Below are positions 1 through 57,978 of a stretch of DNA of 57,978 nt, piece by piece. The stretch spans positions 1 to 57,978 of the forward strand of contig CASGEL010000009.1 in NCBI GenBank assembly GCA_949300485.1, in the 5' to 3' direction. Position 1 is the stretch's first letter, and each line of letters begins with the position of its first letter. The translations under genes and the position numbers were made by a program. The stretch is from an uncultured bacterium. Its GTDB lineage: Bacteria; Cyanobacteriota; Vampirovibrionia; Gastranaerophilales; Gastranaerophilaceae. The notes below the pieces were generated by a model. That model had not been told where the DNA came from, ran no database searches, and saw nothing but the letters and a program-made list of their open reading frames with translations.

Positions 1-41
1 CTATAAAAATTTTTTAATATTATATAGGGAAATAGTTGAAA

Positions 42-740
42 ATGAGTTACGATAAAATTGTAAAAATAGGAGTTTCTGAATTTAGGTCTTTTTCAGAGTT
101 TGTTCTTACCAATAATAAGAAGTTTACGCCAAGGGTATTTTCAGAGGAATTTGGCAAGGTTCAGCGTGGATTTTTAGCAGGAAATGATCGGGATGTATTT
201 TGTTCTGAGGCAGGAAATTTTGCGGAAAAGTTAGCAGCTCAGAATAATAATGACTTTGCCGGAATTATATATAGCGGATTGTGTAAATTAACGGAGTTTT
301 ATCCGCCTGTTCTTGAAAAATATGCACTAAAAGGTTATGAAGCTGCAAAAGCAAACGGTGATTATGTTCATATGATGGCTCGTTTAAATGATTTGCGAAG
401 AATCTATATGAATAAACCTGATAAATTGTATGATTATATTCAAGTTTTATATAAGCAGGAAAAATGTTTAAGACAGCTGGCAAGACATTATGATACGGCT
501 GTTGAATCTTTCCAAACAGTTAGCAGAAAACCTGCAAAGAAGGAAGATTATGAACAAATGCTTGGTTATGTTCAAACAGAAATAGCTAAATTAACAAGAA
601 AAAAACATCCTAATGATGCTATGCGTAAACTTTTATCCGCAAAGGAAATATTTGAAAAGAGCGGAAATAAACCAAGTATTAAATATATAGATATGCTTCT
701 TCGTGATATTGAAAAATCTCATAATTTTTCAAAAAAATAA
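42..740 (+). CDS. Helical-repeat protein, paralogue of the one at 38120-38824
   Basis: Unknown function. The product is about 232 aa, soluble, and has no signal peptide or membrane segment. Its middle part looks like short helical (TPR-like) repeats. It is clearly related to the minus-strand protein at 38120-38824: both carry a central motif of the form H-M/I-M-A-R-x-N-D-L-R-R/K-I-Y at about residues 112-123, and they are similar in length. AGGGA at 26-30 precedes both a TTG at 36 and the ATG at 42. I prefer the ATG, although TTG would give 234 aa, the same length as the paralogue. No terminator follows, and 108 bases separate it from dnaB. It is probably a lineage-specific family; no function is assigned. 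Confidence 0.8.
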   Translation: MSYDKIVKIGVSEFRSFSEFVLTNNKKFTPRVFSEEFGKVQRGFLAGNDRDVFCSEAGNFAEKLAAQNNNDFAGIIYSGLCKLTEFYPPVLEKYALKGYEAAKANGDYVHMMARLNDLRRIYMNKPDKLYDYIQVLYKQEKCLRQLARHYDTAVESFQTVSRKPAKKEDYEQMLGYVQTEIAKLTRKKHPNDAMRKLLSAKEIFEKSGNKPSIKYIDMLLRDIEKSHNFSKK

Positions 741-848
741 TTTCTGTAATTTGTGTTTACTAAATTTTACTTAAATAATTTTAACACTTACGGTTAAATG
801 CTCTATTTATGTAATACTATTAGTATATGATTATGGAGATATAATTTT

Positions 849-2240
849 ATGCCGGCAGTATCAAAAGACTCTAAAAGAAAAGTTGATGAAAATTTAATAC
901 CTCAAAATGTTGAAGCTGAAGAAGCTGTATTGGGTGCAATTTTGGTTAATCCCGAAACTTTAGCAAAAGTTTCTGATAGTTTAACTCCTAATAGTTTTTA
1001 TAAACCTGCCCATAGAGCAATTTATGAAGCTATGCTTCAATTGTTTAATAACAATGATAATATTGATATAGTTACTGTTTCTGATGTTTTAAGCTACAGC
1101 GGAAAACTAGAAGCGGTTGGTGGCAGAGCTTATATAAATGATTTGGTTGAAAATACAATTACAACTTCCAATATTTCATATTATGCAAAAATTATTCAGG
1201 AAAAAGCAGTAAAAAGAGCATTGATAAATGCAGGTTCAGAGATTGTTAATATTGGTTATGACCTTGAACCTGTTGACAGATCTTTAGAGCAGGCTGAAAA
1301 ATTAATTTTTGATATCGGTTCCAGCAAGGCTACTTCTGATTTAAAACATGTAAAAGATTTAGTTTTGGATACTTGGGACAATATTGAATACAGATATAAT
1401 CATAAAGATGAGTTATCCGGTTTGAGAACTGATTTTAATGAATTAGATACAATGTTGAGCGGTTTACATAAGTCTGATTTGATAATTCTTGCAGCCCGTC
1501 CTGCAATGGGAAAAACCGCATTTGCTCTTAATATAGCCCAAAATGTTGCAATAAAAGAGAAGGTTCCTGTATGTATATTTTCTCTTGAAATGTCCGCTTC
1601 TCAGTTGGTTCAAAGAATGCTTTGTTCTTATGCCGAAGTCGATGCGCAGAGATTGAAAACAGGTAATATGCTTCAACAGGATTTGGAAAAGCTTGCTATG
1701 GCGATGAATGATTTTAGTCAAGCTCCTATATACATTGATGATACCTCCGGTTGTACATTAACTGATATACGTACGAAATGCAGGAGACTGAAAACTCAAC
1801 AACAAGATTTAGGGTTGATTGTCATTGACTATTTACAGTTGATGGAAGGCGGCGGAAAAGATGATCGTTTGCAGCAGATTTCTGCCATATCAAGAGGTTT
1901 GAAAATCCTGGCTAAAGAACTTGATGTTCCTATAATCACATTATCTCAATTGTCACGTGCTGTTGAAGGTCGTAACGACAAGCGCCCGATGCTGTCAGAT
2001 TTAAGAGAATCCGGTTCTATTGAGCAGGACGCTGATATTGTAATGTTTATTTATCGTGAAGATTACTATAACAAAGGTGAAACCGAAGAAGAAGAAAATA
2101 TTAAAGCAACTTCAAAGGGTTTGTCCGAAGTTATTATTGCTAAACACAGAAACGGTCCTGTAGGAACTATTAAATTATTATTCCAGGGCAATATTACCAA
2201 GTTTAAAAACCCTATTGATAAATCTTTTGACGCGTTTTAG
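849..2240 (+). CDS. dnaB: Replicative DNA helicase DnaB
   Basis: The hexameric helicase that unwinds DNA ahead of the replication fork and recruits primase. At 463 aa it has the usual family length and no intein. The N-terminal helical domain (about residues 15-120, starting with PQNVEAEEAVLGA) is followed by the RecA-like core. The core holds Walker A (RPAMGKTAFA), Walker B (LIVIDYLQLM) and the DnaB signature SDLRESGSIEQDAD. The ATG at 849 follows a GGAG at 835-838. Its stop overlaps the end of the convergent small secreted gene by four bases. It stands alone rather than beside rplI, its neighbour in many bacteria. Confidence 0.97.
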   Translation: MPAVSKDSKRKVDENLIPQNVEAEEAVLGAILVNPETLAKVSDSLTPNSFYKPAHRAIYEAMLQLFNNNDNIDIVTVSDVLSYSGKLEAVGGRAYINDLVENTITTSNISYYAKIIQEKAVKRALINAGSEIVNIGYDLEPVDRSLEQAEKLIFDIGSSKATSDLKHVKDLVLDTWDNIEYRYNHKDELSGLRTDFNELDTMLSGLHKSDLIILAARPAMGKTAFALNIAQNVAIKEKVPVCIFSLEMSASQLVQRMLCSYAEVDAQRLKTGNMLQQDLEKLAMAMNDFSQAPIYIDDTSGCTLTDIRTKCRRLKTQQQDLGLIVIDYLQLMEGGGKDDRLQQISAISRGLKILAKELDVPIITLSQLSRAVEGRNDKRPMLSDLRESGSIEQDADIVMFIYREDYYNKGETEEEENIKATSKGLSEVIIAKHRNGPVGTIKLLFQGNITKFKNPIDKSFDAF

Positions 2241-2692
2241 TTTTGTGATTGTTTGTGATTTATAATTGTACAAACGTCGGGATTTTTAACATATTGCGCC
2301 ATTTCTTCCTGTAGTGTTCCCTGAATATTAGGATTCGTTTTAAGTTCTTGCATTTTTGAACTAATGCTGTTAATTTGTTCTTGTGTAAATTTGCAATCTA
2401 CTGTTAGAATTTTTTCTTTGCTTTGGGTTCCGTTTGGTTGTGTTGTAATATTGTATACGGTTGAATTTGTAAGACATTTTTCGTTTTGTATTCCTATAAT
2501 CGATTCTTTGGATTCCAGATATATTACTGGAGTATTTGGATCTTGGGTGTTTATATCTGCTGTGAAGATTTCTGAATATGGCGTGCAGCTTTTTAAGTTG
2601 TTGATATATCCTTGAGAGTATGTCTGATCAGATGCTATTGCTATACATGCAAAGCTTAATAATAGCATTCCAGTTAGTAATATTTTTTTCAT
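2237..2692 (-). CDS. Small secreted protein of unknown function
   Basis: A 151-aa protein with a clear Sec signal peptide (MKKILLTGMLLLSFACIAIA) and a likely cleavage site before SDQTYSQG. The mature part has four Cys residues, which could form disulfides outside the cytoplasm. A Cys lies near the signal peptide cleavage region (FACIAIAS), but it does not make a convincing lipobox. I chose the ATG at 2692 because an AAAGGAAT ribosome site precedes it and the signal peptide begins there; a longer frame upstream to 2746 has no support. It converges on dnaB with a four-base overlap. No family is recognised. Confidence 0.75.
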   Translation of the reverse strand: MKKILLTGMLLLSFACIAIASDQTYSQGYINNLKSCTPYSEIFTADINTQDPNTPVIYLESKESIIGIQNEKCLTNSTVYNITTQPNGTQSKEKILTVDCKFTQEQINSISSKMQELKTNPNIQGTLQEEMAQYVKNPDVCTIINHKQSQN

Positions 2693-2801
2693 AATATTCC
2701 TTTCTTTTAATAATTTTAATTTATTATATATTTCGTTTATTTTCAATAAAAAGGTATATTCGATTGATTTTTATCTCCTTATTGCTATAATTAGAGATGT
2801 T

Positions 2802-3701
2802 ATGATCTCATTATTAAGTAAAAAATCGGCAGCAACCTTATCTATTATTTCAAATTCTTTTATAATAGTTTTGAAATTGATAGTTGGTATTTTTACAGGT
2901 AGTATTAGTATAATTTCTGAAGCAATTCACTCCTTGAGTGATTTTTTAGCTTCTATAATAACCTTTTTTTCTGTAATTAAATCAGCAGAGCCTGCGGACA
3001 GTAAACATCCGTTTGGACATGGTAAATATGAGGATATGTCTGGGTTTATAGAAGGCGGTTTGATCATATTTGCGGCATTGTATATTGTTTATGAGGCATT
3101 AAAGAAAATTGTTGTCGGCGGAACTATGGAAATTGATACAATTCCAGGCATGATTGTTATGGGAATTTCTGTTGTTGTAAATATTCTGGTTAGTTCTGTT
3201 TTATTTAAGGTTGCAAAGCAAACGGATTCCGTTTCGTTGTTTGCGGATGCAGAGCATTTAAGAACAGATGTAATCTCTGCTTTTGGAGTCTTCTTAGGCC
3301 TGTTATTGATTAAACTTACAGGAATTTATATTTTGGATCCGTTGATTGCAATTATTGTGGCTGTAATTATCTTTAGGGCCGGATTTTCTATTTCAAAAAA
3401 TACAATGGATAATTTGTTGGACTGTTCTTTGCCGGAAAGTGATATGAATGAGATTTGCAAATTCTTGGATTCATTTAAAAATAATGGAATTGTAGATTAT
3501 AAAAATTTAAAGGCACGCAGACTCGGACCGCATAAGAAAGTTGAGTTAACACTAATTTTTCCAAAGAATATGACAATATATGATTGTCATAATATTTGTG
3601 ATGTTATTGAGCATAAAATGGTACAAAGTTTTGGTGATATTTCTGCCAGTATTCATTTAGAACCTGAAAATTGTGAAGTTTGTACTAAAACTTCTAATTA
3701 A
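2802..3701 (+). CDS. Cation diffusion facilitator (CDF) family metal efflux transporter
   Basis: An inner-membrane divalent-metal/proton antiporter (Zn, Cd, Fe or Mn type) of 299 aa with about six membrane helices. TM2 carries HSLSD and TM5 carries HLRTD. These are the paired HxxxD metal-site motifs, the arrangement more typical of Zn/Cd members than the DxxxD of FieF-type proteins. The loop HPFGHGKYEDMSGFIEG is the CDF signature. The C-terminal cytoplasmic domain (from about residue 205) ends in HLEPENCEVCTKTSN, whose Cys and His residues may bind metal. The last eight bases overlap the convergent gshA-like gene. Exact metal specificity cannot be read from the sequence. Confidence 0.93.
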   Translation: MISLLSKKSAATLSIISNSFIIVLKLIVGIFTGSISIISEAIHSLSDFLASIITFFSVIKSAEPADSKHPFGHGKYEDMSGFIEGGLIIFAALYIVYEALKKIVVGGTMEIDTIPGMIVMGISVVVNILVSSVLFKVAKQTDSVSLFADAEHLRTDVISAFGVFLGLLLIKLTGIYILDPLIAIIVAVIIFRAGFSISKNTMDNLLDCSLPESDMNEICKFLDSFKNNGIVDYKNLKARRLGPHKKVELTLIFPKNMTIYDCHNICDVIEHKMVQSFGDISASIHLEPENCEVCTKTSN

Positions 3702-5019
3702 ACTCTGATAAATAAGCAACTAATTTTTTCATATTTTTATTCCAGCATCCATTCCAATTTTTTATTAGAACATCTGCAGGAGAAAGCCCTTTTAAGGTAT
3801 ATTCTTTTATAGACTCTAGGAATAACTCTTCACCTGTTTGTTCTTCTTTTAAGGCATTTTCGGCAATTGCTATTATATCTTTTGCGTAATCCAAAGCTTT
3901 AGCTTTTTTTATTTTGCTTTGCAGTGCATTTTTAGGAACATTAAATCTTAGTTCTGCAAAATCTTTGTATTGCAGATTTTTAAATAATTCTTCGCATTCT
4001 TCCATTGCCTTTTTGTTGTATAAAATACCTTTATAAATTGCAAGAATTGCGTATTTTAAATCTCCGCCAACACAGTCGTGATTTCGTATTTCTATAAAAT
4101 TTCTCATTCTTACATCGGGGAAGTATAAATTAGCTTGTAATTCATAATCATCTAGAGATGCTTCGGTGCCTTCCCACCCGTTATTTATAAATTCTTCAAA
4201 TGTTATATTCCCATTTACTTCAAAGGCAAGATTATCTCGTTGTATGAATATCATAGGAGTTTTCATAACACACTCTATATATTTTTCGAATGAGAATTCT
4301 TCATTTATTTTTCCGCAAAGACCGCATCTGTCATTATCAGTATTTAACCAACTCAAAGCTCTGAAAGATTTGTATCCGGTATCAACTCCGCCTCTTATTG
4401 GAGAATTGGCGAACATTGCTGTCATAAATGGCGAAAGTTTGTTTGCAAGATTAAATTTTTTAATGGCATCATCTTCAGACTGAAAGTCTATACAGCATTG
4501 TATTCCGGCTGTTTCTCTCATCATCACATCAGATAGTATTCCCCATAAATATTTGGCCATTATTCGGTATCGTTTTTTAGGGATTATATTAATTGCTTTA
4601 TACGTTGTATATGGAGATACTCCGTAGTTTAGAAGAGTAATATTTCTTCTCTCAGTTATAGGTGCAAGTAATGTATTTATATTTTCAATTTTATGTTTTA
4701 ATTCAAAAATAGTTCTTTCAGGTTTAGCACTGATTTCTATTTGGCATCCCGGTTCAAGGGTTAAGGTATCGTGTTTATGCTTTAGACCAATTATATTTTT
4801 ATCATCCGAAATGTAATCCCAAGTTTCTTCTTTCGCAAAAGTTTCCAGCAAATTTTTTATACCATAATCGCTCCAGTAGTCGATATTTTTGAAGGAGTTA
4901 GAATTTATAGGTAATCTTTCGTATTCTATGCCTATTTGAAAATTCTCAGGTCTGGTAAAGCCTTTTGTATATAATTTCAAAATATCTGATTTTTCTAATT
5001 TTTCTTTGAGTTTAAACAT
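3694..5019 (-). CDS. gshA: Glutamate-cysteine ligase, GCS2 (plant/cyanobacterial) type
   Basis: Predicted to ligate glutamate and cysteine to gamma-glutamylcysteine, the first step of glutathione synthesis. The 441-aa length fits the GCS2 family. Visible features are the N-terminal GIEYERLPI strand, the LEPGCQIEISAKP segment, the MRETAGIQCCIDF block and the IRNHD motif near residue 310. This is the plant/cyanobacterial branch rather than the enterobacterial GshA fold. No glutathione synthetase gene lies nearby, so the end product may be gamma-glutamylcysteine itself or gshB may lie elsewhere. The ATG at 5019 follows an AAGGGGAAGG ribosome site. Confidence 0.85.
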   Translation of the reverse strand: MFKLKEKLEKSDILKLYTKGFTRPENFQIGIEYERLPINSNSFKNIDYWSDYGIKNLLETFAKEETWDYISDDKNIIGLKHKHDTLTLEPGCQIEISAKPERTIFELKHKIENINTLLAPITERRNITLLNYGVSPYTTYKAINIIPKKRYRIMAKYLWGILSDVMMRETAGIQCCIDFQSEDDAIKKFNLANKLSPFMTAMFANSPIRGGVDTGYKSFRALSWLNTDNDRCGLCGKINEEFSFEKYIECVMKTPMIFIQRDNLAFEVNGNITFEEFINNGWEGTEASLDDYELQANLYFPDVRMRNFIEIRNHDCVGGDLKYAILAIYKGILYNKKAMEECEELFKNLQYKDFAELRFNVPKNALQSKIKKAKALDYAKDIIAIAENALKEEQTGEELFLESIKEYTLKGLSPADVLIKNWNGCWNKNMKKLVAYLSEFN

Positions 5020-5216
5020 GCCTTCCCCTTTTAATTATTATTATAACATTATTTAAAATAGCAAAGAATATTTTTTTTATATATTACCGAGTGGGTCTTA
5101 CCTGATGCGGTACTGATAAATATACCCTATAGATTATTTTAAAGATTTTTATTGATGTAGGTCTGTTTATTTTGAGGTTTTTAAATTCTTTATATGTATG
5201 TTATTATTTATTTACG
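5020..5216. other. Divergent intergenic region between gshA and rsmA, with a nested hairpin
   Basis: About 200 bases separate the divergent starts. The region contains an imperfect nested inverted repeat: TACCG (5085-5089) pairs with CGGTA (5108-5112) and encloses GGT-CTT-ACC (5094-5102). No U-tract follows, so it does not look like a terminator. It could be an operator or part of an RNA leader for either gene. No known riboswitch is recognised. Confidence 0.3.
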
Positions 5217-6059
5217 ATGAATTATTTTGAACGTGCAAAGTTTTTTAGAACCAAAAAGCGATTAGGACAAAATTTTCTTGTAGATGGTGAAGTGATACAG
5301 GATATTATTGAATATGCAAATATTTCGCCGGATGATACAGTTGTAGAAATAGGTCCCGGGGTAGGGTTTGTAACAGAACAGCTTGTGAAATATGCAAAGA
5401 AGGTTATTGCAATAGAACTTGATGAAGAAGCTATAAAAGAATTAAGGAAATTAGATGCACCAAATTTGGAAATTATTCATAATGATGTGTTAAAAACAGA
5501 TTTGTCCGCCTTATGCGATAGTGAATTTAAAGTGGTTGCCAATATTCCTTATTATATCACCAGCCCCATTATTGCTCTTTTGTTGGGAGAAATAGATGAT
5601 TTAAATAATAAAAATCGTAACAAGATTAAGGATATAATCTTAATGGTTCAGGAAGAGGTTGCAAGGCGTATGGCTGCAGATGAAAATTCTTCTAATAAAC
5701 AATACGGATTATTAACTATTTTGTCTCAATTTTGGGCGGATGTAAGTATATTGCGTTTAGTCGGAAGAAGGTGTTTTTATCCGGCTCCTAAAGTTAATTC
5801 TGCATTAGTAAAATTAGCTGTCAGAAAAACTCCAAGGCTTGAGTTATCCGATTATTCTCATTTTAGGAAAACAGTTAAAGCGGCATTTGCACAACGCAGG
5901 AAGAATATCAAAAATTGTTTGTTGAGCGGAGGCTTTTCAAAAGAAAGTATAGCAAAAGCAATGGCATCTCTGGGTTTTGATGAGAACACAAGAGGTGAAA
6001 AATTATCTATAGAAGATTTTGGCAGATTGTCTGAGGAATTGCTAAAGTATGAAAAATAG
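5217..6059 (+). CDS. rsmA: 16S rRNA (adenine1518-N6/adenine1519-N6) dimethyltransferase RsmA/KsgA
   Basis: Dimethylates two adjacent adenines in the 3'-terminal helix of 16S rRNA, using S-adenosylmethionine, as a late 30S assembly checkpoint. The family hallmark KKRLGQNFLVD sits at the N-terminus. The SAM motif I is EIGPGVGFVTE, and the catalytic NIPYYITSP motif is intact. A C-terminal RNA-binding helical domain contains AFAQRRKNIKNCL. I chose the ATG at 5217 (280 aa) because homologues start close to this Lys/Arg block. A TTG at 5172 would add 15 hydrophobic residues, and neither start has a good ribosome site. The 3' end overlaps ispE by 11 bases, so the two are translationally coupled. Confidence 0.95.
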   Translation: MNYFERAKFFRTKKRLGQNFLVDGEVIQDIIEYANISPDDTVVEIGPGVGFVTEQLVKYAKKVIAIELDEEAIKELRKLDAPNLEIIHNDVLKTDLSALCDSEFKVVANIPYYITSPIIALLLGEIDDLNNKNRNKIKDIILMVQEEVARRMAADENSSNKQYGLLTILSQFWADVSILRLVGRRCFYPAPKVNSALVKLAVRKTPRLELSDYSHFRKTVKAAFAQRRKNIKNCLLSGGFSKESIAKAMASLGFDENTRGEKLSIEDFGRLSEELLKYEK

Positions 6060-6876
6060 TTGTATAAAAGTTCAATGCCCAGCAAAAATAAATTTAACAT
6101 TAAAGGTTTTAGATAAGAGAGAAGATGGTTTTCACAATATTGAAAGTATAATGCAGACTATTGATCTTTTTGATTATTTAACAATAACATTGACGGGGGC
6201 TTTACATACTGAAATTATTTTAAAAGGCAACAGTCCTGATATTCCGTATGATGAAACTAATCTTGTTTATAAAGCCGCCAAGTTGTTTTTAGATGAATGT
6301 AATTTATCTGGGTATAAGATTGACGTTTATATTGAAAAAAATATACCTGTTTGTGCAGGATTAGCCGGCGGCAGTACAGATGCTGCAGGCATGATTTATG
6401 GATTAAATAAGTTGTTTGAAGACTGTTTATCTGAAAATGAGTTGCATAAATTGTGTGCCAAATTAGGTTCGGATTTGAATGTATGTTTGAAGGGCGGATG
6501 TCTGCTTGCAAAGGGCAGGGGTGAAATTATTGAACCTCAGGAATTTAAATCCTTCAAGGTTAATTTGGTTAAACCGTTGAGTCTGGGAATTTCGGCAAAA
6601 GAGGCTTATATGAAATTTTCGAATAAAAAAGAAAAGAATATTTCAACGGAACTGCGGAAAAATTTTGCAAATGATTTAGAATGGGCAGTTATTGAAGATT
6701 ATCCCCAGCTGCAAAGTATAAAAAATAACTATCCGTCATCAGTTATGACAGGATCCGGTTCTGCTTATTATTCTTTGAAAGAAGAATTTGAACCGTCTGA
6801 TGGATATTGGGTAAAAAACGGTTTGAAGTCTATTAATAAAGGAGTTAGTTTGATAGAAAAATATAGGATACAGTAG
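6049..6876 (+). CDS. ispE: 4-diphosphocytidyl-2-C-methyl-D-erythritol kinase IspE
   Basis: A GHMP kinase that phosphorylates CDP-methylerythritol in the MEP pathway of isoprenoid synthesis. The 275-aa product has the N-terminal PAKINLTLKVLDKREDGFH block with the substrate-binding Lys, the ATP-binding loop CAGLAGGSTDAAG near residue 105, and the C-terminal MTGSGSAYYSL motif. It overlaps the end of rsmA by 11 bases, a rsmA-ispE pairing common in bacteria. The stop codon lies in the loop of a perfect 14-bp hairpin that acts as terminator. Its presence means the organism makes isoprenoids by the MEP route, as cyanobacteria do. Confidence 0.96.
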   Translation: MKNSCIKVQCPAKINLTLKVLDKREDGFHNIESIMQTIDLFDYLTITLTGALHTEIILKGNSPDIPYDETNLVYKAAKLFLDECNLSGYKIDVYIEKNIPVCAGLAGGSTDAAGMIYGLNKLFEDCLSENELHKLCAKLGSDLNVCLKGGCLLAKGRGEIIEPQEFKSFKVNLVKPLSLGISAKEAYMKFSNKKEKNISTELRKNFANDLEWAVIEDYPQLQSIKNNYPSSVMTGSGSAYYSLKEEFEPSDGYWVKNGLKSINKGVSLIEKYRIQ

Positions 6877-6898
6877 GTGCTGTATCCTATATTCTTTT
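6860..6898 (+). terminator. Bidirectional hairpin terminator of ispE and the 742-aa gene
   Basis: A perfect 14-bp stem (6860-6873 with 6880-6893) encloses a six-base loop and is followed by CTTTTAT. It includes the ispE stop codon and lies between convergent genes, so it probably serves both strands. Confidence 0.75.
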
Positions 6899-6922
6899 AT
6901 CTATTATTCTGATTGATAAGTT

Positions 6923-9151
6923 TTATTTTCTTCTCCACCAGAACATACTGCTTGTTCCTGAACCGTTCATGCCTTGATATTGTTCTAATTGGTAATCATA
7001 TCGGTTGATGGTTGTTTTTGTTACATTGCCTTGTTCATCTGTTTCTTCAACAACTTCTTCTTTTGGAATAAGATTCAATTGGAATACTTCAAGGTGTTTT
7101 GTTTTCAAAGAACCTTTAGCATCGGTTGCACTTACCAATACATAGAACGGTCCTTTACGTCCATCAAGACCTGAGATTGTTTGTCCGTCGGTTGTCTTGC
7201 CTGCTGCGATTTCAGCATCAGTAAGTTTTCTGTATTGATAACTGTTTACTTTATTGTTTGTATTATCTTTGATTGTGATTGTATCAGGTGATTCGTAGTT
7301 GCCTGTTACAGAAATTTCACCTTTTTCATTTGCAATTACATATTGGGCTTTTGCATTCGGATCATTTACATCTGTAGGAGCTCCACGTTTTTTCAGTAAT
7401 TCAATATCTCTTGCGTGACCTCTTGAACCTTGAGCTTCTTTAGCTTTGCCGTTTTCTGTTACTTCAACTGCATTTCCGTTTTCATCTGTGAAGCCGTCGC
7501 CTGTAATATCAAATACATCTACTTCAGTTGTTGTCGGTTGTGGAGTTGGTGTAGTTGAAGGTGGAGTGCTGCCGGTTTCTTCATTTGTTTTTGGAGTTAT
7601 TAAATCAGGATTTTCTTTCAAGTGTTCAGCTGCAGCAAATGCGGCTATAAGTTCTCGAGTATTGACTTTTTTACCTGTTTTATCACTCATTGCTTCATTT
7701 AATATTGCAGCCTTGATAATTTTATCTCTGACAGGGTCACCTGTGATTTCCATATCAACAAGTTTGTTCATAATAGCTTTATTTTGTCTGCCTTTTACTT
7801 GATCAGGATTTTCTAAGACATCCATAACAGCTGCACCGTTGAATACGTCTTTACCTCCGTTATCTTTAACAGCAAGAGCTGCAAGGATACTCGGGATAGC
7901 TGAACCTAACAATCCGTTAAGTGCTTTTGTGCCATTACTTATAGCTTTTGTAGCAGTATCAGTTACTGTACTAGTTGCTGTATTAACAACGGTTGTTGTT
8001 ACTGTGTTTTCAACGGTTGTTGTTACAAATGCGTTATATTCACCTCCAGGTGTTGGAATATTTACATCAAGTTCTGCCGTTGCAGATGAATGAGCCGTAG
8101 CCGTAGCTGATGATGTTGCTGTTGCAACTGCACTTGCTACTGCTGTCGCTGTTGCCCCACCGCCTAATAAGCCTGCTAATGCTCCTGAACCAAGACCGGC
8201 TACAAATACTCCGGCTCTCATTGCCCAGGTGTAGTCTTTTTCTGCATCAAGTCCGCCAGCTTCCAACATATTATCTGTATGACGTTTTTTAACATCAGCA
8301 TCTTTTGCTAATACTTTACGTTCATCAATGTTGCCTTTGAAGTCAGATCCTGCATACTGTAACATTGCTTTTTGATATGCTTCGGTATTTACATTACCGT
8401 CTTTATCAAACATTTGTGATGCCAGATAGTTATCATTGATTTCTGTTGCAGCCTGCTTCATAATTTCAAATGCAGCTTCTTTGTCTTCAGGTGTTTTTGC
8501 ATTGTTGTATATTTGTTCATTCATTTTGTATGATTTCAATGCTGCATCAACCTTTTTAGCTGCTGCTTCCTGCAAGTGTTTTGCGCCTTCTAACGGTTTG
8601 CCGTCAAGTAATGTGTATTTAGGATTATCTTTATCCCATGTTCCGTCAGCTTTTGCTTTTTCTACAGCTGCTTTATATTCTTCTTTATTTGTATATACCT
8701 TTTCTAATGATTTAAAGCCGGTCATACTTTCAACATTTTGTCTTGCAGCTTTTGCAATCTTTTTAGCAGCTCGTTTATCTTTGAATTTGTCACCAAGTTC
8801 AAATCTTTCCTGTGCTTCTTCTTTTGTGTCATATAGTTTCTGTTGCTCAATTAATGCGTCAATATCTGTTGCAAATCTGCCTGCATCTGATGCATTTTTA
8901 GATTTTTCTTTCATTGCCGCAATTTCTTCCAGCTCTTTTTGTCTGGCATCATTTTTTGCTGCTTTTTGTTCTTCTGTCAAAGGTTGATCTTCTTTGTGTT
9001 CAACTTTTGTTTCAACTGTAGGATCACTCTCTTTTGCTTGGAATAACGGAGCAAAAGCTTTTGCTTGGGCTTCGCTGATTTTTCCTGCTTTTAGAGCGGC
9101 CTGCACATCTTCAACGCTCTTAAGCGTTACGCCATTCACACTGATGTCCAT
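6923..9151 (-). CDS. Large Ala/Thr/Glu-rich protein of unknown function with a Gly/Ala-rich hydrophobic centre
   Basis: A 742-aa protein I do not recognise. It has no N-terminal signal peptide. Residues 40-300 are charged, Lys/Glu/Ala-rich and probably mostly helical or coiled coil. Residues 309-345 form a Gly/Ala-rich hydrophobic segment (AGVFVAGLGSGALAGLLGGG) that leads into an alternating Ala-Thr/Ser tract. Residues 375-430 contain Thr/Val-rich beta-prone repeats. A Pro/Thr linker at about 527-542 leads to an EF-hand- or dockerin-like loop (DITGDGFTDENGN, about 548-560). The end is WWRRK. The ATG at 9151 follows AAAGGAC. Its codon composition is richer in G and C than its neighbours. It could be surface-associated or an exported effector-like protein, but no export signal is visible. 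Confidence 0.75.
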   Translation of the reverse strand: MDISVNGVTLKSVEDVQAALKAGKISEAQAKAFAPLFQAKESDPTVETKVEHKEDQPLTEEQKAAKNDARQKELEEIAAMKEKSKNASDAGRFATDIDALIEQQKLYDTKEEAQERFELGDKFKDKRAAKKIAKAARQNVESMTGFKSLEKVYTNKEEYKAAVEKAKADGTWDKDNPKYTLLDGKPLEGAKHLQEAAAKKVDAALKSYKMNEQIYNNAKTPEDKEAAFEIMKQAATEINDNYLASQMFDKDGNVNTEAYQKAMLQYAGSDFKGNIDERKVLAKDADVKKRHTDNMLEAGGLDAEKDYTWAMRAGVFVAGLGSGALAGLLGGGATATAVASAVATATSSATATAHSSATAELDVNIPTPGGEYNAFVTTTVENTVTTTVVNTATSTVTDTATKAISNGTKALNGLLGSAIPSILAALAVKDNGGKDVFNGAAVMDVLENPDQVKGRQNKAIMNKLVDMEITGDPVRDKIIKAAILNEAMSDKTGKKVNTRELIAAFAAAEHLKENPDLITPKTNEETGSTPPSTTPTPQPTTTEVDVFDITGDGFTDENGNAVEVTENGKAKEAQGSRGHARDIELLKKRGAPTDVNDPNAKAQYVIANEKGEISVTGNYESPDTITIKDNTNNKVNSYQYRKLTDAEIAAGKTTDGQTISGLDGRKGPFYVLVSATDAKGSLKTKHLEVFQLNLIPKEEVVEETDEQGNVTKTTINRYDYQLEQYQGMNGSGTSSMFWWRRK

Positions 9152-9507
9152 CGTTCTTGTCCTTTCTTTTCTTATAGAAAACTTGTATTTTATGTCACTA
9201 TGTTTTTATAAACGTTTTTTGTTATTTAAAATTTACAAAAAATATTTATTTTTTATATACTTAATATCTAAAAAGCAAATATAGTTTATATTTTCCCGTA
9301 TTAAGAAATATTAAGTTTACCTGGAATTGTTTTATTTTGGTTGACCTCTTACCGTACCTTGAAACATTTGTTTTTACCTTTCTGCACAAAAGTACACAAT
9401 TTACCTTCTTATTTGGAATGTCGGCATTTTGAATTTTTATCTTTAATCAAAACGTAAAGTTTTCTTTCTGAAATCTCTAAGATTCAATCATATAAAGGAT
9501 TTTAACT
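9152..9507. promoter_or_regulatory. Divergent 356-bp regulatory region with repeated TTTACCT-like boxes
   Basis: A gene-free stretch between the 742-aa gene and the TrmB-type regulator. It contains four or five related heptamers on the plus strand: TTTACCT at 9316-9322, TTGACCT at 9341-9347, GTACCT at 9354-9359, TTTACCT at 9373-9379 and TTTACCT at 9400-9406. They recur roughly every 25-32 bases. They could be operator sites for the neighbouring regulator, but this is inference from spacing alone. No small ORF or RNA gene is recognised here. Confidence 0.3.
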
Positions 9508-10377
9508 ATGTTACAAAAGTTAATATATTGCGTTTGTTTGCAACCGGCGGTAAAATTTGCTAAAATCGATGTCATGGCAGAGGATCTTGTTGAAAGTTTA
9601 AAAGATTTAGGCTTTAACTCTTACGAGGCAAAGGTTTATTTAGCATTACTCAAAAAATATCCTGCAACAGGTTATGAGGTATCCCAAATTGCCGATATTC
9701 CGCAATCAAGGGCATATGATACATTAAAGTCGCTGGTTGCAGCAGGGTTTGTCTTTTCCGATGAGGAAAAACCGCAAAAATATAGTCCGATTTCGCCAAG
9801 AGAATTAACTATGCGGTTTAAGAGGAAACTGAATTCAACAATTGAATTTTTGGATAAAAAACTTCCAGATGTCAAAGATGATTATAATGAGCCAATTCAC
9901 ACAGTTTCAGGGTATGATAACGTTATTGATAAGTTAAAAGAAGTCATTAAAAATGCAAAATCTTCAATTTATATTGTTATTTGGGCGACAGATTATAATC
10001 AATTGGAGAAAGAGCTTGCTCAAGCATATGACAGAGGGGTAAGTATAAAAATTGTTGGTTATGATAATCTGAAAACTGTCTACGGTCTTGTATACGCACA
10101 TGCGGGCGCAAGAGAAATTGAACGAAGTATCGGTAGCAGGCTGATTTATCTTGTTGCTGATAATTGTGAATCCGTTTTCGGTCGTATTGAAAAGCATGTT
10201 GTCTGGTCAAAAAATGATGATATTGCGTATCTTTTAAAAGAGTTTGTTATGCATGAGATGTATTTGCTTGATGTTTATGAACATTTCCCTGAACAATTAA
10301 GATATTTCTATGGTGCCGGGTTTAAAAAGCTTAAAGATAAAATATCTGATAAAAGCTCAAGTTATAAAGCAAAATGA
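9508..10377 (+). CDS. TrmB-family (sugar-specific) transcriptional regulator
   Basis: A 289-aa DNA-binding regulator. A winged helix-turn-helix spans about residues 25-95 (LGFNSYEAKVYLALLKKYPATG, IPQSRAYDTLKSLVAAGFV), the TrmB pattern. A TrmB-type effector/PLD-like C-terminal domain follows (SIYIVIWATDYNQLEKEL). Family members sense sugars and control sugar-uptake and glycolytic genes. The glgA gene and the sugar ABC permease in this window are conceivable targets, but no site evidence links them. The ATG at 9508 has a strong AAAGGA site eight bases upstream. A second Met at 9574 matches the usual family start but lacks a ribosome site. The gene may autoregulate from the upstream 356-bp region. 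Confidence 0.85.
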   Translation: MLQKLIYCVCLQPAVKFAKIDVMAEDLVESLKDLGFNSYEAKVYLALLKKYPATGYEVSQIADIPQSRAYDTLKSLVAAGFVFSDEEKPQKYSPISPRELTMRFKRKLNSTIEFLDKKLPDVKDDYNEPIHTVSGYDNVIDKLKEVIKNAKSSIYIVIWATDYNQLEKELAQAYDRGVSIKIVGYDNLKTVYGLVYAHAGAREIERSIGSRLIYLVADNCESVFGRIEKHVVWSKNDDIAYLLKEFVMHEMYLLDVYEHFPEQLRYFYGAGFKKLKDKISDKSSSYKAK

Positions 10378-10467
10378 CCTTTACAAATTTTTACTTTCAA
10401 TATTAAAAATTAAGATTTATAATTAAGTGTATAAAAAACATGTATTTTGGGAGAAGTAAAAGAGATT

Positions 10468-11085
10468 ATGGACGGGTATAGTTTTGAATTAATTACTGGA
10501 CCAATGAGCTGTGGTAAAACAGAAGAGTTGTTAAGGCGAGTAAGACGTTGTATTATAGCTAAAAAGAAAGTGGTTGTAATCTCTCCTGATGTCGATACAA
10601 GAGCTAAGGGAGATTATATCGAGTCAAGAAGCGGTTTGTGGCTTGATGCAATTAAGGTAAAACATTCTCTGCAAATAATGAGCTGTGTGAGGGAGGCTCA
10701 GGTTGTTGCAATAGATGAGTTACAATTTTTTGATTCTAATATTGTTAAGGTTATTACGCAGTTGATGAATGATGGTAAAAAAGTTATTGGTACTGGTTTG
10801 GAACTGGACTTTAAGGCAGAACCTTTTGGTTCTATGCCTGAGTTAATGTGTATTGCAACTAGGGTGGATAAACTGCATGCTGTTTGTATGAAATGTGGGT
10901 GTGAACATGCTACAAGAACACAACGTTTAATTGACGGTCATCCTGCGGATAAGAGTTCTCCGCTTATTATGATTGGCGGCGATGAAACTTATGAAGCAAG
11001 ATGTATTAAATGTTATGAACTTCCTGATGTAAAAGCAAAGAAAAAAGCTCTTGGGCTTAAACTTTTACAGTTTAATAAGGATTAA
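10468..11085 (+). CDS. tdk: Thymidine kinase (type II, zinc-binding)
   Basis: Phosphorylates thymidine with ATP in pyrimidine salvage. The 205-aa product has Walker A GPMSCGKTEELL near the N-terminus, the VVAIDELQFFD Walker B/lasso region, and a structural zinc site made by CMKCGCEHA and CIKCYELPD. I chose the ATG at 10468; a TTG at 10447 would add seven residues and would place the GGGAG ribosome-site candidate inside the coding region. The family is usually 190-220 aa. Confidence 0.95.
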   Translation: MDGYSFELITGPMSCGKTEELLRRVRRCIIAKKKVVVISPDVDTRAKGDYIESRSGLWLDAIKVKHSLQIMSCVREAQVVAIDELQFFDSNIVKVITQLMNDGKKVIGTGLELDFKAEPFGSMPELMCIATRVDKLHAVCMKCGCEHATRTQRLIDGHPADKSSPLIMIGGDETYEARCIKCYELPDVKAKKKALGLKLLQFNKD

Positions 11086-11238
11086 AAAAGTATTGCAGTA
11101 ACGAGATACGGAAGATAAATTTCACATTTTTTTCTGTATGTGATATTATAAGCTCAGAAATAATCTCATAGTGCTGGAAACTTTTTATTTAAAGTTTCGT
11201 CATATAACAAGAAGGGATTATTGGAGGTGTAGATAAGA

Positions 11239-12459
11239 ATGAGAAAACTGATGAAAAAAAGTATTATATTTTTAGGTGTATTTATTGTCTTATTTGGCTG
11301 GGTTATCCGTTCAAATGTTCAAGCTTCTACTCCGGTAGAATTGTATGATAATGTCTGGCGTTTAATCAATACTAAATATGTTGATCAAACAAATAATGAA
11401 CAGGATTGGGGCAAATGGCGCCATAAGTACGACCATGTTATCAAAACAAACGAAGATGCATATGTTGCTATTGATACTATGATTGCCAGTTTAAATGATC
11501 CGTATACAAAGTTTTTAAATCCTAAAGATTTTGCAGAAGAAACAGGTTCTATTAAAGGTTCTTTAAAAGGTATTGGTATTCAAATTGCCGTAAAAGACGG
11601 GAAGTTAACAGTAATTGCACCTATTGAAGATACTCCTGCTGCTAAAGCAGGTTTAATGGCTGATGACGAAATTTTGGCAATTGACGGTAAAAGTACAAAA
11701 GGTATAACAGTTGATAAGGCAGCAGATCAAATAAGAGGTGAAGAAGGTACACAGGTTACTTTGCTTGTTAAACGAGGTAATGCAGAACCTAAGACTTATA
11801 CTATTACACGTGCTGAAATAGAAATTAAATCTATATCACAAAAAGTTCCAGAAAATATTGATATGCCAAAAGATATTTCTTATATAAGACTGAGTTCTTT
11901 TATCAGTAGAAATGCGGCAAAAGAATTTTCTGATATTTTGACAAGTTCTCCGGATAAGAAGGCATTTATTATAGATTTACGTTCAAATCCTGGTGGATTG
12001 TTAAGTAATGCAGTTTATATTTCAGATATGTTTTTAAACGGCGGAGATATCGTAAGTACAGTTGATCGTGATGGATATAAAGAAACTACAAAAGCTGCAA
12101 GAGGTGTACTGACAACTAAGCCTGTTGTTGTTATCTTAAATAAAGGTTCAGCTTCTGCAAGTGAGATTTTCTCAGGTGCTATAAAGGATAATAAAAGAGG
12201 TGTTCTTGTTGGAACTCAGTCTTTTGGAAAAGGTTTAGTTCAGGAAATCAATAAACTTCCAGATAATGCGGGTATAAATATTACTATACAAAAATACCTG
12301 ACTCCAAACGGTACAGATATTCACAAAAAAGGTATAACTCCTGATGTAGTTGTCGAATTAACTGAAGAAGATATTAAAAATAAAAATGATGTTCAGTTAA
12401 AAAAAGCAATTGAGATTGCTCAGGAATTATCTAACGGTACTTATGTAGTTAATAAGTAG
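11239..12459 (+). CDS. ctpA: C-terminal processing peptidase CtpA (family S41A)
   Basis: A periplasmic or membrane-anchored serine protease that trims C-termini of exported proteins. The 406-aa product has an N-terminal signal/anchor (residues 8-28), a PDZ domain (about 95-180) and the S41 catalytic domain. The nucleophile is in GSASASEIF (near residue 306) and the general-base Lys is in GTQSFGKGLVQ (near 330), so both members of the Ser-Lys dyad are present. GGAGGTG precedes the ATG. A 153-bp leader with a small hairpin (GAAACTTT 11177-11184 with AAAGTTTC 11191-11198) lies upstream, and a strong terminator follows. Confidence 0.95.
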   Translation: MRKLMKKSIIFLGVFIVLFGWVIRSNVQASTPVELYDNVWRLINTKYVDQTNNEQDWGKWRHKYDHVIKTNEDAYVAIDTMIASLNDPYTKFLNPKDFAEETGSIKGSLKGIGIQIAVKDGKLTVIAPIEDTPAAKAGLMADDEILAIDGKSTKGITVDKAADQIRGEEGTQVTLLVKRGNAEPKTYTITRAEIEIKSISQKVPENIDMPKDISYIRLSSFISRNAAKEFSDILTSSPDKKAFIIDLRSNPGGLLSNAVYISDMFLNGGDIVSTVDRDGYKETTKAARGVLTTKPVVVILNKGSASASEIFSGAIKDNKRGVLVGTQSFGKGLVQEINKLPDNAGINITIQKYLTPNGTDIHKKGITPDVVVELTEEDIKNKNDVQLKKAIEIAQELSNGTYVVNK

Positions 12460-12478
12460 AGAAATATAAGACTTTAAT

Positions 12479-12512
12479 AAAAACAGCGGATATATTAAAT
12501 TCGCTGTTTTTT
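12479..12512 (+). terminator. Rho-independent terminator of ctpA
   Basis: A ten-base stem AAAAACAGCG (12479-12488) pairs with CGCTGTTTTT (12502-12511). The right arm runs straight into a T-tract, 19 bases after the ctpA stop. Confidence 0.85.
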
Positions 12513-12627
12513 GCTTTTCATATAACTGTATTAGAAATATTTATACAAATTCTTTAAAAGGTTGATTTAATTTTTATATGAATTTGAAATAATAAAAGAG
12601 TTATCATCCTTAGAGGAATTTGTGAGA

Positions 12628-12795
12628 ATGAATTTGCACGAGCAATGTTTACTGCGTTATTTGACGCACCCTGATGAATTATCATATGCCACCGAGATTT
12701 TAAAATTGAATAATAAAATTCTTGAGCAAAAGTTTGTTGTAAAAAATATTCTTGCCAATGCTGCCAAGTTAAACTATACTGAAAACATAGATTAA
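12628..12795 (+). CDS. Small 55-aa protein upstream of the CHASE2-GGDEF gene
   Basis: An ORF of 55 codons beginning MNLHEQCLLRYLTHPDELSY and ending with TAA at 12793-12795. AGAGGAA at 12612-12618 gives a normal ribosome-site spacing to the ATG at 12628. The stop is only 13 bases before the ATG of the diguanylate cyclase, so the two are probably in one operon. The peptide is soluble and helix-prone with no signal or membrane segment. No family is recognised. The ribosome site and operon placement support a real gene; a regulatory leader ORF is the alternative. Confidence 0.6.
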   Translation: MNLHEQCLLRYLTHPDELSYATEILKLNNKILEQKFVVKNILANAAKLNYTENID

Positions 12796-12808
12796 CAAGG
12801 GTTGGATT

Positions 12809-14593
12809 ATGCTGAAAAAAATATTATATACTCTATGGATTTGTATATTTGCAGTATTAGTTGTTTTAGGGTTAAAAAACGGCAGTTTTATAACATTTAT
12901 AAACTCTATGGAAGCCAGAACATTTGATATAAGACAAAAAATTCTTGTTAATTCCGGCGAGCGAAAACATAATAAAGATATTGTGATTGTTGCTATTGAT
13001 GATGCCAGTTATGAATATATATTGGATAAATATGGAGAATGGCCTCTAAGGCGTGATGTATATGCCAAAATTGTTGATTATATTGAGGCTCAGAGTCCTA
13101 AAATTATTGCATTTGATCTGATGTTTGTCAAATCAATGAAAAGCAGCAGTTCTCAAGATGAGGAATTAGTGAATGTTTTTAAAAAGTATGCTAATGTTTA
13201 CACTGCAATGAATATAGATGATCAGCCGCAAGATGTGCGTAAATCTGTTGCATTACCTGATAAATTGGCTATTAATTTGGAAAATAATTCCGGTAGGGAA
13301 TTAGTAGATTATCTGGAATATTCAAATTGCAGAGTTATTTTACAGGAAATATTAGATGCCACCTCCAATATAGGTTTAATAAATGTTTCTCGATCAGATG
13401 ACGGTGTTCTTCGTAAAATGCCGTTATTCCTACGTTATCAAGGAAAATATTATCCTCAGTTAGGCTTAAAGGTTGGATTGGATTATTTAGGTTTGAGTAA
13501 GGAAAATAATTATTCTGTAGCAAAAGATGGTAAAGTTTATTTAGAAAACGGAAAAAGAGTTTTTTATGCTGATTCAGATGGCGGAGTTATTTTGAATTGG
13601 TACGGTCCTGCGGGAACATTTGAAAATATTCCGATATATAAGCTTATCAAGGCTGCTAATGGTGAAGAGAATTTGAACTATGATTTTAGGAATAAGGTCG
13701 TTTATTTTGGAGCTACAGCAGCAAGTTTATTTGATATAAAAACTGTGCCAGTAGATAAGGTTTATCCTGGCGTTGAGGTTCAGACAACATATGTTAATAA
13801 TATTATAGATGATAGTTTTATTCACAAATGTCCTGAGTGGGTAAATATTATTTCAGGATTGCTGCTTGCAGTGCTTACTGTGTTATGTGTTGTATATATT
13901 TCATCATTGCCTGTTGCTGCTGGATCTTGTGTTACCATTTATGCTCTCTATATAATGTTTGCTTATGAAATGATGGCAGGATTATTTGGGAGTTATTTGT
14001 GGATAAAGATTGTTGCTCCATTGTTTTTTGCTATTTTTATGTTTATTGCGGCTGTTATTGTAAAATATTTAATAAAATCAAGAGATTTTGATTATCAGTA
14101 TAAGCTCGCAACAACAGATGGTTTGACAGAACTGTATAATCACAGGTATTTTCAGGAGCAGATGCAGCAGTTAACTTCTCATGCTAGTCGTTATAATGTT
14201 CCGCTATCGTTGATAATAATTGATATTGATTACTTTAAGAAATTTAATGATACATATGGACATCAGTCAGGAGATGCAGTATTAAGACAGGTTGCCCTTG
14301 AATTAAAGAAAAATGTCAGAGCGTCCGATATAGTATGTAGATACGGCGGAGAAGAAATGAGTATTATTCTTCCAAATACCGGATATGAAGAGGCTGTTGC
14401 TATTGCTAATAAACTTTGTAAAATTATTTCTTCCAAAAAATGCAAGTTGAGTAATAACAGAGAAAGCAATGTTACAATAAGCCTTGGGGTTTCTTCTTTT
14501 GGAGCTGACGGAGTTGAACCCGCTCAGGTTATAGAAGCCGCAGATAAAAGACTTTATAACGCAAAGGAAAATGGCAGAAACAGAGTTAATTAA
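12809..14593 (+). CDS. CHASE2-domain diguanylate cyclase (GGDEF)
   Basis: A membrane-bound sensor that makes cyclic di-GMP from two GTP. Layout of the 594 aa: one N-terminal membrane helix (residues 4-24), an extracytoplasmic CHASE2 sensory domain (about 25-345), a three-helix membrane bundle (about 345-425), and a cytoplasmic GGDEF domain (about 432-594) starting LATTDGLTELYNHR. The active-site loop reads RYGGEEM at 511-517, so Met replaces the usual Phe of GG(D/E)EF. The metal-binding IDIDYFKKFNDTYGH segment is intact. An RxxD product-inhibition site (RASD, 504-507) lies the canonical five residues before the loop. Activity is therefore likely. The gene is co-directional with a 55-aa ORF and a STAND-TPR gene seven bases downstream. 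Confidence 0.93.
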   Translation: MLKKILYTLWICIFAVLVVLGLKNGSFITFINSMEARTFDIRQKILVNSGERKHNKDIVIVAIDDASYEYILDKYGEWPLRRDVYAKIVDYIEAQSPKIIAFDLMFVKSMKSSSSQDEELVNVFKKYANVYTAMNIDDQPQDVRKSVALPDKLAINLENNSGRELVDYLEYSNCRVILQEILDATSNIGLINVSRSDDGVLRKMPLFLRYQGKYYPQLGLKVGLDYLGLSKENNYSVAKDGKVYLENGKRVFYADSDGGVILNWYGPAGTFENIPIYKLIKAANGEENLNYDFRNKVVYFGATAASLFDIKTVPVDKVYPGVEVQTTYVNNIIDDSFIHKCPEWVNIISGLLLAVLTVLCVVYISSLPVAAGSCVTIYALYIMFAYEMMAGLFGSYLWIKIVAPLFFAIFMFIAAVIVKYLIKSRDFDYQYKLATTDGLTELYNHRYFQEQMQQLTSHASRYNVPLSLIIIDIDYFKKFNDTYGHQSGDAVLRQVALELKKNVRASDIVCRYGGEEMSIILPNTGYEEAVAIANKLCKIISSKKCKLSNNRESNVTISLGVSSFGADGVEPAQVIEAADKRLYNAKENGRNRVN

Positions 14594-14599
14594 TAATAT

Positions 14600-17020
14600 A
14601 TGAGAACAGATTTTTTAGAAAAAACTATTAATTTAAAAGATATTCCTAAAGAATGTCCAGTTGATCCTTGTTTATTGGAGAATAATGAAAAGCAAATCGG
14701 TCAAATGTGTGATTTCCTGCAAGGAAATAAAAATTTGCTTTTAGTTAACGGATTTAAAGGCAGCGGAAAGACCCTTGTTGTTGATTTTACTGTATCATAT
14801 ATGTCTTTTGGAGCGCTGCTTTTGCATTATACGTGTTTAGAAACAACTATTTTGGATGATATGTTTCTGAGTTTTTTTGAAACCTTTAGAAATTACACCC
14901 TTATGGGGAAAATAGTTCCTCCAAAGATAAAAGTTGAAAACTTTACACAAAAAATCAGTTCTTATTTTAATACAATAAATCGTCCTATACTTATTGTTTT
15001 GGATGCTTTTGATGATGTCGTTAAGGCAAATAAGGCTGAGATTTTAAACTTTATTAAGCATTTAATGAAATTCCCTAATATTAAAATTATTATGGTTGCA
15101 AAAACTTTTAATTATGAGGATTTTGTTGATGTAGAATATGACAAAGTCACTATGCTTCCGTTTTCTCAAAAGATTTTTGAAAAGTATTTAAAAAACCATG
15201 ATATCAAGCAAATAGGTGTTATTTCAAATGAATTGTATAAACTGTCAAAGGGCTATTACAACTATTTAACGCTAACTTTAAATATTATGAATTTACGTCA
15301 GTTATCACTTGTAAATTTTTTGGAATTATTTTCAAAAAGCTATATGGGATTTCCAGAATTCATCATACGGGAGGCCTTATCATTAGTTGATCCTGTGAGT
15401 GCCCATTTATTCAGGCTTCTTACTGTTATGAGAATTCCGATACATGTAAACCTTTTAAAATCATTGCATTTGTATGATGAGGCAAGAGTATTATTCTTTG
15501 TTTCAAATTCAATACTGTCTGTAGACGGAGAATGTTTATATTTAAAAGATAATTTCCGTAGTGTTTTGGAAAATCAAATTCCTGAAAATGTGATGGTAAA
15601 ATTACATACGGCTTGTATTGATTTATATAATACACAGCTTCCTTTAAAGCCTCTGGAAAGAGATTTGAAATTATCCAGACAGACAATGAGAAATGAAATA
15701 GAATATCATAGTATGTTTATTCCTAAAAAACCTGTGATAAATCCTAATGCAATTCAGCCATATGCTATTCAAAGACCTGTAGTGCAAACGGTTGAACCTT
15801 CTGAGATAAAACCTGAAGTTGAAGTTGAAAAAGTTGTAATCCCATCTGAATCTAAAGAAGAAAAGATTAATAAAATAAGTTTTATTATTGAAGACGAGGC
15901 TGTATTAGATAATATTGCGGATTCAATAAAGGACTTTATAACTTCTGCTGTAGAAGATACAAAGCTTGAAAAAGAAAGTTCTAATATGAGTTTGCAGCAG
16001 ATTTTGAATTCCGCAAAACAAGAGGAACAAAAATATAATTATAAAAGAGTTGTAATGCTTTATCAGACGGCTTTGACAAAGAAAAACGATGATGACTTTT
16101 ATACGTTTTTGCCTGTTATTTATACAAAATTGGCACAGGCTTATCAAAAGCTTTCACATTGGTATGAGGCATTAGAGTATTATACTCAGGCTCAAGATTT
16201 TTATTATAATGCTTCAAATATGGTAAAAGTCTGTGAAATGAAGCTATCGATTGCCAATATATATTATCTTATGTATAAACATGATAATGCTAAATTTATA
16301 TTGGAGGAGTTGGAAAAAACGTCGGATTTGCCAAATGATCTTGTAATACGAGTTAAAATGGCATTGGCAAAATTATCTGATGATGTGGATAGTGAATATA
16401 AGTATTATAACCAAGCAGTACCACTGGTTGATGTTTCTACGGATAAATCTGTTGTGACAGAATTATATTATAAATATGCTGCAGTTTGTGATGAAAAGGA
16501 TGAGCTTAACGAGGCTGCAATGTACTATAAAAAATGTATTGAAGCAGATTATAATCCTAAACATAACAATTATTTATCAAGAGCTTTGTCAAGTCTGGCT
16601 TTGTTATATGATGAAGCAGGCAGTACAAAACTCGCGGTAAAATATTACAGCGAGAGTATAAAAATCGATAATGTTATGAAAAATTATAACGGATTATATG
16701 ATTCGGCTATTCATCTGGCTGAAATTTTTGCATCTAAAGATGACAATAAATCTTTGGAATATATGAATATGGCTTTAGAATATGCCCAAATGACAAAGGA
16801 ACCTTTTTATATAGCAGGAGCTTTGTTAGAATTGGGTGACTTCTATTTTGTAAGAAGGGATATGGAGCATTCTTACAAGTACTTTATTGATGCTTATAAT
16901 GTTGCAAAAAATTCTTTTACAAAGGATAATTTGGATAAGATAGCAGAACGTCTTGAAGATGTTAAAAAACGTATAACAGAGCAGACTTTAAAATCATTTC
17001 AGGAAAAGTATGGAAAATAG
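14600..17020 (+). CDS. STAND-like P-loop ATPase with C-terminal TPR repeats
   Basis: An 806-aa cytoplasmic protein with the layout of signal-transduction ATPases. The nucleotide-binding domain (about residues 30-200) has Walker A NGFKGSGKT and Walker B ILIVLDAFDDV. A winged-helix-like region follows (about 200-330), then a charged linker (about 370-440) and at least six TPR-like helical hairpins (about 455-800, e.g. AQAYQKLSHWYEALEYYTQA). STAND proteins typically act as oligomerising switches; the ligand here is unknown. It starts seven bases after the diguanylate cyclase stop and overlaps rsmG by 11 bases. No strong ribosome site is seen, which suggests translational coupling. The closest architectural relative in the window is the 1198-aa protein at 24229. 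Confidence 0.75.
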   Translation: MRTDFLEKTINLKDIPKECPVDPCLLENNEKQIGQMCDFLQGNKNLLLVNGFKGSGKTLVVDFTVSYMSFGALLLHYTCLETTILDDMFLSFFETFRNYTLMGKIVPPKIKVENFTQKISSYFNTINRPILIVLDAFDDVVKANKAEILNFIKHLMKFPNIKIIMVAKTFNYEDFVDVEYDKVTMLPFSQKIFEKYLKNHDIKQIGVISNELYKLSKGYYNYLTLTLNIMNLRQLSLVNFLELFSKSYMGFPEFIIREALSLVDPVSAHLFRLLTVMRIPIHVNLLKSLHLYDEARVLFFVSNSILSVDGECLYLKDNFRSVLENQIPENVMVKLHTACIDLYNTQLPLKPLERDLKLSRQTMRNEIEYHSMFIPKKPVINPNAIQPYAIQRPVVQTVEPSEIKPEVEVEKVVIPSESKEEKINKISFIIEDEAVLDNIADSIKDFITSAVEDTKLEKESSNMSLQQILNSAKQEEQKYNYKRVVMLYQTALTKKNDDDFYTFLPVIYTKLAQAYQKLSHWYEALEYYTQAQDFYYNASNMVKVCEMKLSIANIYYLMYKHDNAKFILEELEKTSDLPNDLVIRVKMALAKLSDDVDSEYKYYNQAVPLVDVSTDKSVVTELYYKYAAVCDEKDELNEAAMYYKKCIEADYNPKHNNYLSRALSSLALLYDEAGSTKLAVKYYSESIKIDNVMKNYNGLYDSAIHLAEIFASKDDNKSLEYMNMALEYAQMTKEPFYIAGALLELGDFYFVRRDMEHSYKYFIDAYNVAKNSFTKDNLDKIAERLEDVKKRITEQTLKSFQEKYGK

Positions 17021-17600
17021 AGATTTTTATAAAAAATATATGGAGATATTTTTGGAAGAAAATTCCAAGGTGAATTTGATTTCGAAAAATGATGAAAAAT
17101 TTTTGTGGGAAAAGCATGTTTTTGATTCTTTATCCATCGAAAAATTTTTTGAAAAATATGGAGCTGCTCAAACTCTCTTAGATATAGGTACCGGCGGAGG
17201 CTTTCCTGCTGTGCCTGTTGCATTGACATATAAAAATATAAAGGTTACCGCAGTAGATAGTATTGCAAAAAAAATCAGGGCGATTTCTTCAATCAAGGAT
17301 CAGCTAGGTTTAGATAACTTAGAGCCGGTCTGTTCAAGGGTTGAAAATCTTGACGGGCAATTTGATGTTGTAACATCGCGTGCAGTTTCTTCATTAAAAA
17401 ATATCTGTGAATATGCCCTTCCAAAGTTAAATAAAGACGGATATTTTGTAGCGTATAAATCCAGAAAAACTCCTGAAGAAATTGATGAAGCTAAAAATGT
17501 TTTAAAAAAATATAAATCAAAGATAGTTGATATTATTGAGTATGAACTTCCATTGGAAGAAAAACTTACACGAAATTTAATTATTATTAAACGTCTTTAA
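17010..17600 (+). CDS. rsmG: 16S rRNA (guanine527-N7)-methyltransferase RsmG
   Basis: Methylates G527 of 16S rRNA with S-adenosylmethionine. The 196-aa product has the family N-terminus (FLEENSKVNLISK, then WEKHVFDSL), the SAM-binding loop LLDIGTGGGFPAVPVA and the VVTSRAVSSL motif. The ATG lies inside the end of the upstream STAND-TPR gene (11-base overlap), with an AGGAAAAG ribosome site in that gene. In many bacteria it neighbours mnmG and parAB; here it is tied to a signalling operon instead. Confidence 0.95.
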   Translation: MENRDFYKKYMEIFLEENSKVNLISKNDEKFLWEKHVFDSLSIEKFFEKYGAAQTLLDIGTGGGFPAVPVALTYKNIKVTAVDSIAKKIRAISSIKDQLGLDNLEPVCSRVENLDGQFDVVTSRAVSSLKNICEYALPKLNKDGYFVAYKSRKTPEEIDEAKNVLKKYKSKIVDIIEYELPLEEKLTRNLIIIKRL

Positions 17601-17672
17601 TATTCGTACAATTATAATTGAAATTTAGTTTTGACCTTGTAGAATTAAAGAAAAGGGGTATATGATTAGGTC

Positions 17673-18089
17673 ATGACAATTATTAATGACGTTTTTACGG
17701 TTCATACAAAGGGAAATACTGATATTATAGACATTACACCGCAGATACGAAATATTGTTTATAGTCATGAATTACAGAATGCGGTTGTATTTATTTATGC
17801 TCAAGGCAGTACGGTTTCTGTTACTAATATTGAATTTGAGCCGGGGCTTTTGGTCGACTTGCCGGAGGCTTTGGAAAAAATAGCACCGATTAATGCAAGG
17901 TACCATCATGATGAAATGTGGCATGATGGCAACGGTTATGCTCACGTAAGGGCTTCTATTGTTGGAAATTCAACTCATGTTCCGCTTATTAATGGGGTTT
18001 TACAATTAGGTCAGTGGCAGCAGGTTATATTGGTTGACTTTGACAATAAAGCCAGAGCAAGACAAGTTAATGTCCAGATCATTTATTAA
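17673..18089 (+). CDS. YjbQ family (UPF0047) protein, secondary thiamine-phosphate synthase type
   Basis: A 138-aa single-domain protein of the YjbQ/UPF0047 family. Members form trimeric beta barrels and have weak thiamine-phosphate synthase activity; their true role is unclear. The signature is YHHDEMWHDGNGYAH followed by RASIVGNSTHVP and LGQWQQVILVDFD, which carry the conserved His, Glu and Gln residues of the pocket. The length matches the family. It follows rsmG after 72 bases and is followed by a weak hairpin. Confidence 0.92.
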   Translation: MTIINDVFTVHTKGNTDIIDITPQIRNIVYSHELQNAVVFIYAQGSTVSVTNIEFEPGLLVDLPEALEKIAPINARYHHDEMWHDGNGYAHVRASIVGNSTHVPLINGVLQLGQWQQVILVDFDNKARARQVNVQIIY

Positions 18090-18119
18090 AATTTACGGAA
18101 GAATTTTGAAATACTCTCC

Positions 18120-18144
18120 GACAAATATTGCCAGGGGATTTGTC
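18120..18144 (+). terminator. Possible weak terminator after yjbQ
   Basis: GACAAAT (18120-18126) pairs with ATTTGTC (18138-18144) around an 11-base loop, followed by TTATT. It lies between convergent yjbQ and recG. The stem is short, so confidence is limited. Confidence 0.4.
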
Positions 18145-18157
18145 TTATTAAATCGGA

Positions 18158-20551
18158 TTAAATATCCAGTCCAGTAAACATCTCCAGAGATGTGACATTT
18201 TGTAATAGAGGGAATTGTTCTATATCATATTTTTTTACAAAGTCTATTGCTTCATTCCTTGCCATTTCAAGAATTTTTGCATCTCTTACAATGTCTGAAA
18301 TAATTAAATCAGGAAGTCCTGATTGTCTTGTCCCTAAAAATTCTCCAGGGCCTCTTAATTGCAGGTCTTTTTCAGCAATTACAAACCCATCGTTTGTTTC
18401 CGTCATAATGCTTAATCGTTCTTTTGTTTCCTGGCTTCTGGAAGAAGTTATCAGGACACAGTATGATTGAAGACTGTTTCTCCCGACTCGACCTCTTAAT
18501 TGGTGTAATTGTGAAAGTCCGAAACGTTCTGCATTTTCTATAACCATAACGGTTGCATTCGGAACATCTACACCTACTTCGACTACTGTAGTTGAAACTA
18601 AAATGTCATATTTCCCGTCTTTAAAATCTTTCATAACTTCTTCTTTTTCGTCATTTTTTAGTTTTCCATGCAAAAGTCCTATTTTAAATTGTGGAAATAC
18701 CTCCTGTTGCAATTTTTCAGCTTCTATAGTCGCAGCTTTAGCAGACAGTGTTTCACTCTCATCAATAAGCGGATAAACAATATATGCTTGTCTTCCCTCT
18801 TCAACTTCTTTTTTTATCAGTTCCCACACCTGTTTATGGGAACCTGTAAGTGCTGTTTTTATCGGTTTCCTGCCTTTTGGAAGTTCGTTTATAACAGTTA
18901 AATCAAGGTCGCCATGAACAGTCAGTGCTAATGTTCTTGGTATTGGAGTTGCTGTCATTGTAAGCATCTGCGGATTTTGTGATTTCTTTTTTAAGATATT
19001 TCTTTGTTTTACTCCAAACCGGTGCTGTTCATCCACAACAATCGCACCAAGGTTATTAAACTCAATGTTTTCTTGAATTAAAGCATGAGTTCCGACTGCA
19101 ATATGGGTTTGTCCGTTTTTCAAATCTGTTTCAAATTTCTTTCGAACTTTTTTTGTTTGACTTCCTAAAAATAATCCTACACTTAAACCCATCGGAGTTA
19201 GCCATTGTACAAGATTGTTGTAATGCTGCTGGGCAAGAATTTCAGTAGGTGCCATAAATGCCCCCTGATAACCGTTTTCTATTGCGGCCAATAACATTAT
19301 TGTCGCAACTACTGTTTTTCCGCTTCCTACATCACCCTGCAGTAATCTTTGCATAGGAGTATCAGAGTCCATATCATTTAGGATTTCATTTACTGCCTGT
19401 TTTTGTCCTGATGTTAATTCAAACGGAAGGCTGTTGATAAATTTTTGTACAAGTCCGTCTTTATGAACTTTAAGTGCATAGGAGGAAGTGTTTTTGGCAG
19501 TGTTTTCCCTTAATCTGATAAGCTTTAGCTGAATTAAAAATAATTCTTCAAAAATTAATGAAAATCTTGCCTGTTCTAATAATTCCATTGATTTGGGAAA
19601 ATGTATTTGTTCAACCGCAGTTTTTTTATCTAAAATTCCCAGACGTTCTCTTATGAAATCAGGGATAATATTTTTTATATCATTTTTATAAAGTTCTATT
19701 GCGTTAAAAATAGCTTTTCTGAGTGTTTTAATACTTAAACCTTCGCAGACAGTATAAATCGGGACAATTCTTGCAACATTCAGATTTGAATCGGGATTTT
19801 CCAAAAATTCTCCGCTCATAATTGAATATGTTGGTTTGTCCATTGTTAATTGATTATTATAGTTATTCCTTTTAACTGTACCGGACACCATAATTCCTGC
19901 ATTTTGCGGAAATTGGGCTTTCATTCGTTCCAAAAGATATTTATTTCCCTTTGCATTAAAAAAGCTTAACTCAAATTTGCCGCTTTCATCTGCTATTATA
20001 ACTTTTGTAACTGCTAAATTGTTTCTTGTATTAAAAGAAGAAACCGATTTGATATAACCGAAAACTGTTGTGGCCTGCCCTTCTTTTAAATCTCTTATCA
20101 GAGTTCTTGAAGAGTAGTCGATATGTTTTTTAGGGAAATACATCATCAAATCTTGAGCCGTAAAGATGCCAAGTTTATTAAATTTATACGCAACTTTTGG
20201 TCCGACTCCTTTTATATACATAACATCAACTTCAGACGGGTGTTTTAATTGTTGCTGTTTACGTGTTTCTTCTTCCTGTTTGTCGGAAGCTTCTTTTTGC
20301 AATTCTGATTTAATTACTTTGACAAAATGTTCTATGGATTTGCGTCTTTCCGGAACAGATGCATACGGATACATTTCAAAAGCTTCAATAATTACAGCCC
20401 AGCGAGGATTTTTTTTTGATTTTTTGTAATTCTCTTTGGCTATGTTTTTTATGAAGCTTGAAAATTTTTGGGTTTTCCCATGAATATCTATATATCGATA
20501 TTTAACTTCAATATCAATTGCAGCTTTTATTTTGTCCAAGTTTTCAATCAT
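18158..20551 (-). CDS. recG: ATP-dependent DNA helicase RecG
   Basis: A branch-migration helicase that remodels stalled replication forks and Holliday junctions. The 797-aa product has an N-terminal extension of about 100 residues, a feature of long RecG forms, before the wedge (OB) domain that begins VDVMYIKGVGPKVAYKFNKLG. Helicase motifs are intact: motif I LLQGDVGSGKTVVA, motif II VVDEQHRFG, motif III TMTATPIPRTLAL, and motif VI QLRGRVGRN. The start at 20551 has no ribosome site. It lies 60 bases downstream of ruvB, so the two recombination helicases may form one transcript. Confidence 0.96.
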   Translation of the reverse strand: MIENLDKIKAAIDIEVKYRYIDIHGKTQKFSSFIKNIAKENYKKSKKNPRWAVIIEAFEMYPYASVPERRKSIEHFVKVIKSELQKEASDKQEEETRKQQQLKHPSEVDVMYIKGVGPKVAYKFNKLGIFTAQDLMMYFPKKHIDYSSRTLIRDLKEGQATTVFGYIKSVSSFNTRNNLAVTKVIIADESGKFELSFFNAKGNKYLLERMKAQFPQNAGIMVSGTVKRNNYNNQLTMDKPTYSIMSGEFLENPDSNLNVARIVPIYTVCEGLSIKTLRKAIFNAIELYKNDIKNIIPDFIRERLGILDKKTAVEQIHFPKSMELLEQARFSLIFEELFLIQLKLIRLRENTAKNTSSYALKVHKDGLVQKFINSLPFELTSGQKQAVNEILNDMDSDTPMQRLLQGDVGSGKTVVATIMLLAAIENGYQGAFMAPTEILAQQHYNNLVQWLTPMGLSVGLFLGSQTKKVRKKFETDLKNGQTHIAVGTHALIQENIEFNNLGAIVVDEQHRFGVKQRNILKKKSQNPQMLTMTATPIPRTLALTVHGDLDLTVINELPKGRKPIKTALTGSHKQVWELIKKEVEEGRQAYIVYPLIDESETLSAKAATIEAEKLQQEVFPQFKIGLLHGKLKNDEKEEVMKDFKDGKYDILVSTTVVEVGVDVPNATVMVIENAERFGLSQLHQLRGRVGRNSLQSYCVLITSSRSQETKERLSIMTETNDGFVIAEKDLQLRGPGEFLGTRQSGLPDLIISDIVRDAKILEMARNEAIDFVKKYDIEQFPLLQNVTSLEMFTGLDI

Positions 20552-20611
20552 ATTTATAATTTTACATTAAGATTGATATTAAAACAAATAATATATGTTT
20601 TTTTATAGGGG

Positions 20612-21694
20612 TTAATAATTGTTAAAAAGAGTTTGTTGAGAGGCTTCATTTTGTGTTCTGTAGCCAAGATGTCTGTATGTGGCAGGGGATACCTTTCTGC
20701 CTCTCGGGGTTCTTTGCAGTAAGCCTGCTTGAAGAAGGAATGGCTCACAAACATCTTCTATTGTTCTTACATCTTCTCCTATTGCAGCCGCAATTGTTTC
20801 TATACCAACAGGACCACCATCGTATTTTTCTATTATTAATTTTAATAGATTTCTATCTGTTGTATCAAGTCCGAATTCATCGATTTTCAAAATATCAAGT
20901 GATTTATTGGCAATGTCTTTGGTGATTTTGCCGTTGTGTTTTACTATTGCATAGTCACTTACTCTTTTAACCAATCTGTTGGCTATTCTTGGTGTTCCTC
21001 TTGAACGTCTTGCTATTGCCAAGGCGCCTTCTTCATCTATTTCGATGTTTAATATTCCTGCTGTTCTTTTGATAATTTGTGCAAGCTCTTCATTTGTATA
21101 AAATTCAAGTCTGTGAATGATTCCAAATCTGTCTCTTAACGGCCCTGATAATTCACCGGCTTTTGTAGTGGCTCCGATTAGTGTGAATTTCGGAAGAGGA
21201 ACCCTGAGTGTCTTTACGGTTTGGCTCTTTCCTGTGGTCATATCAAGGTAAAAATCTTCCATTGCAGGATATAAAATTTCTTCTGCAACTTTATTTAATC
21301 TGTGAATTTCATCAATAAATAAAATTTCCCCACCCTGTAGTGACATTAAAATTCCTATAATGTCTCTAGGTCTTTCAAGAGCCGGAGCTGATGTGATTTT
21401 TATATCAACTCCCATTTCTTGAGCGATAACACCTGCCAAAGTTGTTTTTCCCAGTCCCGGAGGTCCGTAAAATAAAAGGTGATCAAGAGGCACTTCTCGT
21501 TTTTTTGCTGCTTGAATAGTTATTTTTAATGTGTCTTTTAATGCAGATTGGCCAATATATGTATCAAATGATTTTGGTCGGATACAATTTTCAAAGTTTT
21601 TATCTAAGTCTGCAGCTTCTGGTTTTACGACAGGATTTTTTTTCTCTGCCGTACAAGTATTTTTAAAATCATTATCATCTGCAATAATACTCAT
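20612..21694 (-). CDS. ruvB: Holliday junction branch migration helicase RuvB
   Basis: The AAA+ motor that drives branch migration with RuvA. The 360-aa product has Walker [14 protein letters not shown], Walker [12 protein letters not shown], the sensor region [10 protein letters not shown], the arginine-finger segment GPLRDRFG, and the C-terminal winged helix ([30 protein letters not shown]). It starts at the ATG at 21694 after a GGCGGAG ribosome site. recG lies directly downstream. ruvA and ruvC are not in the window. Confidence 0.97.
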
Positions 21695-21761
21695 TTTAAG
21701 ACTCCGCCTTTATTTTATAATAGCACAAATTGCGTTATTAGAAAATATTTTAATGCTTATT

Positions 21762-24065
21762 CTATGACATTTCTTGAACAAATGATAGGATTGTAGAATA
21801 AAACTGCTCTTTGTTTTCTTCAATAAATTTTAATCTGTCTTTTATTTGTTTCGTTGTATATCGTTTATTATTTATGGCAGAATTTATGATAGATTCTTGA
21901 ATTTCCTTAAGCATAATTTTCAGTTGCTCTTTTGCTTCAATTTGAGTAAGTCTGTCTGTATCTTTATCAAGAATTCTCTGGATATCTTTCAAACATGTAA
22001 GATTAGACAGATATGTGAGTTCTGCTTTTAGTAAATTGGTATTATTTTGGTTTGGAATAATATTATGTTCTTCCATAATTTGAAGTCCAATATTATTTAC
22101 TTCTTTAAACAGATTTTCTCCGACGAGATTGGTATGTCCGTTATATACTTTTTCTTTTAATCCGTCTTCAACAATTTTTTGTGCTTGTTTTTTAGTCATT
22201 CCTTCTGGAAGGTTTGCATTTCTCAACAAAGCTTTAGCGATCCCTGTTGTATTGCCTATAAAGTAGTCTATATGATTAAGTGCATTTTCTATGGCTTCTT
22301 CTGGGGTATATCTTAAAACATTGCCGGTGTCTATAAATGTAAAAGGCTTTTCTCTGTTTGTTATATCAATAAATACATTACCTGGATGCGGATCTGCATG
22401 CATTACCTTCATTCCTTTTTTAGGAACAGATAATAGTTGTTCAAAAAATACTTGGAAATAATTTGTAAGTATTGCAAACATTTCTTTTTCTGAAATCTTT
22501 TTGTTTTGCTTCATCATTTCATCTATAAATTCATTAAATTGAATGCCTGGAGCTTTTTCCATTACATAGATGTTATCTTTTACTTCAATAGGTTTTACAG
22601 CATTATAATGACGTGCATTTTTGCCAAGAATTTGTGTTGCTTCCATTTCTTTTGAAAGGTCTACTTCTTGTACCCAGGCATCATAAAGAGAGTTTATTTT
22701 TCTAGTTAGATAATCCGCTTTTTCAGGATTATCTTTATTTGCATCTTTTAATGCGTTGATAAATAATTGTCTGTCGTTTTCTATTTTTTCTTTAGACATT
22801 CCTTTTTTCAAAAATTTCAAAACAACTTCTTTACCAGTAGTGTTATCTTTGGCAAGAAATGTTTCTGCAACAGTTCCGACACCAAGAGCTTTATCTTTTA
22901 TTATGGTGTATTTATCCCCATATGTTTTAGAGATAAATTCTTGTGCTTCTTTGACAGTTCTTGATTGAGGACAGTCACTTTTAAATCTCGTTATAATTGT
23001 TGCAAAATCATCAAGATTAGTTAGTTTTATTCCCATAATTTCTGGCTGGAAACCTTTTAGCATTCCTAAGACATTTTCAGGAATTGTTTGAAGAAATTTT
23101 GGCAGGAATATATTTTTTTCTTCAATCAATCTCATTTTTTCTTCAATTGATTTCCCTTCACCAAGAATTTCTGTTATAAATTTAGGATCTAAGAGTACTT
23201 GAGCCTGATTTGCAATTTCCATGAAACCTGAGGTACTATCGACTTTTTCGAATGGTTTTAGGTCTTTTATATTTTCAATAGCTTGAGATATAGCTTTATC
23301 CCAGCTTTTTAAAGACGAATTCAGCTTGTGGGTTTTATAAGTAAGTAATCCTGCCCCTGCTGCTTTTATTGCAAGGTTATCCTTTTGCTTTTCAATAAAA
23401 TCTTTTACGGATTTTTTATCATCTCGTTTTATGAATATATATCTTTGTAATGTGTTTTCTCCAAGTACTAAAGGAATTCCAAGCAGTCCGTTTTTCAACA
23501 TCGCAATAGGTGCCATTGCCCCGTCCAAGGCTCCTGTTAAAGTATCTTTCCAGAAGGTTTTATTATCTTTTTTTTCTTTACGTTTTAGATAAATTCTGTC
23601 AATAAATCGTAATGCTGGTTTAAGGGTCATCCCTGTAAGAATAGCAAGGCCTGCAGCTGCAAATTTTGAGTATTTACCTACTTTGATTTTTATATTTTCA
23701 TCCATAAAAGGCTGAGCAAATGCGATAAGTTTTTTGCTTAATGCATATGCTCCAAAGCTTCCTGCACCTGTTAGTGTATCAAGAGTTATTTCTGTTGCAT
23801 CTCTTTGCCCATATTTATAATCTTTTATATATTTATCAGTGCTTTCGTAATCGATTTTTCCTGCTTTATAGTCTTCAATTTTTTGCAAGATTTTTTTCTG
23901 AGATCTGCCGATCCCTGCTATTGATTTGATTTTATCAAATCCTTTAGCCGTTAAACCTTGACGTCTGTTTATTATTTTGTTATCTTCGAGCAGTTTTTCG
24001 CTAAGTTTATCTCTGATAAGTTGTGATTGCGTGTTTGTTCGGGTGAATGTAATATTGTTTTCCAT
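21762..24065 (-). CDS. Divergent ABC1/UbiB-like atypical kinase with a long N-terminal region
   Basis: A 767-aa protein. Residues 340-600 match the ABC1 (UbiB/ADCK) kinase-like fold: Lys417 in VVLKF, the helix Glu in EVDLSKEME (about 467-475), the catalytic loop HADPHPGN (556-563), and a metal-binding segment FIDTGN (577-582) where DFG is replaced by DTG. The ABC1 KxGQ motif appears as KLTN (347-350), and the Ala-rich loop is LGVGTVAETFLA. Residues 1-250 are family-foreign, with Gly/Ala-rich hydrophobic stretches (about 95-120, 130-150 and 178-205). Family members support isoprenoid-quinone lipid metabolism; with altered motifs the role here is open. It is divergent from the 1198-aa gene. Confidence 0.75.
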   Translation of the reverse strand: MENNITFTRTNTQSQLIRDKLSEKLLEDNKIINRRQGLTAKGFDKIKSIAGIGRSQKKILQKIEDYKAGKIDYESTDKYIKDYKYGQRDATEITLDTLTGAGSFGAYALSKKLIAFAQPFMDENIKIKVGKYSKFAAAGLAILTGMTLKPALRFIDRIYLKRKEKKDNKTFWKDTLTGALDGAMAPIAMLKNGLLGIPLVLGENTLQRYIFIKRDDKKSVKDFIEKQKDNLAIKAAGAGLLTYKTHKLNSSLKSWDKAISQAIENIKDLKPFEKVDSTSGFMEIANQAQVLLDPKFITEILGEGKSIEEKMRLIEEKNIFLPKFLQTIPENVLGMLKGFQPEIMGIKLTNLDDFATIITRFKSDCPQSRTVKEAQEFISKTYGDKYTIIKDKALGVGTVAETFLAKDNTTGKEVVLKFLKKGMSKEKIENDRQLFINALKDANKDNPEKADYLTRKINSLYDAWVQEVDLSKEMEATQILGKNARHYNAVKPIEVKDNIYVMEKAPGIQFNEFIDEMMKQNKKISEKEMFAILTNYFQVFFEQLLSVPKKGMKVMHADPHPGNVFIDITNREKPFTFIDTGNVLRYTPEEAIENALNHIDYFIGNTTGIAKALLRNANLPEGMTKKQAQKIVEDGLKEKVYNGHTNLVGENLFKEVNNIGLQIMEEHNIIPNQNNTNLLKAELTYLSNLTCLKDIQRILDKDTDRLTQIEAKEQLKIMLKEIQESIINSAINNKRYTTKQIKDRLKFIEENKEQFYSTILSFVQEMS

Positions 24066-24216
24066 TTTTAGAGTCCGGTTCCTTCTACCAAGTATTTTTA
24101 TTAATAGTTCTCAATCTAAAATATTGCTAAAATATTTAGATTTATACACAAAACTTAAAATATAACATCTTTATAATATCATCTTTTTGCATTAGTTTAA
24201 AAGCCTAATGCTATGA

Positions 24217-24222
24217 TATAAT
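24217..24222 (+). promoter_or_regulatory. Extended -10 element of the 1198-aa gene; predicted leaderless transcript
   Basis: TATAAT preceded by TGA (extended -10 form TGnTATAAT), six bases before the ATG at 24229. Transcription would start on or next to the A of the ATG. There is no ribosome binding site, which fits a leaderless mRNA. Confidence 0.6.
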
Positions 24223-24228
24223 TTAAGT

Positions 24229-27200
24229 ATGGAATGTCCTAAATGCGGAGCGGAAATTAGTAAAAGTGCATTGGTGTGCCCGAATTGCAAGAAGGTACTT
24301 AAAATCGTTTGCCCTGTTTGTAAAACCATAAATACCAAAAATACCTGTAAAAAGTGCGGAGAAATCCTCGTAACAAAGTGTGCAAAATGCGGCAAAATAA
24401 ATTTGATGAAAAATCCAAAATGTATAAAATGCGGATTTTCTAATGAAATAAGTGCAGTTATGGGAGAATCAAATACTGACAATTTTGCAGTATTAAGAAT
24501 AGATTTCCCTAATAGCGACGTTGTAAAAGCTAAATTAGGATCTAATAAATTGTATCAAAAATTCAGGGCAAATTTAGATGCTATGATTGTATCTTATGTT
24601 AATACTCTGAATGTCAGACGGCAAATTATAAATAATGATATTTATATTATAAGATTTAATAAGGATTATACTTTCTCTGCTTCTGCCAATTCTGCAATTC
24701 AGGCAACAATTGAACTTGTTAATTTGATTACGAAATTAAACGTAAAACTCCTAAAGAAAAAAGGAGTTGGTTTAAAGTGTAATTTTACAATAATGAAGCG
24801 TGAAGCCGAACAAAATCCGTACGATATAGATACAAAATTCCATGCAAATATGGTTTATCAAAGTTCCAGCAAAGAAATGAAGGCTTTAGATTCATTTCAA
24901 GTAATTACAGATGAGAATTTTTATGATCTTTATAAAGAAAATTACAAAATGGATTCATTGAATTCTGCAATGGTCGATGGAGTAATGAAAAGATTTTTTG
25001 AAATGAATTTAAAAGAATTTGTTAATATAGGTGAATTCTTGCGTAATGAAGCTCAAAAAGAACAGGAAGAAAATTCTGATGACATAGAGGTTCCGGTATT
25101 TATTCAATCTGCTTTGATTGATCAAGCAAAAATTACTCAGGATGCATTAAAAGCTGAAAATAATATTGAAGATGATGATATTTATGATATTGAAATGATA
25201 AATTTTGATGAAATAAGCTGTTCATTTGTAAAAACTGAAAGTATAAATGTTTTGGATTGTGTTGTTCAGATGCTGGAGCAGCTTCCTATGGGAATTTTGG
25301 CATTAAAAGCCTCTCCGATGTATCAGCCTTATACGTTAAAACTTTTATCAGCAGTAGATGAAATGGGTATTTATGATAATGTTATCCCGATTACTTGTCA
25401 TGATGATATGAAATTTTCGCCGTATTCATTCTTTAGAGATTTGCTTTCTTCAATTTTTGAATATACTGTTTCTCAAAAATTGTTTGATACAAATGATTTT
25501 TCTATGTTTTCAACAATAGATAAGTCAGGATTGGTTAAAGATTTAATAACATTATCTCAACGACAAATGTCGAATATGGAAGATACCAGGGAAAATTATT
25601 GCCAGATATTTTTTGCACTGCTTAAGTCTATTCCTAATACTTTGATTTATATTGAAAATTATGAAAAAATTGATGATAGTTCAAAATTTGTTTTAGAGCA
25701 GTTATTTGATCATTTTGATGAATTAAATATAAGTTATTTGATTTCATATGATAAATCATATGCACTGCATAAAGATTCTCATTTTTTACTATCAAGACCT
25801 TATTATGCCGAAGTTACGCTTACTCCGACTCCATTTGAAACTATTGTTGGTGGAGATCCTGAATTTTATAAAAATATAATGACTGATTTTTATTTTCAAC
25901 GGATTGCAAAATATGCATGCGGCAGTACATTGTTTTTAGATTTTGCAATTCAATATTTGTTGGAAACGGGAGTTTACGAATATACTGAGGATTCTCTTAC
26001 AATGGTTAATCCAAAGACCATTATTATCCCTTCCGGGTTGCCTAAATTGATGAAGCGTAGAATAAATTTACTGAAAGACGATGAGGAAACTATCAGATTT
26101 TTGACTATGCTTGTTCTGTTGGGCACAAGAATTGATGAAAAAACTATTAATTCTTTAGGGTTTAAAAATTGGGAAAAAATAGCGGAAAATCTTGCAGGTA
26201 TGGGGTATATTTATTCTTATAATAATTGCATTTATTTCTCAAATTACAATATATTGAGAGAAAGCCTGCTTGAAGTTATAAAACAAGAGGATTTAAATAA
26301 AGTTGCGAATGATTTATTCCATTTTGTGTATGTAGAAGATATGCCAAATCCAGTTAAAGGCTTTTTATATGATATTCTCGGGCAGGGTGAAAAGGTTGTT
26401 TTTGAATGGGAAAAACTTGCAAATATTAACCTTTCAATGGGCGATTTTTCGGGGTATTTAAATTGTTCAGCTAAAATTTTGGGTACGTTGGAAAAATATT
26501 CGTCATTATGGTCTGAATCAGAACTTATGAAATATAAACTATCTTTGTATGAAAATGTTGCAAATAATATGTATGAATATAATCCTGAACAAACTCAAGA
26601 GTTAGCTGAAAAAACTCTTATAAGTTTAAAATCTTCAGGGAACCCGGATAGTTATATCTCTTTTTGTACCAAAATGATACAGGGAGCTATTGTGCATGGT
26701 GATTATATGTATGCAATGAATCTTACGCATAGTGTATTATCTTCCATGGAAAAATTTTCTATAGATCCCGCTTCTCCTGATTTTAATTTGTATGTACTTT
26801 TAATGTCTATAATTTATGTAAAAATATTATTTAATATAGGTGCATATAGTGATTGCCTTGATATAGGATATAATGTTTTAAATGTTTTAGATTCTGAAAA
26901 AATTAATTCTATACAATATACTATAATTTCGAAATCCGAGTTTAAATTTTTAGTTTCTGAATGTGTAGGTTATGTTGCTCTAGTCGATATAATTTCTCTA
27001 AATGAAGATGTCGGAGAATTTCTAGATATTTCTAGAAAGTTGCTAGATTTTATACCGCAAAAGTATGATATTTTTATTCAGTTGCAAAATTTAATTAAGG
27101 GTAAAGATGTTTCAATAAATCCTTCTATGGCTGGAGAAGATATGTTCTCTGCTATTTTATTTCATATAATGAATGCGTTTGTAGGTTATAAATCTGATCC

Positions 27201-27825
27201 TACAGCATTTGCCCAGGAAATTTATAAGGCAAAGTTAATAGCTAATGAAGCTCAAATGTTTCAGTTTGAAATATTTGCGGATTTAATGATTGGCTATGCA
27301 TATATTCAGCTAAACTCTTTCAAAAAAGCTTCAACAATGATTTATAAAATTATAAAATCAGCTAAAGAAAAAGGTATGAATGCAATTGTACATCTAGGTT
27401 GGTATGTTATGAGTATATTGAATATAAGGGAAGGTAAATTTGATATTGCATATGGAGTATTAAATAATTCTAATATTCAAATGGAAAAACAAGGTGGTAT
27501 AAGTGAATATTTAACCATGCTGAATAAAGTTAATATGTATAAAGTTTTAATGTGTACAAATGCTCAGGAACAGGCTCAGATATGTTTAAATCAAGCTTCT
27601 TATATTGTCCAAAAATACGGATTGAATTTCAATTTAAATATTGACATCAAGAAAATTCTGTTAGAAAATTCAGTTAACGGCAGTCAGGTGCAGAAAGTTC
27701 AAAAAACTGTAAGCACCCCTGTATCGAAGAAAGAGAGTGTATCAGAACAAGGAAAAGAAACTTCAACAGGATTTGATGAAAGTGATAGTGATGTAGTTAA
27801 TCCTTCAGACTTTTTCTCAGATTAG
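24229..27825 (+). CDS. Zinc-ribbon / pseudo-nucleotide-cyclase / pseudo-ATPase / TPR protein
   Basis: A 1198-aa cytoplasmic protein. The N-terminus has six CxxC pairs (residues 3-6, 17-20, 28-31, 40-43, 51-54, 65-68), i.e. three tandem zinc ribbons. Residues about 85-270 resemble a class III nucleotide cyclase fold that lacks recognisable metal-binding Asp and transition-state residues. Residues about 338-600 follow the layout of the AAA_16 ATPases fused to such cyclases (SPYSFFRDLLSSI; Walker-B-like TLIYIENYEKIDDSS). The Walker A position (MGILALKASPMYQ) has no GKT. The C-terminal 500 residues are helical repeats (TPR-like) with an acidic tail. Domain assignment is by pattern and order, so it is probable rather than certain. 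It looks like a catalytically dead scaffold or sensor. glgA follows 38 bases later. Confidence 0.75.
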   Translation: MECPKCGAEISKSALVCPNCKKVLKIVCPVCKTINTKNTCKKCGEILVTKCAKCGKINLMKNPKCIKCGFSNEISAVMGESNTDNFAVLRIDFPNSDVVKAKLGSNKLYQKFRANLDAMIVSYVNTLNVRRQIINNDIYIIRFNKDYTFSASANSAIQATIELVNLITKLNVKLLKKKGVGLKCNFTIMKREAEQNPYDIDTKFHANMVYQSSSKEMKALDSFQVITDENFYDLYKENYKMDSLNSAMVDGVMKRFFEMNLKEFVNIGEFLRNEAQKEQEENSDDIEVPVFIQSALIDQAKITQDALKAENNIEDDDIYDIEMINFDEISCSFVKTESINVLDCVVQMLEQLPMGILALKASPMYQPYTLKLLSAVDEMGIYDNVIPITCHDDMKFSPYSFFRDLLSSIFEYTVSQKLFDTNDFSMFSTIDKSGLVKDLITLSQRQMSNMEDTRENYCQIFFALLKSIPNTLIYIENYEKIDDSSKFVLEQLFDHFDELNISYLISYDKSYALHKDSHFLLSRPYYAEVTLTPTPFETIVGGDPEFYKNIMTDFYFQRIAKYACGSTLFLDFAIQYLLETGVYEYTEDSLTMVNPKTIIIPSGLPKLMKRRINLLKDDEETIRFLTMLVLLGTRIDEKTINSLGFKNWEKIAENLAGMGYIYSYNNCIYFSNYNILRESLLEVIKQEDLNKVANDLFHFVYVEDMPNPVKGFLYDILGQGEKVVFEWEKLANINLSMGDFSGYLNCSAKILGTLEKYSSLWSESELMKYKLSLYENVANNMYEYNPEQTQELAEKTLISLKSSGNPDSYISFCTKMIQGAIVHGDYMYAMNLTHSVLSSMEKFSIDPASPDFNLYVLLMSIIYVKILFNIGAYSDCLDIGYNVLNVLDSEKINSIQYTIISKSEFKFLVSECVGYVALVDIISLNEDVGEFLDISRKLLDFIPQKYDIFIQLQNLIKGKDVSINPSMAGEDMFSAILFHIMNAFVGYKSDPTAFAQEIYKAKLIANEAQMFQFEIFADLMIGYAYIQLNSFKKASTMIYKIIKSAKEKGMNAIVHLGWYVMSILNIREGKFDIAYGVLNNSNIQMEKQGGISEYLTMLNKVNMYKVLMCTNAQEQAQICLNQASYIVQKYGLNFNLNIDIKKILLENSVNGSQVQKVQKTVSTPVSKKESVSEQGKETSTGFDESDSDVVNPSDFFSD

Positions 27826-27863
27826 GTTGAATTTCCCTGATAGTGTTCAGAAAGAGAGGAAAA

Positions 27864-29309
27864 ATGAAGATTTTATTTGCATCTGCTGAGGTTGCACCGT
27901 TTTCAAAAGCAGGCGGGCTTGCTGATGTTGTTGGAAGTTTGCCGAAGGAATTGGAAAAAGATGCAGAAATAGCAATATTCACTCCCTTACATGGTTGTAT
28001 AGATACGAAAAAGTATAATATTAAAGAATTAGAAAATTCTGAGATGTGGATTACTTTTGGTTCCTCTCCTCAGAAGTTTAATTTGTATATGACAAAACTG
28101 CCAGGTACAAATATTAATGTTTTCTTTGTTAAAAATGATTGGTATTTTTCATGTTTTAAAGAAGTGTATCCAAAATATTTGGATCCTAGATATGAACATG
28201 AGCGTTATATTTCATTTTCTTTAGCCGTTATGGAATACGCAAAAGCATTGAATTTCAGAGCTGATGTTATTCATGCAAATGACTGGCATACTGCTATGAT
28301 ACCTTTATATTTACATTCAAATTATAAATTTGATGATTTTTGGAAAAATACAAAATGTGTTTTTGAAATTCATAATCTAGCATATCAAGGTGTTTGGTTT
28401 GAAGACGTGTTAGATTTTGCTAATATGCGTAAAGATATTGTTTATAATCAATGGGGATGTGAGCATTATAATCGTGTAAATTGGATGAAAGGTGCAATAA
28501 ATTATTCAGATAGAGTTGTTGCGGTTTCTCCTACTTATGCAAAAGAAATTTTGGGTTCTGAGTATGGGGAGAATATGGATTATACCCTGCGTGGAATTCA
28601 ATATAAATTGAGAGGCATTTTAAACGGAATTGATTATGATGTTTATAATCCTAAAACTGATAAGTCTTTGGTAAAGAATTTTGATGTGAAAACTTTGGCA
28701 TACAAAGAAGAAAACAAAAAAGCCGTATGTAAATATTTTGGACTTGAGTATAATCCGGATCGTCCTCTTATCGCATTTATATCTCGTCTTGTTGGACAAA
28801 AAGGGATTGATCTGATACGCGATATGCAGTACGAATTACAAAATTTAAATGCTGATTTTGTATTTATAGGCAGTGGGGATAAGGATTATGAAAATTTATT
28901 TATCTGGCTTTCAAATAATACAAAAAATATTCGAGCATATGTTGGCTATAAGGCAGATTTGGCTAATTTAGTATATGGAGGAAGTGATTTCTTTTTAATG
29001 CCGTCAAAATTTGAACCTTGCGGATTGAGTCAATTAATAGCAATGCACTATGGTTCATTACCTATAGTAAGGGCAACAGGAGGTTTGGAAGATACTGTTA
29101 CGGGATATCCTTTAGATAATTCTACAGGTTTTAAATTCTGGGTATATAACGGTTGGGATATGCTAAATGCTATTAAATGTGCACTTTATGTTTATAATGA
29201 TAAGTATGTGTTAAATGCTATGAGAAAGTCAGCAATGGAATCTGATTTTTCGTGGAAGCGCAGTGCAAAAGAGTATTTAAATATGTATCATGAAATAACA
29301 GGGAAATAG
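27864..29309 (+). CDS. glgA: Glycogen synthase GlgA (GT5)
   Basis: Extends alpha-1,4-glucan chains from ADP-glucose. The 481-aa product starts MKILFASAEVAPFSKAGGLAD, with the KxGG nucleotide-sugar-binding loop. It has the HANDWHTAMIPLYL motif, the C-terminal ISRLVGQKGIDLI, and the catalytic-site SKFEPCGLSQLIAMHYG with the conserved Glu. AGAGAGGA at 27852-27860 fixes the ATG at 27864; a GTG at 27843 is less likely. No other glycogen gene is adjacent. It is downstream of, and possibly co-transcribed with, the 1198-aa signalling-like protein. Confidence 0.96.
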   Translation: MKILFASAEVAPFSKAGGLADVVGSLPKELEKDAEIAIFTPLHGCIDTKKYNIKELENSEMWITFGSSPQKFNLYMTKLPGTNINVFFVKNDWYFSCFKEVYPKYLDPRYEHERYISFSLAVMEYAKALNFRADVIHANDWHTAMIPLYLHSNYKFDDFWKNTKCVFEIHNLAYQGVWFEDVLDFANMRKDIVYNQWGCEHYNRVNWMKGAINYSDRVVAVSPTYAKEILGSEYGENMDYTLRGIQYKLRGILNGIDYDVYNPKTDKSLVKNFDVKTLAYKEENKKAVCKYFGLEYNPDRPLIAFISRLVGQKGIDLIRDMQYELQNLNADFVFIGSGDKDYENLFIWLSNNTKNIRAYVGYKADLANLVYGGSDFFLMPSKFEPCGLSQLIAMHYGSLPIVRATGGLEDTVTGYPLDNSTGFKFWVYNGWDMLNAIKCALYVYNDKYVLNAMRKSAMESDFSWKRSAKEYLNMYHEITGK

Positions 29310-29385
29310 AGCATTTTTTATATGAAACGTTCTTTTTTACCGGCTGGATAATATTTATTATTTATACTATTCCATTACAGACTAC

Positions 29386-29414
29386 TTGCGGAAAATTTAT
29401 TTGTATTATATTAT
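29386..29414 (+). promoter_or_regulatory. Predicted sigma-70-type promoter of the omega-like gene
   Basis: TTGCGG (29386-29391) is followed after 17 bases by TATTAT (29409-29414), 34 bases upstream of the ATG at 29449. Confidence 0.5.
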
Positions 29415-29448
29415 AATAACATAGTCAGAAATATGAGGTTTTATATAA

Positions 29449-29688
29449 ATGGATCAAATTATTAAAGTAGCCTGGGATTTAAATGAAAACACAGATAACA
29501 GATATAAATTAGTTTATGAAATTGCTGAGCTTGCAAAAAAAATTGTAGATGAAAATCAGGCAAAAAAAGCTCGTGAAGATTTCGGTTTTGAAGAAATGCA
29601 TGAAACCAGTTATTCTCATGAAAATCCGGTTGAACATGCTTTAATGGTTAAAGCTTCTGAAGCTGATGATAATAGACTGGTTGGTTAA
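29449..29688 (+). CDS. Small protein, possible RNA polymerase omega subunit
   Basis: A 79-aa acidic protein. The segment DNRYKLVYEIAELAKKIVDE resembles the conserved helix of omega subunits (NR-[YF]-x-L-V-x-x-[AI]-A-x-x-A-[KR]). The later NPVEHALMVKASEADDNRL could match the second omega helix. Omega stabilises assembly of the RNA polymerase beta' subunit. The match is by eye over a short stretch, so I leave the symbol blank; if correct the gene is rpoZ. It has its own promoter upstream and a terminator directly downstream, so it is probably monocistronic. Alternative: an unrelated small helical protein. Confidence 0.5.
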   Translation: MDQIIKVAWDLNENTDNRYKLVYEIAELAKKIVDENQAKKAREDFGFEEMHETSYSHENPVEHALMVKASEADDNRLVG

Positions 29689-29702
29689 TAATTTATAAAA
29701 AG

Positions 29703-29737
29703 CACAAAGACCAAAGATAAGGTTTTTGTGTTTTTTT
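29703..29737 (+). terminator. Rho-independent terminator of the omega-like gene
   Basis: CACAAAGACC (29703-29712) pairs with GGTTTTTGTG (29721-29730; one G-T pair), followed by seven T. It lies just before the purine nucleoside phosphorylase start. Confidence 0.8.
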
Positions 29738-29755
29738 GTGAGAGGGTTAAGCTTT

Positions 29756-30559
29756 ATGATGAAAGATACATTGGATTATATTGAAACCTATACTGATGGG
29801 TTTAAACCTGAAATTGGTATTATTTTAGGTTCTGGATTAGGCGATTTGGCAGATACTTACTGTGAATATGCCATTCCATATGATAAAATCCCCGGGTTTT
29901 CAAAATCCTCTGTAGAAGGTCATAAAGGTCAGTTGGTTTTTGCTGTAATCGGTAATAGAAATGTTGTAATGATGCAAGGGCGTATTCATTATTATGAAGG
30001 TCATTCAATGCAGGATATTACTTATCCTGTTAAAGTTATGAAAAAACTTGGCGTGAAAACTCTCATAATTACAAATGCAGCCGGTGCGATAAATAAAAGT
30101 TTCAGGCCGGGTGATTTAATGGTTATCACAGATCATATTAATCTGATGGGAGCAAATCCTTTAGTAGGAAAAAATGATGAAACTTTAGGTCCACGATTTC
30201 CGGATATGTCTGAGATTTATAATAAAAATTTAATCAAGCTAGCAGATGCTGCAGGTCGAAATTTGCGTATTGATTTGAAACATGGAATTTACATAGCTTC
30301 CTCAGGACCAAGTTATGAAACCCCTGCAGAAATTAAAATGGCAAGGTATCTCGGTGCAGATGCTGCAGGGATGTCTACGGTACCAGAAGCAATTGTTGCA
30401 AACTATTGTGGTATGAAGGTTCTTGGAATTAGCTGCATTTCAAATTATGCAAGCGGAGTTTCTACTAAAAAACTATCCCATGATGAAGTTATTGAAACTA
30501 CAAACGCTGTCAAAAACAAGTTTAAAGAATTACTGTTATTGTTATTGAAAAATATTTAA
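29756..30559 (+). CDS. Purine nucleoside phosphorylase, type I (trimeric)
   Basis: Cleaves purine nucleosides with phosphate to the base and ribose-1-phosphate for salvage. The 267-aa product shows the phosphate-binding LGSGLGDLAD and GRIHYYEGH motifs, TNAAGAIN, HINLMGANPLVG, and the base/ribose-binding GPSYETPAEIKM and GADAAGMSTVPE blocks. These place it with the PunA/MTAP-like trimeric enzymes rather than hexameric DeoD. GAGAGGG at 29740-29745 supports the ATG at 29756; the next codon is also ATG. The ribose-1-phosphate it releases feeds the pentose pathway, where rpiB in this window acts. Confidence 0.94.
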   Translation: MMKDTLDYIETYTDGFKPEIGIILGSGLGDLADTYCEYAIPYDKIPGFSKSSVEGHKGQLVFAVIGNRNVVMMQGRIHYYEGHSMQDITYPVKVMKKLGVKTLIITNAAGAINKSFRPGDLMVITDHINLMGANPLVGKNDETLGPRFPDMSEIYNKNLIKLADAAGRNLRIDLKHGIYIASSGPSYETPAEIKMARYLGADAAGMSTVPEAIVANYCGMKVLGISCISNYASGVSTKKLSHDEVIETTNAVKNKFKELLLLLLKNI

Positions 30560-30603
30560 CACTATTGTGGTTTATTTTATTCTAACCATCTAGTTATAAC
30601 TAC

Positions 30604-31017
30604 TTATTGTTCTTTATTTACCAATTTATCCAATTCAGTATTAAGTTCCTGAATTTGAACTTCAAGTTTTGTACGTTCATCAATAACTGTATTAAAAGCT
30701 TTTTCAAGGGTTTTAATCTTAGCTTCTAATACTTCAACTTTTGAAGCACTATCGGAACCTGATATAGATGTTTTCTCAAGTTCTCTTTGATATATTTTGA
30801 CTTTTTCTTTTGCAGCATCTAAAAACATATAAACAATACCAGCCCCTACAAATAAGCCTGAAGCCAAAATAAAGGATGTAAATAATGAAATTTTCACAGA
30901 AGAACTTGCTGTGTTTGATAATAGATGAATATCAGCATAGTTATTGAAGTTAATAATAATGAGGTATATAACAAATAGCAAAACTATTATGCTTAAAGCG
31001 AAAAAAAGTCTTCTCAT
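30604..31017 (-). CDS. LapA-domain (DUF1049-like) membrane protein with coiled coil
   Basis: A 137-aa inner-membrane protein with two N-terminal helices (about residues 4-25 and 42-66), then a long coiled coil (about 70-135: KVEVLEAKIKTLEKAFNTVI). The first helix, FINFNNYADIHLL-like loop and second helix follow the LapA/DUF1049 pattern; in enteric bacteria LapA helps control lipopolysaccharide assembly. The match is structural rather than motif-based, so the lapA symbol is withheld. It is the last gene of a four-gene minus-strand operon, four bases after the RluA-family gene. Confidence 0.7.
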   Translation of the reverse strand: MRRLFFALSIIVLLFVIYLIIINFNNYADIHLLSNTASSSVKISLFTSFILASGLFVGAGIVYMFLDAAKEKVKIYQRELEKTSISGSDSASKVEVLEAKIKTLEKAFNTVIDERTKLEVQIQELNTELDKLVNKEQ

Positions 31018-31021
31018 ATAA

Positions 31022-31936
31022 TTATACTCTCCTATTTCGATAATACGTTAGAACTTTTGCCAGTTTTTCATCAGGCGGTATTTCAAGTTCAATTATCTCT
31101 GCTGAAAATGGTTTTGCAAATTTTAAATAATAAGATTGCAAAACTTGTTCATCTGTTTTAACTTTTCCTGTTCCTGCTCCGTATAGGGTATCGTTGTATA
31201 CGGGATGCTTTTTATAACTGGTATGAACTCTGATTTGATGAGTTCTTCCTGTAATCAGTGTAAGTTCAACATATGTGGCTTCGGTAAATCTTTCTAACAC
31301 TTTTATTATTGTGGTGCTTTCTTTTCCGTCCGGAGTTACTGTCATTTTGTGTGGTTGAGTTTTATGTCGTCCTATGGGTTCTTTTATTATATCTTCATTT
31401 TTTGGATAATTGCCTTTTAATACTGCCCTATATTTTTTTGTTAGATTATGATTTTTTATCATATCAGTAAGATATTCATGCGTTTTATTATTTTTGGCAA
31501 TCATAAGTAAACCTGAAGTGTTTCTATCAAGTCTGTGAACAATTCCACGTCTAAACTCACCATTTATATCAGAAAGATTTGGACCGTATTTGTATAGCAG
31601 TGCATTAACTAAAGTTCCTGAAGTTTCTAAAGGAGTAGGGTGTGTAAGCATACCTGAAGGTTTATTAATTACTGCCATATTTTCATCTTCCCATACAATA
31701 TTTAATGGTATATTTTCGGGCTCTATTTTTAAATTTTTTTCATCTACAAGGTTTTCAAATTCTATCCTGTCTCCGTCTTTTAAAATGTAGGAAGATTTTT
31801 TTGTTTCATTATTTATTTTAACTTTACCTGATTTGATTGCAGATTGAACTTTTGAACGTGAAATATCCGAATATAACTCTGATAAATAAATATCGAGTCG
31901 TATATTCTCAGTGTTTTCATCTATAATAATGAACAT
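31022..31936 (-). CDS. RluA-family pseudouridine synthase (RluD-like)
   Basis: Isomerises uridines in large-subunit rRNA. The 304-aa product has an N-terminal S4 RNA-binding domain (about residues 12-60: SRSKVQSAIKSGKVKINN) and the catalytic domain with the motif VHRLDRNTSGLLMIAK, whose Asp is the nucleophile. RTHQIRVH is also intact. The two-domain form resembles RluD or RluC; target positions cannot be assigned. It lies three bases after lspA, an lspA-rluD order seen in many bacteria, and is clearly in one operon. Confidence 0.94.
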   Translation of the reverse strand: MFIIIDENTENIRLDIYLSELYSDISRSKVQSAIKSGKVKINNETKKSSYILKDGDRIEFENLVDEKNLKIEPENIPLNIVWEDENMAVINKPSGMLTHPTPLETSGTLVNALLYKYGPNLSDINGEFRRGIVHRLDRNTSGLLMIAKNNKTHEYLTDMIKNHNLTKKYRAVLKGNYPKNEDIIKEPIGRHKTQPHKMTVTPDGKESTTIIKVLERFTEATYVELTLITGRTHQIRVHTSYKKHPVYNDTLYGAGTGKVKTDEQVLQSYYLKFAKPFSAEIIELEIPPDEKLAKVLTYYRNRRV

Positions 31937-31939
31937 AAA

Positions 31940-32404
31940 TTACCTTCCCTTGTAGAAAAGCAATATAATAACAAGAGCTATAACTCCAATTGTTATAAAG
32001 ATATCAGCAACATTAAATATAGGAAATGTAATAAAATTTAACTGAATATAATCTCTGACATATCCTAAAACAATTCTTTCATGACAGTTTGCCGAAATTC
32101 CTGCACACAAAAGAGCTATAAAAGATATTGAAATAAGATGAATATTTCTTATATTGTTGTGTACATATATACATAAAAGAGTTACTGCAACTATAGACAC
32201 AATAATTAGAAATTCTCTTGCATTTTGAAGTAAACTGAATGCTGCTCCGGTATTTTTTAAGTAATGCAGATTAAATACAACATTTGAATAGTGGTGTCCT
32301 GAAGTAAGATTATCTACAATTAATTTTGAAGAAAATAAGGCTAAAAACAGCCAAAATATAAAACATATTATAAAAAATAAATATTTACCGATTGATGTTT
32401 TCAT
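31940..32404 (-). CDS. lspA: Lipoprotein signal peptidase LspA (signal peptidase II)
   Basis: An inner-membrane aspartyl protease that removes signal peptides from lipoproteins. The 154-aa product has four membrane helices. Conserved motifs are NLHYLKNTGAAFSLL, RIVLGYVRDYI with the first catalytic Asp, and FPIFNVADIFITIG with the second. The gene ends three bases before the RluA-family gene and begins just after the NTF2-like gene. It implies processed lipoproteins are made here. Confidence 0.95.
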   Translation of the reverse strand: MKTSIGKYLFFIICFIFWLFLALFSSKLIVDNLTSGHHYSNVVFNLHYLKNTGAAFSLLQNAREFLIIVSIVAVTLLCIYVHNNIRNIHLISISFIALLCAGISANCHERIVLGYVRDYIQLNFITFPIFNVADIFITIGVIALVIILLFYKGR

Positions 32405-32406
32405 TG

Positions 32407-33321
32407 TTATTTTTTACTTTCACTTTTCTCTTCTTTAATTTCAATGTAGTTGTTTTTAGGAACAACATTTACTCTTTTCATAACACAGGCCAATCCTGCC
32501 ATATATATTCTGAAATTATCTTTGTCTAATAATTTGACTTTAGAAATTGCAAGTGATGCTACAGCATATTCATTAAGATTTTGAGTATTTGCTTTAATAA
32601 GTCGTTCTAAAGTTTGAGATTGTGGGATTGCTCTTAACTCATTTTTAGGAGTTGAAGAAGGATATGTCATAACATCATGATCTATTGATCCTAAAATAAA
32701 TGTGCTTGGATCTGCATCAATTTTTAATGTGGTAGTATAAGTTTCTCCCGCATTGACTTGTGACGGTGCTTGTATTTCTATATTCATGAATCTTGCGTCT
32801 CCATATAATAATGAAGATTCGTCGGAAATTGCGGTTTCCCCGGAAATAAACCATCTGTCATTGATTTTTATAAGATGATAAATACCTTTTGATTTAGAAT
32901 GGATTTCTCCTGTTACAGGCATAAAGTCTAAAGAATCCATTATTGTGCCGGTTGCGGTTTCCTCTACCTGTACGCTTGCATAGTTCCCGTTTATATCAAC
33001 AGATATAATGTCAGTTGTATATGTTAAATCTTCGCATGATTCCCAGGTCGATTCTATACTTTTAAAATATACATCTTTATTAAATCCGTCACTGTTTATG
33101 TATGTATCTGTGTATAAAGGTTTAAGCCTTTTTATATCATGAGCATTGGCAAATTCGTTATGAATTTTAAATAATTCTTCAATTTGTTTAATATTTTGTT
33201 TGAATTCACGTTTTTGCTCAGACCTGTATGCTCTGTCAGATATCAATGAAGCATCTGCCTGAACAAACACAGACGGTGCAATAGTTAATGCCATTATCAA
33301 TAAAAGTATAATCTTTCTCAT
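32407..33321 (-). CDS. Secreted NTF2/SnoaL-like protein
   Basis: A 304-aa protein with a Sec signal peptide (MRKIILLLIMALTIAPSVFVQA). Residues 45-165 look like an NTF2/SnoaL-type cone fold: a helix pair (LFKIHNEFANAHDIKRLKPLYTD) followed by strands ending in YHLIKINDRWFISGE, a common pattern in DUF4440/SnoaL-like proteins. The C-terminal half (about 180-290) is probably a second beta-rich domain (IEIQAPSQVNAGETYTTTLKI). No function is assigned. It is the first gene of the operon with lspA, the RluA-family gene and the LapA-like gene; the next gene starts two bases later. Confidence 0.7.
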   Translation of the reverse strand: MRKIILLLIMALTIAPSVFVQADASLISDRAYRSEQKREFKQNIKQIEELFKIHNEFANAHDIKRLKPLYTDTYINSDGFNKDVYFKSIESTWESCEDLTYTTDIISVDINGNYASVQVEETATGTIMDSLDFMPVTGEIHSKSKGIYHLIKINDRWFISGETAISDESSLLYGDARFMNIEIQAPSQVNAGETYTTTLKIDADPSTFILGSIDHDVMTYPSSTPKNELRAIPQSQTLERLIKANTQNLNEYAVASLAISKVKLLDKDNFRIYMAGLACVMKRVNVVPKNNYIEIKEEKSESKK

Positions 33322-33472
33322 AATAATTAGTATAGTTGAAAATTATTAAATTTTAATAGTATAAACAATGTAAATTTATAAAATTTGGTAACATATCTTA
33401 AAATTAGGTTAAATTTATAAAATAATGGGTTTAATACCAAAATAGAACATAATTATTGCGAGGATATTATAT

Positions 33473-33652
33473 ATGGATATTGCAGTTCGCCAAGATTTGG
33501 CATCAGCCTTTATAAATAGAGTTAGAAATCTCAGTAATCTTTGTAAAGTTGAAAAAATAGAAGAAATGCTTTCTAACGGATTGGAGAATTTGCCGGATGA
33601 AAGCCCGTTGGATTTGATTGGTGAATTAAATAAAAATGATATTATGCACTAA
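33473..33652 (+). CDS. Small 59-aa protein of unknown function
   Basis: An ORF of 59 codons beginning MDIAVRQDLASAFINRVRNL and ending with TAA at 33650-33652. GAGGA at 33460-33464 sits eight bases before the ATG. The peptide is predicted helical and mildly acidic, without signal peptide or membrane segment. An AT-only hairpin with T-tail follows. The ribosome site, codon usage like its neighbours, and separate position in a divergent intergenic region support a real gene. No family is recognised. Confidence 0.6.
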   Translation: MDIAVRQDLASAFINRVRNLSNLCKVEKIEEMLSNGLENLPDESPLDLIGELNKNDIMH

Positions 33653-33673
33653 ATTAGTGTAAATTAATGTTTA

Positions 33674-33698
33674 AAAATTTATAGTATATAAATTTTTC
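33674..33698 (+). terminator. AT-only hairpin after the 59-aa gene
   Basis: A perfect 11-bp stem of A and T only (33674-33684 with 33688-33698), loop GTA, right arm ending in five T. It is weak thermodynamically, but placed 22 bases after the stop of the small gene. Confidence 0.4.
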
Positions 33699-33735
33699 GT
33701 GCTATCATTATACTGTTATAGAAAAGGAAATAAAC

Positions 33736-34740
33736 ATGAGTTTAACAGTATATTTAGGGATAGACGTAGGATCGGTAACGACAAAATTAGCACTGGTAGA
33801 TGAAACAGGCAAATATGTTGACAGTGTGATGTTAAAAACAGCAGGAAAACCTGTAATGGCAGTACAGACAGGTTTGAATAAGCTGTATGAGAAAAGAATA
33901 ACGGAATATGATGTAAAAGGAGTCGGAACAACGGGTTCTGGCAGGGCTTTGGCCGGATCTTTGGTTGGTGCAGATATCGTAAAAAATGAAATTACTGCGC
34001 ATGCCGTTGCTGCTAGTACTAATGTTCCGGGTGTGCAAACTATTTTAGAAATTGGCGGACAGGATAGTAAAATTATTATTTTACGTGATGGTATTGTTAC
34101 GGATTTTGCAATGAATACTGTATGTGCAGCAGGTACAGGCAGTTTTCTTGATCATCAGGCGCAAAGGTTAAATGTTCCTATTGAAGAGTTTGGAGAAACT
34201 GCACTTCGTTCTACTAATCCAGCTCGTATTGCAGGTAGATGCGGTGTATTTGCGGAAAGTGACCTTATTCATAAACAGCAATTAGGATATCCTGTTGAAG
34301 ATTTATTATACGGTCTTTGCCAGGCTCTTGTAAGAAACTATTTAAGTAACCTTGCATTGGGTAAAGAGTTGCTTCCTGTGGTTTCATTCCAAGGCGGTGT
34401 TGCTACTAATACCGGCATGGTAAAAGCTTTTGAAGAAGCTTTAAATACAAAAATTGTAGTTCCTGAAAATCATCAAACTATGGGAGCTATAGGTGCGGCA
34501 TTATTGGCTATGGAAAATCATCAGTACACTGATGTTCCTACAAAATTTAAGGGATGGAATGTCGCTGATATGCATTTTTCTTCAATAACTTGTACATGTA
34601 CCGGCTGTTCTAACAATTGTGAAGTTATTACAATTGTTGAAGGAGTTGATGAAGTCCAGCATGTTGAAAAAATAAAAGATGTTAAAGGTAATATAATTGC
34701 ACGCTGGGGCGGAACATGTGGGCGCTGGGATATAAGCTAA
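33736..34740 (+). CDS. BadF/BadG/BcrA/BcrD-type ATPase, 2-hydroxyacyl-CoA dehydratase activator-like
   Basis: A 334-aa protein of the ASKHA ATPase fold. The N-terminal phosphate loop is GIDVGSVTTKLALVDE, then GVGTTGSGR, LEIGGQDSKI and the cluster-coordinating TVCAAGTGSFLDHQ. GRCGVFAESDLIHKQQ holds the second cluster Cys. In this family a homodimer binds one [4Fe-4S] cluster and uses ATP to drive an electron into a partner dehydratase. The C-terminal tail adds a Cys-rich motif (CTCTGCSNNC) seen in longer activase-related proteins. No dehydratase partner gene is nearby. AAAGGAAA precedes the ATG. It indicates anaerobic metabolism, since such clusters are oxygen-sensitive. Confidence 0.9.
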   Translation: MSLTVYLGIDVGSVTTKLALVDETGKYVDSVMLKTAGKPVMAVQTGLNKLYEKRITEYDVKGVGTTGSGRALAGSLVGADIVKNEITAHAVAASTNVPGVQTILEIGGQDSKIIILRDGIVTDFAMNTVCAAGTGSFLDHQAQRLNVPIEEFGETALRSTNPARIAGRCGVFAESDLIHKQQLGYPVEDLLYGLCQALVRNYLSNLALGKELLPVVSFQGGVATNTGMVKAFEEALNTKIVVPENHQTMGAIGAALLAMENHQYTDVPTKFKGWNVADMHFSSITCTCTGCSNNCEVITIVEGVDEVQHVEKIKDVKGNIIARWGGTCGRWDIS

Positions 34741-34752
34741 GGGATTTTTTGT

Positions 34753-35421
34753 ATGCAGAATTTTGGGCAGAACCCTAGAACTTCAATATTGCAAGAACTG
34801 TCCAACGGAAACGTTGAGCTTGGAGAAGCGTTTGCTTTTATTATTAATGATATGGTTGTGCAAAGCGGAATAACTAATCCTAAAGCGGAATCTTTTGATG
34901 TCGTTTCTGAATCTTGGCGTACTTTAGCAAATAAGCCTGAAAAAACTGCTGACGATATAAAAAATTTAGATGAAATGTTTAAAGGCGAAGTTATGTTTCT
35001 TGCTGAATCTTATTTGTTATATATGGCTAGAGAAACAAGAAATCTTACTGGTAAGATTGATTATGCACAATACGAGGCATATATGCTGAAATATAGATTT
35101 GGAAGATATGATGTAATGAATAAACCAGAGTATTTAAATAAGATTAAAGTTCAAATAAGAAATGCTTTCAATAAAATTTCTGCACATGGAGAACCTTCAG
35201 GAGATAATCTAATTGATAAAAAGGATATGGCTGCATATATATATGCTCTGTCTACAAAATCAAAACGTGATGATAATAATAAATTTTTAGGTTTTGAAAT
35301 TAATGGACTTATAAAACCTGAAGACTATGCGGTAAATGAAAATAATTTATTCCAGCCCGATGATAATTTATTTTCTGTAAAATTGCGTATTGCATATAAA
35401 GTATTATTTAGCACATTATAG
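34753..35421 (+). CDS. Unknown 222-aa protein with EF-hand-like segments
   Basis: Not recognised. It is a soluble, acidic, mostly helical protein without signal peptide. Residues 155-190 contain EF-hand-like stretches (GDNLIDKKDMAAYIY; DDNNKFLGFEINGLIKPEDY), suggesting calcium binding, although the loops do not fit the 12-residue consensus strictly. It starts 12 bases after the BadF-type gene and ends nine bases before the next secreted protein, so the three are probably one operon. I see no functional link to the activator. Confidence 0.7.
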   Translation: MQNFGQNPRTSILQELSNGNVELGEAFAFIINDMVVQSGITNPKAESFDVVSESWRTLANKPEKTADDIKNLDEMFKGEVMFLAESYLLYMARETRNLTGKIDYAQYEAYMLKYRFGRYDVMNKPEYLNKIKVQIRNAFNKISAHGEPSGDNLIDKKDMAAYIYALSTKSKRDDNNKFLGFEINGLIKPEDYAVNENNLFQPDDNLFSVKLRIAYKVLFSTL

Positions 35422-35430
35422 GAGTTTATT

Positions 35431-36126
35431 ATGAAAAAGGTTTTAATGGTATTATTGATGGCCGGATTAGTGTTTTCCTCTTTTCGTGCTTATGCAGTAG
35501 AAGATATAGTAAGTCTTGATGAGGTAAAACAAGAAGAGCAGTCTGTTAAGACAAATGAAGCAGATATTCATAAGTCCGATTCTGCAGTATTACAAGCTTC
35601 AGTGACTTTTGACTGGCTTGATATTACACAGGCTCAGAGAGATGAAAATATTGAATACTATAAAAATCAATTATTCGAAGATAATGCAAGTCGAATTTAT
35701 TTTACCAAAGAAGAATTTAAAAAAGAATTTTCTGAATATTTTAAAGATAAAGATTTCAAACATCATTATTTATTAACAAATAATGGTGTAACTGAGGATG
35801 AAGATGCAAAGTATTGTGCATTTTTCTATAAAAAGAATACTCTGGTAATGTATGCTATTCAATATAAAAATAATCCTAAAAGGGCTTTTTATTATACAGC
35901 ATTTGGCGGATTACGGTATACGGATGTTATGTCTGATGAGTATCCTAATTTTCCATATACATCAATGCAGTATGATAGGAAAGGGAGATTAAAAAGTGCA
36001 ATATATTTTGTTTCCAAGGATTTGCAGTATATGTACGGGCCGGATCAAGAATTTCAGGGTTTATGGTATAAAGAAAAAATGTATGACAGAAAAGGTAAGC
36101 AGACTTTGACTCGTACAAACTGGTAG
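35431..36126 (+). CDS. Secreted protein of unknown function
   Basis: A 231-aa protein with a Sec signal peptide (KKVLMVLLMAGLVFSSFRAYA) preceded by an AGGAG ribosome site. The mature part is acidic at first, then Tyr- and Lys-rich with short beta-prone segments (YYTAFGGLRYTDV, MQYDRKGRLKSAIYFVS) that resemble MORN- or RHS-like YD motifs but are too few to call. It has one Cys, so no internal disulfide. It is the last gene of the operon starting at 33736 and is followed by a strong bidirectional terminator shared with typA. Confidence 0.7.
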   Translation: MKKVLMVLLMAGLVFSSFRAYAVEDIVSLDEVKQEEQSVKTNEADIHKSDSAVLQASVTFDWLDITQAQRDENIEYYKNQLFEDNASRIYFTKEEFKKEFSEYFKDKDFKHHYLLTNNGVTEDEDAKYCAFFYKKNTLVMYAIQYKNNPKRAFYYTAFGGLRYTDVMSDEYPNFPYTSMQYDRKGRLKSAIYFVSKDLQYMYGPDQEFQGLWYKEKMYDRKGKQTLTRTNW

Positions 36127-36149
36127 TGAATCTGTTATATGTATTTCAA

Positions 36150-36183
36150 ATAACTCCTGTATATATCAATGTACAGGAGTTAT
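36150..36183 (+). terminator. Bidirectional terminator between convergent operons
   Basis: A perfect 12-bp inverted repeat (36150-36161 with 36172-36183) around a ten-base loop, between the secreted protein gene and the end of typA. The flanks are AT-rich but have no long T-tract. Confidence 0.65.
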
Positions 36184-36221
36184 GTATATAAAAATCGGAA
36201 AATTATTATTGTTTAAAAAGT

Positions 36222-38018
36222 TTAATTATATATTTTCTTTGTCAAATCAGCTTTTCTCAGTCGGATATTTTCAGGTGTAATTTCTACAAGTTCATCATCT
36301 CCGATATATTCTAGAGATTCTTCTAGTGAGAGAATTTTAGGAGCTTGTAATGTAACCATTACATCTGCTGTAGAACTTCGCATATTTGTAAGTTTTTTAG
36401 TTTTACAAATATTAACTTGTATATCCTGAGGTCTGTTGCATTCGCCTATAATCATTCCTCTGTAGACTTTAGTTTTAGGAGTAATAAAGAATACTCCTCT
36501 ATCTTCAAATTGGGCTAATGCATAAGGGATTGCTTCACCTTGTTCAAATGCAATGATAGATCCGCTTCTTTGTCTTGGAATGTCTCCAGCATATGGTCTG
36601 TAGTGCAGGAATGTATGATACATTATGCCTTCGCCTCTTGTCATTCTGATAAATTCACTTCTAAAGCCTATCAATCCTCTTGCAGGAATGTGGAAGATTA
36701 AATTAGTTCTTCCCTTGGAGGTTTGCATATCTTTCATTTCAGCTTTTCTTGCTGAAAGCCTTTCAATAGCACTTCCTGCATATTCTTCAGGTACATCAAT
36801 GATTAGATTTTCATAAGGTTCACAAAGTTCGCCGTTGATGTGTTTATATATAACTTCAGGCTTTGAAACCGCGAATTCATAACCCTCACGTCGCATCGTT
36901 TCAATTAAAATACTTAAATGAAGTTCACCTCTTCCTGAGACTCTGAAGCAGTCTGTAGAATCAGTATCTTCTACTCGTAAACTTACATTTTTTTCTAATT
37001 CTGTATATAAACGTTTTCTTAGTTGGCGAGAGGTTACAAATTTCCCTTCCTGTCCTGCAAATGGACTGTCATTTACAGAAAAATTCATCTGCAGTGTCGG
37101 TTCATCAACATGAATTAATGGTAATGCTTTAGGATTTACAGGATCACAAATGGTTTCTCCGATTTGTATGTCGGAAAATCCTGCAATGCCAACAATATCA
37201 CCGGCTTTTGCACTATCTATTTCAACTCTTCCAAGATCCTTAAATCCAAATAATTTAACAATTTTGCCTCTTTCCTGACTGCCATCGGCATGGATAACGC
37301 AAACTTGATCTTGTGAATTAACTTTCCCATGGGCAATTCGACCTATTACAATTCTACCTACATATTCATTATAATCAAGTGTTGTTGCTCTGAATTGAAA
37401 CGGTTCATTTTCATCACCTTCAGGAGGTTGAATATTTTTAATAATGCAATCAAGTAACGGAACCATATCTTTTCTTTCATCTTCCAAATCATTAATTGCA
37501 AAACCTTGCAAACTGCTGGCAAAAATGAAAGGAAAATCTATTAAATCTTCTCTGTCCGTTAATTCCGTAAATAAGTCAAAAACTTTGTCTAATGCAGTTA
37601 ACGGTTCTGCTGCAGGTTTGTCAATTTTATTTATTACAACGATAATTTTTAAACCTAATTCTAAGGCTTTTGATAGAACAAACCTTGTTTGCGGCATTGG
37701 ACCTTCTGCAGCATCAACAATAAGTAATGCCCCGTCAACCATGCCTAATACTCGTTCGACCTCACCGCCAAAATCTGCGTGTCCAGGGGTATCTACAACA
37801 TTTATTTTTGTTCCGTTGTAGGTAATAGAAATGTTTTTGGAAAGAATTGTGATACCTCTTTCTCTTTCTAAATCATTACTGTCTAAAACTCGTTCTTCAA
37901 CGTGCTGGTGGGCACCGAAGACTCCTGCCTGTTTTAATAAGCAATCAACCAGAGTTGTTTTTCCATGGTCAACGTGTGCAATTATCGCTATATTTCTAAT
38001 ATTTTCATTACAAGTCAT
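36222..38018 (-). CDS. typA: Ribosome-associated translational GTPase TypA/BipA
   Basis: A GTPase of the elongation-factor family that binds ribosomes and supports assembly and stress adaptation. The 598-aa product shows G1 AHVDHGKTTLVD, G2/G3 ERGITI and DTPGHADFGGEVERV, and G4 NKIDKP. EF-G-like domains III and V follow, with the BipA C-terminal region (ARGLIGFRSEFIRMTRGEGI). I chose the ATG at 38018 because AGGATATGT precedes it and MTCNENIRNIAIIAHVDHG matches the family start; an upstream frame start at 38036 adds six residues. Confidence 0.96.
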   Translation of the reverse strand: MTCNENIRNIAIIAHVDHGKTTLVDCLLKQAGVFGAHQHVEERVLDSNDLERERGITILSKNISITYNGTKINVVDTPGHADFGGEVERVLGMVDGALLIVDAAEGPMPQTRFVLSKALELGLKIIVVINKIDKPAAEPLTALDKVFDLFTELTDREDLIDFPFIFASSLQGFAINDLEDERKDMVPLLDCIIKNIQPPEGDENEPFQFRATTLDYNEYVGRIVIGRIAHGKVNSQDQVCVIHADGSQERGKIVKLFGFKDLGRVEIDSAKAGDIVGIAGFSDIQIGETICDPVNPKALPLIHVDEPTLQMNFSVNDSPFAGQEGKFVTSRQLRKRLYTELEKNVSLRVEDTDSTDCFRVSGRGELHLSILIETMRREGYEFAVSKPEVIYKHINGELCEPYENLIIDVPEEYAGSAIERLSARKAEMKDMQTSKGRTNLIFHIPARGLIGFRSEFIRMTRGEGIMYHTFLHYRPYAGDIPRQRSGSIIAFEQGEAIPYALAQFEDRGVFFITPKTKVYRGMIIGECNRPQDIQVNICKTKKLTNMRSSTADVMVTLQAPKILSLEESLEYIGDDELVEITPENIRLRKADLTKKIYN

Positions 38019-38119
38019 ACATATCCTGCCAATCATATTTTGTTTAGTGTACTTTTTACACTTATATCATAACCCAGATAAATTTTATTTTCAATACTGA
38101 TTAATGAATAAATTTGTTT

Positions 38120-38824
38120 TTAATTGTAGGAATTCATTTCTGTTAACACTTTTTCTGCTGATTCTAATAAATTTTTCATTTCATATTTATTCAGAATTTC
38201 AATAGCGCCTGTTAGTTCATCCAAAGCTTGAGGTTTATTTTTATCTTTTAGAAATTGTGCAATTTGCAATTTTACTTTTCCAAGTAATATTTCATAGTTT
38301 TCGAGAGGTTTCATTTCTCTTTCCATAGTTTTATATCTGTTTTTGGAACTTTCATAATTCTTACAAATGCTTACCAAGGCTCGTTTTTCTATATATAAAA
38401 TTTTTAATAATTTCTCACTGTTTGGATCAGTTTGAGAATATATTTTTCTTAAATCATTTGCTCTAGCCATAATATGTACAGGATCATTGTATCTTTTTGC
38501 AATAGCAAGCCCTTTGGTTGCAAGTTTTTCAACTTCTTCCGGATTGTTTGCATTTAATTTTATCAAAAAACTATATACAGTTCCTGCCAGATTATTGTAA
38601 CCTTTACTTACTAAAAATTCAGCAAGACCATTAGACTTTTTATTCATTTCCTGTAATCTGTTCTTTGCTACAAAAGCATCTCCTATTTCACCCAATTCTG
38701 CATAAAACGATTTTTGGTTCAGAGTTTTGCTGCTGTTTATATTTCTTGTAATTTGATTTCGGAATACATCAAATGCTTTAACGGGGTTTTTCTGTATTTG
38801 CTTGGGGTCAAATATTAATTTCAT
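38120..38824 (-). CDS. Helical-repeat protein, paralogue of the one at 42-740
   Basis: Unknown function. The product is 234 aa, soluble and mostly helical, with TPR-like middle repeats. It is similar to the protein at the start of the window, including the core PVHIMARANDLRKIYS (about residues 115-130). The ATG at 38824 follows a clear AAAGGAG site. A longer frame to 38950 would run back into the MFS gene and is not supported. It is 47 bases downstream of the MFS exporter on the same strand and is probably co-transcribed with it. The two paralogues differ in net composition and are not recent duplicates. Confidence 0.8.
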   Translation of the reverse strand: MKLIFDPKQIQKNPVKAFDVFRNQITRNINSSKTLNQKSFYAELGEIGDAFVAKNRLQEMNKKSNGLAEFLVSKGYNNLAGTVYSFLIKLNANNPEEVEKLATKGLAIAKRYNDPVHIMARANDLRKIYSQTDPNSEKLLKILYIEKRALVSICKNYESSKNRYKTMEREMKPLENYEILLGKVKLQIAQFLKDKNKPQALDELTGAIEILNKYEMKNLLESAEKVLTEMNSYN

Positions 38825-38871
38825 ATATATCTCCTTTTGAGAATTATAAAACCCTGTAAAAATAATTTTTG

Positions 38872-40266
38872 CTATGGAGTCTTTTGATTTGGTTTGTATG
38901 CAATATAAGCACAGAGAAGGCAGATAACTCCAAAACCTATACCAAAACACATTGTCCAGTGATAGGAAGTTAAAAAGGCATTTTGATATGCCATACCGTC
39001 TTCAACGAGCATGTTTCTAAAGCTGTCAAATAGTGTAATGGTTATTGCTACTCCAAGAATATTCCCCAAGTTTCTGGATAACGACAATATACCGCTTGCA
39101 ATGCCCAATTCCTCTTTTTTGACACATGTAATTATTGCATTATTTGATGGAGATTGAAAACATCCATTGCCTACTCCCATAATTATTGAGGCTAAAACTA
39201 TTTCCCACATTGGAGTTGTTGTATTGAAGGTCGTGAATATAATTAAAGCAATTATATAAATTATAGGGCCGATTATCGTAAGTTCCTTGCTTCCGTTTTT
39301 TCCGGCATAACTTCCTGCAAACGGTGCGACTGCGGATGATGCTATTGAATATGGTAATATCAGTAATCCGGTTACAAACGCATTATATTTTATTATTTCC
39401 TGTAATAATAACGGAAGCAGGATTCCGTTGGTGAACATACACATATAAGATGTCATTACTGCAATATTACCGAAAGTGAAGGTTTTGATTTTAAACATTT
39501 TAAAATTAATGAGTGGATAATTGATTTTTTTATCTCTAAAGTAAAATAAGCCACCAAATATAAGTGTCATAATCCCAAGTGCAATAATTTTTACTGATTT
39601 CCATCCCCAGCTGTGTCCTTCTGATATTGCAAGCAATAGTGCAAAAAGTGCAATTGTAAAGTAAAAAAATCCTCTATAGTCAAATTTTACTGATTTTGGA
39701 TGTACATAATTGGGCAGTATTTTATATGAAACATAAGCTCCAATTAGCGCTATTGGAACTGACGGTAAAAATATAGTGTGCCATCCGAAATAGTTTATCA
39801 AAAGGCCGCCTACTGCTGGACCGCTCATTCCGCCGATTGCAACCAGGCAAGCATTTATTCCTAACGCCTTACCTCTGTCTTCACCCTTAAATATTGATGC
39901 TATTGCGGCAGGTCCGTTTGCAATCATAACAGATGCTCCCATGGCTTCAATACATCTATATAATATTAATAAATAAAAGCTATTTGCTGTTGAATTTAAA
40001 AAGGCTCCAAGAGCAAAGACTAAGAATCCTGCACAGTATATTTTATTTTTGGGGAATAAATCACCTAGCTTTCCAAAGAAAGGCAGAAAGATTGTTAGTA
40101 CTAGCATGTAAGCTATCACAACCCATTGCACCTGTGCAAGTGTAACATTTAAGCCTTGAGCTATAGGATAAAGTGCAAGATTAACAGTACTAGAATCAAG
40201 CATTCCTAAAAAATTACCGGCTATAATAAAGAGGCAAATTGTCCATTTTATACTTTTGCTTGTCAT
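38872..40266 (-). CDS. MFS transporter, DHA2 (EmrB/QacA) drug:H+ antiporter type
   Basis: A 464-aa inner-membrane protein with about 14 helices, the DHA2 topology. Motif D1-like LDSSTVNLALYPIAQ is in helix 1, motif A-like GKLGDLFPKNK in the loop after helix 2, and antiporter motif C-like SGPAVGGLL in helix 5. Members export drugs, dyes, bile salts or metabolites; the substrate is unknown here. No membrane-fusion partner gene (EmrA-like) is adjacent, so it may act alone. The ATG at 40266 has no ribosome site, but an extended -10 (TGCTAAAAT) sits six bases upstream, which suggests a leaderless transcript. Confidence 0.9.
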   Translation of the reverse strand: MTSKSIKWTICLFIIAGNFLGMLDSSTVNLALYPIAQGLNVTLAQVQWVVIAYMLVLTIFLPFFGKLGDLFPKNKIYCAGFLVFALGAFLNSTANSFYLLILYRCIEAMGASVMIANGPAAIASIFKGEDRGKALGINACLVAIGGMSGPAVGGLLINYFGWHTIFLPSVPIALIGAYVSYKILPNYVHPKSVKFDYRGFFYFTIALFALLLAISEGHSWGWKSVKIIALGIMTLIFGGLFYFRDKKINYPLINFKMFKIKTFTFGNIAVMTSYMCMFTNGILLPLLLQEIIKYNAFVTGLLILPYSIASSAVAPFAGSYAGKNGSKELTIIGPIIYIIALIIFTTFNTTTPMWEIVLASIIMGVGNGCFQSPSNNAIITCVKKEELGIASGILSLSRNLGNILGVAITITLFDSFRNMLVEDGMAYQNAFLTSYHWTMCFGIGFGVICLLCAYIAYKPNQKTP

Positions 40267-40272
40267 ATGTTT

Positions 40273-40281
40273 ATTTTAGCA
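40273..40281 (-). promoter_or_regulatory. Extended -10 of the MFS gene; predicted leaderless start
   Basis: On the minus strand TGC-TAAAAT lies exactly six bases before the ATG, the same geometry as at 24217-24222, with no ribosome binding site. Confidence 0.45.
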
Positions 40282-40386
40282 TATCAATTATTTTAAAATG
40301 TAAACTTTTGTATATAATACACTGTTACATAATTTAATGAGCATTTGCTTATAATATTTACTTTCATTTACAAAAGTAATCAATTA

Positions 40387-40415
40387 TTGAAATATATAGT
40401 ACAGTATGGTATAAT
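40387..40415 (+). promoter_or_regulatory. Strong sigma-70-type promoter of the prepilin/S74 operon
   Basis: TTGAAA (40387-40392), a 17-base spacer, then TATAAT (40410-40415) with an extended TGG in front. It lies about 35 bases before the start of the first prepilin/S74 gene. The two tandem genes that follow are 17 bases apart and probably share this promoter. Confidence 0.75.
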
Positions 40416-40450
40416 AAAAAATATAATATTATATTTGGAGTTTGATGAGG

Positions 40451-42472
40451 ATGAAATTAAATAAGTTCAAGAAAGCTTTTTCGCTAACAGAATTATTGAT
40501 AGTCTTGGTTATTGTTGCAATTTTGTTTGCTGCAATGCTACCAATGATGACAAAACGTAGAGCTGGTGATACAGTTGCAAACGAACCTGTATGGAGTTTT
40601 GTTGCTAATAATGATCAAAAGGATGCATTTTATGATCCTGGTGCTAAAGGTCTTACATCCACAGCTTTTATCGGGGTAAGTCCAGATAGTTTATCGAATA
40701 ATGTTACTCCATATTCAAAGGTTGTTGTTAAGGCTCGTCCTAATCAAAACATGATTCAGTTCCGATACGGTAGTGGTATCGGTAGGTTGGCAGGTTTGTT
40801 TGCGATGGATAATAGGGGCAATACCTTATTGACTGGTAGACTGAATGCTCCTGCTGCAAATAATTATTGGTTTTCTAATTCATATTATAATACTGTTGCT
40901 GGCGTCGGCTCGTTATATCAGGCTAATTCGCCTTCTTACAATGTCGCTATAGGTGCAAATTCATTATACGGTATTGGATCAGGGACTCCTTCAAGAATCA
41001 CAGCCGTAGGTGCTAATACTGCTCGTTACATTTCTTACCAGGGAAATGATATTTTTCTTGGTGCAAATGTAGGGAGAGGTAAAAAGGGTGCAATAAAAGA
41101 TACAGTTGGTATTGGTAGTAATATTTTGTCTAATATGAATGATTCTTCTGGCGCCAATAACGTTTTTGTAGGTTATTTGGTTGCATCTTCAGGTTTTAAC
41201 AGCCCTAGTAAGTCTATTAATAATACTATTATTGGATCTCCGTATTATGGTACTACTGCAAGTTATAATACAATTGTAGGTTATGATGTATATTCTAAAG
41301 CTCCTTCAATAGCAACTCATATTAATGCTGCCGGTTATGGAGCCTGTGATTCTATGCAGTATCAAAAGAATTCAAGTAGCAGCAGTGTTTTAAGTACGGG
41401 TGTTGGTTCTAGGACATGTATAGGGTATGATACCGCTTCAGGTAGAGGAACTTCTCACGGTACACCTTATGGTTTTGAGGCAGATTCATATGAACATATC
41501 TTTTTAGGTGGACGCCCTCATAATTTTAATGGACGTGCTGTTTTAGAAGTTCATAATATTAAGAGTAACCCTTCTTTGCCTGCTAAACCTCAATTGGGCC
41601 CTACTGTCGTTCTTAATTCTCACCTTGTAGTCCGAGGTAATGTATATTTCCCTACAGTAGAAGACGGGGTTTTACGTTCTTTTGTATATAGTTCTATAAT
41701 AACTACCGATAAAGATGAGGCTGGTAAAGATAGATGTGGACGTCGTTGTCTTTTTGGAAGAAAGAAATGGAGAAATTCGAGGGCATGTTCTTGGTTGCTT
41801 AATGGATTACTTGCTTTAGGAGCTTTGGTTTCAGCTGCTCTAGGTTGTGTTACTTTTGGTGCTACATGGGGTGCGACTGTTGCTATTGTTACTGTTGCAA
41901 CAGGAGCTGGTTTAGGTGGAGGCGCTGCTATTTTTAAGGGAGAGGATTATAATAGGATTAGGGATCCATTCTCCTTTTCTTATGTGACTCTTGGGCAGCT
42001 TTCTGGCTCCTCTTCACAGTTAACACCTGCTTGTACTACTGATAAGACTGGGAATTATCCTAATTCCAGTTATTGTCCTAATTTGAAATTATCTGATATC
42101 CGGTTGAAAGAAAATCTTTCTGAAAATACGGATGCTATCAGCAAATTGTTATATATTATGCCATATAATTATACGTTTAAAGCAGACACAGAAAATACTC
42201 CTCAGGTTGGGGTTATGGCGCAGGATTTACAGAAATATATGCCTGTATCTGTATTTGAGCAAACAAATGGATTTTTAGCTATTCGTTGGGATGAAATGTT
42301 CTTCACAACTATAAATTCTGTGAAAGAGCTGAATGGTAAAATTAATACAGTATTATATGATATAAATTTATTGGAAAAAGATTCTGAGCTTATAGCACAA
42401 GAACATGTCAAAACTCAGAAAAAAATAGATAAATTGAACAATAAGTTAGATGATCTTGAGAATAATAAATAA
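40451..42472 (+). CDS. Prepilin / beta-roll / peptidase S74 chimera, copy 1
   Basis: A 673-aa protein. The N-terminus is a type IV prepilin signal (KKAFSLTELL, Ala at -1) with hydrophobic helix to residue 33. A family-specific region (about 34-145) is followed by a degenerate YadA/tail-fibre-like beta-roll (about 145-330: SYNVAIGANSLYG, GANNVFVGY). Then come GRAVLEVHNI and LVVRGNVYFP, and a unique Cys-bearing, strongly hydrophobic segment (about 443-495, Gly/Ala-rich). Last is the S74 chaperone with SDIRLK at 548-553 (Ser548 and Lys553 form the autocleavage dyad) and a terminal coiled coil. GGAG ten bases upstream favours the ATG at 40451. It leads the operon with copy 2. Confidence 0.88.
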   Translation: MKLNKFKKAFSLTELLIVLVIVAILFAAMLPMMTKRRAGDTVANEPVWSFVANNDQKDAFYDPGAKGLTSTAFIGVSPDSLSNNVTPYSKVVVKARPNQNMIQFRYGSGIGRLAGLFAMDNRGNTLLTGRLNAPAANNYWFSNSYYNTVAGVGSLYQANSPSYNVAIGANSLYGIGSGTPSRITAVGANTARYISYQGNDIFLGANVGRGKKGAIKDTVGIGSNILSNMNDSSGANNVFVGYLVASSGFNSPSKSINNTIIGSPYYGTTASYNTIVGYDVYSKAPSIATHINAAGYGACDSMQYQKNSSSSSVLSTGVGSRTCIGYDTASGRGTSHGTPYGFEADSYEHIFLGGRPHNFNGRAVLEVHNIKSNPSLPAKPQLGPTVVLNSHLVVRGNVYFPTVEDGVLRSFVYSSIITTDKDEAGKDRCGRRCLFGRKKWRNSRACSWLLNGLLALGALVSAALGCVTFGATWGATVAIVTVATGAGLGGGAAIFKGEDYNRIRDPFSFSYVTLGQLSGSSSQLTPACTTDKTGNYPNSSYCPNLKLSDIRLKENLSENTDAISKLLYIMPYNYTFKADTENTPQVGVMAQDLQKYMPVSVFEQTNGFLAIRWDEMFFTTINSVKELNGKINTVLYDINLLEKDSELIAQEHVKTQKKIDKLNNKLDDLENNK

Positions 42473-42489
42473 TTATGGAGTAATCAGAT

Positions 42490-44592
42490 ATGAAATTTAA
42501 TAAATTTAGAGCGTTTACATTGGCAGAGGTTATGATATTGCTATTAACTTTATCTATATTGTTAGCTGCTTTTGCTCCGGTATTTACGACAAGGTATAGT
42601 AATTATTCAACAGACGAAGTTTGGAGTTTTGTTTCTGGTGATGATAATAATGATGCCTATTTTGATACTACAAATAAGACTTTTACTGCGCAGGCTTTTG
42701 TGGGCATATCTCCTGCTAATAAATTAGATGTTATGAACGCTTCATCTTATGATTCTTCTGCAAATTCTCAAGTTTATTCAAAATTAATTATAAGAGCAAG
42801 TAATGATTTAAACGTTGGTAAGTTACAAAATCAAATGCAGTTTAGATATGCAAACAGCAATAATTCAGCTGCAGGAACATTAGTAGGAACTTTATTTGCA
42901 GGCAATGGCAATATGCTTGTCGGAGGTAAATATGCAAATATCAAATCTGATGCTCAGTGGAATACTTCATATGGGCAGGAAACAATGTCTTCAATTACAA
43001 AAGGAGATGCGAATACTGCTGTTGGTTTTGGTTCTTTAAAAAATCTTACTACAGGTTCTTATAATACCGCAGTTGGTTATATGGCTGGTAGTAAAGTTAC
43101 TTCAGGTACGGGGAACATCTTTATAGGTTATGGTACGGGCTCTGAATCTGGTCCAAATATTAGTAACAATACTGTTATAGGGAACAATGCAGCCTTGAAG
43201 TTGACCGGTTCTAATAATACATTAATCGGTAATAATGTCATGTCGGAGGATAAATCTTCTTCAGGTTCAAACAATACTGCAGCAGGTAATAATGCGTTAA
43301 AAATTCTTACTTCAGGTTCAAACAATACTGCAGTTGGTTATAATTCTTTATCAAAACTTACTTCTGGGTCTTTTAATACTGCATTTGGTGATAATTCATG
43401 TTTGTCAAATACTAATGGATCATTTAAGACTTGTATTGGGACTAGGGCTGGTTCTCCAGATGAAGCTGAGAATAATTCATTAATGCCTTCAGCTGGTTTA
43501 TTTACCGGAAATCATGAACGTGTATTTATTGGCGGTGTTCCTGTTCAGAATGTTGGAGGGTCTGATCATCCGGGAGCTGTATTAGAGGTTCATAATATAA
43601 CTGGGCAACAGCCATATTCAAATCCTATTAACAACGTAGGTAATGCTTCCGTTGTTATTAATGGTAATTTAATTGTAAGGGGTATTTCATATTTTGAAAT
43701 GCCTATTGTTACTCAGTATAATTATAATTCTGCAAATAAAAAACTTCCTAAAGGTTTAGTTGCTATGCAATTGACAGACGGAGGTAATAATTTGAAATTG
43801 TTTGCAGGTTATGACGGTGCTGATAGAACTGAAAAATCTCATGAAAGTTGCAGAGGATGCAAAAAGCATGATTATGAGGATGTAAAAAAACAATGTATTT
43901 GTACAGCTGTTTCTTCAAGTTTTGCTCCTGGGCAAAAGCATAATAACCATAAAAGAGTTTATGATGCAAGTAGTAGTGATTTACCTGTTAGTTCATCATA
44001 TGACTGGTCTTCTACTATGTCAGGTGGAAATGGTTTGAGCGGTTGTGATGCTGATGGATATAATAAGGGCGCTACTTATACTGACAAATCTTTCAATAAA
44101 ACAGTAAGAATTGAACGCAATGCAAGTGATGGTAATGCAGCTGAACGTATGACTGAAAAACCTTATGCTCACTTAAATAGTGGTCAGTCATGTTGCCCGA
44201 TGTTGTCTTCTGACATTAGATTGAAAAATGTTGGTGAAAAATTTACCGCAGGTTTAGATGAAATAAGAAAGTTAAATATTTATAATTTCACTTTTAAAAA
44301 TGATTCTGAACAGAGACCTCATGTGGGTGTTATAGCTCAGGATTTGAAAAAAGTATTCCCGACAGCTGTATTCAAAGATGAAAATGGATACTATAAAATA
44401 CGCTGGGATGAAATGTTTTATGCAGCTATTAATTCTATAAAAACATTAAATTCTAAAATAGAAAAATTAGCTTCTAAAATTGCTACAGATAAAGAAAGAT
44501 TGGCTGCTTTGAAAAAAGATAATGCAGAATTAAATGCTAGATTAGATAAATTGGCTGATGAATTAGAACAAATTGAAGCTAGGAAAAAATAA
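42490..44592 (+). CDS. Prepilin / beta-roll / peptidase S74 chimera, copy 2
   Basis: A 700-aa protein. The prepilin N-terminus is RAFTLAEVM followed by a hydrophobic helix and TTRY. The conserved family region (VWSFVSG...DAYFD, FVGISP) and YSKLIIRAS precede a regular beta-roll (about residues 155-320) built from 17-residue rungs such as SNNTAVGYNSLSKLTSG. A Cys pair 11 residues apart (near 302-313) closes the roll. Then come GGVPVQNVGG, AVLEVHNI and LIVRGISYFEMP, a Cys-rich variable segment (CRGCKKHDYEDVKKQC), and the S74 domain with SDIRLK at 574-579. The C-terminus is a Lys/Glu coiled coil. GGAG precedes the ATG by nine bases. Confidence 0.9.
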   Translation: MKFNKFRAFTLAEVMILLLTLSILLAAFAPVFTTRYSNYSTDEVWSFVSGDDNNDAYFDTTNKTFTAQAFVGISPANKLDVMNASSYDSSANSQVYSKLIIRASNDLNVGKLQNQMQFRYANSNNSAAGTLVGTLFAGNGNMLVGGKYANIKSDAQWNTSYGQETMSSITKGDANTAVGFGSLKNLTTGSYNTAVGYMAGSKVTSGTGNIFIGYGTGSESGPNISNNTVIGNNAALKLTGSNNTLIGNNVMSEDKSSSGSNNTAAGNNALKILTSGSNNTAVGYNSLSKLTSGSFNTAFGDNSCLSNTNGSFKTCIGTRAGSPDEAENNSLMPSAGLFTGNHERVFIGGVPVQNVGGSDHPGAVLEVHNITGQQPYSNPINNVGNASVVINGNLIVRGISYFEMPIVTQYNYNSANKKLPKGLVAMQLTDGGNNLKLFAGYDGADRTEKSHESCRGCKKHDYEDVKKQCICTAVSSSFAPGQKHNNHKRVYDASSSDLPVSSSYDWSSTMSGGNGLSGCDADGYNKGATYTDKSFNKTVRIERNASDGNAAERMTEKPYAHLNSGQSCCPMLSSDIRLKNVGEKFTAGLDEIRKLNIYNFTFKNDSEQRPHVGVIAQDLKKVFPTAVFKDENGYYKIRWDEMFYAAINSIKTLNSKIEKLASKIATDKERLAALKKDNAELNARLDKLADELEQIEARKK
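43259..43333 (+). repeat. 51-bp-period direct repeats coding beta-roll rungs (copy 2)
   Basis: A 24-base sequence at 43259-43282 recurs exactly at 43310-43333. The 51-base period equals 17 codons, one or two beta-roll rungs, so slippage or recombination could change repeat number in frame. Confidence 0.8.
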
Positions 44593-44609
44593 TTTATTTG
44601 TTGTAATAG

Positions 44610-44651
44610 AAGAAAAAAGAGGTATCTTTTAAAAGATACCTCTTTTTTCTT
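44610..44651 (+). terminator. Perfect 42-bp palindromic bidirectional terminator
   Basis: Bases 44610-44630 are the exact reverse complement of 44631-44651, with A-rich and T-rich ends giving a T-tract on both strands. It ends the copy 1-copy 2 operon and, on the other strand, metK. Confidence 0.85.
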
Positions 44652-44672
44652 TGTTTGCCGCTTGGTATTTTA

Positions 44673-45944
44673 TTATATGCAACCGCAAGCTGAACTAGCT
44701 TGTCTTTTTAATTTTTCAGCTTTGTCAATACACTCCCATGGTACATCAATATCAGTACGTCCCATGTGACCATATGCAGCTAATAGTTGATAGAATTTAC
44801 CACCATTTTTAGCAGGTAAGTTTCTTAAATCAAATTTATTGATAATTGCAGCTGGTCTTAAGTCAAAGTTTTGAGATACTAATTCAGAGATTTCGTCATC
44901 TGAAATTTTGCCTGTTCCAAATGTATCTACCATTATTGACAGCGGTTCTGCAACTCCTATAGCGTAAGCTAATTCGATTTCACATTTTTCAGCAAGTCCT
45001 GCAGCTACAATATTTTTGGCAACATATCTAGCTGCATAAGCTGCTGATCTGTCAACTTTTGTTGGATCTTTACCGGAGAAAGCTCCGCCGCCATGTCTAG
45101 AATAACCTCCATATGTATCTACAATTATTTTTCTTCCTGTTAAACCGGAATCGCCCTGAGGTCCGCCTATTACAAATCTTCCTGAAGGATTAATTAGAAT
45201 AATTGTGTCGGCATCTGGTTTGATATTTTCATTTTCAAATACATAATCAATAACGAAATTTTTTAAATCTCTTTGAATAATCTCTTGTACTTTTTCATTA
45301 TCAGATATTTCGTTTATTGTAGGATTATGTTGAGTTGATAAAAGTACTGTGTGAATTCTTTTGGGTTTATCATTTTCATATTCAACAGTAACCTGGGATT
45401 TTCCATCTGGTCTTAAGTAGTTGAGTATTCCTTCTTTTCTTACTTGAGCAAGTCTATAAGATAATTTGTGTGCTAAACTTATTGGAAGCGGCATTAGTTC
45501 AGGGGTTTCATTACAAGCAAAACCAAACATTATGCCTTGATCTCCTGCTCCAATATTTTCTGTTTCTACAGAAGATGTGTCTGCATTGTTTTGTCTTGTT
45601 TCAAGAGCCTTATTAACTCCGTTTCCAATATCTGTAGATTGTTCATCTATGCTTGTTAACACCGCACAAGTATTAGCATCAAATCCGCCGGAACTTGATC
45701 CTATGTATCCGATATTTTTTATAGTGGATCTTACAATTTGTGGAATATCTACATAACAATCTGCTGTAATTTCTCCGCATACTAGAGCCATTCCTGTTGT
45801 AACTGTTGTTTCCGCTGCAACTCTCGAATGAGGATCTTTTGTTAAAAATTCATCCAATATCGCATCTGATATTTGATCGCAAACTTTGTCTGGATGACCT
45901 TCTGTTACAGATTCAGAGGTAAATAAAAAATTTTTTGATGTCAT
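44673..45944 (-). CDS. metK: S-adenosylmethionine synthase MetK
   Basis: Makes S-adenosylmethionine from methionine and ATP. The 423-aa product has the N-terminal [19 protein letters not shown], the flexible-loop signature [13 protein letters not shown] and the metal/ATP motif [20 protein letters not shown]. Its end is Cys-rich (ASSACGCI). The start follows TAAGGAG, where the TAA belongs to a possible 16-codon leader ORF. It lies between prepilin/S74 copies 2 and 3 but shows no functional tie to them. SAM from this enzyme supplies rsmA and rsmG. Confidence 0.97.
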
Positions 45945-45956
45945 TTTCTTTTCTCC

Positions 45957-46007
45957 TTAATTTATTTCTACTCCGGTAAGTCTTTTAATTCCAACCCGGC
46001 ACTCCAT
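45957..46007 (-). CDS. Possible 16-codon leader ORF upstream of metK
   Basis: On the minus strand an ATG at 46007 opens a 16-codon frame (MECRVGIKRLTGVEIN). Its TAA (45957-45959) overlaps the TAAGGAG ribosome site of metK. This is the geometry of translational coupling. The AGGAAA before its ATG is closer than optimal. The same stretch can form small stems (GCACT with AGTGC, CCGG with CCGG), so it could instead be an RNA leader. Evidence is positional only. Confidence 0.3.
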   Translation of the reverse strand: MECRVGIKRLTGVEIN

Positions 46008-46077
46008 TTTCCTATATAGTTTAGTGCAAATATTTTTTTTTAGCAAATTTTATGAATGATTTTTATAATATAAGTTA

Positions 46078-46114
46078 ATAAAAAGAGATACATTTTTAAT
46101 GTATCTCTTTTTAT
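46078..46114 (-). terminator. Terminator of prepilin/S74 copy 3
   Basis: A 16-bp stem (46078-46093 with 46099-46114) around a short T/A loop, 23 bases beyond the copy 3 stop on the minus strand, with a T-rich arm on both strands. Confidence 0.75.
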
Positions 46115-46136
46115 TTATGAATATAAAAATGTTTTA

Positions 46137-47873
46137 TTATTGAGCTTTGAGTTTATTTATTCTCATCGCTATACTGTCAACCTGAGATTTTAGTGTAGCA
46201 TTTTCTTTTTCTAAGTCTGCAATTTTTGTTTCTACATCTAATAAACGTTTAGTTATATTAACGATCTTTTTATCAAGTTCTTTTATTGCATTGATCGTTG
46301 CATAAAACATTTCATCCCAGCGTATTCTCAAGTATCCGTCTGAACCTTGAACTACGGAATTAGGAAATACTTTTGCTAGATCTTGTGCAATTACACCAAC
46401 ATGAGGTTTTTTATCAGGATCATTTTTAAATGTATAGTTGTATACTTTTAGTTTAAGAATTTCATTTAATCCGTCAGTACTCTTTGACCCAATATTTTTA
46501 AGTCGTCTATCTGAAACAGATGTATATAGATTAATACATCCACTGCTAAATGAATAACTATATGGAGAACTAGCGCATTTGCGATAATAGTCGTTATCTG
46601 TAGCCACCGAACCGCTCCCATAGCCATAGCCCCTATAATTTGGATGCTCTGTCGATCTTCCTGATATGTAGTTCATATCATGGAAATGGTACAACGAATT
46701 TCCACTTGTAAAATAAGGCCGTCCTCTGACTATTAAATTCCCATTAATAACTGTAGTTGTATTAGAACTTGTTTGATTAGCTAACACGCTTGTTCCAATA
46801 TTTGTATTTTGTATATTATGAATTTCGAGAACAGCATCACCCCCAAAATAATTTGGTTCTCCACCTATATAAGTAACTTGGTTAGAATTAGTGGTTCCTG
46901 ATAAATATCTTTCTGCTTCTGTTCCTGAGTGAGGTCCTGAATTTGCCCCGATACACGTTTTGTAAGAACCTGTAGTTACTTCAGAGCAAGCATTAGCTCC
47001 GATTGCAACATTATGAGAGCCTGTTGTTAGCTTACTCAGAGCATTTGCACCTACCGCAACGTTATGAGAGCCTGTTGTAATACTGCCTAGTGCATTATAT
47101 CCAATAGCTACGTTATTATTACTCAAATTATTTCCAGAAAAGGCTCCAATATAAATATTGTTTGAACCTCCAGTTCCAGTTGTTGCATTATAGCCTATAA
47201 TAGTGTTATTTGAACCAGTAGATACTTTAGAACCTGCACTAGCACCAATAAACGTATTATCGTTTCCTGTGGCCTGCTTTCCAGCCATATAGCCAATTGC
47301 GGTATTTCTTTCTGCCCCACTGATTTTTGCAAGAGCATTGTTTCCTATAGCTGTATTATATTTCCCTGTATTAATATTTGACAAAGAATCATAACCAATA
47401 GCAACATTATATTTTGCTCCAGAGGCAGTATTTTCATTTATATTTCTATAAGCTCCTCCAAGTAATGCATTATTTCCATCCATTAACCAAGACCCAGCAA
47501 ATGTCCCCCTGTCTGTTGTAGAAGATCTGCCATATCGGAATTGAATTTGGCGTTGTACTAATTCTTCTGAGGTAACTTCGCCTGATCTAATTACTAATTT
47601 TGAAAATGGTAAGTATGTTGCAGAAATATCATTTTTTCCATTTGGAGTTACCCCAAAGAATAGTTCTCCGGTGAATGAAGGATCTCCTGGATCATAATAT
47701 GCATCTAATGCAACTCTGTCTGCGTATTCCCAAACATTATATTTACTTGTGTAAGAAGATATTTTTCTTTTTGTAAATATTGGTGCAAAAGCTGCGAATA
47801 TAATTGACAAAATAAGCAATACCAGCATTATTTCAGCAAGGGTGTATGCCTGTTTCTTATTGTAAAATCTCAT
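46137..47873 (-). CDS. Prepilin / beta-roll / peptidase S74 chimera, copy 3
   Basis: A 578-aa paralogue in inverted orientation. The prepilin N-terminus is KKQAYTLAEIML with hydrophobic helix and FTKRK. The family region (VWEYADR...DAYYDPGD, FFGVTP) is followed by the most regular beta-roll of the three (about residues 148-310: GKYNTAIGNNALAKISG, GSHNVAVGANALSKLTTG). A Cys pair 11 apart (ACSEVTTGSYKTCIG) closes it. Then come GGDAVLEIHNI and LIVRGRPYF, the shortest variable segment (Tyr/Ser/Gly-rich, two Cys), and the S74 domain with SDRRLK at 454-459 plus a coiled coil. GGAGTTTGA upstream matches the leader of copy 1, which fixes the ATG at 47873. Confidence 0.9.
   Translation of the reverse strand: MRFYNKKQAYTLAEIMLVLLILSIIFAAFAPIFTKRKISSYTSKYNVWEYADRVALDAYYDPGDPSFTGELFFGVTPNGKNDISATYLPFSKLVIRSGEVTSEELVQRQIQFRYGRSSTTDRGTFAGSWLMDGNNALLGGAYRNINENTASGAKYNVAIGYDSLSNINTGKYNTAIGNNALAKISGAERNTAIGYMAGKQATGNDNTFIGASAGSKVSTGSNNTIIGYNATTGTGGSNNIYIGAFSGNNLSNNNVAIGYNALGSITTGSHNVAVGANALSKLTTGSHNVAIGANACSEVTTGSYKTCIGANSGPHSGTEAERYLSGTTNSNQVTYIGGEPNYFGGDAVLEIHNIQNTNIGTSVLANQTSSNTTTVINGNLIVRGRPYFTSGNSLYHFHDMNYISGRSTEHPNYRGYGYGSGSVATDNDYYRKCASSPYSYSFSSGCINLYTSVSDRRLKNIGSKSTDGLNEILKLKVYNYTFKNDPDKKPHVGVIAQDLAKVFPNSVVQGSDGYLRIRWDEMFYATINAIKELDKKIVNITKRLLDVETKIADLEKENATLKSQVDSIAMRINKLKAQ
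47011..47078 (-). repeat. 51-bp-period direct repeats coding beta-roll rungs (copy 3)
   Basis: A 17-base sequence at 47011-47027 recurs exactly at 47062-47078, again with a 51-base period, in the codons for the GSHNVA(V/I)GANA rungs. Confidence 0.75.
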
Positions 47874-47969
47874 TCTCAAACTCCATTTAAAACAATCTAT
47901 CTTGTATACTAGTATAACATATTTTTATATATTTTTCAATAACCTACAAATTTTGTTACATAATGAATT

Positions 47970-47999
47970 TAGACAGTATTTTTGTGATATTTTTATAGT
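47970..47999 (+). promoter_or_regulatory. Predicted promoter of valS
   Basis: TAGACA (47970-47975), an 18-base spacer and TATAGT (47994-47999), each one mismatch from consensus, 27 bases before the valS ATG. Confidence 0.5.
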
Positions 48000-48026
48000 A
48001 TTATATGCTTTAGAGAGGATAGACAG

Positions 48027-50675
48027 ATGCTAGCAACAAATATTGATGATTTACCTACAGTTTACAATGCAAAAGAAACTGAAGAGAAAATTTATAAGTT
48101 TTGGGAAGATAACGGATTTTTTAAGGCAGATGCTAAAAGTCCTAAAAAGCCTTATTCAATTGTTATACCGCCTCCAAATGTAACAGGTGTTTTGCATATG
48201 GGGCATGCTTTGGATGAAACATTACAAGATATATTGATTCGTTATCACAGAATGTCCGGTTATGAGGCTTTGTGGGTTCCGGGAACAGATCATGCCGGGA
48301 TTGCTACTCAAAATGTTGTTGAAAAGAAATTGAGAGAACAAGGATTATCCCGTCAAGAAGTTGGTCGTGATAAATTTCTTGAAATGACTTGGGAATGGGC
48401 AAATGAACATAAATCCAGAATATTGGATCAGTGTAAAAGGTTAGGTGCTTCATTTGACAGATCAAGAGAACGTTTCACTTTTGACAAGGGCTGTTCTGAG
48501 GCTGTCAAAGAAGTTTTTGTAAGGCTTTATGAAAAAGGATTAATATATAAAGGTGCATATATTGTAAACTGGTGTCCGAGATGTCAATCTGCTATTTCTG
48601 ATGTTGAAACAGAATATGAAACAGAACAAGGACATTTATGGGAAATTTCATATCCATTGAAGGGTGAATCCGGTGCTATTATTGTTGCAACTACAAGACC
48701 TGAAACTATATTTGGTGATGTTGCTATTGCAGTGCATCCATCCGATCATAAATACTCTGAATTAGTTGGGAAAACAGTTGTTGTTCCATTGACAGGCAGA
48801 GAAATACCTATTATTGCTGATGAGTATGTTGATAAAACATTTGGTACAGGTGCTGTAAAAATTACTCCTGCGCATGATCCAAATGATTTTGAGGTGGGTA
48901 AGCGTCATGGATTTGATCCTATATGGGTAATTGATGAGCAGGGAAGAATGAAAGCTTGTGGTGAAGTTCCTCCTGAATTACATGGTTTAGACAGATATGA
49001 AGCTCGTGAGAAAATTATTGGAATGCTTGAATATAACCACTTTTTATTAAGAGTAAAGGATCATGAGCATAATGTCGGAAAATGCCAGCGTTGCGGTACT
49101 ACTATTGAACCGCTATTATCAGAACAGTGGTTCGTAAAAATGAAACCGCTAGCAAAAGAAGCCATTGCTGCAGTTAAGGATGGCAGAATTAAGTTTATTC
49201 CAGAACGTTGGGAGAAAAACTATTTAGGCTGGATGGAAAATATAAGAGATTGGTGTATTTCTCGTCAATTATGGTGGGGACATCAAATTCCTGCTTATCA
49301 TAACAAATTAACAGGTGAAATGATTGTTGCAAAAGAAAATCCTGATCCGTCTGTTTGGGAACAAGAAACTGATGTTTTGGATACGTGGTTTTCTTCAGGT
49401 TTGTGGCCGTTTTCAACTTTGGGTTGGCCTAATACGGAAAGTGAAGACTTTAAAAAATTCTATCCTACAACCACTCTTGTAACCGGATTTGATATTATAT
49501 TTTTCTGGGTAGCAAGAATGATTACTATGGGGTTGGAATTTACAGGTAAAGCACCATTTTCTACAGTTTATATTCATGGTTTAATTCGTGATGAAAAAGG
49601 TCAGAAAATGTCTAAATCTAAGGGAAATACAATAGACCCTGTTGTTATTATTGATAAATACGGTTGTGATGCATTGAGATTTACAATGACATCATTATGT
49701 ACATACGGCGGTCAGGATATTAAAATTAGTGATGAACGTTTTGAATATGGCAGAAATTTTGCTAATAAAATTTGGAATGCTTCAAGATTTGTGCTGATGA
49801 ACCTTGACGGTGTTGATAATAATGATATTGATTATTCTAAACTAACAATTGCGGATAAATGGATTTTGGACAAATTAAACAATGTGGCAAAGGAAGTTAA
49901 TGCCAATATTGAAAATTACAGAATAGGTGAAACAGCTCACTTATTGTATGATTTCTTCTGGAATTCATACTGTGATTGGTATGTTGAAATTGCAAAAGTT
50001 CAGTTGCAGGATGTGTCACTTAAATTAAATACTCAAAGGGTATTACGCTATGTATTAGATATGTCTTTGAGATTATTACATCCTATAATGCCTCACATAA
50101 CAGAACGAGTCTGGCAGTTAATTCCTCAAAAAACTGACGTTAAAGCAATAATGCTTGCAGATTATCCTGTATATTCTGATAAGTTAAGTTTTTCTACAGA
50201 AGCTAAAGAAATGGAATTGGTGTTTGAAACTATAAAGTCTTTACGTAATGTCAGACAGAGTTTCAATATTCCAATGAGCTTGAAGTTTAATATAAATATT
50301 CATGCTACATCGGATGAGAAACCTATTTTTGAGGCAATTGAGAGTTATATCAAACGAATGGCAAAGGTTGAAGATATTTTATATTCAGATGCGGAGGCTC
50401 CTATCGCCAATAAATCAGCAACCGCAGTTGTTTCAGCTTCAAAAATTGAGATTCCTTTGGAAAATCTTATTGATTTTAACGAAGAAATAGCAAGACAGGA
50501 AAAGAAGCTAACAAAGCTTCAAAATGAAAAGAAATCATTAGAAGGCAGAATAAACAATCCTAAGTTTGTTGCTAATGCTCCTGCGGATTTGATTAAACAG
50601 ACAAAAGACAGAATAGATGAAATTAATATACAAGAAGAGTCAATAAAAGATTTGATAAATTCATTAAAAGCGTAA
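48027..50675 (+). CDS. valS: Valyl-tRNA synthetase
   Basis: Charges tRNA-Val with valine. The 882-aa class I synthetase has the PPPNVTGVLHMGHALDE signature (HIGH motif), the editing domain with TTRPETIFGDVAIAVHP, the KMSKSKGN loop, and the anticodon-binding domain. The C-terminal coiled-coil arm is LTKLQNEKKSLEGRI. The MPHITERVWQLIP motif is also present. AGAGAGGA precedes the ATG. The length is normal for the family, and a strong terminator follows. Confidence 0.98.
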   Translation: MLATNIDDLPTVYNAKETEEKIYKFWEDNGFFKADAKSPKKPYSIVIPPPNVTGVLHMGHALDETLQDILIRYHRMSGYEALWVPGTDHAGIATQNVVEKKLREQGLSRQEVGRDKFLEMTWEWANEHKSRILDQCKRLGASFDRSRERFTFDKGCSEAVKEVFVRLYEKGLIYKGAYIVNWCPRCQSAISDVETEYETEQGHLWEISYPLKGESGAIIVATTRPETIFGDVAIAVHPSDHKYSELVGKTVVVPLTGREIPIIADEYVDKTFGTGAVKITPAHDPNDFEVGKRHGFDPIWVIDEQGRMKACGEVPPELHGLDRYEAREKIIGMLEYNHFLLRVKDHEHNVGKCQRCGTTIEPLLSEQWFVKMKPLAKEAIAAVKDGRIKFIPERWEKNYLGWMENIRDWCISRQLWWGHQIPAYHNKLTGEMIVAKENPDPSVWEQETDVLDTWFSSGLWPFSTLGWPNTESEDFKKFYPTTTLVTGFDIIFFWVARMITMGLEFTGKAPFSTVYIHGLIRDEKGQKMSKSKGNTIDPVVIIDKYGCDALRFTMTSLCTYGGQDIKISDERFEYGRNFANKIWNASRFVLMNLDGVDNNDIDYSKLTIADKWILDKLNNVAKEVNANIENYRIGETAHLLYDFFWNSYCDWYVEIAKVQLQDVSLKLNTQRVLRYVLDMSLRLLHPIMPHITERVWQLIPQKTDVKAIMLADYPVYSDKLSFSTEAKEMELVFETIKSLRNVRQSFNIPMSLKFNINIHATSDEKPIFEAIESYIKRMAKVEDILYSDAEAPIANKSATAVVSASKIEIPLENLIDFNEEIARQEKKLTKLQNEKKSLEGRINNPKFVANAPADLIKQTKDRIDEINIQEESIKDLINSLKA

Positions 50676-50692
50676 TTTAGATGTTTATGAGT

Positions 50693-50729
50693 AAGAAGGA
50701 AGGAATTTTACGATTCCTTCTTTTTTTTG
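50693..50729 (+). terminator. Rho-independent terminator of valS
   Basis: AAGAAGGAA (50693-50701) pairs with TTCCTTCTT (50714-50722), and the right arm runs into a run of eight T. Confidence 0.85.
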
Positions 50730-50853
50730 AAAACAGATCTCTTTATTTAACAAAAGTATTAAGTAATCGTTACAAAGCTTTACATATTGCTGAAAATCTG
50801 TTAGTATGTACTGGTAATATAATGGTAGTGTCTATTAGACAATGGAGTTAATC

Positions 50854-51957
50854 ATGGTAACAAAAAAGGAAACATCAGATTTAGATTTTGAGGCATTATT
50901 AGATAAGTATGACTATAAGTTTCAGAAAGGCGACCTTGTCAAAGGTGTAATATGCGGTTTTGATAGTCAGGGAGTCATGGTTGATATCGGTGCAAAAACG
51001 TTGGCTGTAATTCCTACTTATGAAGCTGTAGATAAAGGTGAAAATATTGAAGAAAAATATCAAAAAGGTCAAGAAGGTGAATTTTTAATTATAAAAGAAG
51101 AAGATGAAGATGGTAAGTTCTTATTGTCTAAGAAGAAGGTTGACTTTGCATATGCTTGGAAAGAGTTAGAAAAAGCAAAAGCTGCAGATGATACTATTTT
51201 AGGTACTGTTGTTAGTATTGTAAAAGGCGGTATTTTGGTTGAAGTTTCCGGAGTTAGAGGATTTATTCCTTCTTCTCAGTTAAGAGCAAGAGAATCTGAA
51301 ATCGAAGTTGGCGCTAAGCTTGAGCTTAAGATTTTAACTCTTGATGTTCAACAGAATAATTTTATTTTATCTAATAAGAAGGTTTATGAAGATTCTGCTG
51401 AAGAAGCAAGAAAAAATATTTTTGCACAAATTGAGCCCGGACAAATAGTAAAGGGTGAAGTCGTAAGAATCACTGACTTTGGTGCATTTATTGATTTAGG
51501 AGGATTGGACGGATTACTTCCATTATCTCAGTTATCTTGGCGTTGGATTGATCATCCAAACGATATTTTAAAAGTTGGAGATAAAATTGATGTTGAAGTT
51601 ATTTCAGTTGATCATGACAAGCAGAGGGTTTCTTTGAGTTTAAAGAATTTGGAACCGGATCCTTGGATCGAAGCTGCTAAGAATATTAAAGAAGGCGATA
51701 AACTTGATGGTACAGTGACTCGTTTAAAACATTTTGGTGCATTTATTGAAGTTTATCCGGGAGTAGAAGCATTGCTTCCTCATAATGAAGTTATAGATTA
51801 TCAAAATGAACATAAAACAATTTTAAAAGTAGGTGACAGCATTAGCACATATATTTTAAAATTTAATCCAGAGGATAAGCGTATTGCTTTATCAGTTCAT
51901 AGTCAATCTGTTGTCCCGGAAGATCAACCTTCAGAAGAACCACAGGCTGAAGAATAA
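50854..51957 (+). CDS. rpsA: 30S ribosomal protein S1, four S1 domains
   Basis: An mRNA-binding ribosomal protein. The 367-aa product contains four S1 OB-fold repeats: about residues 20-90 (KGDLVKGVICGFDSQGVMVD), 105-170 (ILGTVVSIVKGGILVE), 190-260 (GQIVKGEVVRITDFGAFIDL) and 275-350 (GDKLDGTVTRLKHFGAFIEV). An acidic Gln/Glu tail follows. This is shorter than the six-domain E. coli S1 and closer to the reduced S1 of cyanobacteria and Gram-positives. TGGAG lies just before the ATG at 50854; an ATG at 50842 would sit upstream of that ribosome site. A strong terminator follows. Confidence 0.93.
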   Translation: MVTKKETSDLDFEALLDKYDYKFQKGDLVKGVICGFDSQGVMVDIGAKTLAVIPTYEAVDKGENIEEKYQKGQEGEFLIIKEEDEDGKFLLSKKKVDFAYAWKELEKAKAADDTILGTVVSIVKGGILVEVSGVRGFIPSSQLRARESEIEVGAKLELKILTLDVQQNNFILSNKKVYEDSAEEARKNIFAQIEPGQIVKGEVVRITDFGAFIDLGGLDGLLPLSQLSWRWIDHPNDILKVGDKIDVEVISVDHDKQRVSLSLKNLEPDPWIEAAKNIKEGDKLDGTVTRLKHFGAFIEVYPGVEALLPHNEVIDYQNEHKTILKVGDSISTYILKFNPEDKRIALSVHSQSVVPEDQPSEEPQAEE

Positions 51958-51983
51958 GGTTGAAATCTATAATAATATTTATT

Positions 51984-52016
51984 AAAACAGAGGCTTGTTA
52001 AAAGCCTCTGTTTTTT
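51984..52016 (+). terminator. Rho-independent terminator of rpsA
   Basis: A 13-bp stem AAAACAGAGGCTT (51984-51996) pairs with 52002-52014 around a five-base loop, followed by a T-run. Confidence 0.9.
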
Positions 52017-52115
52017 ATTGACTTTTAAATTTTTATCCTTAAATCAATATCATACATTTAGATGTTTATTACTCTTGAAAAGTAATACATAATAGGTCAA
52101 GAAAGAGTAGTAGAT

Positions 52116-52604
52116 ATGCCGTTCAGATACAGATTGCAGAAGATTTTGGACTTCAGAATTAACCAGAAAGAAGAACAGTTGATGAGGGTTCAAAAGGCTC
52201 AGCAGGCAGTGTATCAAGCGGAACAGGATATCAAGAAAAATAATCAAGATATTCTGGATACGAAAGAAGGTATGCGTCATGCTGATCCTATGATGTATGA
52301 ATCATATGACAATTTTTTAAAACATCTATGGAAAAAAGCTGAAGAATTAGAAATCGTGAGGCAGGATCTTCAAAAAAAACTTGATGTAGAAGTCGCTAAA
52401 TTAGTCAAATGCGAGCAAGCGGTTAAAGTTCTTGAGAAGCACAAAGAAAAAAACAAAGAAATCTATATTGCAGAAGAAAAAGCAGCAGAACTTAAGCAAT
52501 TTTCCGAATTAGGTGTTACAAGATTCTTTAAGCAAACTCAAGAACGCAACATAGAAGAAGAAAACGATATATTAAAACAATTAAAAGAAATAGAAGGTAT
52601 TTAA
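52116..52604 (+). CDS. fliJ: Flagellar export chaperone FliJ
   Basis: A cytoplasmic coiled-coil protein of the flagellar type III export ATPase complex, which helps present substrates to the export gate. The 162-aa product is one long helical hairpin. Its FliJ-type N-terminus FRYRLQKILDFRINQKEEQLMRV and heptad pattern match the family length (about 145-160 aa). Identification rests on this start, the coiled-coil fold and the flagellar neighbours. The next gene begins two bases after the stop. Confidence 0.85.
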   Translation: MPFRYRLQKILDFRINQKEEQLMRVQKAQQAVYQAEQDIKKNNQDILDTKEGMRHADPMMYESYDNFLKHLWKKAEELEIVRQDLQKKLDVEVAKLVKCEQAVKVLEKHKEKNKEIYIAEEKAAELKQFSELGVTRFFKQTQERNIEEENDILKQLKEIEGI

Positions 52605-52606
52605 TT

Positions 52607-53515
52607 ATGAGTATTAATGCAACATCATCCTCCGCAGCAAGTTCAGCATCTTCAACAGCACAGGTGTCCAGTGCTGCAAATTCCGAAAATGCTAAAAAAA
52701 CTTCAGCAGATTCTTCATTTAAAAAAGAAATGGATAAAGTTTCTTCATCTGAATCAGAGGCTAAAACAGATAAAAAGGACTCTGCTAATTCTGAAGATAG
52801 AGTGAATGCTGTAGATAACAATACGGATAAAGATAATGATTCTAATTCTGGATTAAAAGATGACAAGCAATTTTCTGATAGTACAAATGAGTTGTTTAAT
52901 CAGCAGAATATGACGTTAGAAGGAAATATTGACTACAGTAAATTTGCATCAATGTCTATGAATGATGTAAATTCGATGTTGTCTAATGATATTCAGCAAA
53001 TGATGAATACAAATAATTCGCTATCACCTCTTTCTGATTTATCTGCGGTGAGTAAAAACAGTGGGCTTATGAGTTTGGATTTTTCAAATAGTATTTCGAT
53101 GACACAGAATGATGCTGACTTTTTTATAAATTTAACTCAGAAAAATGATGTTTCAATGCAAAATATTGTTGCACAGGCTCAAAATATGGTAAATAACGGT
53201 GCTGAAACTAAGGAAGTAAAACAAAATATGCAGGTTTCTCAGACCTTGTTAAATGCTCTTTCTAATTCTAGAGAAACAAATCAACCTGTCAGAATAGATT
53301 TTGATCAGAATGTTTCAGTTATTTTAAGAGTGAATAAAGACGGTGTTATATCTGCGAACTTTATTCCTGGAGATAAAGCTGTTGAACAGTATTTGAGAAC
53401 AAATATTGATTCTTTGAAGGCTACTTTTGCTGAAAATGATTTACCATATTCTGACTTATCTTATTCAAACAGAGGTAGCAAACAACAAAAAGAAAATAGA
53501 AGAAATAATAAATAA
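52607..53515 (+). CDS. FliK-like flagellar hook-length control protein
   Basis: A 302-aa protein. The N-terminal 100 residues are Ser/Ala/Asp/Lys-rich and disordered, typical of FliK export and ruler regions. The middle is Asn/Met/Ser-rich. The C-terminal domain (about residues 220-290: VRIDFDQNVSVILRVNKDGVISANFIPG, then YLRTNIDSLKATFAENDL) follows the FliK Flg_hook pattern, which switches export specificity when the hook is complete. Proteins of this family diverge strongly, so the call rests on that C-terminal pattern and on the neighbours fliJ and flgF/G-like. It starts two bases after fliJ. Confidence 0.75.
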   Translation: MSINATSSSAASSASSTAQVSSAANSENAKKTSADSSFKKEMDKVSSSESEAKTDKKDSANSEDRVNAVDNNTDKDNDSNSGLKDDKQFSDSTNELFNQQNMTLEGNIDYSKFASMSMNDVNSMLSNDIQQMMNTNNSLSPLSDLSAVSKNSGLMSLDFSNSISMTQNDADFFINLTQKNDVSMQNIVAQAQNMVNNGAETKEVKQNMQVSQTLLNALSNSRETNQPVRIDFDQNVSVILRVNKDGVISANFIPGDKAVEQYLRTNIDSLKATFAENDLPYSDLSYSNRGSKQQKENRRNNK

Positions 53516-53530
53516 GGAGATTGGTACTCT

Positions 53531-54370
53531 ATGAATGATGCATTTATTACAGCTATTAATACTCAATATGCAACCGTAAATTGGATGGATGTAATTGCAG
53601 ATAATATGACCAACGTTTATACTCCTGGTTTTAAGGAAAAGCAGGTTAATTTTAAGACGTTCTTGGGCGGTGCAATAAATGACGATTATACAAAGAATAT
53701 GGGTCAGGGAAAATCAACTCCCGGTACTTCAAAAGATAACGTATTTTTAGAAGGAAAGGGCTTTTTTCTTACGAAAACACCGGAAGGAAAAAGTGTTTAT
53801 ACAAGATTAGGTGAATTTACGTTTGACGGAGAAGGCGTGTACCGAGCAAGCAACGGTAATACAGTACAAGGTTATATTCTGAACGATAAAGGTGAAATCA
53901 TGCAGGGTACAAAGCCTATAAGTGCTGATTTATACCAAGAAACTGCGTTGAAAGGCGGAGCATTGGATATCCCTACTACGAATATTAAACTATGGATAGA
54001 TCCTAATAACGGCAAATATTTGGGTAAATATGATGAGTACGAAATAAAAAATGATGGTACAATCGTGGGCAAAGCCGAAAGTGGCAAGAAGGTTGTACCT
54101 TTATATAGAATAACAACCAGAAATTTTCACAACTCAGCGGGTTTATATGAGTATAAAGACGGATGGTTTTTGGAAACTGAAGAGTCAGGAAAACCTGTAT
54201 TAGGTTGCGGAGAGATTCGTTCAGGACTTATAGAGCTCTCTAATGCCGATTTTAAGGGGAATATTTCTTATTATCAAATGGCAAAAGTTCAAATGGAAGT
54301 TGTTAATAAATTAATTTCTTCTAATAAAGAATTATTACAGCAGGCTATGCAAATGGTAAGTAGTTCGTAG
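53531..54370 (+). CDS. Flagellar hook/basal-body rod protein (FlgE/FlgF/FlgG family)
   Basis: A 279-aa axial flagellar protein. The N-terminal helix has the rod/hook signature (MDVIADNMTNVYTPGFKE, a variant of LDVIANNLANVNTPGFK). The core domain has GKGFFLTKTPEGKSVYTRLGEFTFDGEGVYRA, the flagellar hook fold. The C-terminal helix (YYQMAKVQMEVVNKLISSN) is the assembly element. At 279 aa it is nearest in length to FlgG/FlgF. An internal insert of about 50 residues near residue 145-190 makes exact assignment uncertain. It is third in the fliJ operon and is followed by a terminator, so this is a small isolated flagellar cluster. Confidence 0.88.
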   Translation: MNDAFITAINTQYATVNWMDVIADNMTNVYTPGFKEKQVNFKTFLGGAINDDYTKNMGQGKSTPGTSKDNVFLEGKGFFLTKTPEGKSVYTRLGEFTFDGEGVYRASNGNTVQGYILNDKGEIMQGTKPISADLYQETALKGGALDIPTTNIKLWIDPNNGKYLGKYDEYEIKNDGTIVGKAESGKKVVPLYRITTRNFHNSAGLYEYKDGWFLETEESGKPVLGCGEIRSGLIELSNADFKGNISYYQMAKVQMEVVNKLISSNKELLQQAMQMVSSS

Positions 54371-54401
54371 CTGTTGCATGATATTAAACTCCATTTTTTA
54401 C

Positions 54402-54424
54402 AAGAGGCAGAATGCCTCTTTTTT
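54402..54424 (+). terminator. Rho-independent terminator of the flagellar operon
   Basis: AAGAGGCA (54402-54409) and TGCCTCTT (54413-54420) form a perfect eight-bp stem with a GAA loop, followed by a T-run. Confidence 0.88.
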
Positions 54425-54519
54425 GTTTCAAATTTTATTTATAATATTTACTTATTTGCAAAATAATTGTAAAATTAATATATCACTTTGTTGTTGAATG
54501 TTAAAAGGAGTAGTTATTT

Positions 54520-54954
54520 ATGGAAAATTTGAAAGTTGCAATCGGTTCTGATCATGGTGGTTTTCGTTACAAAGAAAGTATTATAGATTATTTAAAATCA
54601 AGAAATATTGAGTATGTAGATGTTGGTACGTATACTCCTGAGTCTTGTGATTATCCGATTATCGCACATAAAGTTGCAGAAAAAGTTATTTCTGGGGAAG
54701 TTAACAGAGGTATTTTAATTTGTGGTACAGGTATAGGTATGTCTTTAGCTGCTAACAAGGTTCATGGCATACGTGCAGCATTGTGTGGAGATACATATTC
54801 TGCAAGAGTTTCTCGAGCACATAATAATGCAAATATTCTATGTTTAGGAGAACGAGTCATAGGGGAACATTTGGCATTAGATATTGTCGATATTTGGTTA
54901 AAAACAGGTTTTGAGGGCGGAAGACATAAACGTCGTGTCGATATGATTGAGTAA
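54520..54954 (+). CDS. rpiB: Ribose-5-phosphate isomerase B
   Basis: Interconverts ribose-5-phosphate and ribulose-5-phosphate in the pentose phosphate pathway. The 144-aa product matches family length and shows GSDHGGFRYKE, the catalytic-Cys segment ICGTGIGMSLAANKVHGIRAALC and SRAHNNANILCLGERV. AAAGGAG precedes the ATG. rsfS follows 15 bases later and is probably co-transcribed. Confidence 0.95.
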   Translation: MENLKVAIGSDHGGFRYKESIIDYLKSRNIEYVDVGTYTPESCDYPIIAHKVAEKVISGEVNRGILICGTGIGMSLAANKVHGIRAALCGDTYSARVSRAHNNANILCLGERVIGEHLALDIVDIWLKTGFEGGRHKRRVDMIE

Positions 54955-54969
54955 AGAGGGGTAAAGGTT

Positions 54970-55368
54970 TTGGAAGAAATAAATTCTCATAAGTTAGCTT
55001 GTGTAATCGCTCAGTTTTTGGATGATAAATTGGCAAAAGATATCACTATTTTAAATATAAGTAATGTGTCATCTTTAGCCGACTATTTTGTTATTGCAAC
55101 CGGAGATTCAACTCCACATGTAAAAGCATTGATGGAAACAGTCAAAGATAAAATAAAAACCGAGTTTTCAAGACTTCCGTTACGACAAGAAAATGATTTA
55201 AAAAACCGCTGGAATTTAATTGATTATGGAGATGTTGTTGTTCATATTTTGCATAAAGATGAGCGCGAAACATATGCAATTGAGAAATTCTGGAGTCATG
55301 CTTACAGTGTAATGGAAGATGAGTGGAAAGAAGTTGCAAAAGATTATAGTGAGTATAGTAAGAAATAA
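54970..55368 (+). CDS. rsfS: Ribosome silencing factor RsfS
   Basis: Binds uL14 of the 50S subunit and blocks subunit joining when nutrients are short. The 132-aa product carries the family pattern SSLADYFVIATGDSTPHVKAL and W-x-LIDYGDVVVHILHKDERETYAIEKFW. The start is TTG at 54970, eight bases after AGAGGGG (54955-54961), and no ATG in frame fits better. An uncommon start codon may keep its level low. It shares a transcript with rpiB, and its stop lies in the terminator stem. Confidence 0.93.
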   Translation: MEEINSHKLACVIAQFLDDKLAKDITILNISNVSSLADYFVIATGDSTPHVKALMETVKDKIKTEFSRLPLRQENDLKNRWNLIDYGDVVVHILHKDERETYAIEKFWSHAYSVMEDEWKEVAKDYSEYSKK

Positions 55369-55394
55369 AAATGGGATTTAATAATCCCATTTTT
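55367..55394 (+). terminator. Bidirectional terminator of rsfS and the phosphomannomutase gene
   Basis: A 12-bp perfect stem (55367-55378 with 55383-55394), four-base loop, with a T-run on each strand. It includes part of the rsfS stop codon and lies between convergent genes. Confidence 0.85.
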
Positions 55395-55400
55395 ATTATA

Positions 55401-56825
55401 TTAAACTTTTGCTTTTAAATAATTATCTAAATAATTAATCATTGTATTTTTAAACCTGTCACATTCATCTTTTGTGTTTGCTTCAAATCGAAGCGTAAAT
55501 ACAGGTTCTGTATTGCTTTGTCTGATTAGTGCAAAGCCACCTTTAAATACAATTCTCATTCCGTCTAAAGTAACAATATCTTTAATCTGAGAACCAAACA
55601 TATCAGGATGAGTTTGGACTTCTTGTTTCATAGCCTCAAGAGTTTCTTTTTTTAGTTCATTAGGACAAGGAAATCTAACTTCATCACTTGTATATACTTT
55701 GTTAAACGGTTCTAAAAGCTGTTCAAGCTTAAACTCAGGGTTTAATTTTTTATGTTTAGCAACAATTTCAATCATTCTGCAACCGGCATAAATTGCATCA
55801 TCAAAACCGTAGTATCTATCTTTAAAGAATGTATGCCCACTCATTTCGCCACCTAAAATAGCATTAGTTTCTTTCATTTTGTCTTTAATATACCCATGTC
55901 CGGTTTTGCACATTACCGCATTTCCTCCGGCATCATTGATTGTATCATATAAAACTTGAGAGCATTTCACTTCAGAAACAACTGTAGGTTTTAGATCAAT
56001 TATATCCATTGCATAGATTAAAAGTAATTTATCTCCTGTGAGAGGTTTACCTTGCGAATCGACAACACCAATTCTATCACTGTCACCATCGTAAGCTATA
56101 CCAAGATCTGCCTGATTTCCAATAACCGTTTTGGAAAGTGTTTCAAGGGTTGATAATACACTCGGATTTGGATGATGATTAGGGAATGTCCCGTCTGGTT
56201 CTGAGAATAATTCAATAACATCGCATCCAAGTTTTTTGTATAATTGAGGGCCTACAATTCCTCCCGTTGCGTTTGCGCTGTCGACAACTACTTTAATACC
56301 TTGTCCAATATTTCCGAATTTTTCTGTCATTTCGTTTATATATTCAGGCAAAATTTCTGTTGTAAAGTTGTAAGAACTAAGCTTTTGCGGCAAACTGTGC
56401 CAATTTTGGAAAGTTAAATCTTTAACTTCTTTAATTTGTTTTTCGTTAAGAGTTTGTCTGTTAAAGGTCATTTTTAATCCGTTGTATTCTTTGGGATTAT
56501 GACTTGCTGTGATAATCATTGCGCCATCAAGGTTGTGTGCAACCTCAGAGTAGTATCCGATTGGTGTCGGCGCAAGTCCTAGATCCTCAATGTGACCTAC
56601 ATTATTCTCTACAAGTCCATTAATTAAAGCTTGTTTCAGACTTGGAGAATGAAGTCTAGCATCCATGCAGACACTTATTCTTAGTTCATTTGCCTGTTTG
56701 TTATTTTGTTTTGTAATCCAGTTTACATAGCCAGTGGCAATATTATAGAATAATTCTTCTGTAATATCTTGATTATAAATCCCTCTAATATCGTTTTTGC
56801 CAAAAGCGTGTTCATATTTTTGCAT
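55401..56825 (-). CDS. Phosphomannomutase/phosphoglucomutase
   Basis: Converts hexose-6-phosphates to hexose-1-phosphates for polysaccharide and glycogen precursors. The 474-aa alpha-D-phosphohexomutase has the catalytic phosphoserine loop TASHNPKEYNGLKM, the metal-binding DGDSDRIGVVD, the sugar-specificity loop GEMSGHTFF, and the phosphate-binding RQSNTEPVFTLRFEA. These fit the bifunctional AlgC/ManB group. GGAGATG precedes the ATG. It is divergent from the ABC permease. Its product glucose-1-phosphate is the precursor for the GlgA substrate. Confidence 0.93.
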   Translation of the reverse strand: MQKYEHAFGKNDIRGIYNQDITEELFYNIATGYVNWITKQNNKQANELRISVCMDARLHSPSLKQALINGLVENNVGHIEDLGLAPTPIGYYSEVAHNLDGAMIITASHNPKEYNGLKMTFNRQTLNEKQIKEVKDLTFQNWHSLPQKLSSYNFTTEILPEYINEMTEKFGNIGQGIKVVVDSANATGGIVGPQLYKKLGCDVIELFSEPDGTFPNHHPNPSVLSTLETLSKTVIGNQADLGIAYDGDSDRIGVVDSQGKPLTGDKLLLIYAMDIIDLKPTVVSEVKCSQVLYDTINDAGGNAVMCKTGHGYIKDKMKETNAILGGEMSGHTFFKDRYYGFDDAIYAGCRMIEIVAKHKKLNPEFKLEQLLEPFNKVYTSDEVRFPCPNELKKETLEAMKQEVQTHPDMFGSQIKDIVTLDGMRIVFKGGFALIRQSNTEPVFTLRFEANTKDECDRFKNTMINYLDNYLKAKV

Positions 56826-56827
56826 AA

Positions 56828-56856
56828 TTCACATCTCCAAATCTTTAGACTATAAT
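56828..56856 (+). promoter_or_regulatory. Predicted promoter of the sugar permease gene
   Basis: TTCACA (56828-56833), a 17-base spacer and TATAAT (56851-56856). The ATG is only 11 bases after the -10, giving a 5' leader of about five bases with no ribosome binding site. Confidence 0.5.
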
Positions 56857-56867
56857 TAAATCATATC

Positions 56868-57749
56868 ATGAAAAAGTATGTGGAAAAATTATTAGATAAT
56901 AAAAATACTGCGGCTTGGATTTTTATATTGCCTGCAATATTAGGAACTTTTATATTTATAATTATTCCTGTAGTATGTTCTTTTTCATTAAGCTTTGCCG
57001 AATGGGATTTGTTGAATCCTGTGAAATTTGTGGGGATTAGAAACTATTTAGAAATATTTCATATGGATTTGTTTTGGAAAATTTTAATAAATACAGTAGT
57101 TTTTGCACTTTCAACATCAATATTAGGGGTTATAATTCCTTTAATTCTTGCATCTGTATTGAATAGTAAAATCAGAGGTTCAGAATTTTATAAAGGAGCT
57201 TACTTTTTACCGTTTATAACTCCTATGGTTGTAATTGGTATAGTTTGGTCTTGGATATTCGATCCTAATATTGGTCTGTTGAATCAGATTTTAAATATAC
57301 ATATAAACTGGTTATATGACAGCAGATACGCAATGCCGGCATTGATAATTGTTTCTGTATGGAAGCTTATAGGATATAATATGATAATATTTTTGTCATC
57401 TTTATCATCTGTATCTCAAAGTTTATTTGAGGCTGCAAAAATTGACGGGGCAAATTCTTTTCAGGTGTTCAAGAATGTAACAGTGCCATTGTTATCTCCG
57501 TCTATATTTTTTGTAGTGATAATAACAGCGATAAGTTCCTTTCAGATATTTGATTTAATATATTTAATGACGCAGGGTGGACCATTCGACAGTACAAATG
57601 TGCTTGTTTATGCAATTTATAAGGAGGCATTTGAATATTTTAATGTTGGCAGAGCAAGTGCGATAGCATATGTTTTGTTTGTGATAATTTTGGTATTGAC
57701 TTTAATCCAGTGGAATTTGCGAAAGAAACTTGTGTATATAGAGGAGTAG
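56868..57749 (+). CDS. Sugar ABC transporter permease, MalF/UgpA type (CUT1)
   Basis: One membrane subunit of a carbohydrate importer. The 293-aa product has six helices. The first follows a basic N-terminus (TAAWIFILPAILGTFIFII), a CUT1 pattern. The EAA loop that contacts the ATPase reads EAAKIDGANSFQVFKNVTVPLL near residue 187. A second permease, binding protein and ATPase are expected, but none is found in the 229 bases to the window end. The leader is nearly absent. The TrmB-type regulator at 9508 might control it, although no evidence ties them. Confidence 0.93.
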   Translation: MKKYVEKLLDNKNTAAWIFILPAILGTFIFIIIPVVCSFSLSFAEWDLLNPVKFVGIRNYLEIFHMDLFWKILINTVVFALSTSILGVIIPLILASVLNSKIRGSEFYKGAYFLPFITPMVVIGIVWSWIFDPNIGLLNQILNIHINWLYDSRYAMPALIIVSVWKLIGYNMIIFLSSLSSVSQSLFEAAKIDGANSFQVFKNVTVPLLSPSIFFVVIITAISSFQIFDLIYLMTQGGPFDSTNVLVYAIYKEAFEYFNVGRASAIAYVLFVIILVLTLIQWNLRKKLVYIEE

Positions 57750-57978
57750 TGGTAAGTAATAGTTTAGCGAATAACCTTATTTAATTTAGACTATATTTAA
57801 TAGTAAATCTTTGCCCCTGTACCATAAAATCTTTAATTCTTCTAGCATTCTTCACAGATAAGATCAGAATTTCGGCAATTATTAAGAAATGTAAATATTA
57901 TCAAAATCCAGAAGTAGCAAAAGATTAATTCACTAGAATTAATCTAAATGAAATAAACACTTGCAATTTTATAAAAAC
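57750..57978. other. 3'-terminal 229 bases without a recognisable gene
   Basis: No coding frame of note is seen on either strand. A perfect ten-bp hairpin (57922-57931 with 57936-57945, loop ACTA) is followed on the minus strand by TTTTGCT, so it may terminate a minus-strand gene that begins beyond the window. The rest is AT-rich and unassigned. Confidence 0.4.

What the first reader, a model, noticed from the sequence alone, without database searches (positions are those of the whole stretch)
24229..27825. Giant protein with three zinc ribbons, a dead-looking cyclase, a dead-looking ATPase and helical repeats
The domain order matches class III cyclase-AAA_16-TPR signalling proteins. However, the cyclase-like region has no visible catalytic metal Asp pattern, and the ATPase-like region lacks a Walker A GKT (its slot reads MGILALKASPMYQ) while keeping a Walker-B-like strand and the SPYSFFRDLL motif. 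Six CxxC pairs are added in front. A fully degenerate version kept at 1198 codons suggests a scaffold or sensing role, just upstream of glgA.
Basis: partly seen in the sequence, partly recalled or inferred. Interest (0 to 1): 0.62.

Follow-up and report, generated by a model that had tools for sequence, protein, structure and literature searches.

The report
Double pseudoenzyme tied to membrane motor
A large protein of gut-dwelling non-photosynthetic cyanobacteria keeps the shapes of two signalling enzymes whose active sites have been lost, and it is found almost only where a small ion-driven membrane motor, related to that of the Zorya phage-defence system, is also present, so it is probably the motor's inner partner rather than an enzyme.

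Summary
ORF 24229-27825 (1198 aa) has three zinc ribbons (12 Cys invariant in 79 orthologues), a class III cyclase fold (CyaB, Z 16.5), a STAND/AAA_16-like module without a P-loop (MalT, Z 16.1) and MalT-like helical repeats. All 78 orthologues checked are uninterrupted and dN/dS is 0.04-0.10, so it is a maintained pseudoenzyme.

Three corrections. The zinc ribbons are ancestral, not added. The cyclase decayed long before: relatives with an intact Walker A have the same dead cyclase. Only ATPase loss is special to this protein; it marks one ancient paralogue clade in which the P-loop erodes step by step.

New: this paralogue (DEG) tracks a short-tailed ZorA/ZorB-like motor. Of 191 family genomes, 135 have both, 49 neither and 7 only one (6 of the 7 explained by contig breaks or a diverged DEG). 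Outside the family, two of 23 genomes have DEG, and the same two have ZorA. The motor is divergently adjacent to DEG in nine genera plus two other families. At least three (likely 4-5) joint gains or losses are needed. In the window genus the motor lies elsewhere. glgA follows directly in 97 of 131 scorable genomes. Partnership is strongly supported; the mechanism is inferred.

The parts
24229..27825 (+). Whole gene: 1198-aa double pseudoenzyme (three zinc ribbons, pseudo-cyclase, pseudo-STAND ATPase, winged helix, TPR solenoid, disordered tail)
24229..24438 (+). Three zinc ribbons, six CxxC pairs (residues 1-70)
   Evidence: Pfam DZR 3.3e-9; 12 Cys invariant in 79 orthologues
24466..25023 (+). 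Class III nucleotidyl cyclase fold without a complete active site (residues 80-265)
   Evidence: AF2 pLDDT 90.2; CyaB Z 16.5, CyaC Z 15.8; metal site columns
25222..26028 (+). STAND/AAA_16-like module without P-loop (residues 332-600)
   Evidence: MalT Z 16.1 and Apaf-1 Z 15.7; hhalign to intact relatives 96-98% probability
25288..25329 (+). Former Walker A slot, MGILALKASPMYQP (residues 354-367)
   Evidence: aligned with GxxxxGK[S/T] of intact relatives; dN/dS of the slot 0.02-0.07 against the four closest orthologues, 0.13-0.20 against two more
25639..25674 (+). Walker-B-like strand TLIYIENYEKID (residues 471-482), acid E476 kept
26038..27672 (+). Winged-helix-like part and MalT-like TPR solenoid (residues 604-1148)
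   Evidence: AF2 secondary structure; MalT domain III 1hz4 Z 19.1
27673..27822 (+). Disordered, fast-evolving C-terminal tail (residues 1149-1198)
   Evidence: pLDDT under 50; dN/dS 0.28-0.61
27864..29309 (+). glgA (GT5 glycogen/starch synthase), conserved downstream neighbour
   Evidence: Pfam Glyco_transf_5 1.4e-68; adjacent in 97 of 131 scorable genomes

Best explanation
The gene encodes a maintained double pseudoenzyme: three zinc ribbons, a class III cyclase fold and a STAND-type ATPase fold, both without a complete active site, and a MalT-like TPR solenoid. It belongs to an ancient paralogue clade of a zinc-ribbon / pseudo-cyclase / STAND / TPR family. The most likely job is that of the cytosolic partner of a ZorAB-like ion-driven inner-membrane motor. 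SHOWN: both folds (predicted), loss of Walker A, purifying selection, one clade, near-perfect co-occurrence with a ZorA-like gene, divergent adjacency in many lineages, glgA directly downstream in most. INFERRED: the peptidoglycan-anchored ZorB-like subunit senses the envelope, ion flow turns or shifts the short-tailed ZorA-like ring, and the big protein docks on it and relays that state through its pseudo-cyclase, TPR and zinc-ribbon surfaces. Being driven by the motor instead of by its own ATP cycle, it could lose the P-loop. What it acts on is unknown; glycogen synthesis, through GlgA, is the first candidate.
For: Pseudoenzyme: Walker A lost but present in every intact-paralogue row aligned (last residue K, S/T, N or D), with stepwise erosion inside the clade (GNSRSGKL, GETNTGKL, GNKEKGIK, then nothing). 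Second cyclase metal site lost. dN/dS 0.04-0.10 and 78 open orthologues. Folds. One clade, support 100, 32 rows. Motor link: 135 both, 1 DEG only, 6 ZorA only, 49 neither of 191 genomes. The 6: two hold a diverged DEG without ribbons; G170 and G290 also lack glgA, and in G250 and G335 glgA sits at a contig start, so a contig break is likely. Outside the family: DEG in 2 of 23 genomes, ZorA in the same 2. At least 3 joint gains or losses on the intact-paralogue tree, 4-5 in bootstraps. Divergent neighbours in 24 genomes of 9 genera (gap 72-151 nt in 23) and in families f4 and f5. The motor proteins match PADLOC ZorA1 (5e-21 to 8e-26) and ZorB1 (9e-48 to 9e-56) and keep the MotB-type Asp. In Zorya, ZorAB recruits soluble effectors (PMC11890865). 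glgA.
Against: No physical interaction was tested. Co-occurrence counts genomes, not independent events, and rests on few events (3-5). In the window's own genus the motor genes are on another contig (G000:C19), and in several genera the protein is next to neither motor nor glgA. glgA occurs just as well without the protein, so its adjacency may be slow rearrangement: ruvB is also a common neighbour. The intact ATPase paralogue exists in genomes without a motor, so the ancestral role was not motor-related. The motor proteins score below NCBIfam's ZorA and ZorB cut-offs.
Confidence: 0.6

Rival explanations
1. It is mainly a regulator or scaffold of glycogen synthesis: made from one transcript with GlgA, it binds GlgA or glycogen enzymes, and the motor link is secondary.
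For: glgA lies directly downstream, same strand, in 97 of 131 genomes where both were located, over protein identities from about 25 to 92%, even where the upstream side has changed from motor genes to ruvB.
Against: glgA is present in 40 of 41 genera, the protein in 28-29. In 34 genomes the two are not neighbours. In families f4 and f5 the protein sits with the motor, with no glgA match in the stretch.
Confidence: 0.2
2. It is part of an anti-phage system, a Zorya variant in which a pseudo-STAND/TPR protein replaces ZorC/ZorD or ZorE.
For: ZorA1- and ZorB1-like partner; Foldseek also ranks Avs3 and Avs4 among STAND matches.
Against: Present in nearly every genome of the genera that have it, at stable places, inherited with the lineage; no nuclease recognised among the scanned neighbours; no PADLOC match for the protein itself; ZorA lacks the long tail that Zorya needs.
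Confidence: 0.1
3. It still binds a nucleotide or other small ligand in the cyclase-like pocket and works as a receptor, not as a pure scaffold (compatible with the motor partnership).
For: Residue 92 stays D/E in 76 of 79; R131, Q132, R142, N171, N185, Q224 and D228 are invariant and position 218 is K/R in 77; low dN/dS of the cyclase-like region.
Against: Second metal site lost. The phosphate loop GFT is replaced by FPN. Conservation may equally reflect a dimer or partner surface.
Confidence: 0.25
4. An enzyme gene in decay with no present function.
For: Both active sites are incomplete.
Against: 78 uninterrupted orthologues, dN/dS 0.04-0.10, retention in 28 of 41 genera.
Confidence: 0.02

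Closest known systems
Zinc-ribbon / class III cyclase-homology / STAND (AAA_16) / TPR signalling proteins, here the intact paralogues L033-L038, L040 and L184
   Same: Same order of domains and same zinc ribbons; same pseudo-cyclase; one family (tree)
   Different: Walker A is intact in those and absent in the window clade; the intact paralogue also occurs in genomes without the motor
MalT and other STAND regulators (8bob, 1hz4; 6mfv)
   Same: NTPase fold, winged-helix region and TPR solenoid (Z 16-19)
   Different: No P-loop, so no ATP-driven switch in the known way
Class III adenylyl cyclases CyaB and CyaC
   Same: Fold (Z 16.5 and 15.8)
   Different: Second metal site missing, phosphate loop changed, 8-10% identity
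Zorya anti-phage systems (ZorA, ZorB with ZorCD or ZorE; PMC11890865)
   Same: The co-occurring pair is ZorA1/ZorB1-like, with a soluble cytosolic partner
   Different: ZorA-like subunit is about 300 aa, without the long cytoplasmic tail; no nuclease recognised; vertical inheritance; partner is a pseudo-cyclase/pseudo-STAND protein

Membership tests
Class III nucleotidyl cyclase | Catalytic-domain fold | tested here: met
   Model pLDDT 90.2; CyaB Z 16.5, rmsd 2.9, 172 aligned; all 50 rows listed are cyclases
Class III nucleotidyl cyclase | Two metal-binding Asp | tested here: not met
   First position D/E in 76 of 79; second position a gap in 54 of 79 and variable in the rest. Positions inferred from strand order and profile alignment
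Class III nucleotidyl cyclase | Transition-state Asn-Arg pair | tested here: inconclusive
   The likely Asn column (214) varies, the likely Arg column (218) is K/R in 77 of 79, but no residue-level structural alignment was available
STAND / AAA_16 NTPase | NTPase fold with winged helix and TPR | tested here: met
   MalT Z 16.1 over 339-775, Apaf-1 Z 15.7; hhalign to intact relatives 96-98%
STAND / AAA_16 NTPase | Walker A GxxxxGK[S/T] | tested here: not met
   Slot reads KASPMYQP; absent in all close orthologues
STAND / AAA_16 NTPase | Walker B acid | tested here: met
   Residue 476 E in 78 of 79, D in 1
STAND / AAA_16 NTPase | GxP motif before the lid | tested here: not met
   Invariant GS at 565-566, no Pro
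Zorya system (for the whole set) | ZorA and ZorB homologues present | tested here: inconclusive
   PADLOC ZorA1 5e-21 and ZorB1 9e-48 in the window genome, but under NCBIfam cut-offs: ZorA 72.8 of 100, ZorB1 59.7 of 400 bits
Zorya system (for the whole set) | Long cytoplasmic ZorA tail | tested here: not met
   About 300 aa against 420-727 aa models; about 100 residues after the last membrane helix
Zorya system (for the whole set) | ZorC/ZorD or ZorE effector nearby | tested here: inconclusive
   The three genes directly following ZorB in L235 have no PADLOC match; the rest of the genome was not searched

The most novel reading that the evidence does not exclude
A signalling hub that exchanged its power source: a duplicated STAND regulator lost its ATPase site after becoming the cytosolic load of a short-tailed, peptidoglycan-anchored ion-driven motor, so that envelope state (ion flow through the motor) rather than ATP drives its conformational switch, feeding among others into glycogen synthesis in gut cyanobacteria.
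Probability: 0.3. Interest if true: 0.82.

Novelty: new variant of a known kind. Interest (0 to 1): 0.6.

Why it matters
Zorya-type motors are described as phage defence. Here a relative with a short tail appears to be a stable, lineage-inherited cell component, tied to a large protein with two dead enzyme folds. That offers a case in which loss of an ATPase site coincides with acquiring an ion-driven partner, and it predicts a three-part complex that can be tested directly. It also corrects the view that the degeneration is one event: the cyclase died in the ancestor, the ATPase only in this paralogue.

Tried and rejected
Sequence search against solved structures: only weak zinc-ribbon matches. 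Pfam scans of the window protein beyond the zinc ribbons: no cyclase or ATPase match, hence profile alignments and models. Direct hhalign of the window's cyclase-like region with true cyclases: probability 2.4%; the link came through the intact relatives (91.6%) and then the fold. Complementary domain loss (cyclase lost from the active paralogue because the dead one keeps it): rejected as a rule, since family f3 lost the cyclase domain from the active paralogue without having the dead one. Shared C-terminal motif between this protein (DVVNPxDFFSD) and the ZorA-like subunit (DVVDELF): seen in the window genus, matched in 12 of 79 by a loose pattern and absent in other genera, so not a family feature. 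Two paper searches gave no description of this set of genes.

Full report
WHAT IS THERE. The ORF at 24229-27825 (+) encodes 1198 aa. Pfam recognises only the zinc ribbons. Orthologues at 46-92% identity were found in genus g1 and related genera; titles of the records name Candidatus Gastranaerophilales / Melainabacteria from guts. All 78 that were read are open to the end, the 12 cysteines are invariant, and dN/dS against close orthologues is 0.04-0.10 over the gene, low in ribbons and cyclase-like region, high only in the last 50 residues. The gene is under purifying selection.

FOLDS. The full-length AlphaFold2 model (79 sequences) has mean pLDDT 83.6. The region 72-276 alone gives pLDDT 90.2 and pTM 0.88, and every one of the 50 best solved structures listed is a class III nucleotidyl cyclase: CyaB Z 16.5, CyaC Z 15.8. 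Residues 339-775 match the NTPase part of MalT (Z 16.1) and Apaf-1 (Z 15.7); the solenoid matches MalT domain III (Z 19.1) among many TPR proteins; Foldseek's first hit is a STAND protein with TPR.

ACTIVE SITES. Aligned to relatives that keep the ATPase, the Walker A slot reads MGILALKASPMYQP instead of GxxxxGK[S/T]. Walker B keeps its acid (E476, 78 of 79, D in one), and the GxP motif has become invariant GS. In the cyclase fold, residue 92 at the end of the first strand is D or E in 76 of 79, but the second metal position is a gap in 54 of 79. The mapping of cyclase residues is by strand order and profile alignment, not by a residue-level structural superposition.

HISTORY. Relatives in the same order have the same zinc ribbons, a cyclase-like region equally lacking conserved metal residues, an intact P-loop and TPRs; more distant members of the class do too. 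The intact family's cyclase-like region aligns with true cyclases at 91.6% probability, and the window's with the intact family's at 97%. The cyclase was therefore dead before this protein existed. A tree of 60 ATPase-TPR regions puts all 32 sequences with the lost or damaged P-loop (here called DEG) in one clade with support 100, spanning three families. Inside it the P-loop decays stepwise: GNSRSGKL and GETNTGKL, GNKEKGIK, then no trace. Genomes of the window genus also have a second paralogue of about 990 aa (995-codon frame in the window genome) with intact Walker A and no cyclase-like region (L039).

NEIGHBOURS. glgA follows on the same strand in 97 of the 131 family genomes where both genes were located, gap -19 to 290 nt. 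In families f4 and f5 and in nine genera of the window's family, a pair of genes is transcribed divergently just upstream: a three-helix membrane protein of about 300 aa and an OmpA-type protein of about 235 aa. They match PADLOC ZorA1 and ZorB1 but stay under NCBIfam cut-offs. The ZorA-like subunit lacks the long cytoplasmic tail that Zorya requires; the Asp of the MotB-type helix is kept in all copies read.

CO-OCCURRENCE. Over the same 191 genomes, 135 have both DEG and the ZorA-like gene, 1 only DEG, 6 only ZorA and 49 neither (Fisher p 1e-37, not corrected for relatedness). Of the six, two hold a very diverged DEG without ribbons; G170 and G290 also lack glgA, and in G250 and G335 glgA begins at a contig start, so the gene was probably lost to the assembly. 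Among 23 genomes of other families, the same two have DEG and ZorA. On the tree of the intact paralogue the joint trait needs 3 changes at least, 4-5 in bootstraps. The pairing holds in the window genome too, where the motor genes lie on another contig (G000:C19), in a gene row with DUF711 and small unknown genes.

MECHANISM. Shown: folds, lost Walker A, selection, one clade, co-occurrence, adjacency. Inferred: the motor is anchored to peptidoglycan by the ZorB-like subunit; its state is passed to the cytosolic pseudoenzyme, which serves as relay and scaffold. By analogy with Zorya, where ZorAB recruits soluble effectors (PMC11890865), the protein would be the soluble partner. That the P-loop could be lost because the motor supplies the drive is a hypothesis. 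GlgA as target is a weaker hypothesis, as glgA is present with or without the protein.

LIMITS. No interaction was measured or predicted. Presence was scored by sequence search in draft genomes. Class-level statements rest on the genomes held. That zinc-ribbon / cyclase / AAA_16 / TPR proteins also occur outside this class is my own knowledge and was not tested.

Noticed in passing
G000:C19, locus L235 8469-12625: The ZorAB-like pair of the window genome is followed by a DUF711 gene and two related small genes of unknown family; similar small genes lie just downstream of the pair in L212 and L237. A further component is possible.
   Followed up: partly
L176 4190-7894 and 11714-12262; L206 3690-4304: The intact ATPase paralogue is preceded by a 1234-aa protein with a TonB-type C-terminus and followed by a small gene whose relative follows DEG in L206, so the two paralogues share a neighbour.
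   Followed up: no
L184, L186-L193, L199-L202 C-termini: Intact paralogues end in a conserved FCQLNxI-type sequence that DEG proteins lack.
   Followed up: no
L238 5865-10426 and L256 4169-9990: In genus g29 the ZorAB-like pair, and in g97 the DEG gene, lies next to a SecA-like gene.
   Followed up: no
window 24229-27822 C-terminus and L235 8469-9413 C-terminus: In the window genus the tails of DEG (SDVVNPSDFFSD) and of the ZorA-like subunit (SDVVDELF) look alike; not conserved in other genera.
   Followed up: partly
L249 (G045:C200:14014-14568): A second, longer ZorA-like frame (543 aa) in one genome, possibly a true Zorya.
   Followed up: no
window 21762-24065: 767-aa ABC1/UbiB-type atypical kinase next to the gene, patchy among relatives at this place.
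   Followed up: no
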